NCBI RefSeq assembly: GCF_013340305.1
Contig: NZ_BLVP01000008.1
Location: 483,408-547,407, forward strand
DNA: 64,000 nucleotides
Reading direction: 5' to 3'
Source: Desulfovibrio psychrotolerans
GTDB taxonomy: Bacteria > Desulfobacterota > Desulfovibrionia > Desulfovibrionales > Desulfovibrionaceae
Shown here: in pieces, positions 1-64,000 of the stretch
Numbering within the stretch: the stretch's first letter is position 1
Layout of the letters: every line of letters starts with the position of its first letter
The notes under the pieces: model-generated
What the model was told of the DNA's origin: nothing
Seen by the model: the letters and a program-made list of their open reading frames with translations, nothing else
Database searches by the model: none
Program-made: the position numbers and the translations under genes

Positions 1-938
1 GCAACGGCGAACTCTTTAACGAAATGCGCACGCTCATCGCCAACTCCAACGGGCGTTTTGTCCTGCGGGACGTGATTGAATGCCAGCCGCTGCTGGACGC
101 ATGCGGGCGTTCGCTGCGGGTGGGGTCGCGGGATATCCTGCACAAGGCGCGGGAGGTGAAGGCGGATACGGTGGTGGTTTCTCTTGCCGAGCGGCGCGGG
201 GCCTTTCCCCTGCAGGACATGCTGGACTGCAAGCTGAGCGGTATGGCTGTGCTGGATGCCCAGCAGTTTTATGAACTGGTCAACCGCAAGCTGATGCTGG
301 AGAAGATAACGCCCAGCTGGTTCATCTTTGCCAGCGGGTTCCGGATAAACGGGTTCCGGCGTGGCGTGAAGCGGGGACTGGATATTGTTATGGCGCTTAC
401 AGGGCTGATTATCACAGCACCCTTCCTGCCGTTCATCGCGCTGGCCATTAAACTGGAATCGCCGGGTGACGTGCTGTTCCGGCAGATACGTACGGGATAT
501 GCGGACCGGGAGTTTGTGATCTTTAAGTTCCGCACCATGCGGCATGACGCGGAAAAGCATTCCGGCGCGGTCTGGGCCAAGGAAAATGACCCGCGCATAA
601 CCCGCCTGGGCCGTTTTTTGCGCAAGACCCGGATTGACGAGATTCCCCAGCTTATCAACGTGCTTACAGGCGATATGAGCATTGTGGGGCCGCGCCCGGA
701 GCGCCCGGAATTTATCCGCACGCTGCGGGAGAAGGTGCCCTACTATTCGGAGCGGCATTTTGTGAAGCCGGGCATAACGGGCTGGGCGCAGGTGTGCTAC
801 CCCTACGGGTCTTCCGTGGAGGATGCGCTGGAGAAGCTGCGCTACGACCTCTACTACATTAAGAATTATTCGCTGGCGTTCGATTTTCTGATCATTTTCA
901 AGACGGTGGGCGTGGTCATAAACAAGATGGGGCGGTGA
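1..938 (+). CDS. Undecaprenyl-phosphate sugar phosphotransferase (5' end cut by window)
   Basis: Catalyses transfer of a sugar-1-phosphate to undecaprenyl phosphate at the inner membrane, the first step of exopolysaccharide repeat synthesis. The frame is open to base 3 (upstream codons read NGELFNE before the first Met at 24), so the gene begins outside the window; exosortase-associated members are usually about 460 residues. Visible parts are the end of a CoA-binding-like N-terminal region, one hydrophobic segment (IVMALTGLIITAPFLPFIAL), and the bacterial sugar transferase domain with FRQIRTG, FKFRTM, RKTRIDEIPQ, SIVGPRPERPE and ITGWAQV. It heads the exosortase-linked cluster. Family assignment is firm; the sugar is unknown. 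Confidence 0.92.
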   Translation, partial: NGELFNEMRTLIANSNGRFVLRDVIECQPLLDACGRSLRVGSRDILHKAREVKADTVVVSLAERRGAFPLQDMLDCKLSGMAVLDAQQFYELVNRKLMLEKITPSWFIFASGFRINGFRRGVKRGLDIVMALTGLIITAPFLPFIALAIKLESPGDVLFRQIRTGYADREFVIFKFRTMRHDAEKHSGAVWAKENDPRITRLGRFLRKTRIDEIPQLINVLTGDMSIVGPRPERPEFIRTLREKVPYYSERHFVKPGITGWAQVCYPYGSSVEDALEKLRYDLYYIKNYSLAFDFLIIFKTVGVVINKMGR

Positions 939-1045
939 CGGGTGCGCTGCCGTGCGGCGCGGAAATGACCAGCCCCGCATGTTGCCTGATCAGCCTGAGA
1001 AGATGGATTTTTTAACAGTACGTTGGTTCGCAAGGAGGGTTTGCC

Positions 1046-1846
1046 GTGAAGAATGTGCTACTGGCGCTGATGTGCCTGCTGATGCTGCCCGTGAGCGCTC
1101 TGGCCGCCGACTACGTGATTGGCGAGGGCGATGTGGTGGGGGTGAGCGTGTGGGGAGAGCAGGACCTGACCACGCATGTGAAGGTGCGGCCCGACGGCAA
1201 GATTTCGCTGCCCGGTATTAACGATGTGCAGGCGGCGGGGCTTACGCCGGAACAGTTGCGGGAGTTGCTGACCGGGGGACTGACCACCCTGCTTAAGGAC
1301 CCCATTGTGAGCGTGAGCCTTATCGACAGCCGCAACAGCAACGTGTTTGTGGTAGGCGGGGGAGTGGAATCGCGCGTTTTTCATATGGAAAGCCGCACCA
1401 CGCTGCTGCAACTGCTTGCATCGCTCGGCTCGCTGCAAGCTGCCGACCTGCACGCCTCCTATGTCTATCGCGATGGCAAGAAGGTTATGACCGGATTCCA
1501 TGAGCTGTTCAGCAAGGGACAGTTTGAGCAGGACATACAGCTTGAGGCGGGCGATACCGTGTATCTTCCCCTGAAGACAGAGGTGAACGTGTTTGTGGTG
1601 GGTGCTGTGAACAACCCCAAGGCCATATTTTGCCGCGAAGGACTGACCCTGCTGGATGCCATACTCGAAGCGGGGAGTTTTTCCAAGTATGCGGATGAAA
1701 ACAAGACGGTTGTTGTGCGCAAGGAAGGCGATGAGAAGCGCTTTATTGACGTTAAGGCCAAGGACCTGGTCAACAAGGGTGATCTTGCCCAGAACCTGCC
1801 GCTTCAGGCCGGTGACTACATTATCGTGAAAGAGAGCTACTTCTAG
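1046..1846 (+). CDS. Polysaccharide export protein, Wza/SLBB type
   Basis: Outer-membrane export component for exopolysaccharide. The GTG start at 1046 follows AAGGAGGG at 1032-1039. The N-terminus is a signal peptide (KNVLLALMCLLMLPVSALAA), cut before DYVIGEGD. YVIGEGDVVGVSVWGEQ is the poly-export domain signature (about residues 22-100), followed by SLBB-like repeats with EAGDTVYLP, VFVVGAVNNP and QAGDYIIVKE. At 266 residues it is shorter than E. coli Wza, as is usual in exosortase loci. The stop lies 1 base before the chain-length gene, so the two are translationally coupled. Confidence 0.92.
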   Translation: MKNVLLALMCLLMLPVSALAADYVIGEGDVVGVSVWGEQDLTTHVKVRPDGKISLPGINDVQAAGLTPEQLRELLTGGLTTLLKDPIVSVSLIDSRNSNVFVVGGGVESRVFHMESRTTLLQLLASLGSLQAADLHASYVYRDGKKVMTGFHELFSKGQFEQDIQLEAGDTVYLPLKTEVNVFVVGAVNNPKAIFCREGLTLLDAILEAGSFSKYADENKTVVVRKEGDEKRFIDVKAKDLVNKGDLAQNLPLQAGDYIIVKESYF

Positions 1847-1847
1847 C

Positions 1848-3359
1848 ATGAACGCCCATCACGCTGCCGATGCAGGCTACGAAGAGGGACGGCAGACGCT
1901 GGATGTGGCGCGCTATGTCTCGCTTGTGTTTGAGCGCAAGGGGCTGTTCGCCATCATTGCCCTGACCGTGATGACGCTGGGTGTCATTGCCAGCTACGTG
2001 CTGCCCAAGCGGTACGAGGCCAAGAGCACCGTGTTTATTGAACAGAACGTGGTGAATGATCTTGTAAAGGGCATAGCTGTTACCCCCTCCATGGACAACA
2101 AGGTCAAGGCGATCAAGATAACCATGCTCAGCCGGACCATGCTGCTTAAGGTCGTCAACGAACTGGATCTGGATGCCGGCATTATGGACAACAAGGGGCT
2201 GGAAGCCCTTGTGGCGGGATTGCAGAAGACCATTGATGTGCGCATGGACGAGGGCAAGGGCGTGTTTGTGATCTCCTTCCGCAACGAGGATTCGAGACGG
2301 GCGGCGGATGTGGTGAACACGCTCACGCGGCTGTATATTGAGGACAATACCTCTTCCAAGCGGCAGGAATCGTACGAGGCGACAAAGTTTCTTGCCGACC
2401 AGATTGAGGTATTCAAGAGACGTATCGACGACGCGGAAGCCGCCATTGACAAGTACAAGACCGAGTTCGGGAAGTATCTTTCCAAGGACGAGGTGACGCT
2501 GCGTAACGAGATTGCGCAGATGGAGGAGCGGCTGAGCCTGATGCAGTCGCAGATAAACGGGTTGCAGGCCAGCCGCAGGGTTCTGGCGGGCAATACGCCG
2601 CTTCGGAGGCAATTGCTGGCGCAGGAGGAGCTGCTGAACGCGCAGATGGCCCGGTATACCGAGAATCATCCCGAGGTGCTGCGGGCAAAGGGGCTTATTG
2701 AAGCCACCCGGCGGCAGCTTGCCTCGGAAGGAGAGGCGGACCGCAGGGCGGTGTATGTGACCCCGGAATACCAGCAGGTGAAGGTGGAGCTGGAGGCACT
2801 GGAGATGGCCCGCAAGAACCTTGAGGCAAGCCTTGCCGACAACAGGGAAGTGCTGCTCATGATTCCCGCCAAGCGGACGGAACTGGCGGAACTGGGGCGC
2901 AAGCGGGACAACGAGGTGCTGATATACGAAAAGCTGGTGGCCCGCTACGGACAGTCTGAAGTTTCCAAGGAAATGGAGCTGCAGAACAAGTCGGTGAACT
3001 TTCGGGTGCTTGATCCGGCTGTTCCGGCATCGCAGCATGTGAGCCCCAACAGGCCGCTTATCATACTGGCGGGCATTGTGCTGGGAATAGGCCTTGGGGC
3101 CGGACTTATTCTGCTGAAGGATTTTCTCAATCCGTCCATCAAGTCGCCGGAGAGCATCAAGCAGATGGGCATTCCTGTCTTTGCGGTGGTCCCCGTTATC
3201 GGGAACGTGGCGGAGGAACTGGGCAGAAGGCGCAGGGATGTTACTATCTGCCTTGTTTCCGGTGTCTATTTTTTGATGATTGTTACCGTGCTCGGGCTGG
3301 AAGTGCTGCATGTGAATGTTATTGACGCTGCCATCAGTTCCATTCGCAAACTCGTCTGA
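1848..3359 (+). CDS. Chain-length determinant (Wzz/GumC family, exosortase locus type)
   Basis: Inner-membrane polysaccharide co-polymerase that sets chain length and partners the tyrosine kinase encoded next. The 503 residues show a first transmembrane helix (FAIIALTVMTLGVIASYVL), a long periplasmic coiled-coil region rich in Glu, Gln and Arg (about residues 170-370), and a second helix (LIILAGIVLGIGLGAGLILL) near residue 410. After this comes a short cytoplasmic stretch and an extra hydrophobic segment near the C-terminus (VTICLVSGVYFLMIVTVLGL). The kinase is a separate protein here rather than a fused domain. Confidence 0.9.
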   Translation: MNAHHAADAGYEEGRQTLDVARYVSLVFERKGLFAIIALTVMTLGVIASYVLPKRYEAKSTVFIEQNVVNDLVKGIAVTPSMDNKVKAIKITMLSRTMLLKVVNELDLDAGIMDNKGLEALVAGLQKTIDVRMDEGKGVFVISFRNEDSRRAADVVNTLTRLYIEDNTSSKRQESYEATKFLADQIEVFKRRIDDAEAAIDKYKTEFGKYLSKDEVTLRNEIAQMEERLSLMQSQINGLQASRRVLAGNTPLRRQLLAQEELLNAQMARYTENHPEVLRAKGLIEATRRQLASEGEADRRAVYVTPEYQQVKVELEALEMARKNLEASLADNREVLLMIPAKRTELAELGRKRDNEVLIYEKLVARYGQSEVSKEMELQNKSVNFRVLDPAVPASQHVSPNRPLIILAGIVLGIGLGAGLILLKDFLNPSIKSPESIKQMGIPVFAVVPVIGNVAEELGRRRRDVTICLVSGVYFLMIVTVLGLEVLHVNVIDAAISSIRKLV

Positions 3360-3376
3360 CCCCAAGGGGATTATCT

Positions 3377-4243
3377 ATGAGCAGAATTGAGGAAGCCTTA
3401 AGCAGGGCTGCCGAACGCAGGCTGGAGATGGCCGGGGCGGCTTCCGGAATAGAGGCCGGTGCGGTGCCGGTGATGGCACAGGTGCCGCGTGTTTCTTCCT
3501 TTGCCAAAACCTTTACGCATTTTGAGGAAGAGGTGCCGGAACGCCTGAAGCACCAGCACATGCTGGTAACGCTGAACGACCCTGCCGGACATGCTGCGGA
3601 AGAGTATCGCAAGCTCAAGGAAAGCATTGTCAACATAAGCAAGAAGAAGGGGTTCCGGAATACGCTCATGATTACCAGTTCTTCCGTGGGCGAGGGCAAG
3701 AGCGTGACCTCCGTCAATCTGGCCATAAGCCTTGCGCAGGAGATGGATTTTACCGTGCTGTTGATTGACGCGGATTTGCGCAGGCCCACCTGCCATACCC
3801 TGCTGAACCTGGATAACGAGAAAGGGCTTTCTGATTTTCTGCTGGGGGCGACGGACGTTTCTTCGTTGATCTGCAAGACCGGCGTGGGCAAGCTCAGCTT
3901 TATGCCTGCGGGCAAGGCCACGCCTAATCCCGGGGAGCTTCTGGCCTCTAACCGCATGGTGAGCCTGCTGGAAGAGGTGAAGCACCGTTACCCCGACCGG
4001 TTTGTGCTCATAGACACGCCGCCCGCGCTTCCCTTTGCCGAAACCCGTTCCCTGAGCCGTATGGTGGACGGCGCGGTGCTGGTTATCCGCGAGGGGGCCT
4101 CTTCGCAGAAGGATATTGCCGAAACCGTTGAGGCACTGCGCGAGACGTCTATTTACGGCACGGTGCTGAATCAGGCTTCTAATCGCAACTGGATGAAAAA
4201 ACACGGGTATTACTACGACCGGTATTACTCCGCAGCGCGGTAG
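3377..4243 (+). CDS. Cytoplasmic BY-kinase (tyrosine autokinase, CpsD/CapB type)
   Basis: Autophosphorylating P-loop tyrosine kinase controlling exopolysaccharide assembly through the preceding Wzz-like protein. Walker A is SSVGEGKSV (about residues 102-110), Walker A' is VLLIDADLRRP (about 127-137), and Walker B is FVLIDTPP. The C-terminus carries the tyrosine cluster (HGYYYDRYYSAAR) that BY-kinases phosphorylate. Length (288 residues) and position fit the exosortase-associated tyrosine autokinase subgroup. It begins 17 bases after the Wzz-like gene. Confidence 0.92.
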   Translation: MSRIEEALSRAAERRLEMAGAASGIEAGAVPVMAQVPRVSSFAKTFTHFEEEVPERLKHQHMLVTLNDPAGHAAEEYRKLKESIVNISKKKGFRNTLMITSSSVGEGKSVTSVNLAISLAQEMDFTVLLIDADLRRPTCHTLLNLDNEKGLSDFLLGATDVSSLICKTGVGKLSFMPAGKATPNPGELLASNRMVSLLEEVKHRYPDRFVLIDTPPALPFAETRSLSRMVDGAVLVIREGASSQKDIAETVEALRETSIYGTVLNQASNRNWMKKHGYYYDRYYSAAR

Positions 4244-4251
4244 GGCGAGGG

Positions 4252-5436
4252 GTGAACGTGTATCTCGATCATTTCGGTTTTACGACCAAGCCCTTTGAAC
4301 TGCTGCCCAACCCGGCGTTTCTGTATATGAGCCGGACGCATACCAAGGCGCTGACCTATCTGCGCTACGGCATATCGGAGCGCAGCGGATTCATTCTGCT
4401 GACCGGCGAGGTGGGGTCCGGCAAGACGACGCTGATAAGGGAGCTGATAGGGAGTCATCTGAAGGGACTGAGGCTTGCCAAGGTTTTTAATACCCGGGTG
4501 GATTCCACGCAGCTTCTGGGCATGATTGTGGAGGATTTTGGGCTGAACGCGGAGGGAAGGGACAAGACAGCCCTTATCCGCATGCTGAACGATTTTCTTA
4601 TAGAGCAGTATGCGCAGGGCAACCGCTGCGTGCTCATCATCGACGAGGCGCAGAACCTGAGTGTGGAGCTACTGGAAGAGGTGCGGCTGCTCTCCAATCT
4701 GGAAACGGAGCAGGGGAAGCTGTTGCAGATTGTGCTTGTGGGGCAGCCCGAGCTGAAGGAGACCCTTAAGAGCCTGGAACTGCTGCAACTGCGCCAGAGG
4801 ATACAGGTTTTTTGTCATCTGGGAACCATATCGGCCGAGGAGATACGCGAATACATTCTGTGCAGGCTGGAGCGCGCCGGAAACCGCACCGCCGTGGTTC
4901 TTTCTGACGAGGTGCTGGAGATTATTCACCGCGTTACGCGCGGAACGCCGAGGCTGGTGAACATTCTCATGGAGTATATCCTGCTGGATGCCTTTGGCAA
5001 CGGAACGGCCGAGGTGAGCGTGGCGGCTGTTCAGGAGATTGTGGATGATCTGGATTTTGAGCGGCAGTTCTGGGGCGGGGAAGACGTACAGGGCGCGGCC
5101 GGCAGGAAAGAGGCGGTGCCCGTGGCGGACGGGGGTAAGGGCAGGCCTGCGGGAGCCAATGCGCTGACGAGCCTTTTCCGGCGCATGGAGGCGCGGGTGA
5201 AGGGGCTGGAGACGCAGATATTGAAGATGGACCCGGCAGCCGTGCAGACGCTGGCAGAGCGCATTACAGCGCTTGAGGCGCAACTGGCAAAGCAGCGCGA
5301 CATGAGCGAATCTGCACTGGAAGTGGCCCGGGCCGCTCTTGCGCGGGAAGTCCAGCCCAGAAGGGAACCGGAGGCGAAACCCGTTCCGCACCGGCGGCGC
5401 AACTGGGCCGTGCGTCTGCTGCTGGGAGAGGAGTAG
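4252..5436 (+). CDS. Exosortase-associated AAA ATPase (ExeA-like)
   Basis: P-loop ATPase of the ExeA/GspA-like group found in exosortase-A polysaccharide loci; its exact role is not established. GTG start at 4252, 8 bases after the kinase stop and preceded by GGCGAGG. The N-terminus NVYLDHFGFTTKPFELLPNP is typical. Walker A is TGEVGSGKTT (about 51-60), Walker B is CVLIIDEAQNLS, and there is a sensor-like GQPELKETL. The last 120 residues are Ala/Glu/Arg-rich with coiled-coil character. No membrane segment is seen, so it is probably cytoplasmic. Confidence 0.88.
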   Translation: MNVYLDHFGFTTKPFELLPNPAFLYMSRTHTKALTYLRYGISERSGFILLTGEVGSGKTTLIRELIGSHLKGLRLAKVFNTRVDSTQLLGMIVEDFGLNAEGRDKTALIRMLNDFLIEQYAQGNRCVLIIDEAQNLSVELLEEVRLLSNLETEQGKLLQIVLVGQPELKETLKSLELLQLRQRIQVFCHLGTISAEEIREYILCRLERAGNRTAVVLSDEVLEIIHRVTRGTPRLVNILMEYILLDAFGNGTAEVSVAAVQEIVDDLDFERQFWGGEDVQGAAGRKEAVPVADGGKGRPAGANALTSLFRRMEARVKGLETQILKMDPAAVQTLAERITALEAQLAKQRDMSESALEVARAALAREVQPRREPEAKPVPHRRRNWAVRLLLGEE

Positions 5437-5546
5437 GAGGCACGGGACAGAATTGGTGGTTGCGGAAATTCTGGAGAGCGGATACCCATGAATGTATTTA
5501 TGCGGAATGAAATATTCATAACACTCCAGAAAGAAAGCGACCGGAT

Positions 5547-6779
5547 ATGAGCCGATTACATCTATCAGTGCTTGTGTTTCTCTGCCTTGCGGTGACGGGC
5601 CGGTATGCCTTTGCGGGCGAATTGCGGATTACGCCGAAAATGAGTGCCGGAACCGAATACTCGGACAACGTGGAGGAGAGGCGGAACGGGAAGGGGGATT
5701 TCATTCTCTCGGCCACGCCGGGAGCCGAGGTGACGTATGACTCCTCGCGTCTGGAGTTTTCTGCCAAGGGATCCATGGAGTTCCGCGAGTACGCCAAGGG
5801 CGTGAAGGACAGTGAGACGCTGGGGCAGCTTGATGCCCGCATGAAACTGGAAGCACTGAAAAATTTCATGTTCTTTGAAGTGAGCGACTCCTACGCGCAG
5901 GTGTATTCGGATGCCGCCCGAGGTGAGGTGCAGGAGGGGGACAACAGTTCGGGGGATGTGACGGACCGGAACCGGTTTACCTTCTCCCCCTACGTGGAAA
6001 CGGACCTGCTCAAGCGGACGCGCCTGAAATCGGGGTATCAGTACGACAGGTACGACTACTCTGCGGATGCAAGCACGGGCAAGGCGATTCACATGCTGTT
6101 CGGCAACGTGGAGCATGAACTGACCGACCGCTGGAATGCGGAAACCCGGCTGAGCTACGCGCACCACAACCCGGACAAGGGCGACCCGTGGCTGGATGTG
6201 TATAAGCTGCTGCTCGGCACCAGCTATGAATATGCGGAAGATTCCAAGGTGTTTTTGCTGGCGGGACCTTCTCACATGATACGCGAGGGAGGCGGCAGCT
6301 CAAGCGACCCTTCATGGGAAGCAGGCGTGAAGCACGCGCTGGAAAAGGGGATGGCGCTTTCGCTGACAACCAGCCGGGATCTTGAGGAGGATGCGGAGTC
6401 CAGCACGCCCCGAGACCGCATACGCCACACGGTGCGTTTTGACCACGAACTCAAGCGCGCCACATGGTACGCACAGGTGAGCTACGGCGATTACGAGAAC
6501 GGCAACAGCGCCGCGCGGACCGCGGTGTGGTCGCCGGGGGTTGGAACCACCTACCAGCTGACAGAACGATTGATGCTTTCCGGGGGGCTTTCCTCAACCA
6601 TGGAGGATGCACCCGGTGACAATACAACGCGGTTTTACGGCAATGCCGGTCTCCGCTACCAGCTTTCGGAAACCTTCGCCGGGCGTTTGATGTACCGGTA
6701 TAAACTGGTCGATACAGGCGGCAGCAGCGATGACTATCAGGTCAATCGGCTCGGACTGTATCTGGACGCCAGCTTCTGA
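5547..6779 (+). CDS. Exosortase-locus outer-membrane beta-barrel protein
   Basis: A signal peptide (LSVLVFLCLAVTGRYAFA) is followed by about 390 residues of alternating hydrophobic/polar strands rich in Tyr, Arg, Asp and Gly (for example LKSGYQYDRYDYSAD, WNAETRLSYAHH). It ends in Phe (LGLYLDASF), the usual BAM-recognised terminus of outer-membrane barrels. Such proteins occur in exosortase-A gene clusters and are thought to help secrete the polysaccharide. No enzyme motif was seen. The ribosome site is weak; the start is set by the signal peptide. Confidence 0.85.
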   Translation: MSRLHLSVLVFLCLAVTGRYAFAGELRITPKMSAGTEYSDNVEERRNGKGDFILSATPGAEVTYDSSRLEFSAKGSMEFREYAKGVKDSETLGQLDARMKLEALKNFMFFEVSDSYAQVYSDAARGEVQEGDNSSGDVTDRNRFTFSPYVETDLLKRTRLKSGYQYDRYDYSADASTGKAIHMLFGNVEHELTDRWNAETRLSYAHHNPDKGDPWLDVYKLLLGTSYEYAEDSKVFLLAGPSHMIREGGGSSSDPSWEAGVKHALEKGMALSLTTSRDLEEDAESSTPRDRIRHTVRFDHELKRATWYAQVSYGDYENGNSAARTAVWSPGVGTTYQLTERLMLSGGLSSTMEDAPGDNTTRFYGNAGLRYQLSETFAGRLMYRYKLVDTGGSSDDYQVNRLGLYLDASF

Positions 6780-6913
6780 GGTGAAGGGGATGCGGATGAA
6801 AGCGGAACAAGCGCGGGATGACGCCATGAGGCGTGAAAAGGTGCCGTAACAGGGGCAGCGACCGGCATCGCTGTCCATAGCACGGGCGCGCAATGCGCCT
6901 GCGGATGGCAGTG

Positions 6914-7837
6914 ATGATCAATGCCCTTACCATTGACGTGGAAGACTACTTTCAGGTCAACGCGTTTGAGCCTGTGGTTTCCCGGAGCAACTGGGACGCC
7001 TATCCCCTGCGGGTGGTGGATAACACCACGCGCGTTCTGGATATTCTTGACGAAACCGGCGTGAAGGGCACTTTTTTTGTGCTGGGCTGGGTGGCGGAAC
7101 GCACCCCGGAATTGGTGCGCGCCATTGCGGACAGGGGGCATGAGGTTGCCTGCCACGGCTACGGGCACGAGCTGGTGTTCCGCATCGGCCCTGATCGGTT
7201 CCGGCGGGATATACGCATCTCGAAAGCCTTGCTGGAAGACGCCTGCGGCAAGCCCGTGCGGGGCTACAGGGCACCCAGCTATTCCATTACGGCCCAGTCT
7301 CTCTGGGCGTTTGAAATTCTTGCCGAAACCGGCTTTTCCTACGATTCCAGCATTTTTCCCATACACCACGACGTGTACGGCATTCCCGGCGCGCGGCGCT
7401 GCCCGCACCGCATAGAGACTGCCGCAGGAAGCATTCTCGAATTTCCCCTTACCACCGTGCCGTTCTCTGTGGCGGGCAGGCAGTTCAATGTGCCTGTCGC
7501 CGGAGGGGGCTATTTCCGTCTGCTGCCGGTATCGCTGGTCTGCGCCGGACTGCGGGCGGTGAACGGAAGGGAGGGGATGCCTGCCGTGTTTTATCTGCAT
7601 CCGTGGGAGTTTGACCCGGAACAGCCGCGTATTCCGGGGGCGGGGCTTAAATCCCGGTTCCGGCATTACGTGAACCTGAGCCGGACAGCGGACAAATTCC
7701 GCAAGCTGCTTTCCCGGTTTTCGTTCGCGCCCATGGGTGAGGTTTTGGATGGGCTGCCGGGGCTTGATGCGGAGGTGGCCGCGCCATTTGGAGTGTCCGG
7801 GCCGGAAAAGCTGACGCCGACAGGGCAGGAAGTATGA
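6914..7837 (+). CDS. Exosortase-locus polysaccharide deacetylase
   Basis: NodB-fold carbohydrate esterase that N-deacetylates the exopolysaccharide. Motifs in order: NALTIDVEDYFQV (catalytic and metal Asp), ACHGYGHEL (metal His pair), RGYRAPSYS, LEFPLTTVP and HPWEFDPEQPR. The C-terminal extension after HPWEFDP is the DUF3473-type tail of this subgroup. In-frame starts exist at 6893, 6905, 6911 (GTG) and 6914; I chose 6914 because family members begin two or three residues before the ALTIDVEDYF motif, but no start has a strong ribosome site. Its stop overlaps the ATG of a repetitive small ORF (ATGA at 7834). Confidence 0.9.
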   Translation: MINALTIDVEDYFQVNAFEPVVSRSNWDAYPLRVVDNTTRVLDILDETGVKGTFFVLGWVAERTPELVRAIADRGHEVACHGYGHELVFRIGPDRFRRDIRISKALLEDACGKPVRGYRAPSYSITAQSLWAFEILAETGFSYDSSIFPIHHDVYGIPGARRCPHRIETAAGSILEFPLTTVPFSVAGRQFNVPVAGGGYFRLLPVSLVCAGLRAVNGREGMPAVFYLHPWEFDPEQPRIPGAGLKSRFRHYVNLSRTADKFRKLLSRFSFAPMGEVLDGLPGLDAEVAAPFGVSGPEKLTPTGQEV

Positions 7838-7842
7838 TCGGG

Positions 7843-7960
7843 CCTGCAGGGCTGGAAAATATGGTCAGGCCCGCAGGGCTGGAAAATATGGTCAGACCCG
7901 CAGGGCCGGAGAATGTGGTCAGACCCGCAGGGCTGGATAATATGGTCAGACCGGCCGGAA
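7843..7960. repeat. 27-bp tandem repeat, four copies plus a partial
   Basis: Units begin at 7843, 7870, 7897, 7924 and (partial) 7951 and differ by a few substitutions. The period is a multiple of three. A 61-codon ORF (7834-8019, overlapping the deacetylase stop by ATGA) would translate it as a 9-residue repeat, PAGLENMVR. I cannot tell whether that ORF is expressed; it has no recognisable domain. Confidence 0.85.
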
Positions 7961-8099
7961 CGGAAGGGGGGGGCCGGAGCAGGCAGGCGTGCAATCTGAG
8001 CGGCTGCAGGCCGCAGTGAGGCAAAGGCGGAGGAGGGGGACGGCATGGGCCGGGGCTGTGCAAGCAGCCGTAGAACATGAACGCCGGATCGGTAATACA

Positions 8100-8948
8100 A
8101 TGCTGTTGGAAGAATCGTTGCGCAAGTACAGAATGGGCATGGCCCTGCTTGCGATATGTGTGGGGGCTGCCTACTGGCCCGTGGGAGAGAGGCTGGTGAC
8201 TCAATGGTACATTGATCCCAATTATTCCCATGGATTTTTTGTTCCGCTCATCGCCTGCTGGTTTCTGTACCGGGACTGGGAAGGCGTGAAAGCCTGCCCG
8301 GTGGAACCTTCGCTGAGCGGCCTTGCGGTGATGCTGGCTGCAACGGTGATGCTGGTGATGGGGTTTCTTTCCACAGAATACTTCACCATGCGTTTTTCCT
8401 TTGTGGTGATGCTGGCGGGGGTGGTGCTGTATCTGTTCGGCCGCAACGTGTTCGGCAGGATGCGTATGCCCATTCTGTATCTGCTCCTTATGATTCCCAT
8501 ACCCTACATTGTGTATGACGCGGCGGCATTTCCGCTGAAGCTGCTGGTGGCCAATGCCTCTGTCTCTGCGCTCAAGCTGGTGGGCATGACCGTGGTGCGG
8601 GAGGGGAACATCATCATGTTTCCCAACCTGGTGCTGGAGGTGGCGGACGCGTGCAGCGGGCTGCGCTCGCTGATGACCCTTGTCACCCTTTCGGTAACGG
8701 GCGCGTTTCTGGTGCTGCGCAGGCCCCTCATGCGCATAGTGCTTGTGGCGGCGGCTGTTCCCTTTGCCGTGATTACCAACATGGCACGGGTGATTGTGAC
8801 CGGCATTCTGGCGGAGAAGGTAAGCCCGGAGCTTGCCGAGGGCGTGTTTCATGAAATGGCCGGGCTTGGCGTGTTCATTATGGCGCTGGTGCTGACGGGA
8901 ATGCTGGCCTTTATCCTGCGGCGGCTGGAGGTGCGTGATGCAGCGTAG
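8100..8948 (+). CDS. xrtA: Exosortase A (XrtA/EpsH)
   Basis: Polytopic membrane cysteine transpeptidase-like enzyme that processes PEP-CTERM-tagged exported proteins in exopolysaccharide-producing bacteria. Counted from ATG 8100 the protein has 282 residues with about eight hydrophobic helices. It carries the family catalytic triad Cys185 (ADACSGLRS), Arg230 (AVITNMARV) and His251 (EGVFHEMAG). A longer reading from GTG 7989 adds 37 Arg/Ala-rich residues unlike the family and follows the tandem repeat, so I prefer 8100, although it lacks a clear ribosome site. It overlaps epsI by 11 bases. Confidence 0.93.
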   Translation: MLLEESLRKYRMGMALLAICVGAAYWPVGERLVTQWYIDPNYSHGFFVPLIACWFLYRDWEGVKACPVEPSLSGLAVMLAATVMLVMGFLSTEYFTMRFSFVVMLAGVVLYLFGRNVFGRMRMPILYLLLMIPIPYIVYDAAAFPLKLLVANASVSALKLVGMTVVREGNIIMFPNLVLEVADACSGLRSLMTLVTLSVTGAFLVLRRPLMRIVLVAAAVPFAVITNMARVIVTGILAEKVSPELAEGVFHEMAGLGVFIMALVLTGMLAFILRRLEVRDAA

Positions 8949-9564
8949 ACTGTTGATTGCCTGTGCCCTGCTGCTCATGCTCGGCGGGCTGACGAATTTT
9001 CATGAAAACCTGAATGTTCCGCTTGCGCGGCCGCTCAAGGAGTTTCCGCAGCAGGTGAACGGCTGGCGGCAGGTGCAGGATGTGACCTTCAGCGAGGGGA
9101 TTCTGGGCGTGCTGCGGGCCACGGACTATCTTTTCCGGGACTATGTGGACGCGGGGGGGCGCAGGATGAACCTGTATATCGGGTTTCATGACGGCGGGCC
9201 CAAGTCCGGTCCCATCCATTCTCCGCGCAACTGCCTGCCGGGGTCCGGCTGGCAGCTTGAGTCGCAGCGTCCCGTGACCGTAAGCGGGCCGGACGGCGAG
9301 GTGGAAGTGGTGCGGGCGGAGTACAGCAAGGACGGGGAGACAACGGTGTTCTACTACTGGTTCAGCGTGCGGGACCGCGTGGTGACGGACGAGTATTCCC
9401 TGAAGCTCATGGAGTTGTTCAGTTCCCTGACCATGCGGCGCAAGGATTCATCCTTCATACGTGTTGCCATGGACCAGAGCGTGGAGATGGACGGGGACGG
9501 GGCAGCATTCAAACTGTTTTTCCGGGAGTTTTATCCGTTGATACGGGAATTTCTGCCTTCGTAG
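8938..9564 (+). CDS. epsI: EpsI, exosortase-associated periplasmic protein
   Basis: EpsI family protein, encoded next to or fused to exosortases; needed for exopolysaccharide production in some bacteria, biochemical role unknown. The N-terminus is a single hydrophobic signal or anchor (RLLIACALLLMLGGLTNF). Family signatures are GWRQVQDVTFSEGILGVLRA, YLFRDYVD, IYIGFHDG-type NLYIGFHDGG, HSPRNCLPGSGW and FYYWFSVRDRVV. ATG 8938 overlaps the end of xrtA; a GTG at 8935 is an alternative. Confidence 0.92.
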   Translation: MQRRLLIACALLLMLGGLTNFHENLNVPLARPLKEFPQQVNGWRQVQDVTFSEGILGVLRATDYLFRDYVDAGGRRMNLYIGFHDGGPKSGPIHSPRNCLPGSGWQLESQRPVTVSGPDGEVEVVRAEYSKDGETTVFYYWFSVRDRVVTDEYSLKLMELFSSLTMRRKDSSFIRVAMDQSVEMDGDGAAFKLFFREFYPLIREFLPS

Positions 9565-9579
9565 GGCATGGGAGGGAGT

Positions 9580-11613
9580 ATGGCAGATATTTTTCATATC
9601 ACAGTGCTGGTATTGCTGACAGTCTACCCCGCGTACCGGCTGTTCAGGAACCGAAGTGTCTCTTCAGCGGCCATGCTGGTTGCCTTCTGGTGTTCCGCCC
9701 TTGTGCTGGGGCTGGACGGACAGGCCGTTCGCAGTCCTGAAGCGTTCTTGCTCTGGAAGGGGGCGGGGCTGTACGCGGAAGCACTGCTCTGCCCGGTCTG
9801 GATAGCCTTCAGCCTGTGCTACGCGCGGCGGTTTTCCCTGCGGGAGATTTCCATAACCCAGCGGGCGGCGTTTGTGCTTTCGTTCATTCCTGCGGCCATT
9901 GTGGCCGTGTATCCTGTGCGTGCCTTTCTCTTTGCGCCGGATTTTGCCTATGAGAAAGTGCTGTTTCTTGAGCCGCTGGCCTTCTTCTTTTACCTGCAGA
10001 TTATGTTGTTTCTGGCCATAGCCCTGTTCAATCTGGAAGCCACCATAGCCAATGCCTCGCACGGCGTGCGCTGGAAGGTGAAATTTGCCGTGGTGGGCGC
10101 GGGTGCAATGGCCATGAGTTTTATCCTGTACTTCAGCCAGAGCCTGTTGTTCCGCAGTCTGGATATGGGGTTCATGACGGTGCGGCTCGGCGCGCTGGCT
10201 TTTGGGGCGTTGCTTGTGGCCTATTCCGAGGTGGAGCGCGGGGCTGAGGAGCGCATTGTCATTTCCCGGTCGCTTACCTACCGTTCGTTTGTGCTGCTGC
10301 TTGCCGCCCTGTTCCTTGTGGGGGTGGGCATCATGGGCGAGGGGATGAAGCTGTTCGGCAAGAGTTTTAACCAGTACATGCTCACGGGGATGGGGTTTGC
10401 CGCCTGCGTGGCGCTGGTGCTGCTGGTGCTTTCCGAAGGGTTGCGGCGCAAGCTGCGGGTGCTGGTGCAACGGAATTTTTACGGCGAGAAATACGACTAC
10501 CGGGTGGAGTGGGATGCCTTTACAGAGCGGATAAGTTCCGCCCGGTCGCGGGACGAACTGTTCAAGAACATTCTCATCGCCTTTTGCGAGACGTTTGGCG
10601 TGGTGGGCGGGGCCGTTTTCATGCGTGGCCGCCACAGCAGGAACTTTCTGCCCGTCTGTTTTCATGAAATGGACTCTGCGGAAACGCTTTTTTGCAGCGA
10701 CGGCAAGCTGGCTGTGCGCATGGCGCAGGAGCGGGCAGTGCTGGACCTGCGCCGTGAGGGTACGGATTTTGACGCAGGCGAAGCCCGTTTTCTGAAAGAT
10801 GTTGAGGCGCGGTTCATCATTCCCGCGTGCGCGGGCGACCAGATGCTGGCGCTTATTGTTCTGGGGCGGCCCATCAATATGGCCGAGCAGTACGATGAGG
10901 AAGACATGGCGCTGATGGGCGCGCTGTCCAGACAGGTGGCTGTGGTGTTCAAGAATCTGCGGCTGGGTGATGAGCTGGCGGAAGCCCGCGACATGGAAGC
11001 CTTTGGCAAGGTGGCGGCCTTTCTGCTCCACGACCTGAAGAATCAGGTCTATCCGCTGGGGCTGCTCACGGAGAACGCGCGGGAATACATTAACGAGCCG
11101 GAGTTCCAGAAAGACATGCTTGATTCGCTGGAGGGAGTGGTTGCGCGGATGAAGGCGCTCATTCGCCAGTTGACGCATATTCCCGCCAACCCTGCACTGG
11201 ACATGCGCCCCGTGGACCTGATGGAACTGGCGCGGGACACCGCTGAAAGCATGCCGGAGAATACGGTGCGCTTTTTTGGTGAGCCGGTTATTGTGCAGGC
11301 GGATGCGGAAGAGATGCGCAAGGTGCTGCTGAACCTTTACCTGAACGCATTTGAGGCGGGAACGGGCGCGCCGTTTGATGTACATGTGGGATGCGAGACG
11401 CAGCCGTATGTGAAGGTGGTGGATTACGGCAGGGGTATTGATGAATCTGTGCTGCGCGACGGGCTGTTTGTGCCCTTCCGGACGACCAAGGAGAAGGGGC
11501 TGGGGATAGGGCTGTATCAGAGCAAGCAGATTGTGGAGGCGCACGGCGGAACGCTGAATGTGACCAATGTTGCCGGCAAGGGCGCGACGTTTTGGGTTAA
11601 TTTGCCCCGCTGA
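9580..11613 (+). CDS. prsK: PrsK sensor histidine kinase of the exosortase system
   Basis: Membrane histidine kinase paired with PrsR, controlling sigma-54-dependent exosortase/PEP-CTERM genes. The first 300 residues hold eight or more hydrophobic helices. A GAF-like sensor domain follows (about 330-470), then the kinase core: H-box FLLHDLKNQVYPL, N-box NLYLNAFEAG, G1 DYGRGID, G2 GLGIGLYQSK and GKGATFWVNLP. ATG 9580 is favoured over 9568 because GGGAGGG lies just upstream. It begins 15 bases after epsI. Confidence 0.92.
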   Translation: MADIFHITVLVLLTVYPAYRLFRNRSVSSAAMLVAFWCSALVLGLDGQAVRSPEAFLLWKGAGLYAEALLCPVWIAFSLCYARRFSLREISITQRAAFVLSFIPAAIVAVYPVRAFLFAPDFAYEKVLFLEPLAFFFYLQIMLFLAIALFNLEATIANASHGVRWKVKFAVVGAGAMAMSFILYFSQSLLFRSLDMGFMTVRLGALAFGALLVAYSEVERGAEERIVISRSLTYRSFVLLLAALFLVGVGIMGEGMKLFGKSFNQYMLTGMGFAACVALVLLVLSEGLRRKLRVLVQRNFYGEKYDYRVEWDAFTERISSARSRDELFKNILIAFCETFGVVGGAVFMRGRHSRNFLPVCFHEMDSAETLFCSDGKLAVRMAQERAVLDLRREGTDFDAGEARFLKDVEARFIIPACAGDQMLALIVLGRPINMAEQYDEEDMALMGALSRQVAVVFKNLRLGDELAEARDMEAFGKVAAFLLHDLKNQVYPLGLLTENAREYINEPEFQKDMLDSLEGVVARMKALIRQLTHIPANPALDMRPVDLMELARDTAESMPENTVRFFGEPVIVQADAEEMRKVLLNLYLNAFEAGTGAPFDVHVGCETQPYVKVVDYGRGIDESVLRDGLFVPFRTTKEKGLGIGLYQSKQIVEAHGGTLNVTNVAGKGATFWVNLPR

Positions 11614-11647
11614 ACGGGGGTTGCGAAGGTGAACGGGGTTGTTCCTG

Positions 11648-13003
11648 ATGAACAAACTGCTGATTGTGGATGACAACGAGGAAGTGCGGCGGCAGCTCAA
11701 GTGGGGGCTTTCCCGGGGCAATTATGAACTGTTGCTCGCCCGTAACGGCGAGGAAGCGCTGAAGATGTTTAAGAAGTCATCGCCGCGCGTGGTGACGCTG
11801 GACCTTGGACTGCCGCCCGATGAGAACGGCGTGTCCGAGGGATTGCGCTGCCTGAGCGAGATGCTGCGTTATAACCCGCTGGCCAAGGTTATTGTCATTA
11901 CGGGCAACGAGGAGCATGGGGCGGCACTGGAAGCCGTGACCTACGGCGCGTATGACTATTACAAGAAGCCCATTGATCTTTCAGAGCTTAAGGTCATTGT
12001 GGAACGGGCTTTTCATCTGCAGCGGCTTGAGGAGGAAAACCGTTCCCTGCGGGGAAGTTCCGGCAACGGCATAGTGGGCGACTGCCAGTCCATGCAGATG
12101 GTGTTTGAGCAGATTCGCAAGGTGGCAAATTCTGATGTGCCGGTGCTGATAACCGGAGAATCCGGCACGGGCAAGGAACTGGTGGCAAAGGCCATTCATC
12201 ACCGGAGTGCCCGCGCGCGCCACGAGATGGTGAGCATAAACTGCGGGGCCATACCGGAAAATCTGCTTGAGTCTGAACTCTTCGGCTATGAAAAGGGGGC
12301 ATATACCGGCGCGGTGAAAACCACCAAGGGCAAGGTGGAGTTTGCCGACAAGGGAACGCTGTTCTTAGATGAAATAGGGGAGATGCCGCTTTCGCTTCAG
12401 GTAAAGCTGCTGCGCTTTTTGCAGGAAATGGTCATAACGCGGGTGGGCGGGCGTGAAGACATAAAGGTGGATACCCGCATCATTGCCGCCACCAACATAA
12501 ACATAGAATCGGCCATGGCGGATAACCGCTTCCGGGAAGACCTCTACTACCGCATAGGGGTGGTGAACATTGTTCTGCCGCCGCTGCGGGACAGGGGAAG
12601 CGACCTGATGCTGCTGGCGAATTATTTTCTCAAATCCGTAAGCGGCGGTTCGGGTGCCCGTCGGTTTGGTGAAGAGGCCGTGATGAGCATTCTGAATCAC
12701 GACTGGCCGGGCAATATCCGGGAGCTGGAAAACCGGGTGAAGCGGGCGGTGATTATGGCCTCCGGCGCGGAGATTCTGCCTGAAGACCTTGGCCTGAAGG
12801 TGGGCGGCAACTACCGGCGCAGACTGGCTGAGGAGGATGTGACGCTCAAGGAGGCGCGCAATATGCTGGAGCGCGACATTGTGGAGCAGGCGCTTGAGCG
12901 GTATAGCGGCAACATAGTCAAGGCCGCGCAGGCCATTGGCGTGAGCCGTCCCACCTTTTACGACCTTATGAACAAGCATAACCTGAAGTCTGAGGGGCGG
13001 TAG
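11648..13003 (+). CDS. prsR: PrsR sigma-54-dependent response regulator
   Basis: NtrC-type activator, cognate to PrsK. The receiver domain shows LIVDDNEE (acidic pair), phosphoacceptor Asp in VVTLDLGLPP, and conserved Thr (VIVITGNEE) and Lys (YYKKPID). The AAA+ domain has Walker A GESGTGKE, the sigma-54 contact loop as GAYTGA (the common Tyr variant of GAFTGA), and Walker B GTLFLDEIGEMP. The Fis-type helix-turn-helix is NIVKAAQAIGVSRPTFYDLMNKH. ATG 11648 is preferred to TTG 11639. This is the last gene of the cluster. Confidence 0.94.
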   Translation: MNKLLIVDDNEEVRRQLKWGLSRGNYELLLARNGEEALKMFKKSSPRVVTLDLGLPPDENGVSEGLRCLSEMLRYNPLAKVIVITGNEEHGAALEAVTYGAYDYYKKPIDLSELKVIVERAFHLQRLEEENRSLRGSSGNGIVGDCQSMQMVFEQIRKVANSDVPVLITGESGTGKELVAKAIHHRSARARHEMVSINCGAIPENLLESELFGYEKGAYTGAVKTTKGKVEFADKGTLFLDEIGEMPLSLQVKLLRFLQEMVITRVGGREDIKVDTRIIAATNINIESAMADNRFREDLYYRIGVVNIVLPPLRDRGSDLMLLANYFLKSVSGGSGARRFGEEAVMSILNHDWPGNIRELENRVKRAVIMASGAEILPEDLGLKVGGNYRRRLAEEDVTLKEARNMLERDIVEQALERYSGNIVKAAQAIGVSRPTFYDLMNKHNLKSEGR

Positions 13004-13053
13004 TCGTATTCAGCCGGGTATCGGGGAAAGGCGGTCCGTATCGCGTTTTTTTG

Positions 13054-13081
13054 GGGCATCCGTAAAGGATGCCCTTTTTTA
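13054..13081 (+). terminator. Intrinsic terminator of the exosortase cluster
   Basis: Stem GGGCATCC (13054-13061), loop GTAAA, GGATGCCC (13067-13074), then TTTTTT. It lies 50 bases after the prsR stop. Confidence 0.92.
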
Positions 13082-13108
13082 TTAAAGGATTTTTGGGGGG
13101 TTAGAGAT

Positions 13109-13206
13109 CGGGTAAGCCGGGTGAACCGGGTGAACCGGGTGAGCTGGGCGAACCGGGCAAATCGGGCGAACCGGGCGAATCGGGCAAATCGGGTGAGTCG
13201 GTTGAA
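13109..13206. repeat. 9-bp tandem repeat, about 11 copies
   Basis: Degenerate repeats of CGGGTGAAC / CGGGCAAAT type lying between the prsR terminator and the stop of the DUF2784 gene. A minus-strand frame reads them as Pro-Val/Ile-Arg/His triplets, but they lie beyond the stop of the real gene. Confidence 0.8.
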
Positions 13207-13602
13207 TCATGGGGTCGGGCGGCGCGGGTGCTGCGGATGCCGCGGGTGCCGCAGTCTGCGCCACAGGGTGATGTAGACGGCGGCGTTTATCACGACCACC
13301 AGCGCGGCAAGGACATACTGGATTTCGCGGGTGAGTCCTTCCGGATAGATGACGGCCAGAAGATATTGCTCCAGAAAGCCCGTTGTGTAGCCGGCTTCTC
13401 CCGCGCGGCGCAGCAGAGTGTTTTCCAGATCGGTCAGGGGGCAGTACCAGCCCATGGCTTCGACCAGAAATCCCCACACTGCGGCGGGAATGTGGAGCAG
13501 GGCGAGGCGCGGGCGGCGCAGGACCGCAAGGCCGCCGAGCACGACCACCCCTATGAAAAGAAGGTGCACCAGAAGCACGAGGTTGGCGGCAAGGAGATAC
13601 AT
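13207..13602 (-). CDS. DUF2784 membrane protein
   Basis: Small integral membrane protein of unknown function. From the Met at 13602 it has about 131 residues with hydrophobic helices LLAANLVLLVHLLFIGVVVL, LLHIPAAVWGFLVEAMGW and IQYVLAALVVVINAAVYITL. Family features are the N-terminal helix with LVHLLFI and the motif GWYCPLTDLEN. The C-terminus is Arg/His/Pro-rich (RHPRHPQHPRRP), itself a short-period repeat. The extra 12 residues from 13638 lack a ribosome site. No operon partner. Confidence 0.78.
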   Translation of the reverse strand: MYLLAANLVLLVHLLFIGVVVLGGLAVLRRPRLALLHIPAAVWGFLVEAMGWYCPLTDLENTLLRRAGEAGYTTGFLEQYLLAVIYPEGLTREIQYVLAALVVVINAAVYITLWRRLRHPRHPQHPRRPTP

Positions 13603-13685
13603 GGTCTTTTTTCTGCCATGCGGTGCGGGGAGTTGCAACCGTGGCCGATTACGTTAGGTTATGGCCCGTTACGGTTGGTGCGGGC

Positions 13686-13740
13686 CTGCCATGGTCTGCC
13701 ATGGTTCGATATGCTCTGCCATGCTCTGTCATGCTCTGCT
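13686..13740. repeat. 10-bp tandem repeat, 5.5 copies
   Basis: Units of CTGCCATGGT / CTGTCATGCT at 13686, 13696, 13706, 13716, 13726 and 13736, in a 325-base gap with no gene between the DUF2784 gene and the flagellin terminator. The 10-bp period is not a multiple of three, consistent with non-coding DNA. Confidence 0.82.
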
Positions 13741-13927
13741 ATATCACCGGGGATTTCTTGCCGGTATGACCGTCCGGCGTGCGCGGCAGGAGGACGTGTT
13801 CTGCCTCGTCCGGCTCTATGCGTGCATGGGCGTTTGTCCTCGATCTGCCTGTGTTGGCGGCAAGTTATCGGAAGCCGCCCGGAGTATCAGGCTGTCCGGA
13901 ACATGGGGCCGCCGTGTGTGCCGGATG

Positions 13928-13957
13928 AAAAAAGGCACCCCCTTGCGGAGGTGCCTC
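13928..13957 (-). terminator. Intrinsic terminator downstream of flagellin
   Basis: On minus: AGGCACCTCC, a short loop, then GGGGGTGCCT followed by TTTTTC. It lies about 130 bases after the flagellin stop. Confidence 0.85.
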
Positions 13958-14089
13958 TGGCGCAGAAAATTGAGTGAGGAGGATATGGCCGTTCCATGAA
14001 TTCGGTCTGTCGCTCCATATTCCCCAGGCAGTTGGAGGAAGCCTTGGGTATGGATGTTCCGTTCTACAAAGCCTTGCAGTGTCCTGCCG

Positions 14090-14983
14090 TTAGCCGCCGA
14101 GCAGATTCAGGGCGAGCCGGGGCAGGGTGTTTGCCTGCGAAAGCATGGCTATTGCGGACTGAGCGAGAATTTGCTGGCGCACAAATTCGGTCATTTCAGT
14201 CGATACGTCCACGTCGGAGATCCGGGATTCGGCAGCCTGCAGGTTTTCGGCCTGTATCTGCAGGTTGGAGATGGTGTTCTCCAGCCGGTTTTGTATGGCG
14301 CCGAGAGCGGCCCGGATCTTGTCCTTGGAGATGATGGCGTTTTCCAATCCTTCCAACGCTGCCTGCGCGGCAGACTGCGTGGAAATGGTGTAGCCCTTGT
14401 TTGTGGCAGTGGCCTGAGAGCCTATGCCCAGTGCGGAGGCGGTGGCAGTGCCGATCTTGATGTAGTAGTAGTCTTCCGCACTGTCGTTCTTGGTACCGAA
14501 GTGGATCTTCATCTTGCCGGTAGCCTGAAGGGCGCTGCCGGAGTGCGTGTCGCTGGACAGGTGACCGTTCAGCAGGTGTACGCCGTTGAAGTCCGTGGAG
14601 TTGGCGATTCGGGTGATTTCCGATGCCATGGCCTGATATTCGGAGTCGATGATCAGACGCTGGTCGGAAGTGTAGGTACCCGTTGCCGCCTGTTCTGCAA
14701 GCTCCTTCATGCGGATGAGTTTTTCGTCGATAACCCCGAGCGCGCCGTCGGCGGTCTGGATCAGCGAGATGGCATCGTTTGCATTGCGCACGCCCTGATT
14801 GAGCGAGGCAATGTCCGCACGCATGAGTTCGCGGATGGCGAGGCCCGCCGCATCGTCCGCCGCATTGCCGACACGCAGGCCGGAAGAGAGGCGACGGATG
14901 GACGTGGAAAGACCGCTGTATGACGAGCCCAGGTTACGGGCTGCGTTCATGGCCATCATATTGTGGTTGATGATAAGACTCAT
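14090..14983 (-). CDS. Flagellin
   Basis: Structural subunit of the flagellar filament, 297 residues. Conserved D0/D1 N-terminus (SLIINHNMMAMNAARNLG, LSSGLRVGNAADDAAGLAI, QTADGALG) and C-terminus (ISDVDVSTEMTEFVRQQIL, ALNLLGG). The central variable domain is short. ATG 14983 is chosen because AAGGAGG lies 7 bases upstream; the ATG at 14989 would be only 1 base from that site. It has its own sigma-28 promoter and terminator, so it is monocistronic. Confidence 0.96.
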   Translation of the reverse strand: MSLIINHNMMAMNAARNLGSSYSGLSTSIRRLSSGLRVGNAADDAAGLAIRELMRADIASLNQGVRNANDAISLIQTADGALGVIDEKLIRMKELAEQAATGTYTSDQRLIIDSEYQAMASEITRIANSTDFNGVHLLNGHLSSDTHSGSALQATGKMKIHFGTKNDSAEDYYYIKIGTATASALGIGSQATATNKGYTISTQSAAQAALEGLENAIISKDKIRAALGAIQNRLENTISNLQIQAENLQAAESRISDVDVSTEMTEFVRQQILAQSAIAMLSQANTLPRLALNLLGG

Positions 14984-15091
14984 GACCATTCCTCCTTGAA
15001 TAGGTCACGACTTCCTTGCCGTTACGGGGGATACGGTCAGTTGCGAAAGCCTCCTTCTGACCACAGATTCTCCCCTCCCCACTCGCATGCC

Positions 15092-15119
15092 CTATCGGCG
15101 CAGTATGCAGAGAGCTTTA
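15092..15119 (-). promoter_or_regulatory. Sigma-28 (FliA) promoter of flagellin
   Basis: On minus: TAAA (15119-15116), 16 bases, GCCGATAG (15099-15092), against the FliA consensus TAAA-N15-GCCGATAA. It is 109 bases upstream of the start codon. Confidence 0.82.
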
Positions 15120-15171
15120 GGGTGCGCGGCATGTTTTTTGGGTTCCTTATGGTTTGTTTACATAACATGCC

Positions 15172-15197
15172 GTTATTATTTCTTAAAAAATAATAAC
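15172..15197. repeat. Perfect AT-rich inverted repeat
   Basis: GTTATTATTT (15172-15181), CTTAAA, AAATAATAAC (15188-15197). It lies between the glpK terminator and the flagellin promoter. It could be an operator or a weak terminator; no protein is assigned. Confidence 0.7.
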
Positions 15198-15220
15198 ATG
15201 GTGCGATTTTGCGCATGATA

Positions 15221-15285
15221 ATAAAAGCCCCCGCCGGGGCCTTGTGCCTGTCTGCGCGACAGGGACAGGCCGGGGTGGCGGGGGC
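15221..15285 (-). terminator. Intrinsic terminator downstream of glpK
   Basis: On minus: GCCCCCGCC (15285-15277) pairs with GGCGGGGGC (15235-15227), with further pairing inside, followed by TTTTATTAT. It lies 56 bases after the glpK stop. Confidence 0.85.
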
Positions 15286-15340
15286 GATGCGATTGAAACG
15301 GACTTGCGAGGTTCCGTCCGCAAGCGGGAGGGGTGGGGAG

Positions 15341-16852
15341 TTATTCCTCCCAATTAAGGGTTCGTTCCACGGCCTTTTTCCATCCGGTATACATGGTGCG
15401 GCGTTTTGCATCCGCCATGTTCGGCGTCCACGCCTTGTCCTGTTCCCAGTTGTTGTACAGCTCTTCGCGCCCGGACCAGAAACCGCAGGCGATGCCTGCC
15501 GCGTAGGCTGCGCCGAGGCAGGTGGTTTCTGCCACCTTGGGCCGCACCACGGGCACGTCCAGAATGTCTGACTGGAACTGCATGAGCAGTTCGTTGACAA
15601 CCATGCCGCCGTCTACCTTGAGGGTTTTTAAGGGGACACCGGAGTCTTTGTTCATGGCTTCCACGATGTCTTTGGTCTGGTAGGCGGTGGCTTCCAGCAC
15701 GGCGCGGGCGATATGGTTGCGGTTTATGTAGCGGGTGAGGCCCACCATGACGCCGCGCGCATCCGGCCGCCAGTAGGGGGCGAACAGACCGGAGAACGCC
15801 GGCACGATGTACATGCCGCCGGTGTCTTCCACCTCGCGGGCGAGCTTTTCCACCTGCGGGGCGGAATCGAACATGCGCAGGTTGTCGCGCAGCCATTGTA
15901 CCAGCGCGCCCGCAATGGCGATGGAGCCTTCCAGGCAGTAGGAGGGCTTTCTGCCGCTGAACTGGTAGGCGAGGGTGGTGATGAGCCCGTGCCGGGACTG
16001 GATGGGTTCGTGCCCGGTGTGCATGAGCAGGAAGCACCCTGTGCCGTAAGTGTTTTTTGCCTCGCCGGGGGCGAAGCAGGTTTGGCCCACCAACGCTGCC
16101 TGCTGGTCGCCCACGGCACCGCAGACAGGGATGCGCGCGCCCAGCGGGCCGTTTTCTGACGTGGGGCCCCATGTCTGGGCATCGGAGGAGGGCACGATAC
16201 GCGGCAGCCCGTGGCGCGGGATGCCCATGATGCCGAGGATTTCGTCATCCCATTGCAGGCTTTTCAGGTCCATGAGCATGGTCCGGCTGGCATTGGTGAC
16301 ATCGGTAACGTGCGCGCCGCCCTTGGGACCGCCCGTGAGCCACCAGATGAGCCATGTCTCTATGGTGCCGAACAGGATGTCTCCCTTTTCCGCCGCCGAG
16401 CGGGCTTTCGGTTCGTTATCCAGAATCCAGCGGATTTTGGGGCCGGAAAAATAGGTGGCGATGGGCAGGCCCGTGCGTGCCCGGAAGCGGTCCTGTCCGC
16501 CTTCTGCAGCCAGTTGCTTGCACAGTTCGTGGGTACGGGTGCACTGCCAGACAATGGCGTTGTGGAAGGGCTTGCCGGTGGTTTTGTCCCACACCACGGT
16601 GGTTTCGCGCTGGTTGGTGATGCCTATGGCGGCCAGTTCCGAGCCTTGTATGCCGGACTTGGCCAGCGCGCCCCGGATGACTTCCTGCGTGTTGGCCCAG
16701 ATTTCCATGGGGTCATGTTCCACCCAGCCCGGTTTGGGGTATATCTGGCGGTGTTCCTTCTGGTCCATGCCCACGATTCTGCCGTGCTGGTCGAAAATGA
16801 TGAACCTGCTGCTTGTGGTGCCGGAATCCACCGCTCCGATGTATTGTGCCAT
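15341..16852 (-). CDS. glpK: Glycerol kinase
   Basis: Phosphorylates glycerol to sn-glycerol-3-phosphate with ATP in the cytoplasm. FGGY fold, 503 residues, full length. Motifs: [16 protein letters not shown] (phosphate 1), [15 protein letters not shown], GRxxx-type [39 protein letters not shown], and the C-terminal FGGY signature region [29 protein letters not shown] lies just before the ATG. It feeds GlpAB encoded upstream on the same strand and is likely part of the GlpR regulon. Confidence 0.97.
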
Positions 16853-17058
16853 GCCTTCCTCCTTGCGTGCGTTGCCCTTTGCCGGACGGTGCGGCCGCAG
16901 CCGCGATGTGCGACTATCCCAAATATTGTATCCAGATATTGTGCCCGGTTACTCTGCCCGGAACCGTGAACGATGACAATATGCGCGTGCCGCAGCGCAT
17001 GTTCGTGCGGCCTGGTGGTCCAAGGTCGCGCCGGTGTGCCTGAGTGAGCCTTGGTTCA

Positions 17059-17874
17059 TCATAGTGCCCATGAGTCAGGCAGGGGCGCAAGGCCCAGTGC
17101 CGCTTCCAGCAGCCGGGTGAACAGGACGGCCTGCGGCAGGGCAGGTTGTGACAGCCTGCTCCGCTCCTGCCCGAACTGCATCTGGCAATAGGTGCAGGCG
17201 GTTGCCACCACATCTGCCCCGGCATCGCGGGCATTTTCCAGCTTTTTGCGCATGAGGGCATCGGAAATGGCGTCATCGCGTCCGCGCAGGGGATGCCCGC
17301 AGCACTCCACCCGTAAATCCCAGTCCAAGGTCTGCGCACCCGTGGCAGAGAGCACCCGTTCGAACACGGAAGGGGCCAGCGGGTCGTCAAATTCCGTGAC
17401 GTTGCCGGGGCGCAGGGCGTGGCAGCCGTAATGGCAGGCCACGCGCAGCCCGCTGAGGGGGGTGCGGGTCATTTCCCGCAGGCGGGATGCGCCCACGTCT
17501 TTATCCAGCACGGTGAGCAGGTGGTGCACCTCTGTGTGCGCGGGCACGGCAAGGCCTTCCCGGCCCAGCAGGTTGCCCACGGCGGCAGCAAGGCGGGCAT
17601 CTGAGGCCATGCGCGACTGCGCGTATCTGAGGTTGCCGAAGCAGCATTTGCACGGGGTGACGATGGGCAGGCCCGCTTTGGCCGCAACGGCGAAGTTGCG
17701 CACGGCGGAATAGATGGAGGCCATGGGGTTTTCGTGGCGGATGGGCCAGCCGCAGCAGGCGAATTCTACCGGGACCAGCTCTATGCCCAGCGCGGTGCAT
17801 ACGGTGTGGACCGATGCGCCGTATTCCGGCAGGTGGTGAGGGATTTTGCATCCCGGAAAATAGGCGTACCTCAT
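17059..17874 (-). CDS. HdrB-like CCG-domain protein of the glycerol-3-phosphate oxidation locus
   Basis: Two CCG (cysteine-rich) domains as in heterodisulfide reductase subunit B and the C-terminal half of GlpC. First set: Cys9 (YAYFPGCK), Cys40-Cys41 (FACCGWP), Cys75 and Cys78 (PCKCCFG). Second set: ACHYGC, VECCGHPLRG, ACTYCQMQF. Each set can bind a noncubane [4Fe-4S] cluster. It has 271 residues and no membrane segment. The start overlaps the stop of the membrane Fe-S/cytochrome fusion by 4 bases, so the two are made together. I infer that the pair replaces GlpC in passing electrons from GlpAB to the membrane. Confidence 0.85.
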   Translation of the reverse strand: MRYAYFPGCKIPHHLPEYGASVHTVCTALGIELVPVEFACCGWPIRHENPMASIYSAVRNFAVAAKAGLPIVTPCKCCFGNLRYAQSRMASDARLAAAVGNLLGREGLAVPAHTEVHHLLTVLDKDVGASRLREMTRTPLSGLRVACHYGCHALRPGNVTEFDDPLAPSVFERVLSATGAQTLDWDLRVECCGHPLRGRDDAISDALMRKKLENARDAGADVVATACTYCQMQFGQERSRLSQPALPQAVLFTRLLEAALGLAPLPDSWAL

Positions 17875-19850
17875 GCGGGGGTTCCTGTGCTGGGGTCTGA
17901 GGTTCCTGTATGCGCCGCAGGTGCCGTATTCGGCTCAAGGGCGGTGCCCGGATTTGTCACGGTAGCTGCGGTTGCCACTGTAGCTGCGGTTGAAGTGGTT
18001 GCCATGGTCGGCCCGGTCGGCCCGGTCCCGCCGTCAACAGGCGGTATGCGCACCGGGGAGACGGCGGGCAGCGGGCAGGAGGTGAGGCGGCGTTCCTTGA
18101 ACCGTTCCGTGGCGATCTGCCGCAGCTCGAAAAGGATGTCGGCCACGGGGACATCCTGCGGGCAGTGTTCCTGACATTTGTAGCAGGTGGTGCAGCTCCA
18201 GACCATGCGCACGCCCAGCGCCTCGTCCTTGAGGCCCATGCGCAGCAGGTTCATGATCTGCTGGGGCATGAGGTCCAGATCTTTGGCCGGGGCTTCGCAC
18301 ACCGCCACCACGGGGCAGACGCTGGTGCAGGTGGTGCACTGCACGCAGCCCCAGAAGGATTCTGCGCGGTCTGCCAGACCGTCGCCCTTTTCCTGCTCGA
18401 AGCGCGATTTGCCCTGTGCGCCGAGCACGTTGGCCCATTGCGCTGCTGAACATTGGCGTATGGTGGTGTTCGGGCCGTCCAGTTCCTCCTTTTTGAGCGA
18501 GGACTTGGAGGCGAGCCACAGATCCTGAAGATTGATGCCGGAAGGGCAGATATCTGTGCAGCGCAGGCATTCCGTACAGATGCGGCTGCCCTCTGCAAAG
18601 GCGTCTGTGGCGGCGGGAAGGAGTGAGCCTTCCGTATATCTGCGCAGGGAGAGGAGTTTTTCCGAAGGCAGGATGTTGGGGTTGCCCACGACCGTGTAGG
18701 CCGGGGCAACGCTGCAATGCAGGCTGCATTCGCCGCAGCGGGTGCAGGCTTCCAGCCCTAGCCTGCGTTGTGCGCCCGAAGGAGAGGGCGGGGAGACAGG
18801 GGAGGGCGGGGAAGCTGTGGCAGCAGCCGGGGCTTTGGTCGGGATATCAGGCGGGGTATCAGTCGGGATATCAGCCGGGATATCAGCCGGGCCTGCCGCG
18901 TTGCGCGAACCCTGCCGCGCCACAAGATTGAGGGGCGTGGCAATGGGGTGCAGGAATTTGCCGTAGGGCATGCACGCCAGCGCAAGCAGGGCGAGGCCCA
19001 CATGCAGATACCACAGCAACTGGTCGGCCCGGGCGTTGTTCAGCGGGGCGGCCGCAGGGGAAACGGCGGTGGCGAGGGCGCGGGAGACAAAGGCGGAGGC
19101 GGTTTCTGCGTGGCAGTAGACGCAGTTGTTCTCGTTCAGCTGGGCACCCTGTTCCAGCAGGGCGGGGTCTGTGGAGGCGGGAGGTGTGAAGATTACTCCG
19201 TTTACGGTGGACCAGTAGGCGCGCAGGGCGGCGAGTTCCGTTTCGTCCTGCGGCAGGAAGTATTCGTCCGTCATGCGGGTGAAGACGTGGGGGGAGATGA
19301 TTTTGACGGCTTCCAGCGCAAAGCCGGACCCGACGATGCCCGCCACGGCGGCGAGGAGGAGCCAGTCCTGCACGCGGCTGAGGCGGCGCAGGGCGGGAGT
19401 GCGCAGCCTGCGCAGCACTGCGAGGCCCGCACCGCACAGGACCATGGCCCCGAAGAGGTTGCGCAGCCACTGCCACGGGTCCAGCGTGGATTCATATCCG
19501 GCGATGTAGGGATAGGAGATGATGTCGTCCAGCGCGTGGAATACCAGCAGGCCGGTGAAGCCGGAAAGGATGAGGGTGTGCGCCAGCCAGCGGTAAGGGC
19601 TTGTGCGTGCGGTGCGCCACAGGAGCAGTACGTCTGTGACGGCGGCGGCGAGTGAGCGGGCGGCGGAGCGCGCTGCGCGGCCCATGCGCCCCGCAAGACC
19701 GGGTGGCGGGTTGTGCGCCGTCTGCGCCGATTCGGCGCGGGTTTTGCCGGGCGGGGCGAAGAGGCGAGCCCGGTGGCGCGCATAGCGGCGAATGAGGCCC
19801 GCGATGCATATGGCGCAGACCAGTGCAAGGAGGATGCTGAAGGTGCTCAT
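17871..19850 (-). CDS. Membrane cytochrome / tetra-[4Fe-4S] electron-transfer fusion (GlpC- and HdrC-like)
   Basis: 659 residues. Residues 1-310 hold five or so hydrophobic helices with conserved His, a NarI/DsrM-like heme-b layout, and a loop with a heme-c site CVYCH at 243-247. After a Pro/Ala linker (320-365) come four Cys sets: 369/372/375/379, 425/428/431/435, 502/505/508/512 and 553/556/559/563, that is, two HdrC-like ferredoxin domains. The C-terminal 70 residues are Thr/Ala/Pro low complexity. It is co-translated with the CCG protein. Proposed role: receive electrons from glycerol-3-phosphate oxidation and pass them to quinone or periplasmic c-type cytochromes. An Hmc/Dsr-like complex is the main alternative. 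Confidence 0.8.
   Translation of the reverse strand: MSTFSILLALVCAICIAGLIRRYARHRARLFAPPGKTRAESAQTAHNPPPGLAGRMGRAARSAARSLAAAVTDVLLLWRTARTSPYRWLAHTLILSGFTGLLVFHALDDIISYPYIAGYESTLDPWQWLRNLFGAMVLCGAGLAVLRRLRTPALRRLSRVQDWLLLAAVAGIVGSGFALEAVKIISPHVFTRMTDEYFLPQDETELAALRAYWSTVNGVIFTPPASTDPALLEQGAQLNENNCVYCHAETASAFVSRALATAVSPAAAPLNNARADQLLWYLHVGLALLALACMPYGKFLHPIATPLNLVARQGSRNAAGPADIPADIPTDTPPDIPTKAPAAATASPPSPVSPPSPSGAQRRLGLEACTRCGECSLHCSVAPAYTVVGNPNILPSEKLLSLRRYTEGSLLPAATDAFAEGSRICTECLRCTDICPSGINLQDLWLASKSSLKKEELDGPNTTIRQCSAAQWANVLGAQGKSRFEQEKGDGLADRAESFWGCVQCTTCTSVCPVVAVCEAPAKDLDLMPQQIMNLLRMGLKDEALGVRMVWSCTTCYKCQEHCPQDVPVADILFELRQIATERFKERRLTSCPLPAVSPVRIPPVDGGTGPTGPTMATTSTAATVATAATVTNPGTALEPNTAPAAHTGTSDPSTGTPA
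18841..18891. repeat. 12-bp tandem repeat inside the fusion protein linker
   Basis: GGGATATCAGCC-type units in the linker between the membrane half and the ferredoxin half; the protein reads as DIPA/DIPT four-residue repeats (about 323-338). Confidence 0.8.
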
Positions 19851-19974
19851 TCCCGGACCCCCTCTTCAGTTATCGGGCTGCCGCTGGTGCGGCTGTTTTT
19901 GGGCCGATTACGGGTTTGTTCTGAATATGGGCCGGAGGTTATTCCGGCTTCGCATATGTTCTTGTGTATGTCCC

Positions 19975-20040
19975 TGCTCAGATCATGTTCAGATAATGTT
20001 CAGGTCATGTTCCGATCATGTTCCGATAATGTCCAGCTGA
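19975..20040. repeat. 11-bp direct repeats carrying an ATGTTC core, six units
   Basis: Units begin at 19975, 19986, 19997, 20008, 20019 and 20030, each TG(T/C)(T/C)C followed by a degenerate RATAA/GATCA tail. They lie in the 209-base gap upstream of the fusion gene (start 19850, minus) and after glpB. The core resembles the E. coli GlpR half-site (WATGTTCG). With an 11-bp period all cores fall on about the same face of the helix. Confidence 0.75.
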
Positions 20041-20059
20041 CCTGCGCCTGTTCAGATGT

Positions 20060-21334
20060 TCAGAGGCGTCCGGTAAGGGCTTCCACCGCGTTGTACGCCG
20101 TGGCAATGGCGATGCCCGCGCCGCACTTCATGCGTGTCCAGTCGTGGTGCGCGAGAATGGCTCCGGCGGCGTAGAGGTTTTCGTGCAGCACCGTGCCGTC
20201 TGCGCCGAGGGGGCGCTGGGCCGCGTCTGTTTCTATGCCCGCCATGCTCACGGCATGGCCGCGTGGGTCGAAAAAGTCTGTTCTGTGCCACTGGGCGCGC
20301 TGCTGCGGCTGCGTGACGGGGATGGCGAAGACCGGTTCGTGGATGGATGCACGGTCTGCCCGCAGTCCCTTGCCGAAAAAGCGCCCGGAAGCGAGGATGG
20401 CGTTTCGCGCCCGTACCGTGCGGGTTTCCTGCCCGGTACCTACGTGGAAGGTGAAGATGCCTTCACTGTCCCTTTCTGCCCCCAGCACGAGCTTTTGCGA
20501 GAAGGTGCACACCCCGCGCGGGGCGAGGCCCCTGTCGAAGGTGGCCCGCAGGCGCGGTCCGGTGATGGAGGGGGGCAGGGTGGGGATTTCGAAGACGTGC
20601 TTGCCGGTCATCTCTTCCAGCATGGTCACGGTGCGCAGGGGGTCGTTAAGCCCCAGCACGGCGGGAAAGCCGATGTATTCCACATCCCGCGCGTGTTCTT
20701 TCACGGAGGCGGCAAGTTCGGCGCAGCGCTCCGGCGAGCTGAGGGTCCATGCCATGTGCTCCGGGTACAGCTCGCCCATGGAGCCGGGAAATTCCACCCG
20801 GAGCGTTTTCAGGTGCGGCCAGCGGGGGCCCTGCACTTCCTGAATCTGGCGGGCGCTGTATCCCTTGAGGCCGTGAAAATCCACCAGCAGCGTGGGGGCC
20901 TTGTCGCGCAGGGCCAGAGTGCCCTTCCATGCCGTCTGCGGCACGCGGTAGGTGCGTTTGACCGTGCCTGCGGGGGTGAGGATGCATGCGTTGCGGTCAT
21001 CATAGCCCATGTAGGGCAGCTTCTGGCCGGCCAGAAAGGCGGTGAAGTCATCTATGGCGGCGCGGATGCGCTCACGCGGGATGCGGGCGTAGGGATGGTG
21101 CGGCACGGCCTGCGTGACGGCCTCTACGGCGGCCCATGGGTCGTCCCACACGCGGCCTTCGGACACGGGATGCACGGCCATGAGGTCCAGAAAGCCGGTG
21201 CTGAAATCTATGCCGCCGGTGGCACCCGTCTGGGCCACGCGCAGGCCGCGTTCCGCCGCGAACAGGGTGGCGGCCATGCCCGCAAAGCCCGCGCCGAGCA
21301 CCATGACATCATAGAGGGTTTCGTACCTGTTCAT
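20060..21334 (-). CDS. glpB: Anaerobic glycerol-3-phosphate dehydrogenase subunit B
   Basis: FAD/flavin subunit of the anaerobic sn-glycerol-3-phosphate dehydrogenase, linking GlpA to the electron acceptor. 424 residues, close to E. coli GlpB. The N-terminal Rossmann motif is DVMVLGAGFAGMAATLFAAE; further motifs are TGGIDFSTGFLDLMAVHP, ILASGRFFGKGL and the C-terminal NLYAAGAILAHHDWTRMKCGAGIAIATA. The ATG at 21334 overlaps the glpA stop (coupled translation). The frame is open far upstream, but that part is antisense-frame glpA sequence and not this gene. Confidence 0.93.
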   Translation of the reverse strand: MNRYETLYDVMVLGAGFAGMAATLFAAERGLRVAQTGATGGIDFSTGFLDLMAVHPVSEGRVWDDPWAAVEAVTQAVPHHPYARIPRERIRAAIDDFTAFLAGQKLPYMGYDDRNACILTPAGTVKRTYRVPQTAWKGTLALRDKAPTLLVDFHGLKGYSARQIQEVQGPRWPHLKTLRVEFPGSMGELYPEHMAWTLSSPERCAELAASVKEHARDVEYIGFPAVLGLNDPLRTVTMLEEMTGKHVFEIPTLPPSITGPRLRATFDRGLAPRGVCTFSQKLVLGAERDSEGIFTFHVGTGQETRTVRARNAILASGRFFGKGLRADRASIHEPVFAIPVTQPQQRAQWHRTDFFDPRGHAVSMAGIETDAAQRPLGADGTVLHENLYAAGAILAHHDWTRMKCGAGIAIATAYNAVEALTGRL

Positions 21335-22950
21335 GCCCGCTCTCCCGTTGAGTCCGCAGAGGGGCTTTCTGCCTCGCACGCGCCGGACCCGTCCGGATGG
21401 TGCAGTTCCATGTCCATCATGCCGCAGTACAGGGCTTCCTGCAGGTCTGCCTGCATGGCGGGCAGGCCCCACAGGATGGGGGAGAAACCGCGCCAGCGCC
21501 GTTCCACAAAGCTTTTCAGTTCTGCCATGCCCTGCGTGCCGGAAACACACTGCCTGTCGTACAGGTGGCTGGTGACGCGCAGCCCGCAGAACCCGCCCTG
21601 ACACGGCCCCTTGCCCACGCGGCTGCGCAGCCCGATGGCGTTGAGCATGGAGCGACCGCGGTTGGGGCCTACGGTGTTGATGATGTCGTCCACCACGCTG
21701 CGCGAGACCATTTCGCACTCGCAGAGTATCTGGTCGTGGGCGTCGCGGGTGCCGAGCCATGTGCGGGCGGTGAGGCCCGGTTCTGTCCACATGCCCATGG
21801 AGGAGGCGGGGAGCGGCGTGGTGCGGGTGAGGCACGGGGCGGTAACACCCAGCTTGCGGCATACGAGGTCTGCTGTTTTTTCTGCCATGAGCCGGTAGGT
21901 AGTGAGCTTGCCGCCGGTGATGGTGACGAAATTGGCGATGTTGTCCCGCTCGTGGTCTATGAGGCTGAACCCCCGGCTTACGTTGCGCGCGTCTGAGGCG
22001 TCGCCCGCAAGGACCAGCGGGCGCACTCCGGCGTAGGCGCGGATGTAGCGGGTGGTTTCCAGCACGGGGACCATGGCGCGCGCATCACCGATGATGCTGT
22101 CTGCCTCCGGTACGGTGGGGCGGGCGAGGTCCGGGTCGTGGATGGTCACGGAGGTGGTGCCCAGCACGGAGACCGTGCCGCCGGGGACGAGGATGTCTGA
22201 ATCCGAAGGTTTGCGCAGCCGGTTCACCACCCGCGAGGTGAGGCGGTTCTGCGTGATGAGCAGGCTGCCGGAAGAGTAGAGCAGGGGGATGGACGCCCCG
22301 GCCATGCGGGCTATGTTGCCCGCCCATGCGCCGGAAGCGTTTACGATACATCGGGCTTCTGCCAGCAGGGGTTCGCCTGTGGTGTCGTCTGTGAGTTCCA
22401 CGGCGCGGATGAGGCCGGATTCCACACGGAATCCGGTGACGCGGGTGTGGCAGCGGTAGGTGCTGCCCATGGTCACGGCATGGGCGATGTTGTCCAGCGA
22501 GAGCATGAAGGGATCTACAGCGGCATCGTTTACGGCGTAGGCGGCGATGAGTCTTTCGGTGAGCACCGGTTCCATGTGGCGGGCCTGCTGCGTTTCCAGA
22601 GGCGTGCAGGGAATGGCGCTGCGGGCGCACATGGATTCAAAGTCGGCTATGTAGCGTTCGTCATCGCCCTGAACGGCCACGAACAGGCCGCCTGTGTCGT
22701 CAATGCACTGCGGGGCAAGCTGCTTGAGCAGATCGCCTTCCTCGCGGCATTCCACGGCGGCTTCCGCATCGGACGCCACATAACGCGCCCCGCTGTGCAG
22801 CAGGCCGTGGTTGGCTCCGGAAGCGCCGGAGTTGATGTCGCGTTTTTCCACCAGCAGGCAGGTGAGCCCGCGTAGGGCAAGGTCGCGCGCAAGCCCGCAC
22901 CCTGTGGCCCCGCCGCCGATGATGAGCACGTCCGTTCCGATTGTCTTCAT
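21331..22950 (-). CDS. glpA: Anaerobic glycerol-3-phosphate dehydrogenase subunit A
   Basis: Catalytic FAD subunit oxidising sn-glycerol-3-phosphate to dihydroxyacetone phosphate. 539 residues. N-terminal DVLIIGGGATGCGLARDLALRG (FAD), then EKRDINSGASGANHGLLHSG; mid-protein ITGGKLTTYRLMAEK. The C-terminal domain has the BFD-like [2Fe-2S] cysteines CECE and GPCQGGFC. The expected GlpC partner is missing and is apparently replaced by the two Fe-S genes downstream. The 558-base gap upstream holds GlpR-like sites shared with the divergent regulator. Confidence 0.95.
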   Translation of the reverse strand: MKTIGTDVLIIGGGATGCGLARDLALRGLTCLLVEKRDINSGASGANHGLLHSGARYVASDAEAAVECREEGDLLKQLAPQCIDDTGGLFVAVQGDDERYIADFESMCARSAIPCTPLETQQARHMEPVLTERLIAAYAVNDAAVDPFMLSLDNIAHAVTMGSTYRCHTRVTGFRVESGLIRAVELTDDTTGEPLLAEARCIVNASGAWAGNIARMAGASIPLLYSSGSLLITQNRLTSRVVNRLRKPSDSDILVPGGTVSVLGTTSVTIHDPDLARPTVPEADSIIGDARAMVPVLETTRYIRAYAGVRPLVLAGDASDARNVSRGFSLIDHERDNIANFVTITGGKLTTYRLMAEKTADLVCRKLGVTAPCLTRTTPLPASSMGMWTEPGLTARTWLGTRDAHDQILCECEMVSRSVVDDIINTVGPNRGRSMLNAIGLRSRVGKGPCQGGFCGLRVTSHLYDRQCVSGTQGMAELKSFVERRWRGFSPILWGLPAMQADLQEALYCGMMDMELHHPDGSGACEAESPSADSTGERA

Positions 22951-23067
22951 GTCTGTTCCGTGCCGGGGTGTTTCCGGCGGTTGCCGATTCTGCGGGTCGT
23001 ATTATGCCGCTCTGCCCGGAATTGTTTAACGAACGGTGCGGTCTGATTGATACGGAATCCGGAGAAA

Positions 23068-23087
23068 GGCGTTCGTTTTCGAAAAAA
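23068..23087. promoter_or_regulatory. Putative GlpR operator upstream of glpA
   Basis: GTTCGTTTTCGAAAAAA core; 14 of 20 positions fit the E. coli GlpR consensus WATGTTCGWTAWCGAACATW. It lies 118 bases upstream of the glpA start in the divergent glpA-glpR gap. The rest of 22951-23477 shows no gene. Confidence 0.5.
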
Positions 23088-23390
23088 ATGCTAATGGTAT
23101 CCAACATGGGCATGGCCGCGGGGCAGGCTTGTTCTTGTCTGCTAAACCCCGGAGCGCCGGTTGTTGTTGTCGGTCGTTGCCGATTGTTGCCGGTATCGTT
23201 CCGCATGTCTTTCCGCAGGCAGGGAAGGCCCGTGGAACATGAGAGAGTGGCCTTTTTCCCCTGGCTCCGGCATTGCCGTTTTGCCCCCTCTTCTCCTGCA
23301 CGGAGACTGTCTTGAGCGGACGATGAAATTTGCTTTTTTCCTTGTAGCAAAAAACCGAACGTGATATCAATTTGAAACGAAAAAAATATC

Positions 23391-23405
23391 ATTCGGTGAC
23401 CGAAT
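23391..23405. promoter_or_regulatory. Perfect palindrome in the glpA-glpR gap
   Basis: ATTCGGT-G-ACCGAAT, a 7-bp dyad with a 1-base centre. Its TTCG/CGAA elements echo the GlpR half-sites on either side; binding protein unknown. Confidence 0.5.
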
Positions 23406-23477
23406 TGAGTTGAATAGTAGCGCAATCGCTTTGTAGAGTCATCAGTTTTTTCGAATGTGAAAGTGAAGGCGTTGTTT

Positions 23478-23497
23478 TCTTTTCGGAAACGAACATA
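23478..23497. promoter_or_regulatory. Putative GlpR operator upstream of glpR
   Basis: Right half AACGAACATA matches the E. coli GlpR half-site exactly; overall 16 of 20 consensus positions. It ends 14 bases before the regulator start, a position suited to autorepression. Confidence 0.6.
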
Positions 23498-23511
23498 AGA
23501 GGCCGAAAGTG

Positions 23512-24405
23512 ATGAAGGCGGAAGCCGGACACGGGGAAACGTCTCCCGATGAGGTAGACAGGAGAGATGCGGTGAACGAGCCGGACGAAGCCGATGTGAC
23601 CACTGCGTCCGGCGCAACGGGCGAGTTGGCGGAAGCACGCCATGAGGCAGTGCGTTCGCGGCATGGCAAGGTTCTGGATTTGGTGCGCGAGAACGGGTTT
23701 ATGTCCATAGGTGCTCTTGCGGAACGCTTTGGCGTGACGCCGCAGACCATGCGGCGGGATATTAATATTTTGAGCAGGCAGGGGCTTGTGCAGCGGCACC
23801 ACGGGGGTGCCGGACCCATTCTGAGCACCGAGAACATGGACTATCTGGAACGGCGGGTGCTCTGCCTGCAGGAAAAGCGCGAAATAGCCAAGCTGGTGGC
23901 GAGGCAGATAGGGCCGCGCTCCTCGCTCTTCATCAATATAGGGACGACGACGGAAGAGGTGGCCAAGGCACTGTTCAAGCATGAACGGCTGCGCGTGATC
24001 ACCAACAACCTGAATGTGGCCCAGATTCTGTGCAAGAACGCCTCCATAGAGGTTATTGTTTCCGGCGGCTTGGTGCGGCACAAGGACTGCGGCATTGTGG
24101 GCGAGGCGACCATAGATTTTATCCGCCAGTTCAAGGTGGATTACGGTATTATAGGCATAAGCAGTATTGATATGGACGGTACCCTGCTGGATTTTGATTA
24201 CCGCGAGGTGCGCGCGGCGCGGGCGATAATGGAAAATTCACGCAAGGTGTTTCTGGTGACGGACCACACCAAGTTCGGGCGCAACGCCATGGTGCGGCTG
24301 GGCAGTATAGAGGAGGTGGACGCCGTTTTTACGGACAGGCGGCCCCCCGACGAACTGGTGGAGATTATCCGGCGGGCCAATGTGGCACTGCATGTGGCAA
24401 AATAG
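23512..24405 (+). CDS. glpR: GlpR, DeoR-family repressor of glycerol genes
   Basis: DeoR-family repressor expected to respond to glycerol-3-phosphate. The DeoR winged helix is RHGKVLDLVRENGFMSIGALAERFGV followed by TPQTMRRDINILSRQGLVQR (about residues 45-100). The effector domain contains SSLFINIGTTTEEVAKAL, VITNNLNVAQIL, VSGGLVRHKDCGIVG, GIIGISSIDMDGTL and VFLVTDHTKFGR. It has an unusual acidic N-terminal extension of about 45 residues before the DNA-binding domain. ATG 23512 and GTG 23509 are both possible. It sits between two arms of genes for glycerol use. Confidence 0.9.
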   Translation: MKAEAGHGETSPDEVDRRDAVNEPDEADVTTASGATGELAEARHEAVRSRHGKVLDLVRENGFMSIGALAERFGVTPQTMRRDINILSRQGLVQRHHGGAGPILSTENMDYLERRVLCLQEKREIAKLVARQIGPRSSLFINIGTTTEEVAKALFKHERLRVITNNLNVAQILCKNASIEVIVSGGLVRHKDCGIVGEATIDFIRQFKVDYGIIGISSIDMDGTLLDFDYREVRAARAIMENSRKVFLVTDHTKFGRNAMVRLGSIEEVDAVFTDRRPPDELVEIIRRANVALHVAK

Positions 24406-24459
24406 CCGCGACTGGCAGCCGGTGTGGGGACTAGGTGATTCATCCGGAGTAGGAGTGGT

Positions 24460-25542
24460 ATGGGTCTGGAACTGAAGGGTGTTTCGAAACTGGTAGGGCA
24501 GGAGGTGCATCTGCGGGATATTTCCCTGCGCCTTGAACCGGGGCAACGCTATGTTGTGCTGGGCAGGACGCTGGCGGGAAAGACATCGCTGCTGCGCATA
24601 ATGGCCGGGCTGGACCGTCCCACCAAGGGAACGGTGCTGGCGGGTGGCAAGGACGTGACAGGTGTTTCGGTACGCGAGCGCGATATAGGCATGGTGTACC
24701 AGCAGTTCATCAATTATCCGTCACTGACCATCTATGACAACATAGCCTCTCCGCTGAAGATTCATGGCGTGGCCCGGGCGGAGGTGGAAAAGCGGGTGCA
24801 GGAAGTGGCAGCCATGCTGCACATAGAGCACCTGCTGGGGCGGCTGCCCGCAGAGCTCTCCGGGGGTCAGCAGCAGCGCACAGCCATTGCGCGGGCACTG
24901 GTGAAAAATGTGGACCTGCTGTTGCTGGACGAGCCGCTGGTGAACCTTGACTACAAACTGCGTGAGGAGCTGCGCGAGGAACTGCAGAAGATTTTCGGCC
25001 AGCGCGAATCGGTAGTGGTGTACACCACCACCGAACCTACCGAGGCCCTGATGCTGGGCGGTAATGTGATCGTCATGCACGAGGGGCGCGTTCTGCAGGT
25101 GGGACCCACCGCGCAGGTGTATCAGAATCCCGTTTCCATGAAAGTTGCGGAAGTGTTCAGCGATCCGCCCATCAATTTTATCCCCGTGTCCGTGGACGCA
25201 CAGTGCGCCCGGTTCGGGGATGAATTGTGTTTTCCCCTCACAGAGGACATGGCGGGGCTGGGGAGCGGCGAATACGTGTTCGGCATACGGTCCAACAAGT
25301 TCACCCTGAAGCGCCCGGAGAAGGATTTTCTGACCATGACGGGCAAGGTGGGGCTGGCGGAAATAAACGGCTCGGAAACGTTCATTCACTTCCGGCACGG
25401 GGGAAAGACGTTTGTCGTGCAGGATGAAGGCGTGCACATGCATGAGGTGGGACGCCACGTGGATGTGTATGCGCATCCCGGTGATTTCTATGTCTTCAGC
25501 ACGGCGGGCGAACTGCTCGTTGCACCCAAGCACGACCGATAG
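24460..25542 (+). CDS. glpS: Glycerol ABC transporter ATPase 1 (GlpS type)
   Basis: Nucleotide-binding subunit of an ABC importer that by gene order matches the rhizobial glycerol operon glpSTPQUV. Walker A is GRTLAGKTSLL (Thr-Leu where MalK-type proteins have Pro-Ser), Q-loop VYQQFINYP, signature LSGGQQQRTAIARAL, Walker B LLLLDEPLVNLD, then TTEPTEAL in place of the usual H-loop THDQxEA, so the switch His is replaced by Glu. The C-terminal TOBE-like domain runs from about residue 240. GGAGTAGGAGTGGT lies just before the ATG. Confidence 0.88.
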   Translation: MGLELKGVSKLVGQEVHLRDISLRLEPGQRYVVLGRTLAGKTSLLRIMAGLDRPTKGTVLAGGKDVTGVSVRERDIGMVYQQFINYPSLTIYDNIASPLKIHGVARAEVEKRVQEVAAMLHIEHLLGRLPAELSGGQQQRTAIARALVKNVDLLLLDEPLVNLDYKLREELREELQKIFGQRESVVVYTTTEPTEALMLGGNVIVMHEGRVLQVGPTAQVYQNPVSMKVAEVFSDPPINFIPVSVDAQCARFGDELCFPLTEDMAGLGSGEYVFGIRSNKFTLKRPEKDFLTMTGKVGLAEINGSETFIHFRHGGKTFVVQDEGVHMHEVGRHVDVYAHPGDFYVFSTAGELLVAPKHDR

Positions 25543-25556
25543 CGGAGAAGGATGCC

Positions 25557-26654
25557 ATGGCCCGTATAGATTTGCATGAGATACGACACAGCTACAAGCC
25601 GAACCCCAAGTGCGACGACGATTTTGCGCTTAAACGGGTGCACACCACGTGGGAGGATGGCGGCGCCTATGCCCTGCTCGGTCCTTCCGGGTGCGGCAAG
25701 ACGACCATGCTGAACATTATTTCCGGACTGCTCAAGCCTTCGCACGGGAGCATTCTGTATGACGGGAAGGATGTTTCTTCCCTGCAGCCGGAACAGCGCA
25801 ACATTGCACAGGTGTTTCAGTTTCCCGTTCTGTATGACACCATGACGGTGTACGACAATCTTGCCTTTCCCCTGCGCAACAGGGGCGTGGGCAAGACCGA
25901 GGTGGATGCGCGGGTGCGCCACATAGCGCAGACGCTGGAACTTTCTGCCGATCTGGGCAAGCGCGCCGCAGGGCTTTCTGCCGACGCCAAGCAGAAGATA
26001 TCGCTCGGTCGCGGGCTGGTGCGCAGCGATGTGGCGGCCATTCTCTTTGACGAGCCGCTGACCGTGATAGACCCGCACCTGAAGTGGGATTTGCGCCGCA
26101 AGCTCAAGGAGATTCACAAGGAATTCAACCTGACCATGATTTATGTGACCCACGATCAGGTGGAGGCAATGACCTTTGCCGACCGTATCGTGGTGATGTA
26201 CGAGGGCGAGATAGTGCAGACGGGCACGCCGGAGGAGTTGTTTGAACGGCCGGAGCATGTGTTCGTGGGCTATTTCATAGGCAGCCCGGGAATGAACTTT
26301 TTGCCCTGCACGGTCAGCGGGGACAACGCAGTGGCGGGCGAAGCTGCCATTGCGCTGGCACCGGGGTACGGCGCACGCGCCGCTGCGCTGGGGCGTGAAT
26401 TCAAGCTGGGCATACGGCCCATGTATCTCGGCGTGCATGCCACAAGAGGCGAGTGCGGCGAGAACCCCTGTCTGCAAGGGCGCGTGACCGGTGTGGAGGA
26501 TCAGGGTTTCTGCCGCATTGTGACTGTGCAGTTCGGCGGGCATGAGATGAAGGCACGGGTGAACGACGAGCGCACGGTGCCGGATGGCGCCTGCTGGATG
26601 ACTTTTCCGGCGGATAAGGTGCGGCTGTATTACAATGAACGGCTGGTGGGCTAG
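25557..26654 (+). CDS. glpT: Glycerol ABC transporter ATPase 2 (GlpT type)
   Basis: Second nucleotide-binding subunit (not the E. coli GlpT antiporter). Walker A LGPSGCGKTTML, Q-loop VFQFPVLYDTMTV, Walker B AILFDEPLTVIDP and H-loop YVTHDQVEAMTFADR are intact, but the ABC signature is LSADAKQKISLGR instead of LSGGQ. Together with GlpS, which has the good signature and no switch His, this predicts an asymmetric heterodimer with one competent site. A TOBE-like C-terminus follows. It lies 14 bases after glpS. Confidence 0.88.
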   Translation: MARIDLHEIRHSYKPNPKCDDDFALKRVHTTWEDGGAYALLGPSGCGKTTMLNIISGLLKPSHGSILYDGKDVSSLQPEQRNIAQVFQFPVLYDTMTVYDNLAFPLRNRGVGKTEVDARVRHIAQTLELSADLGKRAAGLSADAKQKISLGRGLVRSDVAAILFDEPLTVIDPHLKWDLRRKLKEIHKEFNLTMIYVTHDQVEAMTFADRIVVMYEGEIVQTGTPEELFERPEHVFVGYFIGSPGMNFLPCTVSGDNAVAGEAAIALAPGYGARAAALGREFKLGIRPMYLGVHATRGECGENPCLQGRVTGVEDQGFCRIVTVQFGGHEMKARVNDERTVPDGACWMTFPADKVRLYYNERLVG

Positions 26655-26663
26655 GGAGGCGGC

Positions 26664-27536
26664 ATGAATAAATGGGAAAACAACAGGGCGTGGTTCCTTA
26701 TCCTGCCTGTCTTCGTGATTGTGGCCTTTAGTGCCGTTATTCCGCTTATGACGGTGGTGAACTATTCCGTTCAGGAGATTTTTGGCCCCGGGCAGCGCAT
26801 GTTTGTGGGCACGGAGTGGTTTGCGGAAACCCTTGCCGACAAGCGCCTGCATGACGCGCTGGGGCGGCAGTTGCTGTTCTCCGGGCTGGTGCTGCTTATT
26901 GAGATGCCGCTGGGTGTGGGCATTGCGCTGACCATGCCCAAGAAGGGATGGGCGTCTTCTGCCTGTCTGGTTGTGCTGGCACTGCCGCTGCTTATTCCGT
27001 GGAACGTGATAGGCACCATTTGGATTATCTTTACGAGGCCGGATATAGGACTCTTCGGGGCGGCGTTCCATAATCTGGGCATACCGTTTGACCATACGGC
27101 GAGCCCACTGGATGCGTGGATAACGCTTATGCTCATGGAGGTGTGGCACTGGACGCCGCTTGTGGCCCTGCTGGCCTATGCCGGACTGCGCGCCATACCG
27201 GAAGCCTATTATCAGGCGGCCAAGATTGACGGTGCATCGGCATGGGCGGTGTTCCGCTACATTCAGTTGCCCAAGATGCGCGGGGTGCTGACCATTGCGC
27301 TGCTGCTGCGGTTCATGGACAGCTTCCTCATTTACGCGGAACCGTTTGTTCTTACGGGGGGCGGCCCCGGCAACGCGACCACCTTCCTGTCCATTTATCT
27401 GGTCAAGATAGCGGTGGGGCAGTTTGACCTTGGTCCCGCTGCCGCGTTCTCGCTCATCTACTTCCTCATTGTCCTGCTGTTCTGCTGGCTGTTTTATCAG
27501 GCCCTGCAGGCCGTGGGCACGGGAGACAAGAAATGA
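26664..27536 (+). CDS. glpP: Glycerol ABC transporter permease 1 (GlpP type)
   Basis: Six-helix inner-membrane permease of the MalF/UgpA class. Helices include FLILPVFVIVAFSAVIPLMT and LLFSGLVLLIEMPLGVGIAL. The cytoplasmic EAA loop is EAYYQAAKIDGASAWAVFRY. 290 residues. It starts 9 bases after the ATPase gene and overlaps the next permease by 4 bases. Confidence 0.9.
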   Translation: MNKWENNRAWFLILPVFVIVAFSAVIPLMTVVNYSVQEIFGPGQRMFVGTEWFAETLADKRLHDALGRQLLFSGLVLLIEMPLGVGIALTMPKKGWASSACLVVLALPLLIPWNVIGTIWIIFTRPDIGLFGAAFHNLGIPFDHTASPLDAWITLMLMEVWHWTPLVALLAYAGLRAIPEAYYQAAKIDGASAWAVFRYIQLPKMRGVLTIALLLRFMDSFLIYAEPFVLTGGGPGNATTFLSIYLVKIAVGQFDLGPAAAFSLIYFLIVLLFCWLFYQALQAVGTGDKK

Positions 27537-28336
27537 AGATACGCAAACGTTACTTTGTGCTTATCATCTATCTGGTGCTGCTGTTCCTGCCCATCTACTG
27601 GATGCTGAACATGTCGCTGCGCACCAACGCGGATATTCTGGGCAGCCTGTCCATGTATCCCAAGGAGCCCACGCTGGAGAACTACCTGAAGATATTCCGC
27701 GATCCTTCATGGTATTCCGGCTACATAAACTCCATTATCTATGTTTCCATGAACACGGTTATCTCTCTGGTTACGGCGCTTCCCGCCGCCTATGCCTTTT
27801 CGCGCTACCGGTTCATCGGCGACAAGCATGTGTTCTTCTGGCTGCTGACCAACCGTATGGCGCCGCCCGCGGTGTTTCTGCTGCCCTTCTTCCAGCTGTA
27901 TTCCACCTTTAACCTCATTGACACGCACATAGCGGTGGCGCTGGCCCACTGCCTGTTCAACGTGCCGCTGGCGGTGTGGATACTGGAAGGGTTTATGTCC
28001 GGCGTGCCGAGAGAGATTGACGAGACAGCCTTTATTGACGGGTACAGTTTTCCCCGGTTTTTCATCCGGGTGTTTGTGCCCCTCATCCGGGCGGGCATAG
28101 GCGTTACCGCCTTCTTCTGCTTCATGTTCAGTTGGGTGGAACTGCTGCTTGCACGTACGCTCACCACCACGGCGGCAAAGCCCATCGCTGCAACCATGAC
28201 CCGCACAGTGAGTGCCACGGGGCTTGACTGGGGTCTGCTCGCCGCGGCGGGTATGCTGACCATAGTGCCCGGTGCGCTGGTCATCTGGTTCGTGCGCAAC
28301 CATCTTGCCAAGGGCTTTGCCCTGGGACGCGTGTAG
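27533..28336 (+). CDS. glpQ: Glycerol ABC transporter permease 2 (GlpQ type)
   Basis: MalG/UgpE-class permease, 267 residues, six helices, starting with YFVLIIYLVLLFLPIYWML. The EAA loop is REIDETAFIDGYSFPRFFIR. It forms the heterodimeric channel with the preceding permease. In the rhizobial naming used here glpQ is a permease, not the phosphodiesterase. Confidence 0.9.
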   Translation: MKIRKRYFVLIIYLVLLFLPIYWMLNMSLRTNADILGSLSMYPKEPTLENYLKIFRDPSWYSGYINSIIYVSMNTVISLVTALPAAYAFSRYRFIGDKHVFFWLLTNRMAPPAVFLLPFFQLYSTFNLIDTHIAVALAHCLFNVPLAVWILEGFMSGVPREIDETAFIDGYSFPRFFIRVFVPLIRAGIGVTAFFCFMFSWVELLLARTLTTTAAKPIAATMTRTVSATGLDWGLLAAAGMLTIVPGALVIWFVRNHLAKGFALGRV

Positions 28337-28345
28337 GAGGCGGAC

Positions 28346-28624
28346 ATGAACATGGAATGGATGGCGTGGACGCCGATTACGGCTGCGTTCTTTTCGGTTA
28401 TTGTGGTCATGCTCATCGGCATGACCATATGGGAGATTGTTTCTCCCAACGTGGCGCGCAAGGGGTTTTTGCCCATTGTGACCACGCGGGGAGACAGGTT
28501 GTTCATCGGTCTGCTGGGAAGCGCCTATATTCATCTGGCATGGCTGGGACTTACGGGTTTTCCGCTGTGGATGGCAACGGTGCTGGCGGTGGGCTTTATT
28601 ATCTCCGTCATCCGATGGGGGTAG
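28346..28624 (+). CDS. glpU: DUF2160 small membrane protein (GlpU type)
   Basis: 92-residue protein with three hydrophobic segments (ITAAFFSVIVVMLIGMTIW, LFIGLLGSAYIHLAWLGL, MATVLAVGFIISVI). It matches the small DUF2160 protein that always accompanies this type of glycerol/polyol ABC operon; function unknown, perhaps an accessory to the permeases. The ATG follows GGAGGCGGAC. A 254-base gap follows, without a gene. Confidence 0.82.
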   Translation: MNMEWMAWTPITAAFFSVIVVMLIGMTIWEIVSPNVARKGFLPIVTTRGDRLFIGLLGSAYIHLAWLGLTGFPLWMATVLAVGFIISVIRWG

Positions 28625-28878
28625 CCGGAGAGAGCAGGGTGCCCTGAAACCGGGCGGCAGAAGGTGCTGCTGCGTTGCCGCAGTGTGCAATGCCTGAGTT
28701 GTGGTGTGGCGGATTGCCTTGCTCTGCCGGAGACAGACTGCGGAGACGGTCTGTTTTGCAGGTGACCCTGATGGGGCATACAGCGGTTTTTTTGGGGTGA
28801 AGATGCCGGAGAGCTTTTTCCGGCGGAACATGGTACGGAGTTTGTGGAGTTCTTTGTCTTTTGAACACGGAGGTATGT

Positions 28879-30618
28879 ATGAAACTGAGGCGTGTGTTCT
28901 TGGTGGGAACGCTTATTGCGGCGCTCCTCGGCCTCGCTGGCATCGCAGTTGCCGATGATGCCCAGTATAAGGCTGCTGCAAAGAAATGGATCGATCAGGA
29001 ATTTCAGCCTTCCACGCTGAGCAAAGACGATCAGATGAAGGAAATGGAGTGGTTCATCAATGCCGCCAAGCCCTTCCGCGGCATGGAAATCAAGGTGGTT
29101 TCCGAAACCATTCCCACCCATGAGTACGAATCCAAGGTGCTCGCCAAGGCGTTTTACGAAATCACGGGCATTAAGGTCACGCATGACCTGATTCAGGAAG
29201 GCGACGTGATTGAGAAGTTGCAGGTGCAGATGCAGTCCGGCGAGAACGTGTTTGACGCCTATGTCAACGACTCGGACCTCATAGGCACGCACTTCCGCTC
29301 CGGCCACGTGGTGAACCTCACCGACTGGATGACGGGAGAAGGCAAGGACGCAACCCTGCCTACGCTGGATATCGACGACTTTATCGGCAAGTCGTTCACC
29401 ACCGGACCTGACGGCAAGCTGTATCAGCTGCCCGACCAGCAGTTCGCAAACCTGTATTGGTTCCGTTACGACTGGTTCCAGCGCCCCGAACTGAAGAAGG
29501 CGTTTAAGGAACTGTATGGCTATGAACTGGGCGTGCCCGTGAACTGGTCCGCCTATGAAGACATTGCCGAGTTCTTCTCTAAGCATGTGAAGGAAGTGGA
29601 CGGCGTTGCCGTGTACGGTCACATGGACTACGGCAAGAAGGCTCCCGACCTTGGCTGGCGTTTCACCGACGCATGGCTCTCTATGGCCGGTGCCGGTGAC
29701 AAGGGACTGCCCAACGGCAAGCCCGTGGACGAATGGGGCATTCGTGTTGACGGTTGCCGTCCTGTGGGCGCAAGCGTTTCCCGCGGTGGCGCGACCAACG
29801 GCCCCGCCGCCAAGTACGCCCTGCGCAAGTACATGGAATGGCTGCGTCTGTATGCTCCTCCCGGCGCGCTTGGCATGGACTTCTACCAGTCTCTGCCCAG
29901 CCTTGCCAAGGGTAACGTGGCTCAGCAGATATTCTGGTACACTGCGTTTACCGCTTCCATGGTGGAAGAAGGCACGCCTGTCGTGAATGCCGATGGCACC
30001 CCCAAGTGGCGCATGGCTCCTTCGCCGCGCGGACCTTACTGGGAAGAAGGCCAGAAGCTCGGGTATCAGGACTGCGGTTCGTGGACCCTGCTGAAGAGCA
30101 CCCCTGTGGACCGCCGCAAGGCCGCATGGCTGTTTGCACAGTTCTGCGTTGCCAAGACCACCTCGCTGAAGAAGACCCATGTGGGCCTTACCCCCATCCG
30201 CGACAGCGACATACGGCATGAATCCTTCACCGAACGCGCACCCAAGCTGGGCGGTCTGGTGGAATTCTACCGCAGCCCCGCACGCGTTTCGTGGACGCCC
30301 ACCGGAACCAACGTGCCGGATTATCCCAAGCTGGCACAGCTATGGTGGCAGAACATAGGTGAAGCCGTGGCCGGTGAAGTGACTGTGGAAACCGCCATGG
30401 ACAACCTTGCCCGCGAACAGGACAAGATTCTTGCCCGCCTTGAGCGTTCCAACACGCTGGGCGAGTGCGGTCCCAAGCTGAACCCCGAACGGGACGAAGA
30501 GTACTGGCTGAGCCAGCCCGGCGCTCCCAAGCCCAAGCTGGCGAACGAAAAGCCGCAGGGCGAAACCATCGACTACGACACGCTTATTCAGGCGTGGAAG
30601 GAAGGCCGCGCACGCTAG
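28879..30618 (+). CDS. glpV: Periplasmic glycerol-binding protein (GlpV type)
   Basis: Substrate-binding protein of the ABC importer, 579 residues, in the large extracellular solute-binding class. Start ATG 28879 has GGAGGT 5 bases upstream. The signal peptide is KLRRVFLVGTLIAALLGLAG ending in IAVA before DDAQ. Features include DQQFANLYWFRYDWFQRPEL and FRGMEIKVVSETIPTHEYES. It is separated from the membrane genes by 254 bases and followed by a strong terminator, which allows separate high expression. Confidence 0.88.
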   Translation: MKLRRVFLVGTLIAALLGLAGIAVADDAQYKAAAKKWIDQEFQPSTLSKDDQMKEMEWFINAAKPFRGMEIKVVSETIPTHEYESKVLAKAFYEITGIKVTHDLIQEGDVIEKLQVQMQSGENVFDAYVNDSDLIGTHFRSGHVVNLTDWMTGEGKDATLPTLDIDDFIGKSFTTGPDGKLYQLPDQQFANLYWFRYDWFQRPELKKAFKELYGYELGVPVNWSAYEDIAEFFSKHVKEVDGVAVYGHMDYGKKAPDLGWRFTDAWLSMAGAGDKGLPNGKPVDEWGIRVDGCRPVGASVSRGGATNGPAAKYALRKYMEWLRLYAPPGALGMDFYQSLPSLAKGNVAQQIFWYTAFTASMVEEGTPVVNADGTPKWRMAPSPRGPYWEEGQKLGYQDCGSWTLLKSTPVDRRKAAWLFAQFCVAKTTSLKKTHVGLTPIRDSDIRHESFTERAPKLGGLVEFYRSPARVSWTPTGTNVPDYPKLAQLWWQNIGEAVAGEVTVETAMDNLAREQDKILARLERSNTLGECGPKLNPERDEEYWLSQPGAPKPKLANEKPQGETIDYDTLIQAWKEGRAR

Positions 30619-30649
30619 TGTGGTCTTGATGGTGTGATGTGCATACGAA

Positions 30650-30677
30650 GGGGCGTCCCGCCGGGGCGCCCCTTTTC
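30650..30677 (+). terminator. Intrinsic terminator of the glycerol ABC operon
   Basis: Stem GGGGCG (30650-30655) with CGCCCC (30667-30672), then TTTTC. It is 32 bases after the binding-protein stop. Confidence 0.85.
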
Positions 30678-30716
30678 TTGTGATGGTGCGGACATATTCG
30701 TGGATAGGCCGAAGAA

Positions 30717-30762
30717 CGCCTGACGGCCTGTGAAAAGCGGGTTTTCAGCAGGCCGTCAGGCG
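30717..30762. repeat. Long hairpin with a 20-bp stem
   Basis: CGCCTGACGGCCTG (30717-30730) pairs with CAGGCCGTCAGGCG (30749-30762); inside, TGAAAA (30731-30736) pairs with TTTTCA (30742-30747). It lies between two convergent genes and could be a bidirectional terminator for 30819-31085 on minus, though neither side has a long T-run. Confidence 0.7.
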
Positions 30763-30818
30763 AAAATGGTTCGGCGGATGCGGATCAGGCGCGTATGAAC
30801 GCAGCCCGAGCAGGCGGG

Positions 30819-31085
30819 TTAGCCCCGCATCTTCTTCAGGGCGTCCAGCGCGGCATGCGGTATGGCCAGCTTTTTGTCCGCCTGTGCAAAGTCGGCAGGC
30901 CAGAGCTTGGCGGCGGTGTTGATGTGGCCCAGAATGTTCGCGGCGTCTTCTTCGGAGTAGTCCAGATCGTCGGCGAGATCGGTGATGCTAAACTTGTATG
31001 ACTTCTTGCCGCCGGGCGAGGTTGCGTTTCGGGTGCCCAGAATCAAGTAGTCCAGTACGTAGTTAACATCTCTAGGGTCGACCAT
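30819..31085 (-). CDS. Conserved small protein, unknown function
   Basis: 88 residues from the ATG at 31085, preceded by GAGAGGAAATCAC. Contains DPRDVNYVLDYLILGTRN, SYKFSITDLADDLDYSEED and ANILGHINTAAKLWPA; mainly helical and acidic, suggestive of a small helix-turn-helix-like fold but without a clear motif. A longer open frame to 31295 has no supporting start. I do not recognise the family. Confidence 0.65.
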   Translation of the reverse strand: MVDPRDVNYVLDYLILGTRNATSPGGKKSYKFSITDLADDLDYSEEDAANILGHINTAAKLWPADFAQADKKLAIPHAALDALKKMRG

Positions 31086-31623
31086 GTGATTTCCTCTCGA
31101 ATTGCAGTCTTTTTCATTGGGCATGCGGCGTGCGGCAGGACCGGGGCGGGACTGTGGTGAGCCCGTGTGCGGGGTGCTGCGCGGTTTGCCAGCATGCGTA
31201 TGCATCATGTTGCCAGAATTCCCGCAAGTTGCAAAGCAAAGCAAGCGGTAACCGTGATATGGGAGAAAACGTCCCCTCATCCGGCATGCCAGCACAGCGT
31301 GAGCGCAAATTCAATGCTCTGCAAGGGGGTTTTCTGACCGATGCCTGTGCGCGGTGCATGGCACCCGCACGGCGTGAGGCTTCCTACCACGGCGGTACAT
31401 GAAAGGCAAAGGGGAAACGCCCGCCGCGCCCCGGAAAATGTGCGCCGGAGGGCTTTTTGCTTGCTGCCGGACGGTCGGGGAGGGAGTGCGGTGTTTGTAT
31501 TTGGGGAGTGAGTATATACTGTTTACGAGATGGAAGATGATGGAGCATGCAGACGCACGCAAAAGAAATGCACTTTTGTGCAAGAGACTGCACAGTCGTT
31601 TCAGGTATGGGGGCAGGGGTGTT

Positions 31624-31642
31624 CATGAATGTGTTATTCATG
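31624..31642. promoter_or_regulatory. Perfect 7-bp dyad upstream of the MucR gene
   Basis: CATGAAT-GTGTT-ATTCATG, 189 bases before the MucR start, in a 745-base AT-richer gap (31086-31830) where I see no gene. It may be an operator. Confidence 0.4.
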
Positions 31643-31830
31643 GTTCTTAAAAATTGTAAGCTCCACCCCGTTGAAAATGCTTTGATTATACCATGCTAAG
31701 GGTGAATGTGGAGTGCTGCTGGAGTATTGTTTAGCGCAAGGAATTGTTCTCCCGTAAAATTTTCATGTACATTTTCCATGTTTGTGTTTATCTGGGGATA
31801 GAAACTAACCCCCCCTTAAGAGGTGCCATA

Positions 31831-32280
31831 ATGAACACGAACCCGTATTTTGATCAGGCGATGGCTATGGTGCAGGCGCAGGCTGGCGTGAAGCAGATGA
31901 CCCCCGCCGAGATGATTGCAATGGTTAAGGATTTGGCTGAAGGTTTGGCAAAACTTTCCGGCAGCGAAGTTGCAGAGTGTGTGTGCGAAGAGGCTGCAGA
32001 AGGCCCGGTTGTTGATCCCAAAAAGGCCATTAAGCAGAACTCCATTATTTGCGTGGAGTGCGGAAAGTCCTTCAAGATTTTGGGCAAGAAGCATCTTGCT
32101 ACACACGGACTTACGCCTAATGAATATCGCGAGAAGCACGGCTACAAAAAGGGTACTGCCCTTGTTTGTAAAAGTCTTGCCAAGCAGCGCAAGGAAAAGA
32201 TGGCTTCCATGAGGATTTGGGAAAAGGTGGAAAGCCGCGGCAAGAAGAGCACGGCCAAGCCCGCAAAGGCTGAAAAGTAA
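31831..32280 (+). CDS. Ros/MucR-family zinc-finger regulator
   Basis: 149 residues. Prokaryotic C2H2-like zinc finger: CVECGKSFKILGKKHLATH (Cys, Cys, His, His), followed by the family motif GLTPNEYREKHG. MucR proteins in alphaproteobacteria control exopolysaccharide and motility genes, and Desulfovibrio-type genomes carry several copies. ATG 31831 follows AAGAGGTGCCATA; the open frame extends to 31744 without a ribosome site. The C-terminus is Lys-rich. Confidence 0.88.
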   Translation: MNTNPYFDQAMAMVQAQAGVKQMTPAEMIAMVKDLAEGLAKLSGSEVAECVCEEAAEGPVVDPKKAIKQNSIICVECGKSFKILGKKHLATHGLTPNEYREKHGYKKGTALVCKSLAKQRKEKMASMRIWEKVESRGKKSTAKPAKAEK

Positions 32281-32408
32281 GCGGAGATTTACATCCCCGG
32301 CAGCGGTTGCTGCTTTGCCGGAATGTTCACCGCGAGTACGGGAACATGAACAGGCAGGTGGCACCCGGCTATGGCTGAGGTTTCAGCCATGATGATACTG
32401 CATGAAAT

Positions 32409-32448
32409 ATCCCCCGCCACGCGATGTGCATGGCGGGGGATTGCTTTT
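32409..32448. terminator. Bidirectional terminator between MucR gene and hypD
   Basis: ATCCCCCGCCA (32409-32419) pairs with TGGCGGGGGAT (32431-32441). Plus side ends TTGCTTTT, minus side ATTTC. It lies between two convergent genes. Confidence 0.8.
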
Positions 32449-32485
32449 GGATGCTGCGGGCGGGCGCGGCAGATGGGGTGCCCTG

Positions 32486-34882
32486 CTACGCGAATTCCTG
32501 CTCTGTTCTGCGGATGATTTCTTCCTGATGGTCGGCATCCAGATCCACGAAGTAGTCGCTGTATCCCGCCACGCGGACGAGCAGGTTGCGGTATTCATCC
32601 GGGGTGGTCTGCGCCTTGCGCAGAGTGGCGGTATCTACCACGTTGAACTGAATGTGGTGCCCGTTCATGGCAAAGTAGGTGCGGATAAGCTGGGCAAGTT
32701 TGTCCAGATCGCCCTCGCCTGCAAGGACGGCAGGCAGGAAACGCTGGTTGAGCAGAGTGCCGCCGGATTTGATCTGGTCCATCTTGCTCAGGGACTTGAT
32801 GACCGCCGTGGGGCCTTGTCTGTCTGCTCCGTGGGAGGGCGAGGTGCCGTCTGACTCCGGCAGGTGGGCGAGGCGTCCGTTCGGTGTGGCACCCAGCATT
32901 TTGCCGAAATAGACATGGCACGTGGTGGAGAGCATATTCAGGTGGTAGACGGTGCCCTTGGTGTTCGGCTTGCCGTCTATGGCGGCGAACAGGGAATCGT
33001 ACACCCGGCGCATCAGGTTGTCTGCCCTGTCGTCATCATTGCCGAAGAAGGGGGTTTTGTTCCACAGGCGCAGGCGCAGTGCCTCCTTGCCCCTGAAGTT
33101 AGCGGCGAGGGCGGTGAGCAACTCGTCCATGGAAACTAAGGGAAGCTTGGAGGCCTCGGCATCTGCAGTGGCGGTATCTGTGCCGAACACATGGGTTTTC
33201 AGGGCGGAAAGGCTGTCCGTTACCGTGCCTATGCCGCAGCACTGGATGTAGTTGGTGTTGTAGCGCGGGCCGCCGTTGTAGTAGTCCTGTCCCTGTTCTA
33301 TGCAGTCGTGGATGACCACGGACAGGAACGGGGCAGGGGAATGCAGGGCGTACATGCGCTCTATGTAGTTGTTTACGCGGATTTTCAGGTCCACCACGTA
33401 TTCCAGTTGGCGGGTGAAGGCGGCGTACAGGTCGTCAAAGGTGGCGAAGTGGCGCGGGTCGCCCGTCTGCGGGCCGACCTGCATGCCTGTGAGCGGGTCT
33501 GTGCCGTTGTTCAGGGTTATTTCCAGCACCTTGGGCACGTTCAGGTAGCCGGTGAGGATGTAGGCTTCCTTCCCGAAGCTGCCTGTTTCTATGCAGCCGC
33601 TGGTGCCGCCTTCGCGGGCGTCTTCCACGGTCTTGCCCACGCGGATCTGCTGCATGACCACGGTATCTGTATTGAAAACGCTGGGATAGCCGTAGCCGTT
33701 GCGGATGACCCGCGCCGCAGCCTTGAGGAAGCGTTGCGGGGTCTGGCTGCTTATGTGCACGCTGGGCTGGGGTTGCAGCAGGTGGAGTTCGTCCGCCACT
33801 TCCAGAATGAGGAAGGAGACCTCGTTCACGCCGTCGGTGCCGTCGCGCCGCAGTCCGCCGAGGTTGATCTGGGTGAAGTCGTTGTAAGTGCCGCTTTCTT
33901 TGGCGGTGACGCCCACCTTGGGCGGGGCGGGGTGGTTGTTCACCTTTATCCAGAAGCAGGCGAGGAGTTCCTTTGCGCTGTCACGGGTGAGGGTGCCGTG
34001 TGCCAGTTCTGCCTCGTAAAAGGGCGCGAGGTGTTGGTCCAGATGACCGGGGCTCATGGCGTCCCAGCCGTTCAGTTCGGTAATGGTGCCCAGATGGACG
34101 AACCAGTACATTTGCAGCGCCTCGTGGAAGGTGCGCGGGGCATGGGCGGGCACACGGCGGCAGACCTGCGCCATGTGGAGCAGTTCCGCCCTGCGGTGGT
34201 GATCTTGTTCTGCCTGCGCCATGGATTCCGCGAGGGCGGCGTGGCGTTCTGCAAAGATGATGACGGCATCGCAGGCGATATCCATTGCCCGGAGCTGCTC
34301 GGCGCGTTCCGGGGCAAGGGGGTCGTTCAGGTAGTCCAGACGGGCGATGCGGTCTGCTATGCGGGCTTTGTAGTCCAGCATGCCCGTGCTGTAGATGGTG
34401 CCGTCCAGCGCGGTGTGGCCCGGAGCGCGTTGTTCCATGAATTCGGTGAACAGGCCGGATTCATAGGCGTTTTTCCATTCCTGCGGCACGTTGCCGAAGA
34501 CCCGGTCGCGCATGGAACGCCCCTTCCAGTAAGGAACGACCTCGCGCTCATAGGTGGCGATGTCTGTTTCGGAAACGCTGTAGCGGGCCATCTCGCGGCT
34601 GTTCAGGATGCGCAGGTCTTTTGCCGAATGGCAGGTGAGTTCCGGGAAGGTGGGCACCACCTTGGGCGCGGGACCGCGCTCGCCCACGATGAGCTCGTGC
34701 GCGCCTATGTAGATGGTCTTGCGCTCGCACAGGTGGCGGAAAAACAGCGCACGCAGCACGGGCAGGGAATGTTTGCCGTAGTGTTCCCTGTAAAATTCGG
34801 TCTCCAGCAGGGCGCGTTCTATGGAGATGGCGGGCTTTGCCCCGAAGCTCTCCTTGCGCAGGTTCCAAATGCGTTGGTTCAT
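32486..34882 (-). CDS. hypD: trans-4-Hydroxy-L-proline dehydratase (glycyl radical enzyme)
   Basis: Glycyl radical enzyme predicted to dehydrate trans-4-hydroxy-L-proline to 1-pyrroline-5-carboxylate. 798 residues. The radical Gly is 773 (VRVAGYSDYF) and the thiyl Cys is 430 in GTSGCIETGSFGKE, with Glu432. Every substrate-site residue I recall from the C. difficile HypD structure is present at a constant offset of 4: Phe148, His156, Asp274, Ser330, Asp335, Phe336, Tyr446 and Thr641. That separates it from choline, glycerol and isethionate lyases. Its activase is encoded 1 base upstream. No pyrroline-5-carboxylate reductase gene lies nearby. Confidence 0.88.
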   Translation of the reverse strand: MNQRIWNLRKESFGAKPAISIERALLETEFYREHYGKHSLPVLRALFFRHLCERKTIYIGAHELIVGERGPAPKVVPTFPELTCHSAKDLRILNSREMARYSVSETDIATYEREVVPYWKGRSMRDRVFGNVPQEWKNAYESGLFTEFMEQRAPGHTALDGTIYSTGMLDYKARIADRIARLDYLNDPLAPERAEQLRAMDIACDAVIIFAERHAALAESMAQAEQDHHRRAELLHMAQVCRRVPAHAPRTFHEALQMYWFVHLGTITELNGWDAMSPGHLDQHLAPFYEAELAHGTLTRDSAKELLACFWIKVNNHPAPPKVGVTAKESGTYNDFTQINLGGLRRDGTDGVNEVSFLILEVADELHLLQPQPSVHISSQTPQRFLKAAARVIRNGYGYPSVFNTDTVVMQQIRVGKTVEDAREGGTSGCIETGSFGKEAYILTGYLNVPKVLEITLNNGTDPLTGMQVGPQTGDPRHFATFDDLYAAFTRQLEYVVDLKIRVNNYIERMYALHSPAPFLSVVIHDCIEQGQDYYNGGPRYNTNYIQCCGIGTVTDSLSALKTHVFGTDTATADAEASKLPLVSMDELLTALAANFRGKEALRLRLWNKTPFFGNDDDRADNLMRRVYDSLFAAIDGKPNTKGTVYHLNMLSTTCHVYFGKMLGATPNGRLAHLPESDGTSPSHGADRQGPTAVIKSLSKMDQIKSGGTLLNQRFLPAVLAGEGDLDKLAQLIRTYFAMNGHHIQFNVVDTATLRKAQTTPDEYRNLLVRVAGYSDYFVDLDADHQEEIIRRTEQEFA

Positions 34883-34883
34883 G

Positions 34884-35834
34884 TCAGCCTCCGGTATGCA
34901 CTGTGAGTCCGAATTGCCTGAGAATGTCTACCGCGTGCCGCACCCGTTGCGGGTCGGACGGGGGAATGTCTGAGCCGGGATAGGCCTTGCCCAGCTTGGC
35001 GTACTTGGCTTTTGCCGCGCTGTGATAAGGGAGCACGTCTACGGAACGGGTGCCGGGCGTTGCGTCAGGCGTTCTCTCGGACAGCGCGGCGATGAACGCG
35101 CCTGTGGCACGCAGGTTGGCATCGTCATCGTTTATGCCGGGAATAAGGGGGAGACGCAGCCGCAGGGGGTGCCCGTATTCCGCAAGGGTGGTGATGTTGG
35201 TCAGGATGCGCTTGTTGGAAACGCCCGTGAACCGTCTGTGCGTGGCATCATCCATATGCTTGATGTCTATGAGGAAGAGGTCTGTCTCTTTGGCGATATG
35301 GAGCAGCAGGGAGGTCTCCGCAAAGGCACTGGTATCCACGGCGCGGTGGATGCCGCGTCTGCCGCAGGCGCGCAGGAGTTCCAGCAGAAAGCCGGGTTGG
35401 GCCAGCGGTTCTCCGCCGGAAAAGGTGACGCCGCCCTCAGAGCAGTCGTAGAAAGGGCGGTCCTTTTCTATGGCTTCCAGCACCTGTTCCACGGACTGTT
35501 CGTTGCCTGTTGCCTCGTGCGCAAGGGCGGGGCAGACCTGCTCGCAGGTGGTGCACAGGCTGCACGCGGCATGGTCCCTTGCGGGGCCTGACGCGGTCAT
35601 GCGCAGGGCGTTGCCCGGACAGGCGGCGATGCACGCCCCGCAACCCACGCACCGTTCCGGCATGGTGACCATGACGGCGGGGTGGTCCATGCCTTCCGGA
35701 TTGTGGCACCATACGCAACGCAGGGGGCAGCCCTTGAGAAACACGCAGGTGCGCAGATTCGGCCCGTCGTGAATGGCGTAGCGTTTTATGGCGAATATGG
35801 TGCCGCCGGTGCGGGCGGGGCAGGGTCCTGTCAT
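34884..35834 (-). CDS. hypE: Glycyl radical enzyme activase (HypE type, radical SAM)
   Basis: Installs the glycyl radical on the adjacent HypD. PflA-family radical SAM enzyme with the AdoMet cluster motif CPLRCVWC (CxxxCxxC), two ferredoxin-like sets CVGCGACIAACP and CSLCTTCEQVCP that mark the dicluster activases of dehydratase-type glycyl radical enzymes, GGVTFSGGEPLAQP (AdoMet binding), and DIKHMDDATHRRFTG. About 316 residues from ATG 35834; an ATG at 35876 would add 14 residues, and neither has a strong ribosome site. Confidence 0.9.
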   Translation of the reverse strand: MTGPCPARTGGTIFAIKRYAIHDGPNLRTCVFLKGCPLRCVWCHNPEGMDHPAVMVTMPERCVGCGACIAACPGNALRMTASGPARDHAACSLCTTCEQVCPALAHEATGNEQSVEQVLEAIEKDRPFYDCSEGGVTFSGGEPLAQPGFLLELLRACGRRGIHRAVDTSAFAETSLLLHIAKETDLFLIDIKHMDDATHRRFTGVSNKRILTNITTLAEYGHPLRLRLPLIPGINDDDANLRATGAFIAALSERTPDATPGTRSVDVLPYHSAAKAKYAKLGKAYPGSDIPPSDPQRVRHAVDILRQFGLTVHTGG

Positions 35835-35980
35835 GATGTGCTCTGTTTTCAGGAATTGTTCCCAATAATATTTCACAAATAGGCGGCAGGTGCAACGGCT
35901 AATACGCGCACGGGTGGTTCAGCACAGGCAGGGCGTGTTATCCGCTGAATGCGCTGGCTACGCCGGATACGCTGCGGGTG

Positions 35981-36325
35981 TCAGGACCGGAAGATGAAGT
36001 ACACGGCCCCGAGCAGGCACAGGCTGGCCCACAGGTAGTCCAGCTTGAGGGGCTGATCCATGTACCAGATGGAAAAGGGCGCGAACACGGCCAGAGCAAG
36101 CACTTCCTGCATGATTTTAAGCTGCGGCAGGGTGAAGGTGCCGTAGCCGATGCGGTTTGCCGGGACCTGAATCATGTACTCGAAGAAGGCTATGCCCCAA
36201 CTGGCCAGGGCTGCCACATACCATGCCCGGCCTGCCATGTTTTTGAGGTGGGCATACCATGCGAAGGTCATAAAAATGTTGGAGAGCAGGAGAAGACCGA
36301 CGGTGCGCAGTGCAACGGAGTCCAT
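35981..36325 (-). CDS. DUF486 (DMT-like) four-helix membrane protein
   Basis: 114 residues with four hydrophobic helices and the family motifs NIFMTFAWYAHLKN, WGIAFFEYMIQVPANRIGY and LPQLKIMQEV. Related to small drug/metabolite transporters, substrate unknown. CCAGAGGTCACCC precedes the ATG. It is not in an evident operon. Confidence 0.85.
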   Translation of the reverse strand: MDSVALRTVGLLLLSNIFMTFAWYAHLKNMAGRAWYVAALASWGIAFFEYMIQVPANRIGYGTFTLPQLKIMQEVLALAVFAPFSIWYMDQPLKLDYLWASLCLLGAVYFIFRS

Positions 36326-36415
36326 GGGTGACCTCTGGATGAGGAAGAATAGTCGGCACCCTGTGCGGATTCCGCTGATTCTGCTGCGCCTGCCGACAGG
36401 AGTTGTGTCAGGCGG

Positions 36416-36476
36416 TGCCGAAGCTGCCGCGGCTGCCGGAACTGCCGGAGCTGTCTAAGCTGGCGGAGCTGCCGGG
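36416..36476. repeat. 9-bp tandem repeat, about seven copies
   Basis: GCTGCCGGA-type units in the 366-base gap between the DUF486 gene and the helicase stop. No gene is seen in this gap. Confidence 0.78.
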
Positions 36477-36691
36477 ATGCCGGGCATGGCGGACACGCCA
36501 GGACATGACGGGCAGAGATCGCACGGAAGAAGGCAGGGGTGACGACAGCGCATCCATATGCTCTTCCGCAGTGCATCGCAAGCGGGATTTTGCGCCGTGT
36601 ACACACGGGGTTTTCGCCTTGGCTGACCGTGCATTCCGGTCATGCGGGCGGGCCAGAGTACGTCAAGGTCACGTCAAGGTCAGGGTACAGG

Positions 36692-38944
36692 TCAGTCTTC
36701 CATCTGCAAATAGGCTTCCATGATGACCTTGAGGCCGAAGCCGGGGAAGTTTACCCGGTATTTATCCGGCGGGACGTGCTGCACAAGCTTGCCGCGTCCG
36801 AAAATCTTGTGCGTGCAGAAGCCCAGCCGGCGGGGGCTGGGGCTGGCGGGTTTAGGTATGCAGTCGTCTGCCGTGGCAAAGGGGATGCCGTCTTCGTCCG
36901 TTTGCATGCCTGAAGCCGAAGCGGCATCTGCGAAAGTGCTGCGCTTCTGCATGGCGGTGGCAGCCGAAGCAGGCATGGCTGCGTCCGGGGCTTGCGGGGC
37001 GCAGGAACCGAGGCGCATGGTCCGCTGCTGCGGGTATTCGCGGCGGGCAAGGCCGCCGGTGTAGTTCTCCTTCCATTCCTCATAGAGGTGCACGGGCAGG
37101 TCGCGCACAAAGGGGCTGGGGCTGGCCGGTTCGTTGCCGCCGCCACCACGGCTGTAGATAGAGGACGGAACGAACAGGCCCAGATATTCGCGGGCACGGG
37201 TGCAGGCCACGTACATGAGCCTTCTTTCTTCTTCAAGGTCCTCGGCTTTTTGCAGGGCCTGTTTGGAGGGGAAGCGTTCTTCCACAAGGTCGATGATGAG
37301 CACGGCGTCCCATTCCAGCCCCTTGGCGGAATGCACGGTGGAGAGGGTGATATGGTTCTCGGCCTGCGCCGCTTCCGGGTTGGGGTCTTCCAGCGACAGG
37401 TCGGAGACGAAGAGGTCCAGTTCGCGGTAGGTGGCGGCAATCTGCACCAGTTGGTCCAGCCCGTGTTCCCGGCGTGGGTAGTCGTCCGGGTAGAGGGCCA
37501 TGAGCCGGGGGCGGTAGTGTTCCAGCACCTCTTCCAGTACCTCGGCCGGTTGCAGCCGCTGGCGGCGCAGGGTGTCTACCAGTTCCAGATCCTTACGGAA
37601 ATTCGGATACTTTTTGAGGGCCTTATCCAGTTCCGCCACGTTCTGCATGCGCGAGGCCTCGTATATCTTCAGGCCCGTCTTGGGGCCTATGCCCTTGACG
37701 TTGGCAGCCAGCCGCTGAAAGGCGGGCAGGTCCAGCGGGTTGAGCATGAGGCGTACGTAGCTCATGACATCTTTGACGTGCGCGGCGTCTGAGTATTTGA
37801 GGCCGCCGTATTTTCTGAACGGTATACCCGCTTTGCCGAGCTGCATTTCCACATGGTAGGACTGGTAGCCCGCCCGGAACAGCACGGCGATTTCGCCCGG
37901 TTGGTAGAGGCTGCGCAGTTCCGCTATCTTGTTCACCACCAGATTGGCCTGCGTGAGGTCGGAGAGGGGTTTGACCAGTTGCGGCAGCGAGCCGCCGGTG
38001 CGGCTGGTGAACAGGGATTTGTGGAAGGCTGCCGGGGCATCTTCCAGAATGGCGTTGGTGAGGTTGAGCACGGGCTGGACGGAGCGGTAGTTCTCTTCCA
38101 GCTTGATGAGTTTTGTTCCGGGAAACATGTTGGGGAACTGCAGGATGTTCTGCACATTGGCCCCCCGGAAGGCGTAGATGGACTGGGCATCGTCACCCAC
38201 GGCCATGACGTTGCGGTGACCGCCCGCCAGAAGCTGCACCAGCCGGGACTGGACGAGGTTGGTATCCTGATACTCGTCCACCATGATGTAGCGGAACCGC
38301 TGGCGGTAGAATTCCAGCAGGTCGGCGCGGGTGGAGAGCAGGTGTTCCAGTTCAAAGAGCAGGTCGTCGTAATCCAGCAGGCCATGTTCCTGTTTGTAGG
38401 CGGCGTAGCTCTGCGCAATGGCTTCTATGTCGTTCCGGTAGGCGGCAAGGTGAAAGGCCTCGCGTTGCAGGATATCGCCTATGTCGCGTTCCTTGTTGCG
38501 GGACTTGGAGAGCATGCCCATGACGGTGGCGGTTTTGGGGAAGGACTTGTCGCCCTTGCCCGCGCCGAGCAGGTCTTTGCAGTATTTGAGGGCTTCTGCG
38601 GCGTCTGCCGCGTCCATGATGGAAAGACCGTTTTCGCGTCCCGCCGGGGGGTGCTGGCGCAGCACGGAGTAGGCGAACGCGTGGAAGGTGCCGCCGGAAA
38701 CCGCCCCTATGCCGCGCCCGAGAAGGGTTTCTGCGCGGTGCAGCATCTCTTGCGATGCCTTGCGGGTGAAGGTGAGCAGCAGTATTTCGTAGGCCGGAAC
38801 GCCCTGTTCCACCATGTTGGCCAGACGGTAGACAATGGTTCTGGTCTTGCCCGAGCCTGCGCCTGCGATGCACAGGACGGGGCCTTCGAGAGTCATGGCC
38901 GCTTCGTATTGGGCGGGGTTCAGTTCCTTTTTAAAATCAATCAT
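36692..38944 (-). CDS. UvrD/PcrA-family superfamily 1 DNA helicase
   Basis: 3'-5' DNA helicase, 750 residues. Q-motif LNPAQYEAAM; motif I GAGSGKTRT; II VDEYQDTN; III VGDDAQSIYAFRGA; IV LEENYRSV; V VHSAKGLEWDAVLI; VI YVACTRAREYL. After the helicase core there is an Ala/Ser/Pro-rich linker and a short C-terminal module (FCTHKIFGRGKLVQHVPPDK) like the PcrA Tudor-like RNA-polymerase-binding domain. The start is ATG 38944; the frame is open to 39049 but that extension is not conserved in type. Likely a repair helicase, not part of the CRISPR locus. Confidence 0.94.
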   Translation of the reverse strand: MIDFKKELNPAQYEAAMTLEGPVLCIAGAGSGKTRTIVYRLANMVEQGVPAYEILLLTFTRKASQEMLHRAETLLGRGIGAVSGGTFHAFAYSVLRQHPPAGRENGLSIMDAADAAEALKYCKDLLGAGKGDKSFPKTATVMGMLSKSRNKERDIGDILQREAFHLAAYRNDIEAIAQSYAAYKQEHGLLDYDDLLFELEHLLSTRADLLEFYRQRFRYIMVDEYQDTNLVQSRLVQLLAGGHRNVMAVGDDAQSIYAFRGANVQNILQFPNMFPGTKLIKLEENYRSVQPVLNLTNAILEDAPAAFHKSLFTSRTGGSLPQLVKPLSDLTQANLVVNKIAELRSLYQPGEIAVLFRAGYQSYHVEMQLGKAGIPFRKYGGLKYSDAAHVKDVMSYVRLMLNPLDLPAFQRLAANVKGIGPKTGLKIYEASRMQNVAELDKALKKYPNFRKDLELVDTLRRQRLQPAEVLEEVLEHYRPRLMALYPDDYPRREHGLDQLVQIAATYRELDLFVSDLSLEDPNPEAAQAENHITLSTVHSAKGLEWDAVLIIDLVEERFPSKQALQKAEDLEEERRLMYVACTRAREYLGLFVPSSIYSRGGGGNEPASPSPFVRDLPVHLYEEWKENYTGGLARREYPQQRTMRLGSCAPQAPDAAMPASAATAMQKRSTFADAASASGMQTDEDGIPFATADDCIPKPASPSPRRLGFCTHKIFGRGKLVQHVPPDKYRVNFPGFGLKVIMEAYLQMED

Positions 38945-39075
38945 GTACCGACCCTGAAGATTGCAGCGCCATGGCGGTCTGCTGCGTTGATGCGAACTGT
39001 TTGCGGGGCCTGAATCGTATGCGCGGAGTGCATTGCGTCCTCCTGCCATGGCCTGCGGCGCGCTGCTTTTTCCGG

Positions 39076-40599
39076 TCAGCGCACCGTGGCGGGAGAGGAG
39101 GGCGCAGGTGCTGCTGGGGCTGTTTTTTCAGCAGCCGGTTCTGCGGCGGCAAGGCCGAAGTGGTGCAGCACCAGACGGCCCACATCGCGCACCCGTTCTG
39201 CCTGCATGGCTGGTCCAAAGGTTGGTCCACTGTCAGGCTGCATGTCAGGCCGCATATTTGGCCGCATATTTGGCTCACTGTTTGGCTGCTGCATGTCTGG
39301 TGGAGTGCTATCATAAAAGAAGACATCGTGCACCGTGTGGGTTCCGGTGCGTCCGTGCAGGCTGAAGACATCGCGCCGGTTGAATTTGGCCTTCAGGTCG
39401 AAGCCGGGGTTCGGCTCGCAGACCAGATCGGGTGCGAACGGCTGCATGGGGCCGGGGTAGAGGCTTGCGGCATCGTGCACGGCGGCGAGGACGGGGGTGC
39501 CATTGTGCCGCAGAGACAGCAGTGCCTGACGGATGCGTTCGCGCAGGGGGGCGGCATTGTCTGCGGAAACCTGCCCGCGTGCGAAGCGGGCGGCGGTATG
39601 CAGGTAGATGCGTCCGGGGTCCAGCGCAAAGGCGCGGGTGGAGGGCAGGATGCCGGAGGCGTCCAGTTCGTCGCTGGCTTCCGGCGGCAGGGCGGTGTGC
39701 AGCAGTCCTTCTGCGCGGAGAAAGGCGTTCAGGTCCACCTCGGTTATCAGGTGAGTGAAGCCGTGGTCTGCGAGGACGATCAGCCGTTTGGGGTCCGGCA
39801 GGGCATCGAACCGTTCCAGCAGGGCGGCGATGGTGCTGTCCCATTCCATGAGCAGGGAGAGGCACTGCTGATGCAACGCATGGGCGGGGTCGTTGACGGC
39901 ATCGAACAGGAAGTGGAACAGGCGGTCCGTTTCTGTAAGCACCAGCACGAAAAGGTTCCACGCGAGGTCGGGCCACAGCAGGTCCAGCGCGGCGCGGCGC
40001 GAGGCGAGGGTTTTGCGCAGTTCTTCCAGCAACGCAAGCGGGTTGTCTGCGGCGCGGGTGGTATCTGCCTCCAGCAGGTAGCCGCGCTGGCGCAGGGCAC
40101 CCGCCAGCATGGGCGGGAACACGGCGCGGGAAAGATCGTGCGCAACGAAGCCGGAAACCATCATGCCCCTCAGGGGACGGGCGGGGTAGGTGTTCGGCAG
40201 GTTGACGACGCGCGCAGTCAGTCCGGCGGCTCCCAGCCTGTCGAAGATGGTGGGGGTTTGCACGTGCTCCAGACTGCACAGGGCCATTTCGTAGGTGCGG
40301 GCGTGGATGCGGGTGAAGCCGAATATGCCGTGCTCTTCCGGCCCGGTGGCGGTGAAGAAGCTGGTCCAGTTGACGGGAGAGAGTTCCGGCAGTTCTGCGC
40401 GGATGGCGCGGGCCTTTTCCGTGAGCCGCGCAAGGGCGGGAAAACGGCCCGTGGCGGCGAGAGTGCGGGCAAGGGAGAGGGGGAGCCCGTCCAGCCCGAG
40501 CACGACAAGGCGGCCGGGGGCGTTCTGCCTGCCGGAGGAGGGCGCGTGCGGAGGGGAGGATTGCTGCGGAAACGGTGAAGAGGAGGATGACATGGGCAA
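39076..40599 (-). CDS. Type I phosphodiesterase / nucleotide pyrophosphatase-like hydrolase
   Basis: Alkaline-phosphatase superfamily. 507 residues. Metal and nucleophile motifs: VVLGLDGLPLSLA (metal Asp), SPVNWTSFFTATGPEEHGIFGF (nucleophile Thr/Ser region, GxxxxxHGI), TETDRLFHFLFD (metal Asp/His) and LIVLADHGF (Asp-His). The N-terminal 25 residues are Ser/Pro-rich and the C-terminal 60 hold a four-residue repeat (PNMRP/PDMQP) then Ala/Pro low complexity. It has no signal peptide. Substrate unknown; phosphoglycan or nucleotide are both possible. Confidence 0.82.
   Translation of the reverse strand: MPMSSSSSPFPQQSSPPHAPSSGRQNAPGRLVVLGLDGLPLSLARTLAATGRFPALARLTEKARAIRAELPELSPVNWTSFFTATGPEEHGIFGFTRIHARTYEMALCSLEHVQTPTIFDRLGAAGLTARVVNLPNTYPARPLRGMMVSGFVAHDLSRAVFPPMLAGALRQRGYLLEADTTRAADNPLALLEELRKTLASRRAALDLLWPDLAWNLFVLVLTETDRLFHFLFDAVNDPAHALHQQCLSLLMEWDSTIAALLERFDALPDPKRLIVLADHGFTHLITEVDLNAFLRAEGLLHTALPPEASDELDASGILPSTRAFALDPGRIYLHTAARFARGQVSADNAAPLRERIRQALLSLRHNGTPVLAAVHDAASLYPGPMQPFAPDLVCEPNPGFDLKAKFNRRDVFSLHGRTGTHTVHDVFFYDSTPPDMQQPNSEPNMRPNMRPDMQPDSGPTFGPAMQAERVRDVGRLVLHHFGLAAAEPAAEKTAPAAPAPSSPATVR
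39229..39300. repeat. 12-bp tandem repeat inside the phosphodiesterase gene
   Basis: GGCCGCATATTT-type units giving a four-residue PNMR/PDMQ repeat near the C-terminus. Confidence 0.78.
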
Positions 40600-40682
40600 G
40601 GGTGTAGCAAATGCGCGGGCAAAGTTCCAGCGTGGGAAAATGACGCGATTTTTCTGCCCAATCCACTGATATTGTATGACAA

Positions 40683-40711
40683 TTGACGCATTGCTTCAGG
40701 GGTGGTAGTAT
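40683..40711 (+). promoter_or_regulatory. Sigma-70-type promoter
   Basis: TTGACG (40683-40688), 17 bases, TAGTAT (40706-40711), upstream of the gene at 40802. Confidence 0.65.
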
Positions 40712-40801
40712 CTTGCAGGGCGGGGATATTGCGTTGCGGGCCGGAGGCTGTCCGGCGCGTTGGCGTGGCCATGAAACCAGTCGGGCGGAGGATTGTGAAC
40801 A

Positions 40802-41197
40802 ATGGGGATGCACGATTGCGAGATTTTCGGGCACATGCTGTACAGTCCGGATTTGAGTTATAACGAGTTGTACGCGCTGGAAGCGAATCTAATTGATGAG
40901 CTGCGTGAAGCGCTGGAGCAGGCGGGCGCAGAGCATGTGGACCTGACGGCGCAGGGCGATGCGCTGCGGATGCAGTGCGTGCTGGTCCGGTATGAGGAGG
41001 CGGCGTTTCATTCGTTATGCGATGCGGTGGCGGCGTTTTTGCCCAAGTCTGTGCAGGGGCGGCTGCTGTGCGTGCATAAGGATTTGCATGTGGTGCATTT
41101 GTATTGTTTTTTTGAAAACGGATGGAAGGAGGCGGCCATGGATATTTCCATGAGGGCCTGCCACACGGACTGCACCTTGCCCGGCCCGCAGGAATGA
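40802..41197 (+). CDS. Unknown protein with S-adenosylmethionine-decarboxylase-like size
   Basis: 131 residues, ATG after GGAGGATTGTGAACA. Contains HDCEIFGHMLYSPDLSYNEL, EANLIDELREALEQAG and LHVVHLYCFFENG. Seven Cys and a HxxC-type start. No family recognised with confidence; the size and HLxxY core recall small enzyme-like folds, but I do not assign a function. It has its own promoter and ends 100 bases before tRNA-Leu. Confidence 0.6.
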   Translation: MGMHDCEIFGHMLYSPDLSYNELYALEANLIDELREALEQAGAEHVDLTAQGDALRMQCVLVRYEEAAFHSLCDAVAAFLPKSVQGRLLCVHKDLHVVHLYCFFENGWKEAAMDISMRACHTDCTLPGPQE

Positions 41198-41252
41198 TTG
41201 CCGCTATCCGCCGGGCGGGATTCAGGATTTTTTTCTGCGCCTGCCGAAGATG

Positions 41253-41280
41253 GTTGACGCGACCCTGCGCTCCATACTAC
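41253..41280 (+). promoter_or_regulatory. Possible promoter of tRNA-Leu
   Basis: GTTGAC (41253-41258) and TACTAC (41275-41280) with 16 bases between, 18 bases before the tRNA. Confidence 0.35.
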
Positions 41281-41297
41281 GAAGCCTGACTCCCCGT

Positions 41298-41384
41298 GCC
41301 CGGGTGGTGGAATTGGTAGACACAAGAGACTTAAAATCTCTCGGCCTTCGGGCTGTACGGGTTCAAGTCCCGTCCTGGGTACCA
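41298..41384 (+). tRNA. tRNA-Leu(TAA)
   Basis: Class II tRNA, 87 nt including an encoded CCA. Acceptor GCCCGGG pairs with CCTGGGT. Anticodon stem AGAGA/TCTCT encloses the loop CTTAAAA with anticodon TAA. The variable arm is CGGCCTTCGGGCTG-like and the T arm contains GGTTCAAGTCC. Close to E. coli tRNA-Leu(UAA). It stands at the left edge of the CRISPR region. Confidence 0.97.
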
Positions 41385-41393
41385 AGGAATAAC

Positions 41394-41430
41394 AAAGGCT
41401 TATGATCAAATTGGTCGTAAGCCTTTTTGT
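41394..41430 (+). terminator. Intrinsic terminator after tRNA-Leu
   Basis: AAAGGCTTATGATC pairs with GGTCGTAAGCCTTT across an AAATT loop, followed by a T-run. Confidence 0.85.
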
Positions 41431-41541
41431 TTCATGGACTTTCACCATATTCCCCCGTTCTAACATTTCCACTGAGCTTTGAGGGCGATCTTCATCCGGG
41501 TTTACGAGATAATTCGATTTTTTGAATGTCTCTTTCGGTGG

Positions 41542-44500
41542 GGTTCAATCCCCGCGGGTGCGGGGAACACATCTGCGGACGTGAGAGAGCACGCTGGTAT
41601 CGCGGATCATCCCCGCGGGTGCGGGGAACACCGGGGGTTTGCCAGCTTCAGGCCCATGTACGCCGGATCATCCCCGCGGGTGCGGGGAACACTGACACAG
41701 CAAGACGGAGCCGGGACCATTAAACGGATCATCCCCGCGGGTGCGGGGAACACTGCTCAATGCGTACAGGCAACATGCGGCCCCACGGATCATCCCCGCG
41801 GGTGCGGGGAACACACAGATTGGTAAATTTCTGGAGCATGTTCGGACGGATCATCCCCGCGGGTGCGGGGAACACCTCGCTCATCTGTTTTTTTGCAGAC
41901 TCCAACTCGGATCATCCCCGCGGGTGCGGGGAACACTTTTGTGCTCCGTTTACGGCAACAACAGCGGCCGGATCATCCCCGCGGGTGCGGGGAACACAAA
42001 GGACCATGCCAGCGCTTCCACGCCATCATCGGATCATCCCCGCGGGTGCGGGGAACACCTGTATAGCCCGTCATGCCCCCCTTGCTGTTCCGGATCATCC
42101 CCGCGGGTGCGGGGAACACATATAACTGCAAACACTCAGAGCATAAGTGTTCGGATCATCCCCGCGGGTGCGGGGAACACTCCATGCAATCGGCCATTGC
42201 CTTGTAATACCGCGGATCATCCCCGCGGGTGCGGGGAACACAAGCGCGCACACTGTCGTTCCCTGTTGACACGCGGATCATCCCCGCGGGTGCGGGGAAC
42301 ACATCGAAAAACGTGCTGACCGTCCATCTGTGCCCGGATCATCCCCGCGGGTGCGGGGAACACAGTCTCCGAAAAACCGCATTGTGTGCCGCAACCGGAT
42401 CATCCCCGCGGGTGCGGGGAACACAGCTGGATGACCTGCTGCATAAGGGCGGATGGCGGATCATCCCCGCGGGTGCGGGGAACACCCATTATACGATTGT
42501 ATGGCCAGCAACAGCCGCGGATCATCCCCGCGGGTGCGGGGAACACCATTGAGTACCCGGTTTTTAAAGAGCATTTTGCGGATCATCCCCGCGGGTGCGG
42601 GGAACACTCCATGCAATCGGCCATTGCCTTGTAATACCGCGGATCATCCCCGCGGGTGCGGGGAACACTTGCCTTCCGCCGTGCGGTATCTGGTGCGACC
42701 CGGATCATCCCCGCGGGTGCGGGGAACACATACGATACTTATGTTTTGGTCAATTATCGGACGGATCATCCCCGCGGGTGCGGGGAACACGTGGAGTTGG
42801 ACTAGATCAATGGCGGAGAGTTCGGATCATCCCCGCGGGTGCGGGGAACACCCGCCTTATCGATGGCTTTACTCACATCCATGCGGATCATCCCCGCGGG
42901 TGCGGGGAACACCTGATTCTGCAACCCCGATTCCTGAACAAATACGGATCATCCCCGCGGGTGCGGGGAACACATATTTGGTAACGCCAATAAGCTCGGC
43001 AACATCGGATCATCCCCGCGGGTGCGGGGAACACTGAAGCGTATCGCGTGATAACCGGGGCATGTTCGGATCATCCCCGCGGGTGCGGGGAACACTATAC
43101 CCCCGCGCCGAGGCTGCGGAAAAACAACGGATCATCCCCGCGGGTGCGGGGAACACATACCTCGCTAAAATGGAGCTTATTCCACCTGCGGATCATCCCC
43201 GCGGGTGCGGGGAACACCCGTGCCCGGCGTCGGAGATGTGGGCAAGGGCCGGATCATCCCCGCGGGTGCGGGGAACACTTTTTTGCTTTTGCCTTCAACC
43301 CCTTATCTACCGGATCATCCCCGCGGGTGCGGGGAACACTACCGAGATCATGTATTGGCCGTTTGGATCATCGGATCATCCCCGCGGGTGCGGGGAACAC
43401 GTCCATACAATACCGTCTGACGAGGTCATAGCCGGATCATCCCCGCGGGTGCGGGGAACACTTTGTGGCGACGGGCCAACGCTGGAGGAAGACCGGATCA
43501 TCCCCGCGGGTGCGGGGAACACTTCTGGCACATCTGTATCCCGATGTCCCTAACCGGATCATCCCCGCGGGTGCGGGGAACACGCTGGATTGACGAAGTT
43601 GACGGGCAGTATGTTCGGATCATCCCCGCGGGTGCGGGGAACACACAACCGCAGCGAGACAGGAAACCAAGAGGCGCGGATCATCCCCGCGGGTGCGGGG
43701 AACACAAAACTGCGCTTGCTAAGTATGGCGTGAGTAGCGGATCATCCCCGCGGGTGCGGGGAACACTACTACGCAGACGCGAGAGGAGAGCATTGCGACG
43801 GATCATCCCCGCGGGTGCGGGGAACACCCTTTTCCCATATGGGGCAAGGCTCATCGATCCGGATCATCCCCGCGGGTGCGGGGAACACGGTAACGCCTTC
43901 GTCTCTGGACGCTGGTGCAACGGATCATCCCCGCGGGTGCGGGGAACACCAACGCGCGTTCTTCCTCGGTTTGGGCAAGCTCGGATCATCCCCGCGGGTG
44001 CGGGGAACACAGGGTCAGTTGTCATTAGCATTGCCATTACTACGGATCATCCCCGCGGGTGCGGGGAACACAAAAGGCTTCTGACTCCTGACCCTTGAGC
44101 CTGCGGATCATCCCCGCGGGTGCGGGGAACACACGGGAGCGGTGGCGCTGGTGGTGATTGTGGGCGGATCATCCCCGCGGGTGCGGGGAACACAATGGAC
44201 ACGGCCCGGAGGCAAGCTGAATTTGCGGATCATCCCCGCGGGTGCGGGGAACACATCGATGAAGCTCATCGTGCAAGTTCTGATTACGGATCATCCCCGC
44301 GGGTGCGGGGAACACATGAGCCGGAAGTCAATAAGTTTCAGATTTCTCGGATCATCCCCGCGGGTGCGGGGAACACTCTACCGCCGCAAAAGTGAAGTAT
44401 AACTAACGCGGATCATCCCCGCGGGTGCGGGGAACACAGGGTCTTCTTGTGCGCACCGAGACTCTTTGTCGGATCATCCCCGCGGGTGCGGGGAACACCG

Positions 44501-45351
44501 GCCAATGTGACTCAGGAATTTCTGGATGCCCGGATCATCCCCGCGGGTGCGGGGAACACTGTGGATCCTCGGTGGCCCATACAAATTCGATCGGATCATC
44601 CCCGCGGGTGCGGGGAACACGCCACCAACACCATCGGTCGCAAGTCCGAGGCGGATCATCCCCGCGGGTGCGGGGAACACCACGGCCCTTCGGTACGGTC
44701 GCGGGTGTACACCGGATCATCCCCGCGGGTGCGGGGAACACAGCTTTCAAGGGAGGGGGCGGCGGATTTTTTGCGGATCATCCCCGCGGGTGCGGGGAAC
44801 ACCTCATTTTTGGATTTTATACCAAATACGGCCTCGGATCATCCCCGCGGGTGCGGGGAACACTTCAGCGCCTGATATTTGGTGGTCTTGCTCTGCGGAT
44901 CATCCCCGCGGGTGCGGGGAACACATTTCGCTGTTTACATCCCCATTGATTCCGTTCGGATCATCCCCGCGGGTGCGGGGAACACGAGTAGATGAAATCA
45001 TCTCATATGCACGGGCACGGATCATCCCCGCGGGTGCGGGGAACACCTACGTACCAAGGACCACTCCCCATCTCTGTACGGATCATCCCCGCGGGTGCGG
45101 GGAACACACGACTGGCACACGCCGGAGGCTGTTGGGGCGCGGATCATCCCCGCGGGTGCGGGGAACACGCTATCTCCCGCTCCTTCAGATCAACGTAGTC
45201 CGGATCATCCCCGCGGGTGCGGGGAACACACTCCCGCAGCCGGGCAAGCAGAGTGGTAAACCGGATCATCCCCGCGGGTGCGGGGAACACAGGGTCTCTC
45301 AACCATGGCTCACCACAACCCGCGGATCATCCCCGCGGGTGCGGGGAACAC
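41542..45351 (-). CRISPR. Type I-E CRISPR array, 63 repeats and 62 spacers
   Basis: 29-bp repeat, minus-strand form GTGTTCCCCGCACCCG then CGGGGATGATCCG, with stem CCCCGC/GCGGGG. I counted repeat ends at 61-bp steps from 41570 to 45351: 63 repeats. All spacers are 32 nt except 44621-44651 (31 nt). All repeats look identical except the first in plus coordinates (41542-41570), whose outer end is degenerate (GGTTCAAT for CGGATCAT). That marks the trailer, so the leader lies at the high end beside cas2 and the array is transcribed on minus. One spacer occurs twice (42181-42212 and 42608-42639). Confidence 0.99.
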
Positions 45352-45446
45352 TCCATTTCTAACGCACGGAAATACTACGCAAAAAATGAAGAGATTAAAA
45401 CTACCAGTTTGTCTCTCTGTAATTGTCAAAGATCATTGTATATTTT
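45352..45446 (-). promoter_or_regulatory. CRISPR leader
   Basis: AT-rich stretch of 95 bases between cas2 and the first leader-side repeat. A TTGACA box (minus, 45429-45424) lies 73 bases before the array; the matching -10 is unclear (TGGTAG at 17 bases). I do not see a clean IHF site. Confidence 0.75.
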
Positions 45447-46634
<1,188 letters not shown>

Positions 46635-46638
<4 letters not shown>

Positions 46639-47303
46639 AGCCTGCGCACCAGCAGCAGACCGCAGCCAAAGCCTTTAGCCGGCCCCACGCCTTGGAACAG
46701 CACGCGCAACAGCTTTTGCGGGTCTTCTACCTGCGCCGTGCCCTGCATATCCATGATGCCCAGACTGATAGTGTGGGAGCGACCGGCGTGCGGGTTGCGC
46801 TTGATAAACCGCTCCACACGGCAGCCGTCCACCTGCACGCAGCCGGGATCGATGCTCAGGCCCAGTTCCTGCTGACGCTTCAGCAGCCATTCCATACCGG
46901 CTGACTGCGCAAGCCCGGCACGGACGGGAAGGTCGGAAGCGTCTATGCCCGGCTGCCGCTCCTGCAGGCGGATGCGTGCATCCTGCATCACGTCAAATCG
47001 GCGTTGCTTGCCATCTATATTGCGTTTTACCACCGCGTTGGCGCGCAGGGAAAAGGCAATGCCCTCTCCCTGCTGCAACTTGGGGGCGTAGGGCTTGATT
47101 TGCGTTGTCCACCATCCTTCCGCGTCATGCGGCTGGCGGTGAGAAACGGTGAGGAATGTGTGGGGATCATCCTGCTCGCGGAACAGGAAATCCCGCTTTC
47201 TGTCCGGCCTGTCGGCGAACAGATTCCAGAGAAGCCTGTGCGTGTCGTACAAGCCCGATCTGGCCGCATGCCGGGGATCAAGCACAAGTTTACTTATCCA
47301 CAT
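46635..47303 (-). CDS. cas6e: Cas6e, pre-crRNA endonuclease
   Basis: Cuts the repeat RNA at the base of its stem and stays bound to the 3' hairpin of the crRNA. About 222 residues. Signature RSGLYDTHRLLWNLF near the N-terminus includes the likely catalytic His, and the C-terminal Gly-rich loop is QGVGPAKGFGCGLLLV. ATG 47303 is chosen for its GGAGGTATCTT site; it overlaps cas5e by 14 bases. Confidence 0.95.
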
Positions 47304-48156
47304 AAGATACCTCCGCATCGGCAGGCATTTCAGCGTGGTGTGCGCTGTCTGCTACGCGGGAAACCAGCAGCACACGGACAGGGCGTTTTGCAAACTGCCT
47401 GCGCCCGTGGTGCAGGGGCATGTCGCGGTGCATCTCCATGCCTCCTGCCGCGTCAGCCAGATCGCCCAGATCAGCCAGATCATCCAGATCGCCCAGATCA
47501 GCAGGCAGGTCTGGCAGGCCCTCTGCATCCGGCAGGCCATCCGATTCCAGCAGCTCATCTGCATCCATATGTATGCGATACGGGTCGGAATGGCGAAGAG
47601 TTGCAGAAACAGGTTCATACACGAGGTACGCGGCAAGCGCCGCCTGCGGGGTTGCATGCTCACCCACCTGCGGGGCAAGCGGCAGGGCAGGCGGGCACGA
47701 TTTGCGCCCGAGCCACAGCGTCCAGTGAGGGGTTTTTAGCGCCTGCGCCAGTTGCTGCAGCGTATGCGGGGCCGAATCGCTCCGTTGCCACAGGCAGACC
47801 GTGAACAGGGCATCCATAAGGTATTCCCGGCGGGAGAGGATGGTGTTCGGCTCCGTGAGCAGCAGTTCATCCCGGCGGCAGAAGAGCTGGCGCTTACCTC
47901 TGGTTCCCGGTGCCTGAATGGTGTGATAATCCAGCAGCACCTTGCCGGGGGAGTGTTCCCGAACGGCCATGCCATACGCTTTATGCAATTCTGCCAGCCG
48001 TGCTTCCTCGTCCCGTCTGATGCCCAGAGCGGCGGCCAGCAGCCCGATTACGGCAGAGCGCGTGGGCATGGTGGCCGTGGGGCGTATTGCCCCCACTGCC
48101 ACTGTGCCGTATGCCTGCAAAGGGCCGTAGAGTTGAAAGGTCAGATACTGTGCCAT
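47290..48156 (-). CDS. cas5e: Cas5e with a low-complexity insertion
   Basis: Cascade subunit that binds the 5' handle of the crRNA. 288 residues from ATG 48156; the N-terminus YLTFQLYGPLQAYGTVAVG and the motif PTATMPTRSAVIGLLAAALG are typical. It is 50-60 residues longer than many Cas5e proteins because of an Asp/Leu-rich insertion in its second half (LPADLGDLDDLADLGDLAD) encoded by a tandem repeat. The conserved C-terminus (RPVRVLLVSRVADS) follows the insertion in frame, so the gene looks intact. Confidence 0.93.
   Translation of the reverse strand: MAQYLTFQLYGPLQAYGTVAVGAIRPTATMPTRSAVIGLLAAALGIRRDEEARLAELHKAYGMAVREHSPGKVLLDYHTIQAPGTRGKRQLFCRRDELLLTEPNTILSRREYLMDALFTVCLWQRSDSAPHTLQQLAQALKTPHWTLWLGRKSCPPALPLAPQVGEHATPQAALAAYLVYEPVSATLRHSDPYRIHMDADELLESDGLPDAEGLPDLPADLGDLDDLADLGDLADAAGGMEMHRDMPLHHGRRQFAKRPVRVLLVSRVADSAHHAEMPADAEVSYVDK
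47455..47530. repeat. 9-bp tandem repeat inside cas5e
   Basis: CAGATCGCC/CAGATCAGC-type units encoding Asp-Leu-Ala/Gly triplets. All changes keep the reading frame. Confidence 0.82.
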
Positions 48157-48160
48157 GGCT

Positions 48161-49291
48161 TTATCCCACCATAAACGCCGCAAGGTCCTTAAGGCTGCCG
48201 CTGCCGGTGAGAATGTTCAGTTCTGCGCACTCCGTTTTCTGGCCGTATGCCTTGTTCATGTGTGCACGGGTGTCTGTCAGGCGCGTAATGGCATCCTGCA
48301 GGACATCATCCTTGGAGTTTACACCGGTCAGATAGGCCACGGAAAGGTTGCGGGGCTGCTCGTTGCCGCGTTCCGCCAGAATGTATGAGGCATAGGCGTG
48401 GGAACCGAAGCTGTTCTGCTTGCCCGTGGGGCTTACCTGCGCCACGGCCTGCAGCAGGGCGGTGAGTGCCCGGTTGGTCAGTTCCGCATCGTCCTGCAGG
48501 TTCTGCTGCAGCAGGTCACGGTCTATGCACAGGTACAGGTAGAAGACGCCCGCGCCGAACTCCGATACTCCCATGTGGCCCGCGCCGCTGTCGTCGCGGT
48601 TCAGGTCGTCCACCGCCGTGAAAAAGTCGTCTGCCACGGTCACGGCATGCACGGTCATGGCATGGGCCACCTGCACAGCCGCATCCATATTGTAATCCTT
48701 TTCAGCCGCCAGCATGCGCCCGAACATGGCGATATCGACCGCCTTTATGTTGGTGCGCAACAAGTTTACCTGTTTTTCTTCCGGTGCCTTGCGGTTTTGG
48801 CGGCAGGCTTCCACCTGCGCGGAAATGGCGGCTATTTCTTCCTGTGAAAAATGGGCGAGCTGCTCTATCTCCAGAGATTCCAGAAGCTTTCTGCGTGAGT
48901 CATCGGTATCGACGTCCTTTTTGGGGTCGTATGCAGACTTGTTCTTGCCGAACACACCGGCAATGGTGCGGGCAATGGCAACGGCTTCCTTTTCCTCCAG
49001 CATGGCGTGGCCGCTTGCGGCTTTTCCTGCCAGCACATCCTGCAAGGTGCAGCCTTTTGTCAGTGCAGTGAATATATGCCGTCCCATCTCCTTGGTGCGA
49101 ACACCCATATGTTCCGAACCGAGGTTCTGGAAGATGTCAGACGTGCGCCACGCCCGCTTGAGGCATTGGGAAGAGACGCGCAGACGGGTGGTGTTGCCCA
49201 TGACAACCCGTTTGGGGCTGCCGAGGTCGTCGCGGTTCAGGTTAGAAGCGGGGTAGCTGGTAAGCACATGCAACTGTATGAACTTGCTCAT
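48161..49291 (-). CDS. cas7e: Cas7e (Cse4/CasC), Cascade backbone
   Basis: RAMP-fold protein that forms the six-subunit filament along the crRNA. 376 residues. Motifs: FIQLHVLTSYPASNLNRDDLGSPK, MGNTTRLRVSSQCLKRAWR, KAVDIAMFGRMLA, and the C-terminal GSHAYASYILAERG. It overlaps cse2 by 4 bases and ends 4 bases before cas5e. Confidence 0.97.
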   Translation of the reverse strand: MSKFIQLHVLTSYPASNLNRDDLGSPKRVVMGNTTRLRVSSQCLKRAWRTSDIFQNLGSEHMGVRTKEMGRHIFTALTKGCTLQDVLAGKAASGHAMLEEKEAVAIARTIAGVFGKNKSAYDPKKDVDTDDSRRKLLESLEIEQLAHFSQEEIAAISAQVEACRQNRKAPEEKQVNLLRTNIKAVDIAMFGRMLAAEKDYNMDAAVQVAHAMTVHAVTVADDFFTAVDDLNRDDSGAGHMGVSEFGAGVFYLYLCIDRDLLQQNLQDDAELTNRALTALLQAVAQVSPTGKQNSFGSHAYASYILAERGNEQPRNLSVAYLTGVNSKDDVLQDAITRLTDTRAHMNKAYGQKTECAELNILTGSGSLKDLAAFMVG

Positions 49292-49830
49292 TTCTTATCT
49301 CCTTTTGCGGGGCGTTGTTCAGGGGCAACGTAATAGGCAAGGGCCCAACGTTTGCGGGTATCTTCCGTCCACCAGAAGCCGCTTTCCGTCAGGCTGGTCA
49401 GATTGACCGTATCATCCATAAAGCGCACCAACCGGATACATGCGGTGTACAGTTCATCCCGGTCAGTAATGGCCAGCAGCCGTTGCATGCGCAGATCAAC
49501 CATGCTTCTGCCGCCCGTTCCGGGCTTTTCCGCCTGCATGGCGGCCAGTGCTTCCGGGATGGTGCGCTTATCCAGTTTGCACACATGTGCCAGTATGCCC
49601 ACAGGCAGAGCCAAGCTTTCCATTTCATCTTCCACAAGACGAATGCCGCTTTCTCGCAGCAGGCCGGGCAGAAAATTGCGCTGGTATGCGCGCGAAACGA
49701 GCACATCAAGCGGACTGCGGGCCCGGCGTAGCTCCGCCCGCATGCCCCGGTTCTGCTTAAGCCCTTCCCACCATGTGTGCAGAAAGCCTTTGAACGTGTC
49801 GTTTTTAAGAAATGCTCCGAATGCACTCAC
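49288..49830 (-). CDS. cse2: Cse2 (CasB), Cascade small subunit
   Basis: Helical subunit, present as a dimer, that stabilises the R-loop. 180 residues. Features: TWWEGLKQNRGMRAELRRA and SPLDVLVSRAYQRNFLP near the N-terminus, and FMDDTVNLTSL near the C-terminus. It overlaps both neighbours by 4 bases. Confidence 0.93.
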   Translation of the reverse strand: MSAFGAFLKNDTFKGFLHTWWEGLKQNRGMRAELRRARSPLDVLVSRAYQRNFLPGLLRESGIRLVEDEMESLALPVGILAHVCKLDKRTIPEALAAMQAEKPGTGGRSMVDLRMQRLLAITDRDELYTACIRLVRFMDDTVNLTSLTESGFWWTEDTRKRWALAYYVAPEQRPAKGDKK

Positions 49831-51431
49831 GCGTTGCCTCCCTTGTTGCCGGTTCCCAATTCCTTATTGCAGAGGCCCCGGTTGAACCGGCGCATCTGGT
49901 TAAGTGCTCCGTAAATGCGGGGTGCCTCTACGCTGCTGAAGGTTCCGCTTTCTGCCTGTTCCGCGAATAGGACCTCTGCGGTGTTCAGTATGGTTGTTGC
50001 CCATTCCTTGCGCAGGGTAGGGGCAAGCGCGTCCTGCTCTACCGGGTCGCCCTTCTGCAAAGGCATCACGAATCGGGCCACCAATGCATGGAACACCGAT
50101 TCCGTGCGGGACCAGAACGCCATGGAAGCGGCGGACAACAGTGTTTGGTCCGTCTTGGCGTTGCGGCCGCCATCTGCAAACAAGGCATCCTTGACGGCCT
50201 TGAGCATATTGGATCGAATCCTGTCCGCCACGGAGAGCCACAAGCCTACCTCTTCCCGCAGGATTGCCGCTTCGGCATCTTCCAGCGGGTAAAAAGGCAT
50301 TTCGCCCTCGCACCATTGCATGGGTTCCATGTTGTTCATGTCATAGCCGAACACGCTTATCCGCATGGTCGCCTTCTCCGTCAGATCGCGGACCTGCTGA
50401 ATGCACAGGGCGGGCAACAGCTTTTTCTTGCTGTCTGCCGGCAAGCCGTAGAGCAGGCCCAACCACTGGTTGTAGGCGGTGCCATCCGCGCTGCCTTTGA
50501 CAGACAGAGGCGGTTTGTCCTGCCCGGGGTCGTGGTAGGGCGTGAGGGGGTGACGCCACGCCCCTTCGTAGTTGTTGCCGTAGTTTTTGACCCCCATCTG
50601 CCGGATGACGGTTGTGGTGGCAGTGCCGCAGATATCGCAGCCGATCGGCTGGACGGATGTTTCACTGTGCAGCCGGATACGGCGCGGCATGCCCCAGAAG
50701 GCGTGCAGGGGGTGCCCGTGTTCCGGCAAGCATGCTGTGCCCTTTTCTTTGCTTATGCGTGTGGGCACGGTCCACGGAAGCACGCGGCCCAGTCCGTCCG
50801 GTGTGGTGGGCATGCGCCATTCATCGGAACTGGCTACCAGCACGTTGTTCCACACGGTTTCCCAAAGGGTATTGCCCAGCACCAGCGTGGAAAGAGGCCC
50901 GCCGCCGCGGAGAGAGGTGCGGTAACCTACCCCGCCGGTCGGAGCGAAAGCCTGCATGGTGAACAGGGCCATGGCGGCACAGGTGGGGCACAGGCTTTCT
51001 ATGCGTCCCCGTTTGACGAAGAAGTCCGTATCCTTTTTAAGGGCGTTCTCGCCGGGGGAGTCTATGAGCAGGGCAGCGATGCCGACGACGTTTTCTTCTT
51101 CCGGCGTCAGGGTGAGGTCCTGCATGAAGAGGGGGCGTTCCCCCAGCAGGAAAAAGTGGGGAAAGAACGGCTCCATGGCCGCGCGCAAGGTTTCGGGTTG
51201 CGGCGGTGTTTTCCGCCATGCCTGTTTATCCTTATTGCTGTGGGGCGGGATCATGGTCTGCACGCAGCCCACAAGGAATTCCAGCATGGCCCCTCCAAAG
51301 TCCGGTCGCGGCACATCCAGCGCCACCGGAGCAGGGGTTGCTGTCAGTTCCCACGGGGCAATGCGTGTGCGCCCCCCATCAGACAGGATAACGGGCAGCC
51401 ATTGGTCAGACAGGAGATTGAACGTCTTCAT
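49827..51431 (-). CDS. cse1: Cse1 (CasA/Cas8e), Cascade large subunit
   Basis: Recognises the PAM and recruits Cas3. 534 residues. Motifs: NLLSDQWLPVILSDG at the N-terminus, PALDVPRPDFGGAMLEFLVG-type LDVPRPDFGGAMLEFLVG, the zinc-like pair CPTCAAMALF and GCDICGTATTT, TGGVGYRTSLRGGGPLSTL, and a C-terminal four-helix bundle. It is the first gene of the cse1-cas2 operon. The promoter at 51788-51815 lies about 350 bases upstream. Confidence 0.97.
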   Translation of the reverse strand: MKTFNLLSDQWLPVILSDGGRTRIAPWELTATPAPVALDVPRPDFGGAMLEFLVGCVQTMIPPHSNKDKQAWRKTPPQPETLRAAMEPFFPHFFLLGERPLFMQDLTLTPEEENVVGIAALLIDSPGENALKKDTDFFVKRGRIESLCPTCAAMALFTMQAFAPTGGVGYRTSLRGGGPLSTLVLGNTLWETVWNNVLVASSDEWRMPTTPDGLGRVLPWTVPTRISKEKGTACLPEHGHPLHAFWGMPRRIRLHSETSVQPIGCDICGTATTTVIRQMGVKNYGNNYEGAWRHPLTPYHDPGQDKPPLSVKGSADGTAYNQWLGLLYGLPADSKKKLLPALCIQQVRDLTEKATMRISVFGYDMNNMEPMQWCEGEMPFYPLEDAEAAILREEVGLWLSVADRIRSNMLKAVKDALFADGGRNAKTDQTLLSAASMAFWSRTESVFHALVARFVMPLQKGDPVEQDALAPTLRKEWATTILNTAEVLFAEQAESGTFSSVEAPRIYGALNQMRRFNRGLCNKELGTGNKGGNA

Positions 51432-51483
51432 GGCATACTCCGATACATGGTTTTCGATTTAGGACGGTACAAGAAAACCCGCT

Positions 51484-51516
51484 GACTAGCCAGATTGAAA
51501 TGCTCTCTGGCTAGTC
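51484..51516 (-). promoter_or_regulatory. Hairpin before cse1, possible attenuator
   Basis: GACTAGCCAG (minus 51516-51507) pairs perfectly with CTGGCTAGTC (51493-51484). On minus it is followed after 6 bases by TTTTCTT, so it could end or slow transcripts coming from the 31-codon ORF. It lies 52 bases before the cse1 start. Confidence 0.6.
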
Positions 51517-51530
51517 AACTCAGAGCGAAA

Positions 51531-51626
51531 TCAGTTCGGGATACGTAATGGAATGATGCAGATCACAATGCCATCCTCATCAAGCATGATGAGAATAATC
51601 GTAATCCGCGGGCGGCGACGCGTCAT
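51531..51626 (-). CDS. Candidate 31-residue protein upstream of cse1 (possible CreT-like toxin or leader peptide)
   Basis: ATG at 51626 with GAGGAGG 5 bases upstream, 31 codons, TGA at 51531. The predicted product begins MTRRRPRITIILIMLDEDG and ends IVICIIPLRIPN: basic start, then two short hydrophobic runs. The Shine-Dalgarno sits in the loop of a 6-bp hairpin (TCAACC-GAGGA-GGTTGA). It is the first ORF after the promoter that the degenerate CRISPR guide matches. No homologue is recognised and expression is inferred only. It may be a toxin, a leader peptide coupled to the hairpin at 51484, or a chance ORF. Confidence 0.5.
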   Translation of the reverse strand: MTRRRPRITIILIMLDEDGIVICIIPLRIPN

Positions 51627-51657
51627 GTCAACCTCCTCGGTTGAGGGTTATTGACTG

Positions 51658-51759
51658 CGCGTAGCCTTGTGGGGTAAAGTCAAAATCCTACTAATGACGT
51701 GTACCCGCAAGGTTACGCGGCTGCCCCTTAGGCCCACCTTGTGGTCTGGGGGCATTTTT
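51658..51759 (+). ncRNA. Candidate structured RNA with an intrinsic terminator, between HigA gene and cse1
   Basis: CGCGTAGCCTTGTGGG (51658-51673) pairs over 16 bp with CCCGCAAGGTTACGCG (51704-51719), using two G-U pairs that exist only on the plus strand. A second hairpin, TGCCCC (51722-51727) with GGGGCA (51749-51754), is followed by TTTTTA as in a terminator. No clear plus-strand promoter is visible. On minus the same sequence would be the 5' leader of the cas mRNA, where 14 of the 16 pairs survive. Confidence 0.5.
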
Positions 51760-51787
51760 ATTGGGCAGGGTCCATGTTTCTGGGTAT

Positions 51788-51836
51788 AGAATAACCCTTG
51801 CAGAGTGTTTGTCAATTACTTCTTCATTACTAACTT
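51788..51836 (-). promoter_or_regulatory. cas operon promoter overlapped by a protospacer of the degenerate CRISPR unit
   Basis: Promoter on minus: TTGACA (51815-51810), 16 bases, TATTCT (51793-51788), reading toward the 31-codon ORF and cse1. The protospacer on minus is 51833-51802 with PAM AAG at 51836-51834. Guide positions 1-5, 7-11 and 13-17 match; 6, 12 and 18 do not; the PAM-distal part matches at only 6 of 15. The -35 box falls at protospacer positions 19-24, so bound Cascade would block RNA polymerase. Confidence 0.85.
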
Positions 51837-51886
51837 ATCTTTTTTATTAATGCGAATATTTTTCTATTTCTTTTAGGTGGCTATGA

Positions 51887-51976
51887 AAAGAAATCCCCGC
51901 TTGCGCGGGGAACGGAAGATGATTCCGACATACTTGTTCATAACTAACGGATCATCCCCGCATGTGCAGGGAACAT
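51887..51976 (-). CRISPR. creA: CreA-like degenerate CRISPR unit: two pseudo-repeats and one 32-nt guide
   Basis: Upstream pseudo-repeat (minus 51976-51948) matches the array repeat at 25 of 29 positions; its last 15 bases, including the 8-nt handle ATGATCCG, are identical, and the stem CCCTGC/GCGGGG holds through a G-U pair present only on minus. The guide is 51947-51916 (32 nt). The downstream pseudo-repeat (51915-51887) keeps the stem CCCCGC-GCAA-GCGGGG but its 3' end has become ATTTCTTT, which could act as a terminator. Repeat-to-repeat distance is exactly 61 bp as in the main array. The guide matches the cas promoter 54 bases downstream. The name is by analogy with haloarchaeal CreA. Confidence 0.85.
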
Positions 51977-52001
51977 GTAGTCGGCTGGTTCCTCTTTTGT
52001 A

Positions 52002-52030
52002 AGGATACTCGTCGGTTGCTCAAAATGCAA
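52002..52030 (-). promoter_or_regulatory. Possible promoter of the degenerate CRISPR unit
   Basis: Minus: TTGCAT (52030-52025), 17 bases, TATCCT (52007-52002). Predicted start near 51995, about 20 bases before the first pseudo-repeat. Confidence 0.5.
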
Positions 52031-52051
52031 GCTCTAGAAGGACTCCCGCCG

Positions 52052-52354
52052 CTACACTTGGGCCGTTTTAATGGGTTCCACGGCCTTCCAGTCCGTATTG
52101 GTGTGAGCCACCTCCCAGAGGGTGTACCCCTGCTGCATGTTGAGCCAGAGTTCCGGTGAGGTGTTCAGAGCGCGGGACAGGCGCAACGCAATGTCCGGTG
52201 TGATGGAGGCGCGTTCGTTCACAATAGCGGAAAGCGTTTTGCGGGAAATGCCCAAACGCTGCGCCAGAGCGGTGATGGTGAGGCCCAGCGGCTCCATGTG
52301 CATCCGGTGCAGGATTCCGCCGGGATGCGTGGGTTTTCTGGTGCGGGTACGCAT
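52052..52354 (-). CDS. higA: HigA-family antitoxin
   Basis: XRE-type helix-turn-helix antitoxin, 100 residues. HPGGILHRMHMEPLGLTITA and LAQRLGISRKTLSAIVNERA form the HigA signature, followed by ITPDIALRLSRALNTSPELW. It binds DNA and neutralises the toxin encoded 10 bases upstream. Together they form a HigBA module inserted between cas3 and cse1. Its stop lies 22 bases from the putative promoter of the degenerate CRISPR unit. Confidence 0.93.
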   Translation of the reverse strand: MRTRTRKPTHPGGILHRMHMEPLGLTITALAQRLGISRKTLSAIVNERASITPDIALRLSRALNTSPELWLNMQQGYTLWEVAHTNTDWKAVEPIKTAQV

Positions 52355-52364
52355 GGCGTTCCTC

Positions 52365-52643
52365 CTAATGGTAGTCCTGATAGTTTACAATATGGGCATC
52401 GCCGTTTTCAAACCGGAAGGTCAGTCGCCAATTGCCGGAGACTTTTACTGACCAGTGGCCCTCACGTTTTCCTTTCAGTGGGTGAAGGGCAGAACCGGGG
52501 TAGTTCATGTCTCCGATCTCTCGAGCGTTGTCCAGGCGGTCCAGAATATCCAGCAGCTTGCGGACGTGCTTTTGCTGTACGCCTTTGGTAATTCCGTCGA
52601 AGAACAGGTCTTCAAGTCCGCTGTGTGCGAAGCTCCGTATCAT
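52365..52643 (-). CDS. higB: HigB/RelE-family toxin
   Basis: mRNA interferase of the RelE superfamily, 92 residues from ATG 52643. Start MIRSFAHSGLEDLFFDG, LRKLLD-type HVRKLLDILDRLDNA, and the C-terminal core GHWSVKVSGNWRLTFRFENGDAHIVNYQDYH, which contains the catalytic surface of HigB proteins. The longer frame from 52679 would start inside the promoter. Toxin-first order is typical of higBA. Confidence 0.93.
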   Translation of the reverse strand: MIRSFAHSGLEDLFFDGITKGVQQKHVRKLLDILDRLDNAREIGDMNYPGSALHPLKGKREGHWSVKVSGNWRLTFRFENGDAHIVNYQDYH

Positions 52644-52649
52644 GGAGTG

Positions 52650-52679
52650 AGTGTAACCATGTTGGTTACGCCTTGTCAA
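52650..52679 (-). promoter_or_regulatory. higBA promoter and operator
   Basis: Minus: TTGACA (52679-52674), 18 bases, TACACT (52655-52650). Between and over these lies a perfect dyad GTAACCA-TGT-TGGTTAC (52653-52669), the expected HigA operator. It is 7 bases from the higB start. Confidence 0.8.
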
Positions 52680-52715
52680 GGATGCTTCCGGCTGGGGGTG
52701 GTTCAGGACGCCCTT

Positions 52716-55403
52716 TCAGTATTCAGGATTGATAATAGTTAGGCCTGTGCTGTCCGTATACTCCACCTGTTGTTCCGCCCATGCTATCCAGCCCTCTCCA
52801 ACCTGCCGCAGAACCAGCGGCACGCACCACTTGCCCTTGTCCGGCATGCGCTCCAAGAGCGCGGCAAGCTGAACGGTCACGTCGGGCGGGAGCGTGGACG
52901 GCGTGACCTTGTGCAGGCCTACCGAGACTTCAGACATCCGACATGCAGCGGCCATACCGGGGGCTTCCGCCCAAAGATGCAGGCGGGTGCCATCCCAGCG
53001 CAGCAAGCGTAGTTGAACGGTCTCCTCCCCCAGTCGGGTGAGCACCTTCTCGTCTGTTTCCCAGCCTCTCCCGACAGCCCCGATGGAATAACCGGCTTCC
53101 AGCTTCAAGGCATTATACCGGGCCATATCACGTTTCCCCATGCGTGTGGGGAGGTGCTTCTCATCGGCTTTCAGCAGTGCCTGCGGCGCAAAGGCCGAGT
53201 CGTCATACGTCGATTCCACCAGTCTGCGTGCGTCATCGGGGAGAGAGAGGTGCTGTGTCTCTTCCAGCAATCTGGCTGTACGCCAGAGCGGGGCCTGCAC
53301 GGGATAGACAAACTGGGCCTTGCCCAGCACTGAGGCATACCAGTCGCTTGTGGCGTTTGTCTGTGCCTGCGGAGCCAAGACACGCATGCGGGGGGATTCC
53401 AGTCCGGCAGGCCGGGAACGCTTGTGGCGGTGACAGCGGCCACCGCGCTGAATGAGCAATTCCATGGGGGCAAGGTCGGATGCCAGAAGATCAAAATCCA
53501 GATCAAGGCTTTGCTCAACAACCTGTGTGGCTATCAGTATTTTGCCGCGCCTGTCTTCCGGCGTGCTCTCTTTGCCGAACAGGGCCATCACCCGTTCTTC
53601 AATGGCTTGGCGGTCTGCCATGGCGAACCGGGCATGGAAGAGAATGATGTCTTCTTCCGGGACGCCATATTGCGTACGCAGGTGCTGATACGCTTCTCCC
53701 GCCTGATCCACCGTGTTGCGTATCCAGCAGGTGCAACCGCCAAAAGTGCGGGTTTCTATGAGCGCGTTATAGAGGGCGTTTTCGTCTGTGGTCATCTCTA
53801 CACGGATTATTGCATGCCGGGTGGCCGGGATATCTTGCTCCCTGGTGCCCTGCCGGTCCACTGCCGTGGCCAGAGGAAAAAAGCCGGAATGCAGGGATGG
53901 GGGTGGATATCCCGCTCCTTCACAGAACGCGGCGGCAAGATTGGCGCGCATGCTCCGGGTGAGCGTGGCGGAAAGAAGAATGGCACTGCCCCCGAGGGCT
54001 GCATGAAAACGGAGGAGGGTCTGGAGCAATGATCCGGTGTATTCGTCGTAGGCATGCACCTCGTCTACCACCAGCACGTTGCGGGCCAGTCCGAGCAGGC
54101 GCAGGCACTGGTGCCGGGCCGGGAGCACGGCCATGAGGGCCTGATCTATTGTGCCCACGCCGCACTGGGACAGCAGTGCCTTTTTTCGGGAATCGGCAAG
54201 CCATGTGGCACAGTAGGAGCGCCCATCGGTCTGCGGATCAATGGATGGAGATGTGCCGGCATCGGGAACGCTGGCCATGAACAGTTCGGAAAGATTGCGG
54301 GCGCCGTGCGCCAGCATCAGGGATATGGGGGCGGGCTGGCCGCTGCCTTCATCTTCTGCAAACAGTGCCCGGTAGGACTGGGCCAGCCGTGCATACATGC
54401 CGTTGGCCGTGGCCATGGTGGGCAGGCCGATGTAGAATCCTTCCGCCTCGCCCATGTGCATGAGCCCGTGACAGCAGAGCAGAGCTGCTTCCGTTTTGCC
54501 GCCCCCGGTCATGTCTTCAAATATATGCAGCTGGGGACCGGCGTGTTGCAGGGCATAGTGCAGGGCATGGGTTTGCAGCGGGCTGGGCCGGGCGTCTGCA
54601 TGAAGATGGGGAAGCAGCCGGGTAAAGTCGCGCTCCGGTTGGGCGGGCGACGCCAGCAAGCCGGATTCACATACGGCGCGCTGCGCATGGGGCAGTGCCA
54701 CTTCTTCCCAGTATGTTTTTAGCGGCATCGGTTCTGTGCAGAAAGGAAACCAGCGCGTGTTGGAACCAAGCCAGTCTGCTGCCACCATGAGTCCTGCATG
54801 GAGCCACGAGAGAGCGCAGAAGCTCTGCTCATCTTCCGGAATCGCCATGGGTTCCATCAGCAAACCGACAACCTCGGAGGCAAAGCTGGCTGCGTGTTCT
54901 GCCGAGCGGCGGAAGTGCCGTATGGAGCCGGACTCTTCCTGCGGAGAGCCGTGATGCCCGAATGTTGCGGCAATGAGGGGGTGCATGGTGTGCGCCGCTT
55001 CTTCGGAAAAGGCGGAGTGATGGTTCTCCAGTTTCTGGCGGACAACACTCATGTAGAGCGATTGCCCCAGCGCGGTATGGTGCGTGTTGCCGCCAAGGCC
55101 GGAAGGCGGGGCGTTTGTAAGCATGGCCCGAGCCGCTGCCTGCTGCTCCTGAAAGAGCGACGCAAATTTGCCTATGTCGTGCAGGGCTGCGAGTGTGCGA
55201 AGGAGTGCGCGGATGCTGGTTGCAGGTAACCCGGAGAGGTGCGTGATGCGCCGCAGCAGGAGAGGGGAGTGGTAAAGGAGTCTGTCGTAGACGGCTGCAA
55301 CATCCAACAGGTGATAGGGCAGCAGGTGGATGAACGGGGCAGTGTTCTTGTCAAATTTTGCCCAGTAGCCGAAATAGGGCTGTTCCGTGTTGCATGGGGG
55401 CAT
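52716..55403 (-). CDS. cas3: Cas3, type I-E helicase-nuclease
   Basis: Recruited by Cascade to nick, unwind and degrade target DNA. 895 residues. N-terminal HD nuclease: HLLPYHLLDVAAVY, LAALHDIGKFASLF, HHTALG and ATFGHHGSPQ. Superfamily 2 helicase: motif I DMTGGGKTEAALL, II VVDEVHAYDEYTG, III LLSATLTRS, V QVVEQSLDLDFD, VI QRGGRCHRHKR. A C-terminal domain follows. Full length and intact. It is separated from cse1 by 1.28 kb that hold higBA, the degenerate CRISPR unit and the cas promoter, whereas in many I-E loci cas3 lies directly beside cse1. Confidence 0.97.
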   Translation of the reverse strand: MPPCNTEQPYFGYWAKFDKNTAPFIHLLPYHLLDVAAVYDRLLYHSPLLLRRITHLSGLPATSIRALLRTLAALHDIGKFASLFQEQQAAARAMLTNAPPSGLGGNTHHTALGQSLYMSVVRQKLENHHSAFSEEAAHTMHPLIAATFGHHGSPQEESGSIRHFRRSAEHAASFASEVVGLLMEPMAIPEDEQSFCALSWLHAGLMVAADWLGSNTRWFPFCTEPMPLKTYWEEVALPHAQRAVCESGLLASPAQPERDFTRLLPHLHADARPSPLQTHALHYALQHAGPQLHIFEDMTGGGKTEAALLCCHGLMHMGEAEGFYIGLPTMATANGMYARLAQSYRALFAEDEGSGQPAPISLMLAHGARNLSELFMASVPDAGTSPSIDPQTDGRSYCATWLADSRKKALLSQCGVGTIDQALMAVLPARHQCLRLLGLARNVLVVDEVHAYDEYTGSLLQTLLRFHAALGGSAILLSATLTRSMRANLAAAFCEGAGYPPPSLHSGFFPLATAVDRQGTREQDIPATRHAIIRVEMTTDENALYNALIETRTFGGCTCWIRNTVDQAGEAYQHLRTQYGVPEEDIILFHARFAMADRQAIEERVMALFGKESTPEDRRGKILIATQVVEQSLDLDFDLLASDLAPMELLIQRGGRCHRHKRSRPAGLESPRMRVLAPQAQTNATSDWYASVLGKAQFVYPVQAPLWRTARLLEETQHLSLPDDARRLVESTYDDSAFAPQALLKADEKHLPTRMGKRDMARYNALKLEAGYSIGAVGRGWETDEKVLTRLGEETVQLRLLRWDGTRLHLWAEAPGMAAACRMSEVSVGLHKVTPSTLPPDVTVQLAALLERMPDKGKWCVPLVLRQVGEGWIAWAEQQVEYTDSTGLTIINPEY

Positions 55404-55843
55404 CTCTGCTTATCCTCGTAAGGCTGTGCCGGAGCGGGCAACAGCTATGGTCGATGGACCGTTTGCACAACGTGCTATGCGTGGCGGAGCTAACCATAAA
55501 TAGGCATTCATATAGAGCCGGTTTAACAATGCCGTAGCCATGCCTATCATCTCCACGGGCAAGCAGCAAATTCTCCCGCTGTTGTGGAGGAGGCTGAGCG
55601 TCTTTGCGGAGTCATAGGTGAAGCTGGCTGGAACGTGTACAGCAGAAACAGACGCCGGGTGCGCGGCTCGCCACACGGTGCACCGGGCAGGTGCCAGGCG
55701 ACATGAGTACGATACAGACTATGCTTACGACCTGACGCAGGGGCGCACAGGATGATGACTGCCGTACTTGCGGGCTACGAAGGAGACGCACATGCCGGGC
55801 AGGGAAGATGTTTTAATAGCATACTTCAAGATTGTTATAATAT
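55404..55843. other. 440-base gap without a convincing gene
   Basis: Region between cas3 and the AT-rich gene. A plus-strand frame of about 65 codons lacking a start ends at a TGA near 55707 (reading AVVEEAERLCGVIGEAG in the middle); it may be a gene remnant but is too weak to call. The cas3 promoter must lie here; I see no strong match. Confidence 0.4.
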
Positions 55844-56812
55844 TTATGCCCCTGCCTGTCGTCCTAAAGCCGATTTAAAAGAATCCAAATCAAGCATGCA
55901 TTCCTCAAATAAACCATACCCCATGAAGGATGAGGTTGCGAATTTGACATCTGCATATTGCTGGAGAGCCATGTAGGCTTGGTTAAATGCATCAGAATTT
56001 AATTCATTTCTCAAAACTTTTGAAGCCGGGTCGTGATTGGCAAGGAGTAATATATATATCGGTCTTCCTGACAACTCGGGAACCGCATTCTTGTTGCCGT
56101 TTTTTGAAAAGAGTACAAGTCCTAACTCCCGTTTTTGGTTGAACTGCTCGCAAATTGTTATTTTAATTTCCTCGCAATCACCAGGCTCTCGAAGGCATGC
56201 TACTGTTTTTTCCATATGTTCGACAATTCCAGAAGAACCAGACAGTGCACTGTCGGAATATTTAACTTCAATAATAGCAAGCTTTTGTGAAGGACTTTCA
56301 ATAAATTTTCTTGCACTTGATGTACTAGGCCAATAAATTGCCATGGCATCGAATTTTGTAGAAATAGTATTAACAGTCTTTTCAAATTCAACATCAACAA
56401 TGAAATAGTCAGTTAAATTTGATACACGAGAATAGCTATTTTCTCTTGATACTAATTGCTGAAATTCTCTTTCAGGTTTCATGTTTTTAGAGAAGTGAAT
56501 ATCCATTTCTAATTTTAAAAACTGAAAATCATTTACCCATCTTTGTGCATCATTCATACTCGATACGTCATAGGGCAAGTTAACAAAATAAGATGGATCT
56601 TTGAGATAATTCTTGTCAAAATCCATTTTATACGAATTAGTATTATTATTCCTTTTTATCCCAACAAGCTTGCCTCCTCTGTAGTATATATGGATTTCAT
56701 TGTCCCTAATTTGTAAATCTAACGTATGGTCGTCGCGCACTCTTTTTAATACAGGAGTGAGATTGCCGTTTTTTAAGTCAGTAATAAATTCAGGTGACAA
56801 TTTCCTTCCCAT
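55844..56812 (-). CDS. AT-rich gene for a putative PD-(D/E)XK nuclease, possible defence protein
   Basis: 322 residues, codon use far more AT-rich than its neighbours, which suggests recent transfer. The middle carries a nuclease-like core: Glu115 in KPEREFQQLVSRE, Asp155 in STKFDAMAIYW, and Glu182-x-Lys184 in KLAIIEVKYSDSAL, the order expected of the PD-(D/E)XK fold. The N-terminal 60 residues are Lys/Arg/Asn-rich with beta character. No partner methylase or second subunit is nearby. It lies between cas3 and a gene remnant; a role in phage defence is inference from composition and place. Confidence 0.7.
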   Translation of the reverse strand: MGRKLSPEFITDLKNGNLTPVLKRVRDDHTLDLQIRDNEIHIYYRGGKLVGIKRNNNTNSYKMDFDKNYLKDPSYFVNLPYDVSSMNDAQRWVNDFQFLKLEMDIHFSKNMKPEREFQQLVSRENSYSRVSNLTDYFIVDVEFEKTVNTISTKFDAMAIYWPSTSSARKFIESPSQKLAIIEVKYSDSALSGSSGIVEHMEKTVACLREPGDCEEIKITICEQFNQKRELGLVLFSKNGNKNAVPELSGRPIYILLLANHDPASKVLRNELNSDAFNQAYMALQQYADVKFATSSFMGYGLFEECMLDLDSFKSALGRQAGA

Positions 56813-56861
56813 TTCTAACTCCTTATTGTGTATCTAAAATAGCACAGAGAGATAATTTTCA

Positions 56862-56892
56862 GAAATACGCTATAAGTATACTTATATGTCAA
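56862..56892 (-). promoter_or_regulatory. Promoter with a 16-bp perfect palindrome, for the AT-rich gene
   Basis: Minus: TTGACA (56892-56887) directly followed by the palindrome TATAAGTA-TACTTATA (56886-56871), then TATTTC (56867-56862) as a possible -10. An operator between the -35 and -10 is a classical repressor layout. It is about 50 bases before the start codon. Confidence 0.6.
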
Positions 56893-57102
56893 GCTGCACA
56901 AAAATGCTAGCTCTATTTTGTGGCAGCGTCGATAGGGTGCTTCTTTCATCCTTGTCCATTAGTCCATCAGGAATGACCATTTTGGTATTCGAATCAATGC
57001 TTACGGTACAATCAACATGCGACCAATCGTGCTGGGAACGAATGATAGCACGATGTTATTCCGGAAAAAAACGCACTGACGCGTGACAGTCTCCACAAAA
57101 GC

Positions 57103-57130
57103 AGGGCAACGGAAGCTATTCCGTTGCCCT
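57103..57130 (-). terminator. Perfect 11-bp hairpin after the gene remnant
   Basis: AGGGCAACGGA (57103-57113), loop of 6, TCCGTTGCCCT (57120-57130). On minus it is followed by GCTTTTG, a weak T-run. It lies 27 bases after the remnant stop. Confidence 0.65.
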
Positions 57131-57156
57131 GAAAGCAGTCTCCGTGTGAGCGGTGT

Positions 57157-57318
57157 CTATTCCGGCAGTTTGGGCCTGCCTCCTTCAATCTGGTTCCATG
57201 CGGCGTCTAGGCCGTTGAAGTTTTCGTTAAGGAACGCCTTGAATACCGTGGGATTTTTGCGTTTACCGACAAGCCGGGATGCAAGGGCAATCCTCCCCCC
57301 TTTAGGCTGCCCGAAAAG
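57157..57318 (-). pseudogene. 3' remnant of an unidentified gene
   Basis: Minus-strand frame of about 53 codons ending in TAG at 57157, bounded upstream by an in-frame TAG and lacking any start. The end reads NPTVFKAFLNENFNGLDAAW and then NQIEGGRPKLPE, with normal codon use for this genome, and is followed by a terminator-like hairpin. It looks like the tail of a gene whose front was lost at the right edge of the CRISPR/AT-rich segment. Confidence 0.45.
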
Positions 57319-57338
57319 GAGAGGCTATACAGCCGGTC

Positions 57339-59096
57339 TTAGTTGCTGCGGAGTTCCGCAATGAGCGACCCCAGCACCTGCATTTGTGCGGAGAGTTCTG
57401 TAACGGCATGCTCGGACTGCCGCATGGCGCCGGAGGTTTCGCCGGAAATGCGGCTTATGTCTTCAATGCTGCGGCTTATCTCCTCGCTGGCAGCGGACTG
57501 CTGCTCAGAAGCCGTGGCAATGGACCGTACCTGATCACTGGCGGTATCTACCAGCGTCACAATGTTCTGCAGCACATCGCCGGATTCGTTGGCAAGGGTA
57601 GTGGCCTCTTCAATCTGGCGGGTGGTGCGCTCCACATTGTCTATGTTCTTTCTGGTGCTCTGCTGAATATCGTGTATGGCGGTGCCCACTTCCTTGGTGG
57701 CATTCATGGTCTTTTCCGCCAGCTTGCGCACCTCGTCCGCCACCACGGCGAATCCCCGCCCCGCATCTCCCGCGCGGGCGGCTTCAATGGCGGCGTTCAG
57801 CGCCAGCAGGTTGGTCTGGTCCGCAATGTCAGAAATCACGTTCATAATCTGCCCTATGCCCTCCGCCTGTGAGCCAAGGGTAGACATATCGCCTCTCATC
57901 TCCGCAGCCTGCGTATGCACCGCAGACATGCCGTGCACCACACGCTGCACAATGGCCGCGCCTTCCTGCGCCTTGCTGCGGGCAAATTCCGATGAGCTTG
58001 CCGCCTCGGCCGCATTACGCGTTACCTCCAGCACGGTGGCGTTCAGTTCTTCCATGGCGGTGGCTGTCTCTGTCACCCGCTGTGCCTGCACCTCTGCACC
58101 GCGGCTGGACTGCTCCACCTGTGCGGAAAGCTGCTCTGCGGCAGAGGCCGTATTTTCCGCAATGCCCTGTAATCTGTCGGCGGCTTCCAGCATGGCTTCT
58201 GTTTTTATTTCAGCCGCCTGCCCAGCCTGCGCGGCTGTTTCCATGGCCTCATGGGCCTTGCGGGCCTGTTCCGTGGCTTCTGCGGACTGCCGGTCTGCCT
58301 CCGCGATGCGCTCCTTCAGCGTGCCCACCATGGACCGGATGGCATCGCCCAGCTGGCCTACCTCATCCCGCTGCCGCACATCCAGAGACATATCCAGATT
58401 CCCCTGTGCCACGCCTCCGGCAAACCGGACCACGCTGGAAAGGGGGCCGGTGATGACCCGCGTGAGCACCACACCCAGCGCAACAGCCAGCACCACGCAC
58501 AGGACGGATACGATGACGATGATCATTTCCGCGCGCTGGGCTTTTTCTTCCGCCTCTTTTCCAAAATCTTCAGCCACACGCACGTTCAGGTCGATGAGGG
58601 CGTTCACCAGCCGCACGGCCTCGTCGTAGGAGGTTCTGGCCCCGCCCTGACTCAGCATATAGGCCAGATCACGTTCGCCGTCGCGCAGTTGGTCCATCAC
58701 TTCGGCGGAGCGGGTTTTCCACTCCTGCCATGTGGGAACAAGCTGCTCCCAGAGCTGCTCTTCTTCCTCGGTTTTGGGCAGTGGGGCATAGCGTTCCCAG
58801 CCCCGCTGGGCGTTGGCCCATGCGGTATCCAGCATGCGGAACTGCTTGGCCGCTTCCGTGGGATTATCCAGCGTTTCCTGAATGAGCAGGGTACGCTCCA
58901 CGCGCTGAATGGCTGTTTGCGCCTCGCTCATGGAACCAAGCCCGACAATGCCGGGCAGCCGCACCGTGGCAATTTCCGCCATGGACCGCTCGGTCTGTTT
59001 CAGTCCCAGAAAGCCGGTAACGCCCACGGCAAGGGCCAGTATGGCCGTGAACAGAAATCCCCCCAGCATTTTCACGCCGATTCGAATATTCTTCAT
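57339..59096 (-). CDS. Methyl-accepting chemotaxis protein
   Basis: Membrane chemoreceptor, 585 residues from ATG 59096 (GGAGAAAACC upstream). First helix [20 protein letters not shown], a four-helix-bundle periplasmic sensor (about 30-190) rich in Glu/Trp/Arg, second helix [24 protein letters not shown] domain ([20 protein letters not shown]) and a long signalling domain with the hairpin tip [20 protein letters not shown] then [20 protein letters not shown]. No C-terminal CheR-binding pentapeptide (ends AELRSN). It lies next to a TRAP transporter operon, but the ligand is unknown. Confidence 0.95.
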
Positions 59097-59398
59097 GGTT
59101 TTCTCCATTGAGTGTGTATCGCGCAGGCGCGGACCGGGGCAGCCATCCGGGAGCCGGATGTTCTGCGCCGGTCCCGCCCGGGCGGGAGGTGCGCAAATGC
59201 ATTGTACGGAGAAAGGCAGACGGCACGAAGCCGTGCGCTGCATGCGCCTGCCGAAGGAATGCCGGATGCGCCCGTGCAGGCGGAAATATGGATGGCGGCA
59301 GCGGCTTTGGGCATTCAGGGGCGCGCTCTCCCGCAGCAGGCCCCTGTGCGTATCCGTTCCGGTTGTCCGCCTCCGCCGCACGGGCGTGGAACTGCGGC
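59097..59398. other. Gap of about 300 bases, no gene seen
   Basis: GC-rich sequence between the chemoreceptor and the amidohydrolase. It must hold the chemoreceptor promoter; no clear sigma-28 site was found. Confidence 0.5.
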
Positions 59399-60235
59399 TT
59401 ACTCCGTCAGGCCCAGAATACGGCTTGCGTTGCCGTACATGACCTTGTGGCGCACCTCGTCCGTAAGCGGGAAGGAGGTGTAAGCATCCAGGGCGTCCTT
59501 CAGTTCGATGAACGGATGGGCACTGGCAAAGACCACCTTGTCCTGAATGATGGTGCTCATGGCCTGAGCAAACACGTCTGCCATGGGCGCGCGCTCGTAT
59601 TCGGAAAAGTCCATGTACACGTTGGCGTTGCGCAGGCAGGCGTATACGGCTTCATTCACATAGGGGTAGCCGCCGTGGCTCATGATGAGGGTCAGTTCCG
59701 GAAAATCGCGGGCCACCTGATCCACGTGGCGCGGGTCTGCGTAGTCCATGATGGCTCCGGCAACCTGCGGGGGCGGAGCCATGGTGATGAACACAGGCAC
59801 GTTCAGTTCTGCGCACTTGGTGTACACCGGGTAATAGCGGGCTTCACACGCGGGAATATGGGCAAGGTAGGGGTCAATGGCTATGCCCTTCATGCCGTGT
59901 TCCTCCACGGCGCGCACCACGTCGCGCACGGCGGCCATCTTTTTGTGCGGATCTACGCCCCAGAAGCCCACAAACTTGTCGGGATAGGCTTTGCAGAAAT
60001 CCAGTACGCTGCCGTTGTTGGCGGAAGTGCCGTACGTGGTTTCGCAGTCGCGGCCGGTAATGACGGCCAGTGCCACGTTGCGGCGGTCCAGATCGGCCAC
60101 GATTTCTTCCAGCGGCTGCGGCTGGCGGGCGTCAAAGCCGATGGCCTTGCACGCTTCCTTGAACATGGCGCTGTTTTTTATGCCGTTAATGATCTCCGGT
60201 GTATTGGGGCGGAATCTGAAGTCGATGATTTTCAT
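59399..60235 (-). CDS. Amidohydrolase-family (amidohydrolase_2) metal hydrolase
   Basis: 278-residue TIM-barrel hydrolase or decarboxylase. N-terminal [12 protein letters not shown] stands where family members have DxHxH; here the HxH is replaced by FRFRP, so the usual metal pair is incomplete. Later motifs are present: [54 protein letters not shown] (in place of GSDxP) and [12 protein letters not shown] 60235 is chosen over the open extension to 60331. It is the third gene of a TRAP operon and probably acts on the imported carboxylate. Confidence 0.83.
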
Positions 60236-60331
60236 GGACAAAGTCTCCCATATCCGTGCCGAAAGCCGCTCCGGCACGGGTTTGTGTGGGCCGCCGGGAC
60301 ATGTGTCCCGGCGGCGTATGGTATTGAGCAA

Positions 60332-62230
60332 CTACTTTCCGACGAAGAAGAGAGGCACTTCCGGAATGTAGGTGATGATGAGAAGCACCACGAGCATGAG
60401 CAGCATCATGGGAATGACGGACTGCGCCAGATTGGACAGCTTGGCCTTGGAAACGCCGCTGGCCACGAAGAGGTTCACGCCCACCGGCGGCGTGATGAAG
60501 CCGATGGCAAGGTTCACCACCATGATGATGCCGAAGTGGAGCGGGTCTACGCCTGCCCCGATGACGATGGGCAGCAGGATGGGCGTAAGGATGACGATGG
60601 CGGCCAGCGCTTCCATGAAGATGCCCACGATGAGCAGCAGCACGTTGATGAGCATGAGGATGACCAGCTTGTTTTCCGTAACGCCGAGAATGGCGCGGGC
60701 AATGGTGCCGGGCACGTCTTCAATGGTCATGATGTTGCCGAACAGGGTGGCCATGGCCATAAGCACGATGATGGTGGCCGATGTTTCCGCAGCCTCCACA
60801 CAGCAGCTGATGACCTTGCGGGGGGTGAGCTCGCGGTAGACGAACACGCCCACGATGAGCCCGTAGCAGGCGGCCACGGCGGCGGCTTCTGTGGGGGTCA
60901 TAAGGCCGCCGTAAATGCCGCCGAGCACGATGACGGGCACCATGAGCGCCCACTTGGCGTCCCAGAAAGCCCGCCCGAAGGTAACGATGGTGCGCTGGCG
61001 CTTTTCGCCATGCCAGCCGCGTGCTCTGGAAAAGAAGTAGGCATAGCCCATAAGCACAAGCCCGGTCATCACGCCGGGCACAATGCCGCCGAGGAAAAGG
61101 TCGCCGATGGAGACCTGCGCGGATATGCCGTACACCACAAACGGGTTGCTGGGCGGTATCATAACCCCTATGGCGCCTGCCGCCGCGACCAGTGCGCCTG
61201 CAAAGTACTTGTCGTAGCCGCGCTGCACCATGGCGGGTACGGTCAGCGCGCCTATGGCTGCCACCGTGGCGGGGCCGGAGCCGCTTATGGCGCCGAAGAA
61301 CATGCAGGTTGCCACGGTTACCAGCGCCATGCCGCCGTACAGCCCGCCGAGCATCTCGTCAGCCAGTGCCAGCAGGCGCTCGGAAAGGCCGCCCGCTCCC
61401 ATGAACACCCCTGCGGCGATGAAGAAGGGAATGGCCATGATGGGAAAGCTGTCAATGGAGGTGAAGGCTGTTTGCGCAAGGTACTGGATGGGCAGGGTGT
61501 CTGCGCAGATAACCGTGGCCAGCGTGGAAAGGCCAAGGGAAATGGCAATGGGAACCCCTATGATGCACAGCGCGGCGAAGTAGCCGAACAGGGCGGGAAG
61601 CGGTTCCATGTATTCCGTGATCACAATGGGCGAAATAACCAGCCCCACGCAGGCAAGGGCTATGGCGGTGTCTTTCAGGCCGCAGGCGCGTACCTGCGCG
61701 GAAAGGTCCTGCAGCAGGCGCAGGCTCATCAGGCCGAATCCCACCGGCAGCACCAGATACGGTATGATGAAAGGAATCCGCAGAGCCGTGGTGTGCTGGG
61801 GGAACATCATCAGCCGCTCTATCTGCGACCAGCCGGTCCAGCAGATGGTGAGCGTAAGCGTGAGGAAGAACGTGTTCACCATCACCCAGCTTACATTCTG
61901 CCAGCGTGCGGAAAGCTTGTCATGCAGGATGTCTATGCGGATGGAACTGCGTTTTTTGATGGCAACGGAGAGCGCCAGATAGGTTATCCAGATAAAGATG
62001 TATCTGGACAATTCTTCAGTCCAGACCGCAGCTCCCGAACCGCTTGTGAAATGCGTGAGCACATAGCGGTAGGCGGTCTGGAAGGTGATAAAGGCGATGA
62101 TGGACAGCAGGCCGGCCACGAGAAATATCTTCTCGAAGTTGTTGTCCAGCCAGAGCCATGCCTTTTTCAGGGCAGATGCGTCGGTCGTATCGTTAATGGG
62201 CATTGTGTTGCAGATAATTTCCTGGCTCAT
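60332..62230 (-). CDS. TRAP transporter fused DctQ-DctM permease
   Basis: 632 residues. The N-terminal 180 residues are a four-helix DctQ domain (IFLVAGLLSIIAFITFQTAY, SRYIFIWITYLALSVAIKKR). The rest is a DctM domain with about 12 helices and motifs FFIAAGVFMGAGGLSERLL, GAISGSGPATVAAIGALT, MIPPSNPFVVYG and GFITPPVGVNLFVASG. It imports an organic acid with sodium, fed by DctP. GGGAGGCTTT precedes the ATG. Confidence 0.95.
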   Translation of the reverse strand: MSQEIICNTMPINDTTDASALKKAWLWLDNNFEKIFLVAGLLSIIAFITFQTAYRYVLTHFTSGSGAAVWTEELSRYIFIWITYLALSVAIKKRSSIRIDILHDKLSARWQNVSWVMVNTFFLTLTLTICWTGWSQIERLMMFPQHTTALRIPFIIPYLVLPVGFGLMSLRLLQDLSAQVRACGLKDTAIALACVGLVISPIVITEYMEPLPALFGYFAALCIIGVPIAISLGLSTLATVICADTLPIQYLAQTAFTSIDSFPIMAIPFFIAAGVFMGAGGLSERLLALADEMLGGLYGGMALVTVATCMFFGAISGSGPATVAAIGALTVPAMVQRGYDKYFAGALVAAAGAIGVMIPPSNPFVVYGISAQVSIGDLFLGGIVPGVMTGLVLMGYAYFFSRARGWHGEKRQRTIVTFGRAFWDAKWALMVPVIVLGGIYGGLMTPTEAAAVAACYGLIVGVFVYRELTPRKVISCCVEAAETSATIIVLMAMATLFGNIMTIEDVPGTIARAILGVTENKLVILMLINVLLLIVGIFMEALAAIVILTPILLPIVIGAGVDPLHFGIIMVVNLAIGFITPPVGVNLFVASGVSKAKLSNLAQSVIPMMLLMLVVLLIITYIPEVPLFFVGK

Positions 62231-62377
62231 AAAGCCTCCCTCAACCCGGATAGGCCGGGACCGTGTTCCTGTGTCTGTCCACGCAGGCCGGTGGCTGCCG
62301 CATTGCGGGCATAACGCCGCCGGTTAGCCGGGACGGGCACCCCTTTCCCGCTCATGCCGGGAATCTGTTATCTCTTA

Positions 62378-62440
62378 CCCGCCCCGGCAGCGGGGCGGGC
62401 AGGAACAAGGCTGCCCGCTTTTCCGGAGAAAAGCGGGCAG
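62378..62440 (-). terminator. Two tandem hairpins between dctP and the permease gene
   Basis: CTGCCCGCTTTT (62411-62422) pairs perfectly with AAAAGCGGGCAG (62429-62440); CCCGCCCCG (62378-62386) pairs with CGGGGCGGG (62391-62399). Neither is followed by a T-run, so they more likely act as an mRNA stabiliser or partial terminator that favours dctP over the permease. Confidence 0.65.
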
Positions 62441-62445
62441 GGGGG

Positions 62446-63933
<1,488 letters not shown>

Positions 63934-63951
63934 TCAGCGTGTTGCGATGTT

Positions 63952-63967
63952 TGGCACAAACCGTGCT
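63952..63967 (+). promoter_or_regulatory. Sigma-54 promoter reading out of the window
   Basis: TGGCAC-A-AACC-GTGCT fits TGGCACR-N4-TTGCW with one mismatch and the correct GG-GC spacing. It points to a gene beyond base 64000. The remaining gap 63457-63951 shows no gene and must hold the dctP promoter. Confidence 0.6.
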
Positions 63968-64000
63968 CACAGGGTTTTCAAAGCGGGCGGGAGTTCCGCA

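What the first reader, a model, noticed from the sequence alone, without database searches (positions are those of the whole stretch)
51788..51976. A degenerate CRISPR unit inside the cas locus carries a guide aimed at the cas operon's own promoter
Seen: the 32-nt guide (minus 51947-51916) and the site at 51833-51802 agree at positions 1-5, 7-11 and 13-17. The only mismatches in the first 17 are at 6 and 12, and 18 also differs; these are the every-sixth positions that Cascade flips out and does not read. An AAG sequence, the type I-E PAM, sits in the right place. The PAM-distal half matches poorly (6 of 15), which in type I systems permits binding without Cas3 cutting. The protospacer covers the -35 box of a TTGACA-N16-TATTCT promoter facing cse1. 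Known: CreA in haloarchaeal type I-B loci is a crRNA-like RNA with degenerate repeats that steers Cascade to a promoter by partial pairing. Inference: this is a type I-E equivalent, giving autorepression and possibly addiction to Cascade. Fifteen matches in phase over such a short distance are very unlikely by chance.
Basis: partly seen in the sequence, partly recalled or inferred. Interest (0 to 1): 0.97.

Follow-up and report, generated by a model that had tools for sequence, protein, structure and literature searches.

The report
CRISPR mini-array silences its own operon
A decayed one-spacer CRISPR unit makes a guide RNA that should park the bacterium's CRISPR complex on the promoter of its own cas genes (a known kind of self-control), and here that promoter also drives a previously unnamed small-peptide gene in a highly folded RNA, which may be a toxin that CRISPR keeps silent.

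Summary
In a Desulfovibrionaceae type I-E locus, a two-repeat degenerate unit (51887-51976, minus) carries a guide matching all 15 readable seed positions (1-5, 7-11, 13-17) of an AAG-flanked site over the -35 box of the promoter at 51815-51788. No array spacer exceeds 9/15 there; the match is unique in the 3.79-Mb genome. Relatives settle it: about 35 of 109 Cse1 loci carry such a pair. Guide sequences differ between loci while each target tracks its own guide; mismatches concentrate at positions 6, 12 and 18. Scrambled handles give no such pairs, scrambled PAMs almost none. This is CreR, already described for types I-B, I-E and V-A (Liu 2023, seen only through reviews), so the central idea is not new. 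It recurs across Desulfovibrionales with CreR; unrelated small ORFs fill the same place in many proteobacteria. Most likely Cascade represses both this peptide gene and the cas operon; whether the peptide is a CRISPR-guarding toxin is untested.

The parts
51948..51976 (-). psiR1: degenerate CRISPR repeat ATGTTCCCTGCACATGCGGGGATGATCCG, hairpin kept, 5' handle ATGATCCG intact
   Evidence: 4 differences from the array repeat; folds as the repeat hairpin, -12.1 kcal/mol; the only solitary repeat in the genome
51916..51947 (-). 32-nt guide (psiS / CreR spacer)
   Evidence: 15/15 readable seed matches to 51833-51802; not found in viral contigs (first 26 nt)
51887..51915 (-). psiR2: degenerate second repeat, handle lost, hairpin followed by TTTCTTTT, terminator-like
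51802..51833 (-). target protospacer of the guide; the -35 hexamer is at protospacer positions 19-24
51834..51836 (-). PAM AAG of the target
   Evidence: AAG enrichment over scrambled PAMs across relatives
51788..51815 (-). sigma-70-type promoter TTGACA-N16-TATTCT, the regulated promoter
   Evidence: 10/12 matches; shuffle p 0.02
51432..51781 (-). structured leader RNA between the predicted transcription start and cse1, with a long middle hairpin (51658-51719)
   Evidence: fold z = -5.8; 11 of 11 Desulfovibrionales sORF-type leaders z = -4.5 to -12.2
51531..51626 (-). 31-codon ORF MTRRRPRITIILIMLDEDGIVICIIPLRIPN with Shine-Dalgarno GAGGAGG at 51638-51632
   Evidence: homologues in L131, L214, L216 (z 6.5, 6.7, 4.5); codon-position bias over homologous pairs
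51483..51517 (-). stem-loop after the small ORF (12-14 bp), weak T-run after it
   Evidence: a stem-loop sits at the same place in most relatives
49827..51431 (-). cse1 (first cas gene downstream of the regulated promoter)
   Evidence: PF09481, E 3e-101
45447..49830 (-). cse2, cas7, cas5, cas6e, cas1, cas2
   Evidence: Pfam matches
41542..45351 (-). main CRISPR array, repeat GTGTTCCCCGCACCCGCGGGGATGATCCG, 62 spacers (61 of 32 nt)
52052..52646 (-). higB toxin (52365-52646) and higA antitoxin (52052-52354) between cas3 and the CreR unit, with a promoter-like site of their own at 52679-52650
   Evidence: PF05015 E 3e-19, PF01381 E 4e-13
52716..55403 (-). cas3
   Evidence: PF18019, PF22590

Best explanation
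The unit at 51887-51976 is a CreR/CreA-type mini-CRISPR. Its transcript, cut by Cas6e after the intact handle of psiR1 and ended at psiR2, yields a crRNA-like RNA that Cascade uses to bind the AAG-flanked site over the -35 box of the promoter at 51815-51788. Seed-only pairing holds Cascade there without licensing Cas3, so the promoter is blocked rather than cut. The blocked transcript begins with a strongly folded leader, encodes a conserved hydrophobic peptide of about 30 residues, passes a stem-loop and continues into cse1 and the other cas genes. When Cascade is scarce, occupied by other crRNAs or inhibited, the promoter opens: Cas proteins are replenished and the small peptide/RNA is made. 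Shown by sequence: the unit, the match, co-evolution in relatives, the structured leader, the translated small ORF. Inferred: processing, repression, read-through from leader into cse1. Guess: the peptide or its RNA is toxic and thereby guards the CRISPR system.
For: Match and uniqueness. Family-wide co-variation: 35 nonredundant guide/target pairs in 109 loci; matches per guide position 1-18 = 35,34,33,35,35,10,35,34,26,32,28,11,32,30,23,24,24,10. With selection symmetric over positions 1-17: 25 pairs, mismatches 17 at position 6 and 14 at 12; five handle shuffles give 0, other PAMs 0-3. E. coli Cascade binds with AAG plus as few as 5 seed bases while interference needs extensive pairing, and every sixth base is flipped out (PMC5904413). 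psiR2 terminator and intact handle. Leader and ORF; codon positions 1/2/3 carry 50/23/83 substitutions over five pairs, p 3e-8. No promoter-like site lies between the stem-loop and cse1. Precedent for a promoter in a creTA intergenic region feeding downstream cas genes: H. hispanica, deletion cuts cas8 through cas2 by 72-93% (PMC9458426).
Against: No RNA, binding or expression data. The stem-loop before cse1 could end the transcript, leaving cse1 to another promoter that consensus scanning misses. The promoter of the CreR unit itself is weak in this window (7.5/12, shuffle p 0.31), though strong in L007, L217 and L229. The AAG PAM was not checked against phage protospacers of the array: no phage match of use. 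The reports on type I-E CreR were read only through reviews.
Confidence: 0.78

Rival explanations
1. Plain CreR: the only point is autorepression of the cas operon; the folded leader and small ORF are a regulatory 5' leader (attenuator or leader peptide) or incidental.
For: CreR is established for type I-E (reviews). Several gamma/betaproteobacterial loci with the same guide/target pairs have no obvious ORF between target and cse1 (L151, L143, L203, L209, L153). No promoter-like site just before cse1.
Against: The peptide is conserved at residue level and lies well before the stem-loop, so classical attenuation by a stalled ribosome does not fit. Small ORFs of unrelated families recur at this place with CreR: 16 of 32 CreR loci against 5 of 38 without, p 0.0014.
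Confidence: 0.35
2. A CRISPR-guarding toxin-antitoxin of the CreTA/CrePA kind: Cascade with the CreA-like RNA silences a toxic small RNA or peptide (51531-51626 and its folded RNA); control of cas genes is secondary. The toxin may act as a hydrophobic peptide, or as an RNA that traps a rare tRNA.
For: Same anatomy as CreTA (mini-CRISPR, targeted promoter, strong Shine-Dalgarno, mini-ORF, stem-loop; PMC8501985). ORF and CreR unit are lost together in relatives; L226/L135 keep only a headless ORF. Rare AT-rich codons crowd the last five codons (13 against 7.2 expected, p 0.0015, post hoc), e.g. ATA-ATA in L007 and L132, TTA-TTA-TTA in L008. In L183/L204 hicBA, in L227 a RelE-like ORF, sits downstream of the target.
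Against: Toxicity untested; no match to any toxin family. In this window the ORF's codon use is not significantly rare (p 0.10). CreT RNAs act through codons, whereas here the amino acids are conserved. Joint loss is also what one deletion would give.
Confidence: 0.4
3. An ordinary decayed CRISPR array or spacer whose likeness to the promoter is accidental or non-functional.
For: Repeats are degenerate and there is a single spacer.
Against: 15/15 readable positions plus AAG; the same design with other sequences in dozens of loci and no signal with scrambled handles; guide absent from viral contigs.
Confidence: 0.03

Closest known systems
CreR (cas-regulating RNAs; Liu et al. 2023, Cell Host Microbe 31:1481, known here through PMC13131331, PMC12737573, PMC12948488)
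   Same: Mini-CRISPR in the cas locus, crRNA-like guide with limited complementarity to the cas promoter, type I-E effector
   Different: Here the targeted promoter heads a strongly folded leader with a conserved ~30-aa ORF and stem-loop before cse1; whether published CreR loci include such leaders could not be checked
CreTA (haloarchaeal type I-B, Acinetobacter I-F; PMC8501985, PMC9458426, PMC10097628)
   Same: Two divergent degenerate repeats with retained 5' handle, partial match to a promoter, Shine-Dalgarno + mini-ORF + stem-loop, position inside the cas locus
   Different: CreT acts as RNA through tandem rare codons near the start; here a ~30-aa peptide with conserved residues and rare codons, if any, near the end; toxicity unknown
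CrePA (KilA-N toxin repressed by CreA; review PMC12737573)
   Same: Cascade-repressed protein-coding gene
   Different: No KilA-N domain; peptide of 31 residues
Small hydrophobic type I toxins (Ibs, Ldr, TisB; from general knowledge)
   Same: Short hydrophobic peptide in a highly folded mRNA with strong Shine-Dalgarno
   Different: No sequence match; control by Cascade, not by an antisense RNA

Membership tests
CreR | Degenerate mini-CRISPR beside the cas genes, with usable crRNA 5' handle | tested here: met
CreR | Guide partially complementary, next to a proper PAM, to a promoter upstream of cas genes | tested here: met
   co-variation in relatives
CreR | The targeted promoter drives the cas operon | tested here: inconclusive
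   Co-directional, no other promoter-like site before cse1, but 350 nt and a stem-loop intervene
CreR | Repression by Cascade, relieved by abundant crRNAs or anti-CRISPRs | not testable with these tools
   needs reporter assays
CreTA | Two divergent psi-repeats, no leader, PAM-flanked partial match to the creT promoter | tested here: met
   definition in PMC8501985
CreTA | Small RNA with strong translation start, mini-ORF and stem-loop | tested here: met
CreTA | Tandem rare codons in the mini-ORF | tested here: inconclusive
   This window: CCA-TTA near the end, overall p 0.10; several relatives have ATA-ATA, TTA-TTA-TTA or TCA-TCA
CreTA | Toxic when Cascade is lost | not testable with these tools
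   none
CrePA | KilA-N domain toxin under CreA control | tested here: not met
   No Pfam or NCBIfam match for the 31-aa peptide
Canonical CRISPR array | Near-identical repeats and foreign-derived spacer | tested here: not met
   psiR1 4/29 changes, psiR2 handle lost; guide not in viral contigs

The most novel reading that the evidence does not exclude
Type I-E CRISPR systems of Desulfovibrionales, and with unrelated peptides those of many gamma- and betaproteobacteria, hold a small-peptide gene at the head of the cas operon silenced by their own Cascade through a CreA-like RNA: a new class of CRISPR-guarding toxin, made of a folded mRNA and a hydrophobic peptide, released together with new Cas proteins when Cascade fails or is inhibited.
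Probability: 0.38. Interest if true: 0.82.

Novelty: new variant of a known kind. Interest (0 to 1): 0.62.

Why it matters
RNA-guided self-control of cas genes is known, but here one Cascade-controlled promoter joins Cas supply to a conserved, unnamed peptide gene in a folded RNA, across an order of bacteria and with unrelated small ORFs elsewhere. If the peptide is toxic, type I-E loci carry a widespread guard against loss or inhibition of CRISPR; if not, it is an undescribed accessory of the cas operon. Either way it is directly testable, and the set of guide/target pairs gives an evolutionary record of which Cascade contacts matter for repression without cutting.

Tried and rejected
Chance match: rejected. 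A second solitary repeat or second target in the genome: none. Guide also controlling cas3 or higBA: best other match in the window is 9/15 with AAG. Rfam: nothing credible. Plasmid and phage collections hold no copy of the intergenic region or unit (phage hits are repeat-like or unrelated). Phage protospacers of the array to derive its PAM: none useful. Naming the peptide by Pfam or NCBIfam: none. Structure prediction of a 31-residue peptide: not run, low information expected.

Full report
THE OBSERVATION. The base-by-base claims hold. On the minus strand, psiR1 (51976-51948) keeps the repeat hairpin and the handle ATGATCCG, the guide follows (51947-51916), then psiR2 (51915-51887), whose hairpin runs into TTTCTTTT and scores as an intrinsic terminator. 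The target 51833-51802 with AAG at 51836-51834 matches at positions 1-5, 7-11 and 13-17, mismatches at 6, 12 and 18, and then matches 6 of 15. The promoter TTGACA-N16-TATTCT (51815-51788) puts its -35 at protospacer positions 19-24. With real spacers as controls, none of the 61 full-length spacers of the adjoining array exceeds 9 of 15 with an AAG PAM in the same interval; shuffled guides reach at most 12 in 3,000. In the 3.79-Mb genome the pattern is found only at the guide and the target, and there is no other solitary repeat.

THE DECISIVE TEST: RELATIVES. The genus has no other Cse1-bearing genome among those held, so I took Cse1 loci from the family, order, phylum and the named genome collection. 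Searching upstream of cse1 for any handle-led guide and any AAG-led partial copy gave 35 nonredundant pairs in 109 loci. The guides differ from locus to locus, but each matches its own local target. Matches by guide position 1-18 are 35, 34, 33, 35, 35, 10, 35, 34, 26, 32, 28, 11, 32, 30, 23, 24, 24, 10: positions 6, 12 and 18 are not read. With a selection rule symmetric over positions 1-17, 25 pairs in 24 loci remain, with 17 mismatches at position 6 and 14 at position 12; five sets of shuffled handles give none, and eight scrambled PAMs give 0 to 3. A few of the weaker pairs (for example L170) may be chance. E. coli Cascade binds in vivo with AAG and as few as five seed bases, does not read every sixth base, and needs extensive pairing for interference (PMC5904413), which fits binding without cutting.

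NOT A NEW PRINCIPLE. Cas-regulating RNAs (CreR) that mediate autorepression of types I-B, I-E and V-A by partial complementarity to cas promoters are published (Liu et al. 2023; seen here only in reviews PMC13131331, PMC12737573, PMC12948488).

WHAT WAS MISSED. The targeted promoter does not abut cse1. Between the predicted transcription start (about 51781) and cse1 (51431) lies RNA that folds far better than its shuffles (z -5.8; -6.7), with a long middle hairpin (51658-51719), the Shine-Dalgarno GAGGAGG, a 31-codon ORF (51626-51531, MTRRRPRITIILIMLDEDGIVICIIPLRIPN) and a stem-loop (51483-51517). The same order recurs in Desulfovibrionales loci that have the CreR unit: target 356-413 nt before cse1, leader z -4.5 to -12.2 in 11 of 11 sORF-type leaders, a stem-loop after the ORF, and, in most, peptides with a basic start and two hydrophobic stretches around a polar turn. 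The window's peptide aligns with those of L131 and L214 far above shuffles (z 6.5 and 6.7). Over five independent homologous pairs (four of them, the window/L131 pair) substitutions fall 50/23/83 on codon positions 1/2/3 (p 3e-8), so the ORFs are translated and constrained. No Pfam or NCBIfam family matches.

BEYOND THIS CLADE. In gamma- and betaproteobacterial loci with the same kind of guide/target pair, other small ORFs lie between target and cse1: a TM-like peptide in L183, L204 and L172, another in L188 and L208, a Trp-rich one in L157, L169 and L178, and more. A Shine-Dalgarno-led ORF of at least 24 codons is present in 16 of 32 loci with a pair and, leaving out repeats of the same loci (L131, L132, L134), in 5 of 38 without (Fisher p 0.0014; expectation by shuffling about 3.6 and 4). 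In L183 and L204, HicB and HicA genes lie there; in L227 a RelE/YafQ-like ORF (sub-threshold, E 0.02). Most of these other leaders are not unusually folded, so the folded RNA is special to Desulfovibrionales. Several Desulfovibrionales loci without a detectable CreR unit (L004, L009, L213, L219, L222, L224, L225) have cas3 close before cse1 and no intact ORF; L226/L135 keep only a headless remnant (read by eye).

MECHANISM. I favour a double output: Cascade with the CreR RNA blocks one promoter that feeds the small peptide/RNA first and the cas genes after it. For read-through to cas: same direction, no other promoter-like site before cse1, and a precedent in H. hispanica, where the creTA intergenic region drives the downstream cas genes (PMC9458426). 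For a toxin-like first product: the CreTA anatomy (PMC8501985), co-loss with CreR, and the placing of known TA toxins at this spot in other loci. A hint of the tRNA-trapping strategy of CreT is the crowding of rare AT-rich codons in the last five codons (13 against 7.2, p 0.0015), but that codon set was chosen after looking, and in this window the codon usage as a whole is not significantly rare (p 0.10). Conserved amino acids argue that the peptide itself matters. Toxicity, processing and repression are all untested here.

VERDICT. Observation confirmed; core interpretation correct but already known as CreR; the open and more interesting part is the conserved peptide gene in a folded leader under Cascade control, which I rate a new variant of a known kind, with the caveat that the original CreR and CreTA papers could not be read in full.

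Noticed in passing
52052-52646 (window); L132:4488-6229; L135 and L226 upstream of cse1: The cas3-cse1 gap collects toxin-antitoxin genes: higBA here, AbiEi/AbiEii in L132, a RelE/ParE-like pair by eye in L135/L226, hicBA in L183/L204 after the target.
   Followed up: partly
51531-51626 and the same ORF in L006, L007, L008, L132, L133, L214, L216, L220: Rare AT-rich codons (TTA, ATA, TCA, GTA) sit near the 3' end of these small ORFs, often in tandem; the cause is unclear.
   Followed up: partly
41298-41384: The only tRNA gene in the window, tRNA-Leu(TAA), lies just beyond the end of the CRISPR array; its anticodon reads TTA, the rare codon near the end of the small ORF. Possibly only an integration site.
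   Followed up: no
guide/target pairs of L007, L149, L153, L178, L179: Besides 6, 12 and 18, guide position 9 is often mismatched, commonly as guide C against protospacer T.
   Followed up: no
L006, L218 upstream of cse1: Two copies of the targeted sequence in tandem upstream of cse1, each with AAG (L006) or AAA (L218, by eye).
   Followed up: no
42152-42241 and 42579-42668: The same spacer occurs twice in the array, seven units apart.
   Followed up: no

Follow-up and report, generated by a model that had tools for sequence, protein, structure and literature searches.

A gene for a nuclease-like protein lies beside a type I-E CRISPR locus in the 64,000-nucleotide stretch of Desulfovibrio psychrotolerans DNA analysed here (contig NZ_BLVP01000008.1; this whole stretch is referred to as the window). 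The features of the locus are listed in Table 1.

Table 1. Features at and around the nuclease-like gene (positions within the window).
Feature	Position	Strand	Basis
NUC-family nuclease-like gene, 322 aa, intact ORF, ATG start	55844..56812	-	ORF, homologues, composition
GGAG Shine-Dalgarno-like box	56819..56822	-	sequence itself
N-terminal domain, residues 6-110, frataxin/CyaY/YdhG-like (predicted)	56483..56797	-	AlphaFold and VIA
C-terminal PD-(D/E)XK-like domain, residues 112-309 (predicted)	55886..56479	-	element order and VIA
E116 codon, acidic residue in first core helix (H113-126)	56465..56467	-	conservation
D155 codon, second strand (E150-160)	56348..56350	-	94/94 rows
E182-V-K184 codons (ExK motif), third strand (E177-185)	56261..56269	-	conservation
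16-bp perfect palindrome TATAAGTATACTTATA, possible operator	56871..56886	.	real, unconserved
TTGACA hexamer abutting the palindrome	56887..56892	-	sequence; consensus -10 not found by scan
cas3, type I-E locus (context only)	52716..55403	-	Pfam Cas3_HD, Cas3-like_C_2
cse1	49827-51431		type I-E operon

Composition, upstream region and CRISPR neighbourhood

The gene has a G+C content of 35.8%, compared to 59.3% in the whole window. When the window was scanned, a composition as low as that of the gene was found in 8 of 1261 sliding 969-bp stretches, and 500-bp stretches below 46% G+C started only at positions 55751-56751. The AT-rich character described in the initial annotation was thus confirmed, and this is the sole such stretch in the window.

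The palindrome upstream of the gene is perfect. Allowing up to 3 mismatches, it has a single occurrence in the window (0.02 expected) and, allowing up to 2, a single place in the whole genome. When the 288 bp upstream of the gene were shuffled 2000 times, a perfect palindrome of at least 16 bp arose in 12 cases. It had been described as lying between the -35 and -10 elements of a promoter and as a sign of tight operator control. The palindrome itself is genuine, but the flanking promoter found no support, as a consensus scan revealed no sigma-70 site at the palindrome, despite the TTGACA hexamer. Nor is the palindrome conserved: none of 78 homologous loci had a palindrome of at least 14 bp within up to 250 bp upstream, and in these loci its core was not found outside window-derived sequence. 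A conserved operator was consequently rejected.

The cas3 gene lies 440 bp downstream of the nuclease-like gene, on the same strand. Between cas3 and cse1 there is a HigB-like toxin gene paired with an HTH (HigA-like) antitoxin gene (52052-52679, minus strand), and a CRISPR array with 62 repeat copies at 61-bp spacing starts at about 41587 (~41.6 kb). The position beside cas3 is as first described, but a linkage to CRISPR was not seen elsewhere in the taxonomic family. Among the 12 of its genomes that carry the gene, cas3 adjoins it in this one only: strong cas3 matches (E < 1e-140) were found in 19 other genomes, none of which is among the 11 others with the gene. A conserved link to cas genes, as expected of an ancillary CRISPR nuclease, was consequently rejected.

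Predicted fold, active site and distribution of the family

The window protein was modelled with AlphaFold on a 63-protein alignment (mean pLDDT 93.7). The N-terminal domain resembles frataxin/CyaY/YdhG (VIA Z of 7.0 to 2oc6, 6.8 to 9t2w and 6.6 to 4lp1); with Z values under 8, this likeness of the model is suggestive. The C-terminal domain is predicted to follow the order H113-126, E136-147, E150-160, E177-185 and H196-208, and its VIA matches were XisH, NucS/EndoMS, FokI, HamA, Can2/Card1, McrC, SduA and NucC (Z 4.8-7.3). XisH, NucS, FokI, HamA (Hachiman), Can2/Card1, McrC, SduA (Shedu) and NucC are all proteins which we take to be members of the PD-(D/E)XK superfamily. The VIA tool advises caution under Z 8 and all matches of the window protein fall below this value; consequently, the fold call leans on the recurrence of PD-(D/E)XK families and on the residues described below. 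Foldseek searches of the model against the PDB and viral models gave no match at E ≤ 0.001, and PDB sequence searches with the window sequence and with the family profile returned nothing credible.

Of the 94 aligned rows, 84 have Glu and 9 have Asp at position 116, residue 155 is Asp in all 94, and E182 and K184 are each kept in 86, with all 8 exceptions being Halodesulfovibrio-group copies. The window protein has the helix acid, the second-strand Asp and the third-strand ExK that characterise PD-(D/E)XK residues. The Glu/Asp/Glu-x-Lys core read from the sequence by the initial annotation (E116, D155, E182-x-K184) is therefore present and conserved in the family, K184 was the right lysine to single out, and structure prediction gave a PD-(D/E)XK-like C-terminal domain rather than a fold without a nuclease core. 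The window protein probably combines a frataxin/YdhG-like N-terminal domain with a PD-(D/E)XK nuclease-like C-terminal domain in which E/D/ExK is intact, and it would then have nuclease activity.

The eight exceptions belong to a distinct branch. In six genomes (L018 and L020-L024; Halodesulfovibrio where named) the homologue sits, by eye, between permease-like and methyltransferase-like genes. It has lost ExK, which reads A/S-x-R, and also E114, and dN/dS is 0.036-0.078 in the 5 pairs out of 15 for which it was computable, with dS near saturation. This homologue is possibly a repurposed pseudo-nuclease: with its active site lost but dN/dS low, the branch may exemplify a nuclease that has taken on another role. 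Extended to the whole family, such a reading would make these proteins regulators that keep the fold but do not function by cleavage. The Halodesulfovibrio branch, kept at one place under low dN/dS, speaks for it, but the ExK motif is retained in the great majority of rows, the window protein included, and we consider a non-catalytic regulator very improbable. Housekeeping operons around the homologues, which were to count against a defence role, were seen in none of the loci read, with the exception that this branch occupies a single fixed position in the chromosome.

The window protein was not recognised by any family of Pfam, NCBIfam, PADLOC or PHROGs, in agreement with its first description as unrecognised. 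There was one sub-threshold match in Pfam (CHU_C, 0.014), none in NCBIfam, none up to E 5 among the PADLOC-DB 2.0.0 models and two weak ones in PHROGs; none of the matches in the family libraries was to a protease family. Pfam PD-(D/E)XK families gave nothing significant with the 63 family members (best 0.003, in 2 of the 63).

The gene was found in 12 of 199 genomes of the same taxonomic family and, by profile search, in 5 of 395 genomes of the phylum, the own genome being counted in both. Scanning GTDB contigs with the single window sequence gave no relatives, while the profile gave 96, of which the best 80 were fetched; they include Chloroflexi, Clostridia, Bacteroidetes, Bradyrhizobium, Geobacter and Bathyarchaeota. 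Some are the same or near-same loci (L096/L097, L015/L045, L019/L105, L018/L094, L024/L108 and L016/L017), and duplicates and fragments were removed for tree and distance tests. The tree mixes archaea with Chloroflexi and Bacteroidetes with Halanaerobiaceae, and several homologue loci have low G+C relative to their surroundings. The proposed horizontal transfer of the window gene was supported. No homologues of the window protein were found in phage, plasmid and IMG/VR collections, and a plasmid search for the L072 nuclease was likewise negative. One genome (G015) carries the gene twice (L016/L017); the two copies encode identical proteins, point in opposite directions and are separated by about 1.3 Mb. 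Their shared flanks include an integrase-like gene, and the arrangement looks like a duplicated mobile element.

An RNase J-like MBL partner and its repeated loss

Reading the neighbourhoods revealed a gene of the metallo-beta-lactamase (MBL) fold adjoining the homologues of G198, G095, G009 and G130. Across the best 80 of the 96 relatives, an RNase J-like beta-CASP MBL was encoded within 500 bp on the same strand in 56 loci (upstream in 34, downstream in 22). A further 9 loci were called near by the script rule (one of them, L062, on another MBL 5.5 kb away), and 15, several at contig ends, had no MBL; these counts include duplicate loci. The two reading frames overlap or touch in many loci, and in Marinospirillum (L114) they are naturally fused into a 763 aa protein. 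In the predicted structure of this fusion the MBL half is good, while the nuclease half has pLDDT mostly below 60 and no interface is readable, perhaps because the mixed alignment is bad. Distances between the nucleases and between the MBL proteins are correlated (r 0.50 over 55 loci, compared to a maximum of 0.24 in 1000 permutations). The description of the window gene as stand-alone consequently holds for this copy, but the family is normally paired.

The partner is about 415 aa long. Residues H55, H57, D59, H60, D145, H366, G369, H370 and H392 are invariant in all 60 long MBL rows, and the features that mark an RNase J-like beta-CASP protein (MBL motifs, HxSGHA and final His) were present throughout these rows, together with an RMMBL domain in the partner. 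Among solved structures, the profile came nearest to 2az4 (E 1.3e-38) and RNase J (1.9e-31) in a PDB search, and the fold matched the same two (4.8e-25 and 3.8e-23 respectively). The next-best proteins of the same genomes are 550-800 aa frames which score below 100 bits with the MBL profile, compared to more than 400 bits for the partner, and which by reading are RNase J. Two MBL partners gave no match up to E 0.1 in PADLOC-DB 2.0.0. Five loci (L056, L067, L075, L090 and L107) share a small protein of about 125-133 aa close to the module.

An RNase J-like partner would also fit a housekeeping complex for RNA processing or DNA repair; the available text of PMC10470531 reports a RecJ3/4-aRNase J complex for Haloferax, and the archaeal RecJ-aRNase J nuclease complex would be the model. 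Against this stand the patchy presence of the gene in both genome sets, its low G+C in several loci and the mixed tree, and we regard such a complex as improbable.

The genome of the window has no constant MBL subunit, and therefore the window copy is an orphan. Searches of this genome gave weak MBL matches only (best E 5.1e-7) and none at the profile threshold, and no MBL remnant better than E 1.1 was found beside the window gene. Its closest relative (L014, in G198; 57% identical) has the MBL. Over the tree, the partner state changes at least 10 times, and some losses have left scars. Directly before an open nuclease gene, only the last 18-23 MBL residues remain at L062:5240-5293 and L071:5926-5994 (18 C-terminal residues in L062); the C-terminal two thirds of the MBL are left in L059, behind a type I R-M locus; and in L087 the MBL is split by transposase genes (identified by eye). 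L055 is also among the loci with an MBL scar (a C-terminal part or a split gene) before an intact nuclease gene.

These losses bear on three alternatives. The first is a toxin-antitoxin-like pair, with one subunit keeping the other in check, as the two-gene layout and the overlapping or touching frames of many loci might indicate. In L062, L071, L059 and L087, the nuclease gene has remained open although the MBL is missing, truncated or split, which speaks against the MBL being a strict antitoxin. Together with the free gene order, the one fusion and the full active sites in both halves, this leaves a restraining pair with little probability. The second alternative, that the window gene is a decaying, functionless relic of a transferred island, agrees with the missing partner, with the lack of an MBL remnant nearby and with the MBL scars at other loci. 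It is opposed by the full-length frame, the ribosome-binding box and the retention of all catalytic residues, and is unlikely. About as unlikely is the third, a restriction-like or abortive nuclease that acts alone and was recruited to a site next to CRISPR. The intact catalytic core in a genome without such an MBL suits it, as do the orphan copies near an integrase-like gene in G015 and an orphan directly after a type I restriction gene (L051), but the MBL adjoins most homologues and cas3 was seen adjacent in this genome only.

We therefore favour, with a probability of about 0.6, the reading that the window gene is an orphaned copy from one clade of the hypervariable subunit of a mobile two-gene module, the constant subunit of which is the RNase J-like beta-CASP MBL. 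The predicted fold, conserved residues, pairing, fusions, repeated partner loss and signs of transfer behind this reading were computed directly.

Variable partners, defence context and comparison with known systems

The variability of the nuclease subunit is seen from the MBL side. With the MBL profile, 14 loci above 400 bits were found in the 199 genomes of the same taxonomic family, the next match having 98 bits. Four of the 14 are paired with the window nuclease family. Of the other ten, nine have, touching the MBL or close to it, a protein of about 250-330 aa that carries a D...ExK signature, and in the tenth (G099) the contig ends soon past the MBL. The 395 phylum genomes contributed 13 further MBL loci: 7 with a D...ExK neighbour and 3 with a fused D...ExK domain. 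In one more, the fused part looks like a shortened relative of this domain; of the last two, one lies at a contig end and the other has no such neighbour. Overall, a D...ExK neighbour or fused domain was found in 19 of the 23 MBL loci without the window family, mostly unrelated in sequence, compared to 5 of 71 random-region ORFs and 12 of 307 other neighbours. The signature was defined after these partners had been viewed and the plasmid test alone was made later, which makes the latter the fairer one. The plasmid list had 10 records, of which H2 was counted as a duplicate of H1 and not fetched. A D...ExK neighbour was present in 7 of the 9 distinct records, one of them doubtful (L182, where the string is possibly spurious), and the signature was absent from L186 and L189.

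Profile comparison linked the window family to one of three other partner groups (97.8%) and gave less than 1% for the other two; these unlinked groups therefore share the signature, their homology being unproven. With D...ExK partners in both the reverse-search and the plasmid loci, the module looks like a conserved MBL with a hypervariable PD-(D/E)XK partner. In L168, L169, L170 and L177 the MBL has a C-terminal extension of 240-350 aa, with the D...ExK signature in three of the four, and by eye the L159 partner resembles this extension.

Defence genes were seen around several modules. Hand-picked neighbours included BrxA/BrxB/BrxC (L162), type I methyltransferase (L161 and L059), AbiEi/AbiEii (L164), AbiEii (L059) and a type I restriction subunit (L051); 9 of the 10 neighbours in this set matched, and they give context, not enrichment. 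Integrase-like genes (by eye) and WYL regulators also lie near relatives or MBL modules, and R-M genes surround the module on a Rhizobium plasmid. In a defence scan, 130 nearest neighbours (from 81 loci considered, one without a family match; no more than one protein on each side, 100-650 aa long) were not clearly richer than 110 of the 135 control proteins. Strong defence matches occurred in both lists (50 model families in neighbours and 104 in controls), and among the matches listed for controls were GajB-like, methyltransferase and restriction models. PF02384 methyltransferase was encoded within 20 kb in 4 of 33 genomes (G583, G584, G606 and G608), where a rough hand estimate gave about 1.4 expected, a weak signal. 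A defence role is plausible, and patchy, transferred modules of two nucleases would most naturally be read in this way.

In the mechanism we envisage, the variable PD-(D/E)XK subunit would recognise and cut the invading nucleic acid. It is assigned the contact with the target because it varies while the MBL stays constant. The beta-CASP subunit, with its complete RNase J-type active site, would then degrade the opened product, and the pair would serve as an accessory nuclease against invaders. In the window, the orphan might cut by itself, make use of another nuclease or be a relic, perhaps an early one. Complete active sites on both subunits and the natural fusions fit this cut-then-degrade scheme, in which activity, substrate and division of labour are suppositions of ours. 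It is conceivable, though we hold it with less confidence than the reading of the window gene itself, that the module is an undescribed and widespread form of immunity, with a constant beta-CASP nuclease and an interchangeable, fast-diverging PD-(D/E)XK subunit which sets the target. By analogy, it might correspond to systems that swap specificity subunits, here in bacteria and archaea, on islands and plasmids.

The window gene is thus a doorway to a nuclease module unnamed in the family libraries used, in which one constant RNase J-like enzyme goes with many partners sharing little beyond the D...ExK signature. If the module is immune, an RNA-type nuclease is added to defence islands in an architecture not shown by the open-licence papers that the searches found. 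With pairs and fusions available from nature, this can be tested directly in a laboratory strain.

Among known systems, the window protein is like the PD-(D/E)XK superfamily in core element order, in its E/D/ExK residues and in its VIA matches over residues ~112-309, but differs in the frataxin/YdhG-like N-terminal domain of the model and, as a family, in the RNase J-like partner. The MBL partner shares HxHxDH, GD, HxSGHA and the last His (60/60) with the RNase J/CPSF73-type beta-CASP ribonucleases and, unlike them, is about 415 aa long and shares an operon, or a single polypeptide, with a PD-(D/E)XK-like protein. Cas14 of type VII CRISPR is also a beta-CASP nuclease, and its structure 8yhd matches the MBL profile (E 6.7e-12), but according to the available part of the source Cas14 works with Cas7, and no cas gene was noticed beside the MBL in the loci whose neighbours were read. 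Searches of open-licence papers gave no report of an RNase J-like MBL paired with a PD-(D/E)XK protein. As far as the accessible text of Tuck et al. 2025 (PMC12799240) goes, MBL nucleases are paired with proteases in Hachiman/AVAST/Lamassu/DRT. Those pairs likewise consist of an MBL-fold nuclease and a second gene and spread by transfer; in that text, the partner is a trypsin-like or caspase-type protease that activates a proenzyme. By contrast, the partner here is PD-(D/E)XK-like and the MBL is an RNase J-like beta-CASP protein. An MBL nuclease-protease pair was rejected as an identity of the module, the MBL neighbour being the window nuclease family in 56 of 80 loci (best 80 of 96) and a D...ExK protein in 19/23 and 7/9 loci of the reverse search and the plasmids. 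We place the window gene within the PD-(D/E)XK kind, as a variant; what would be new is the module as an immune system.
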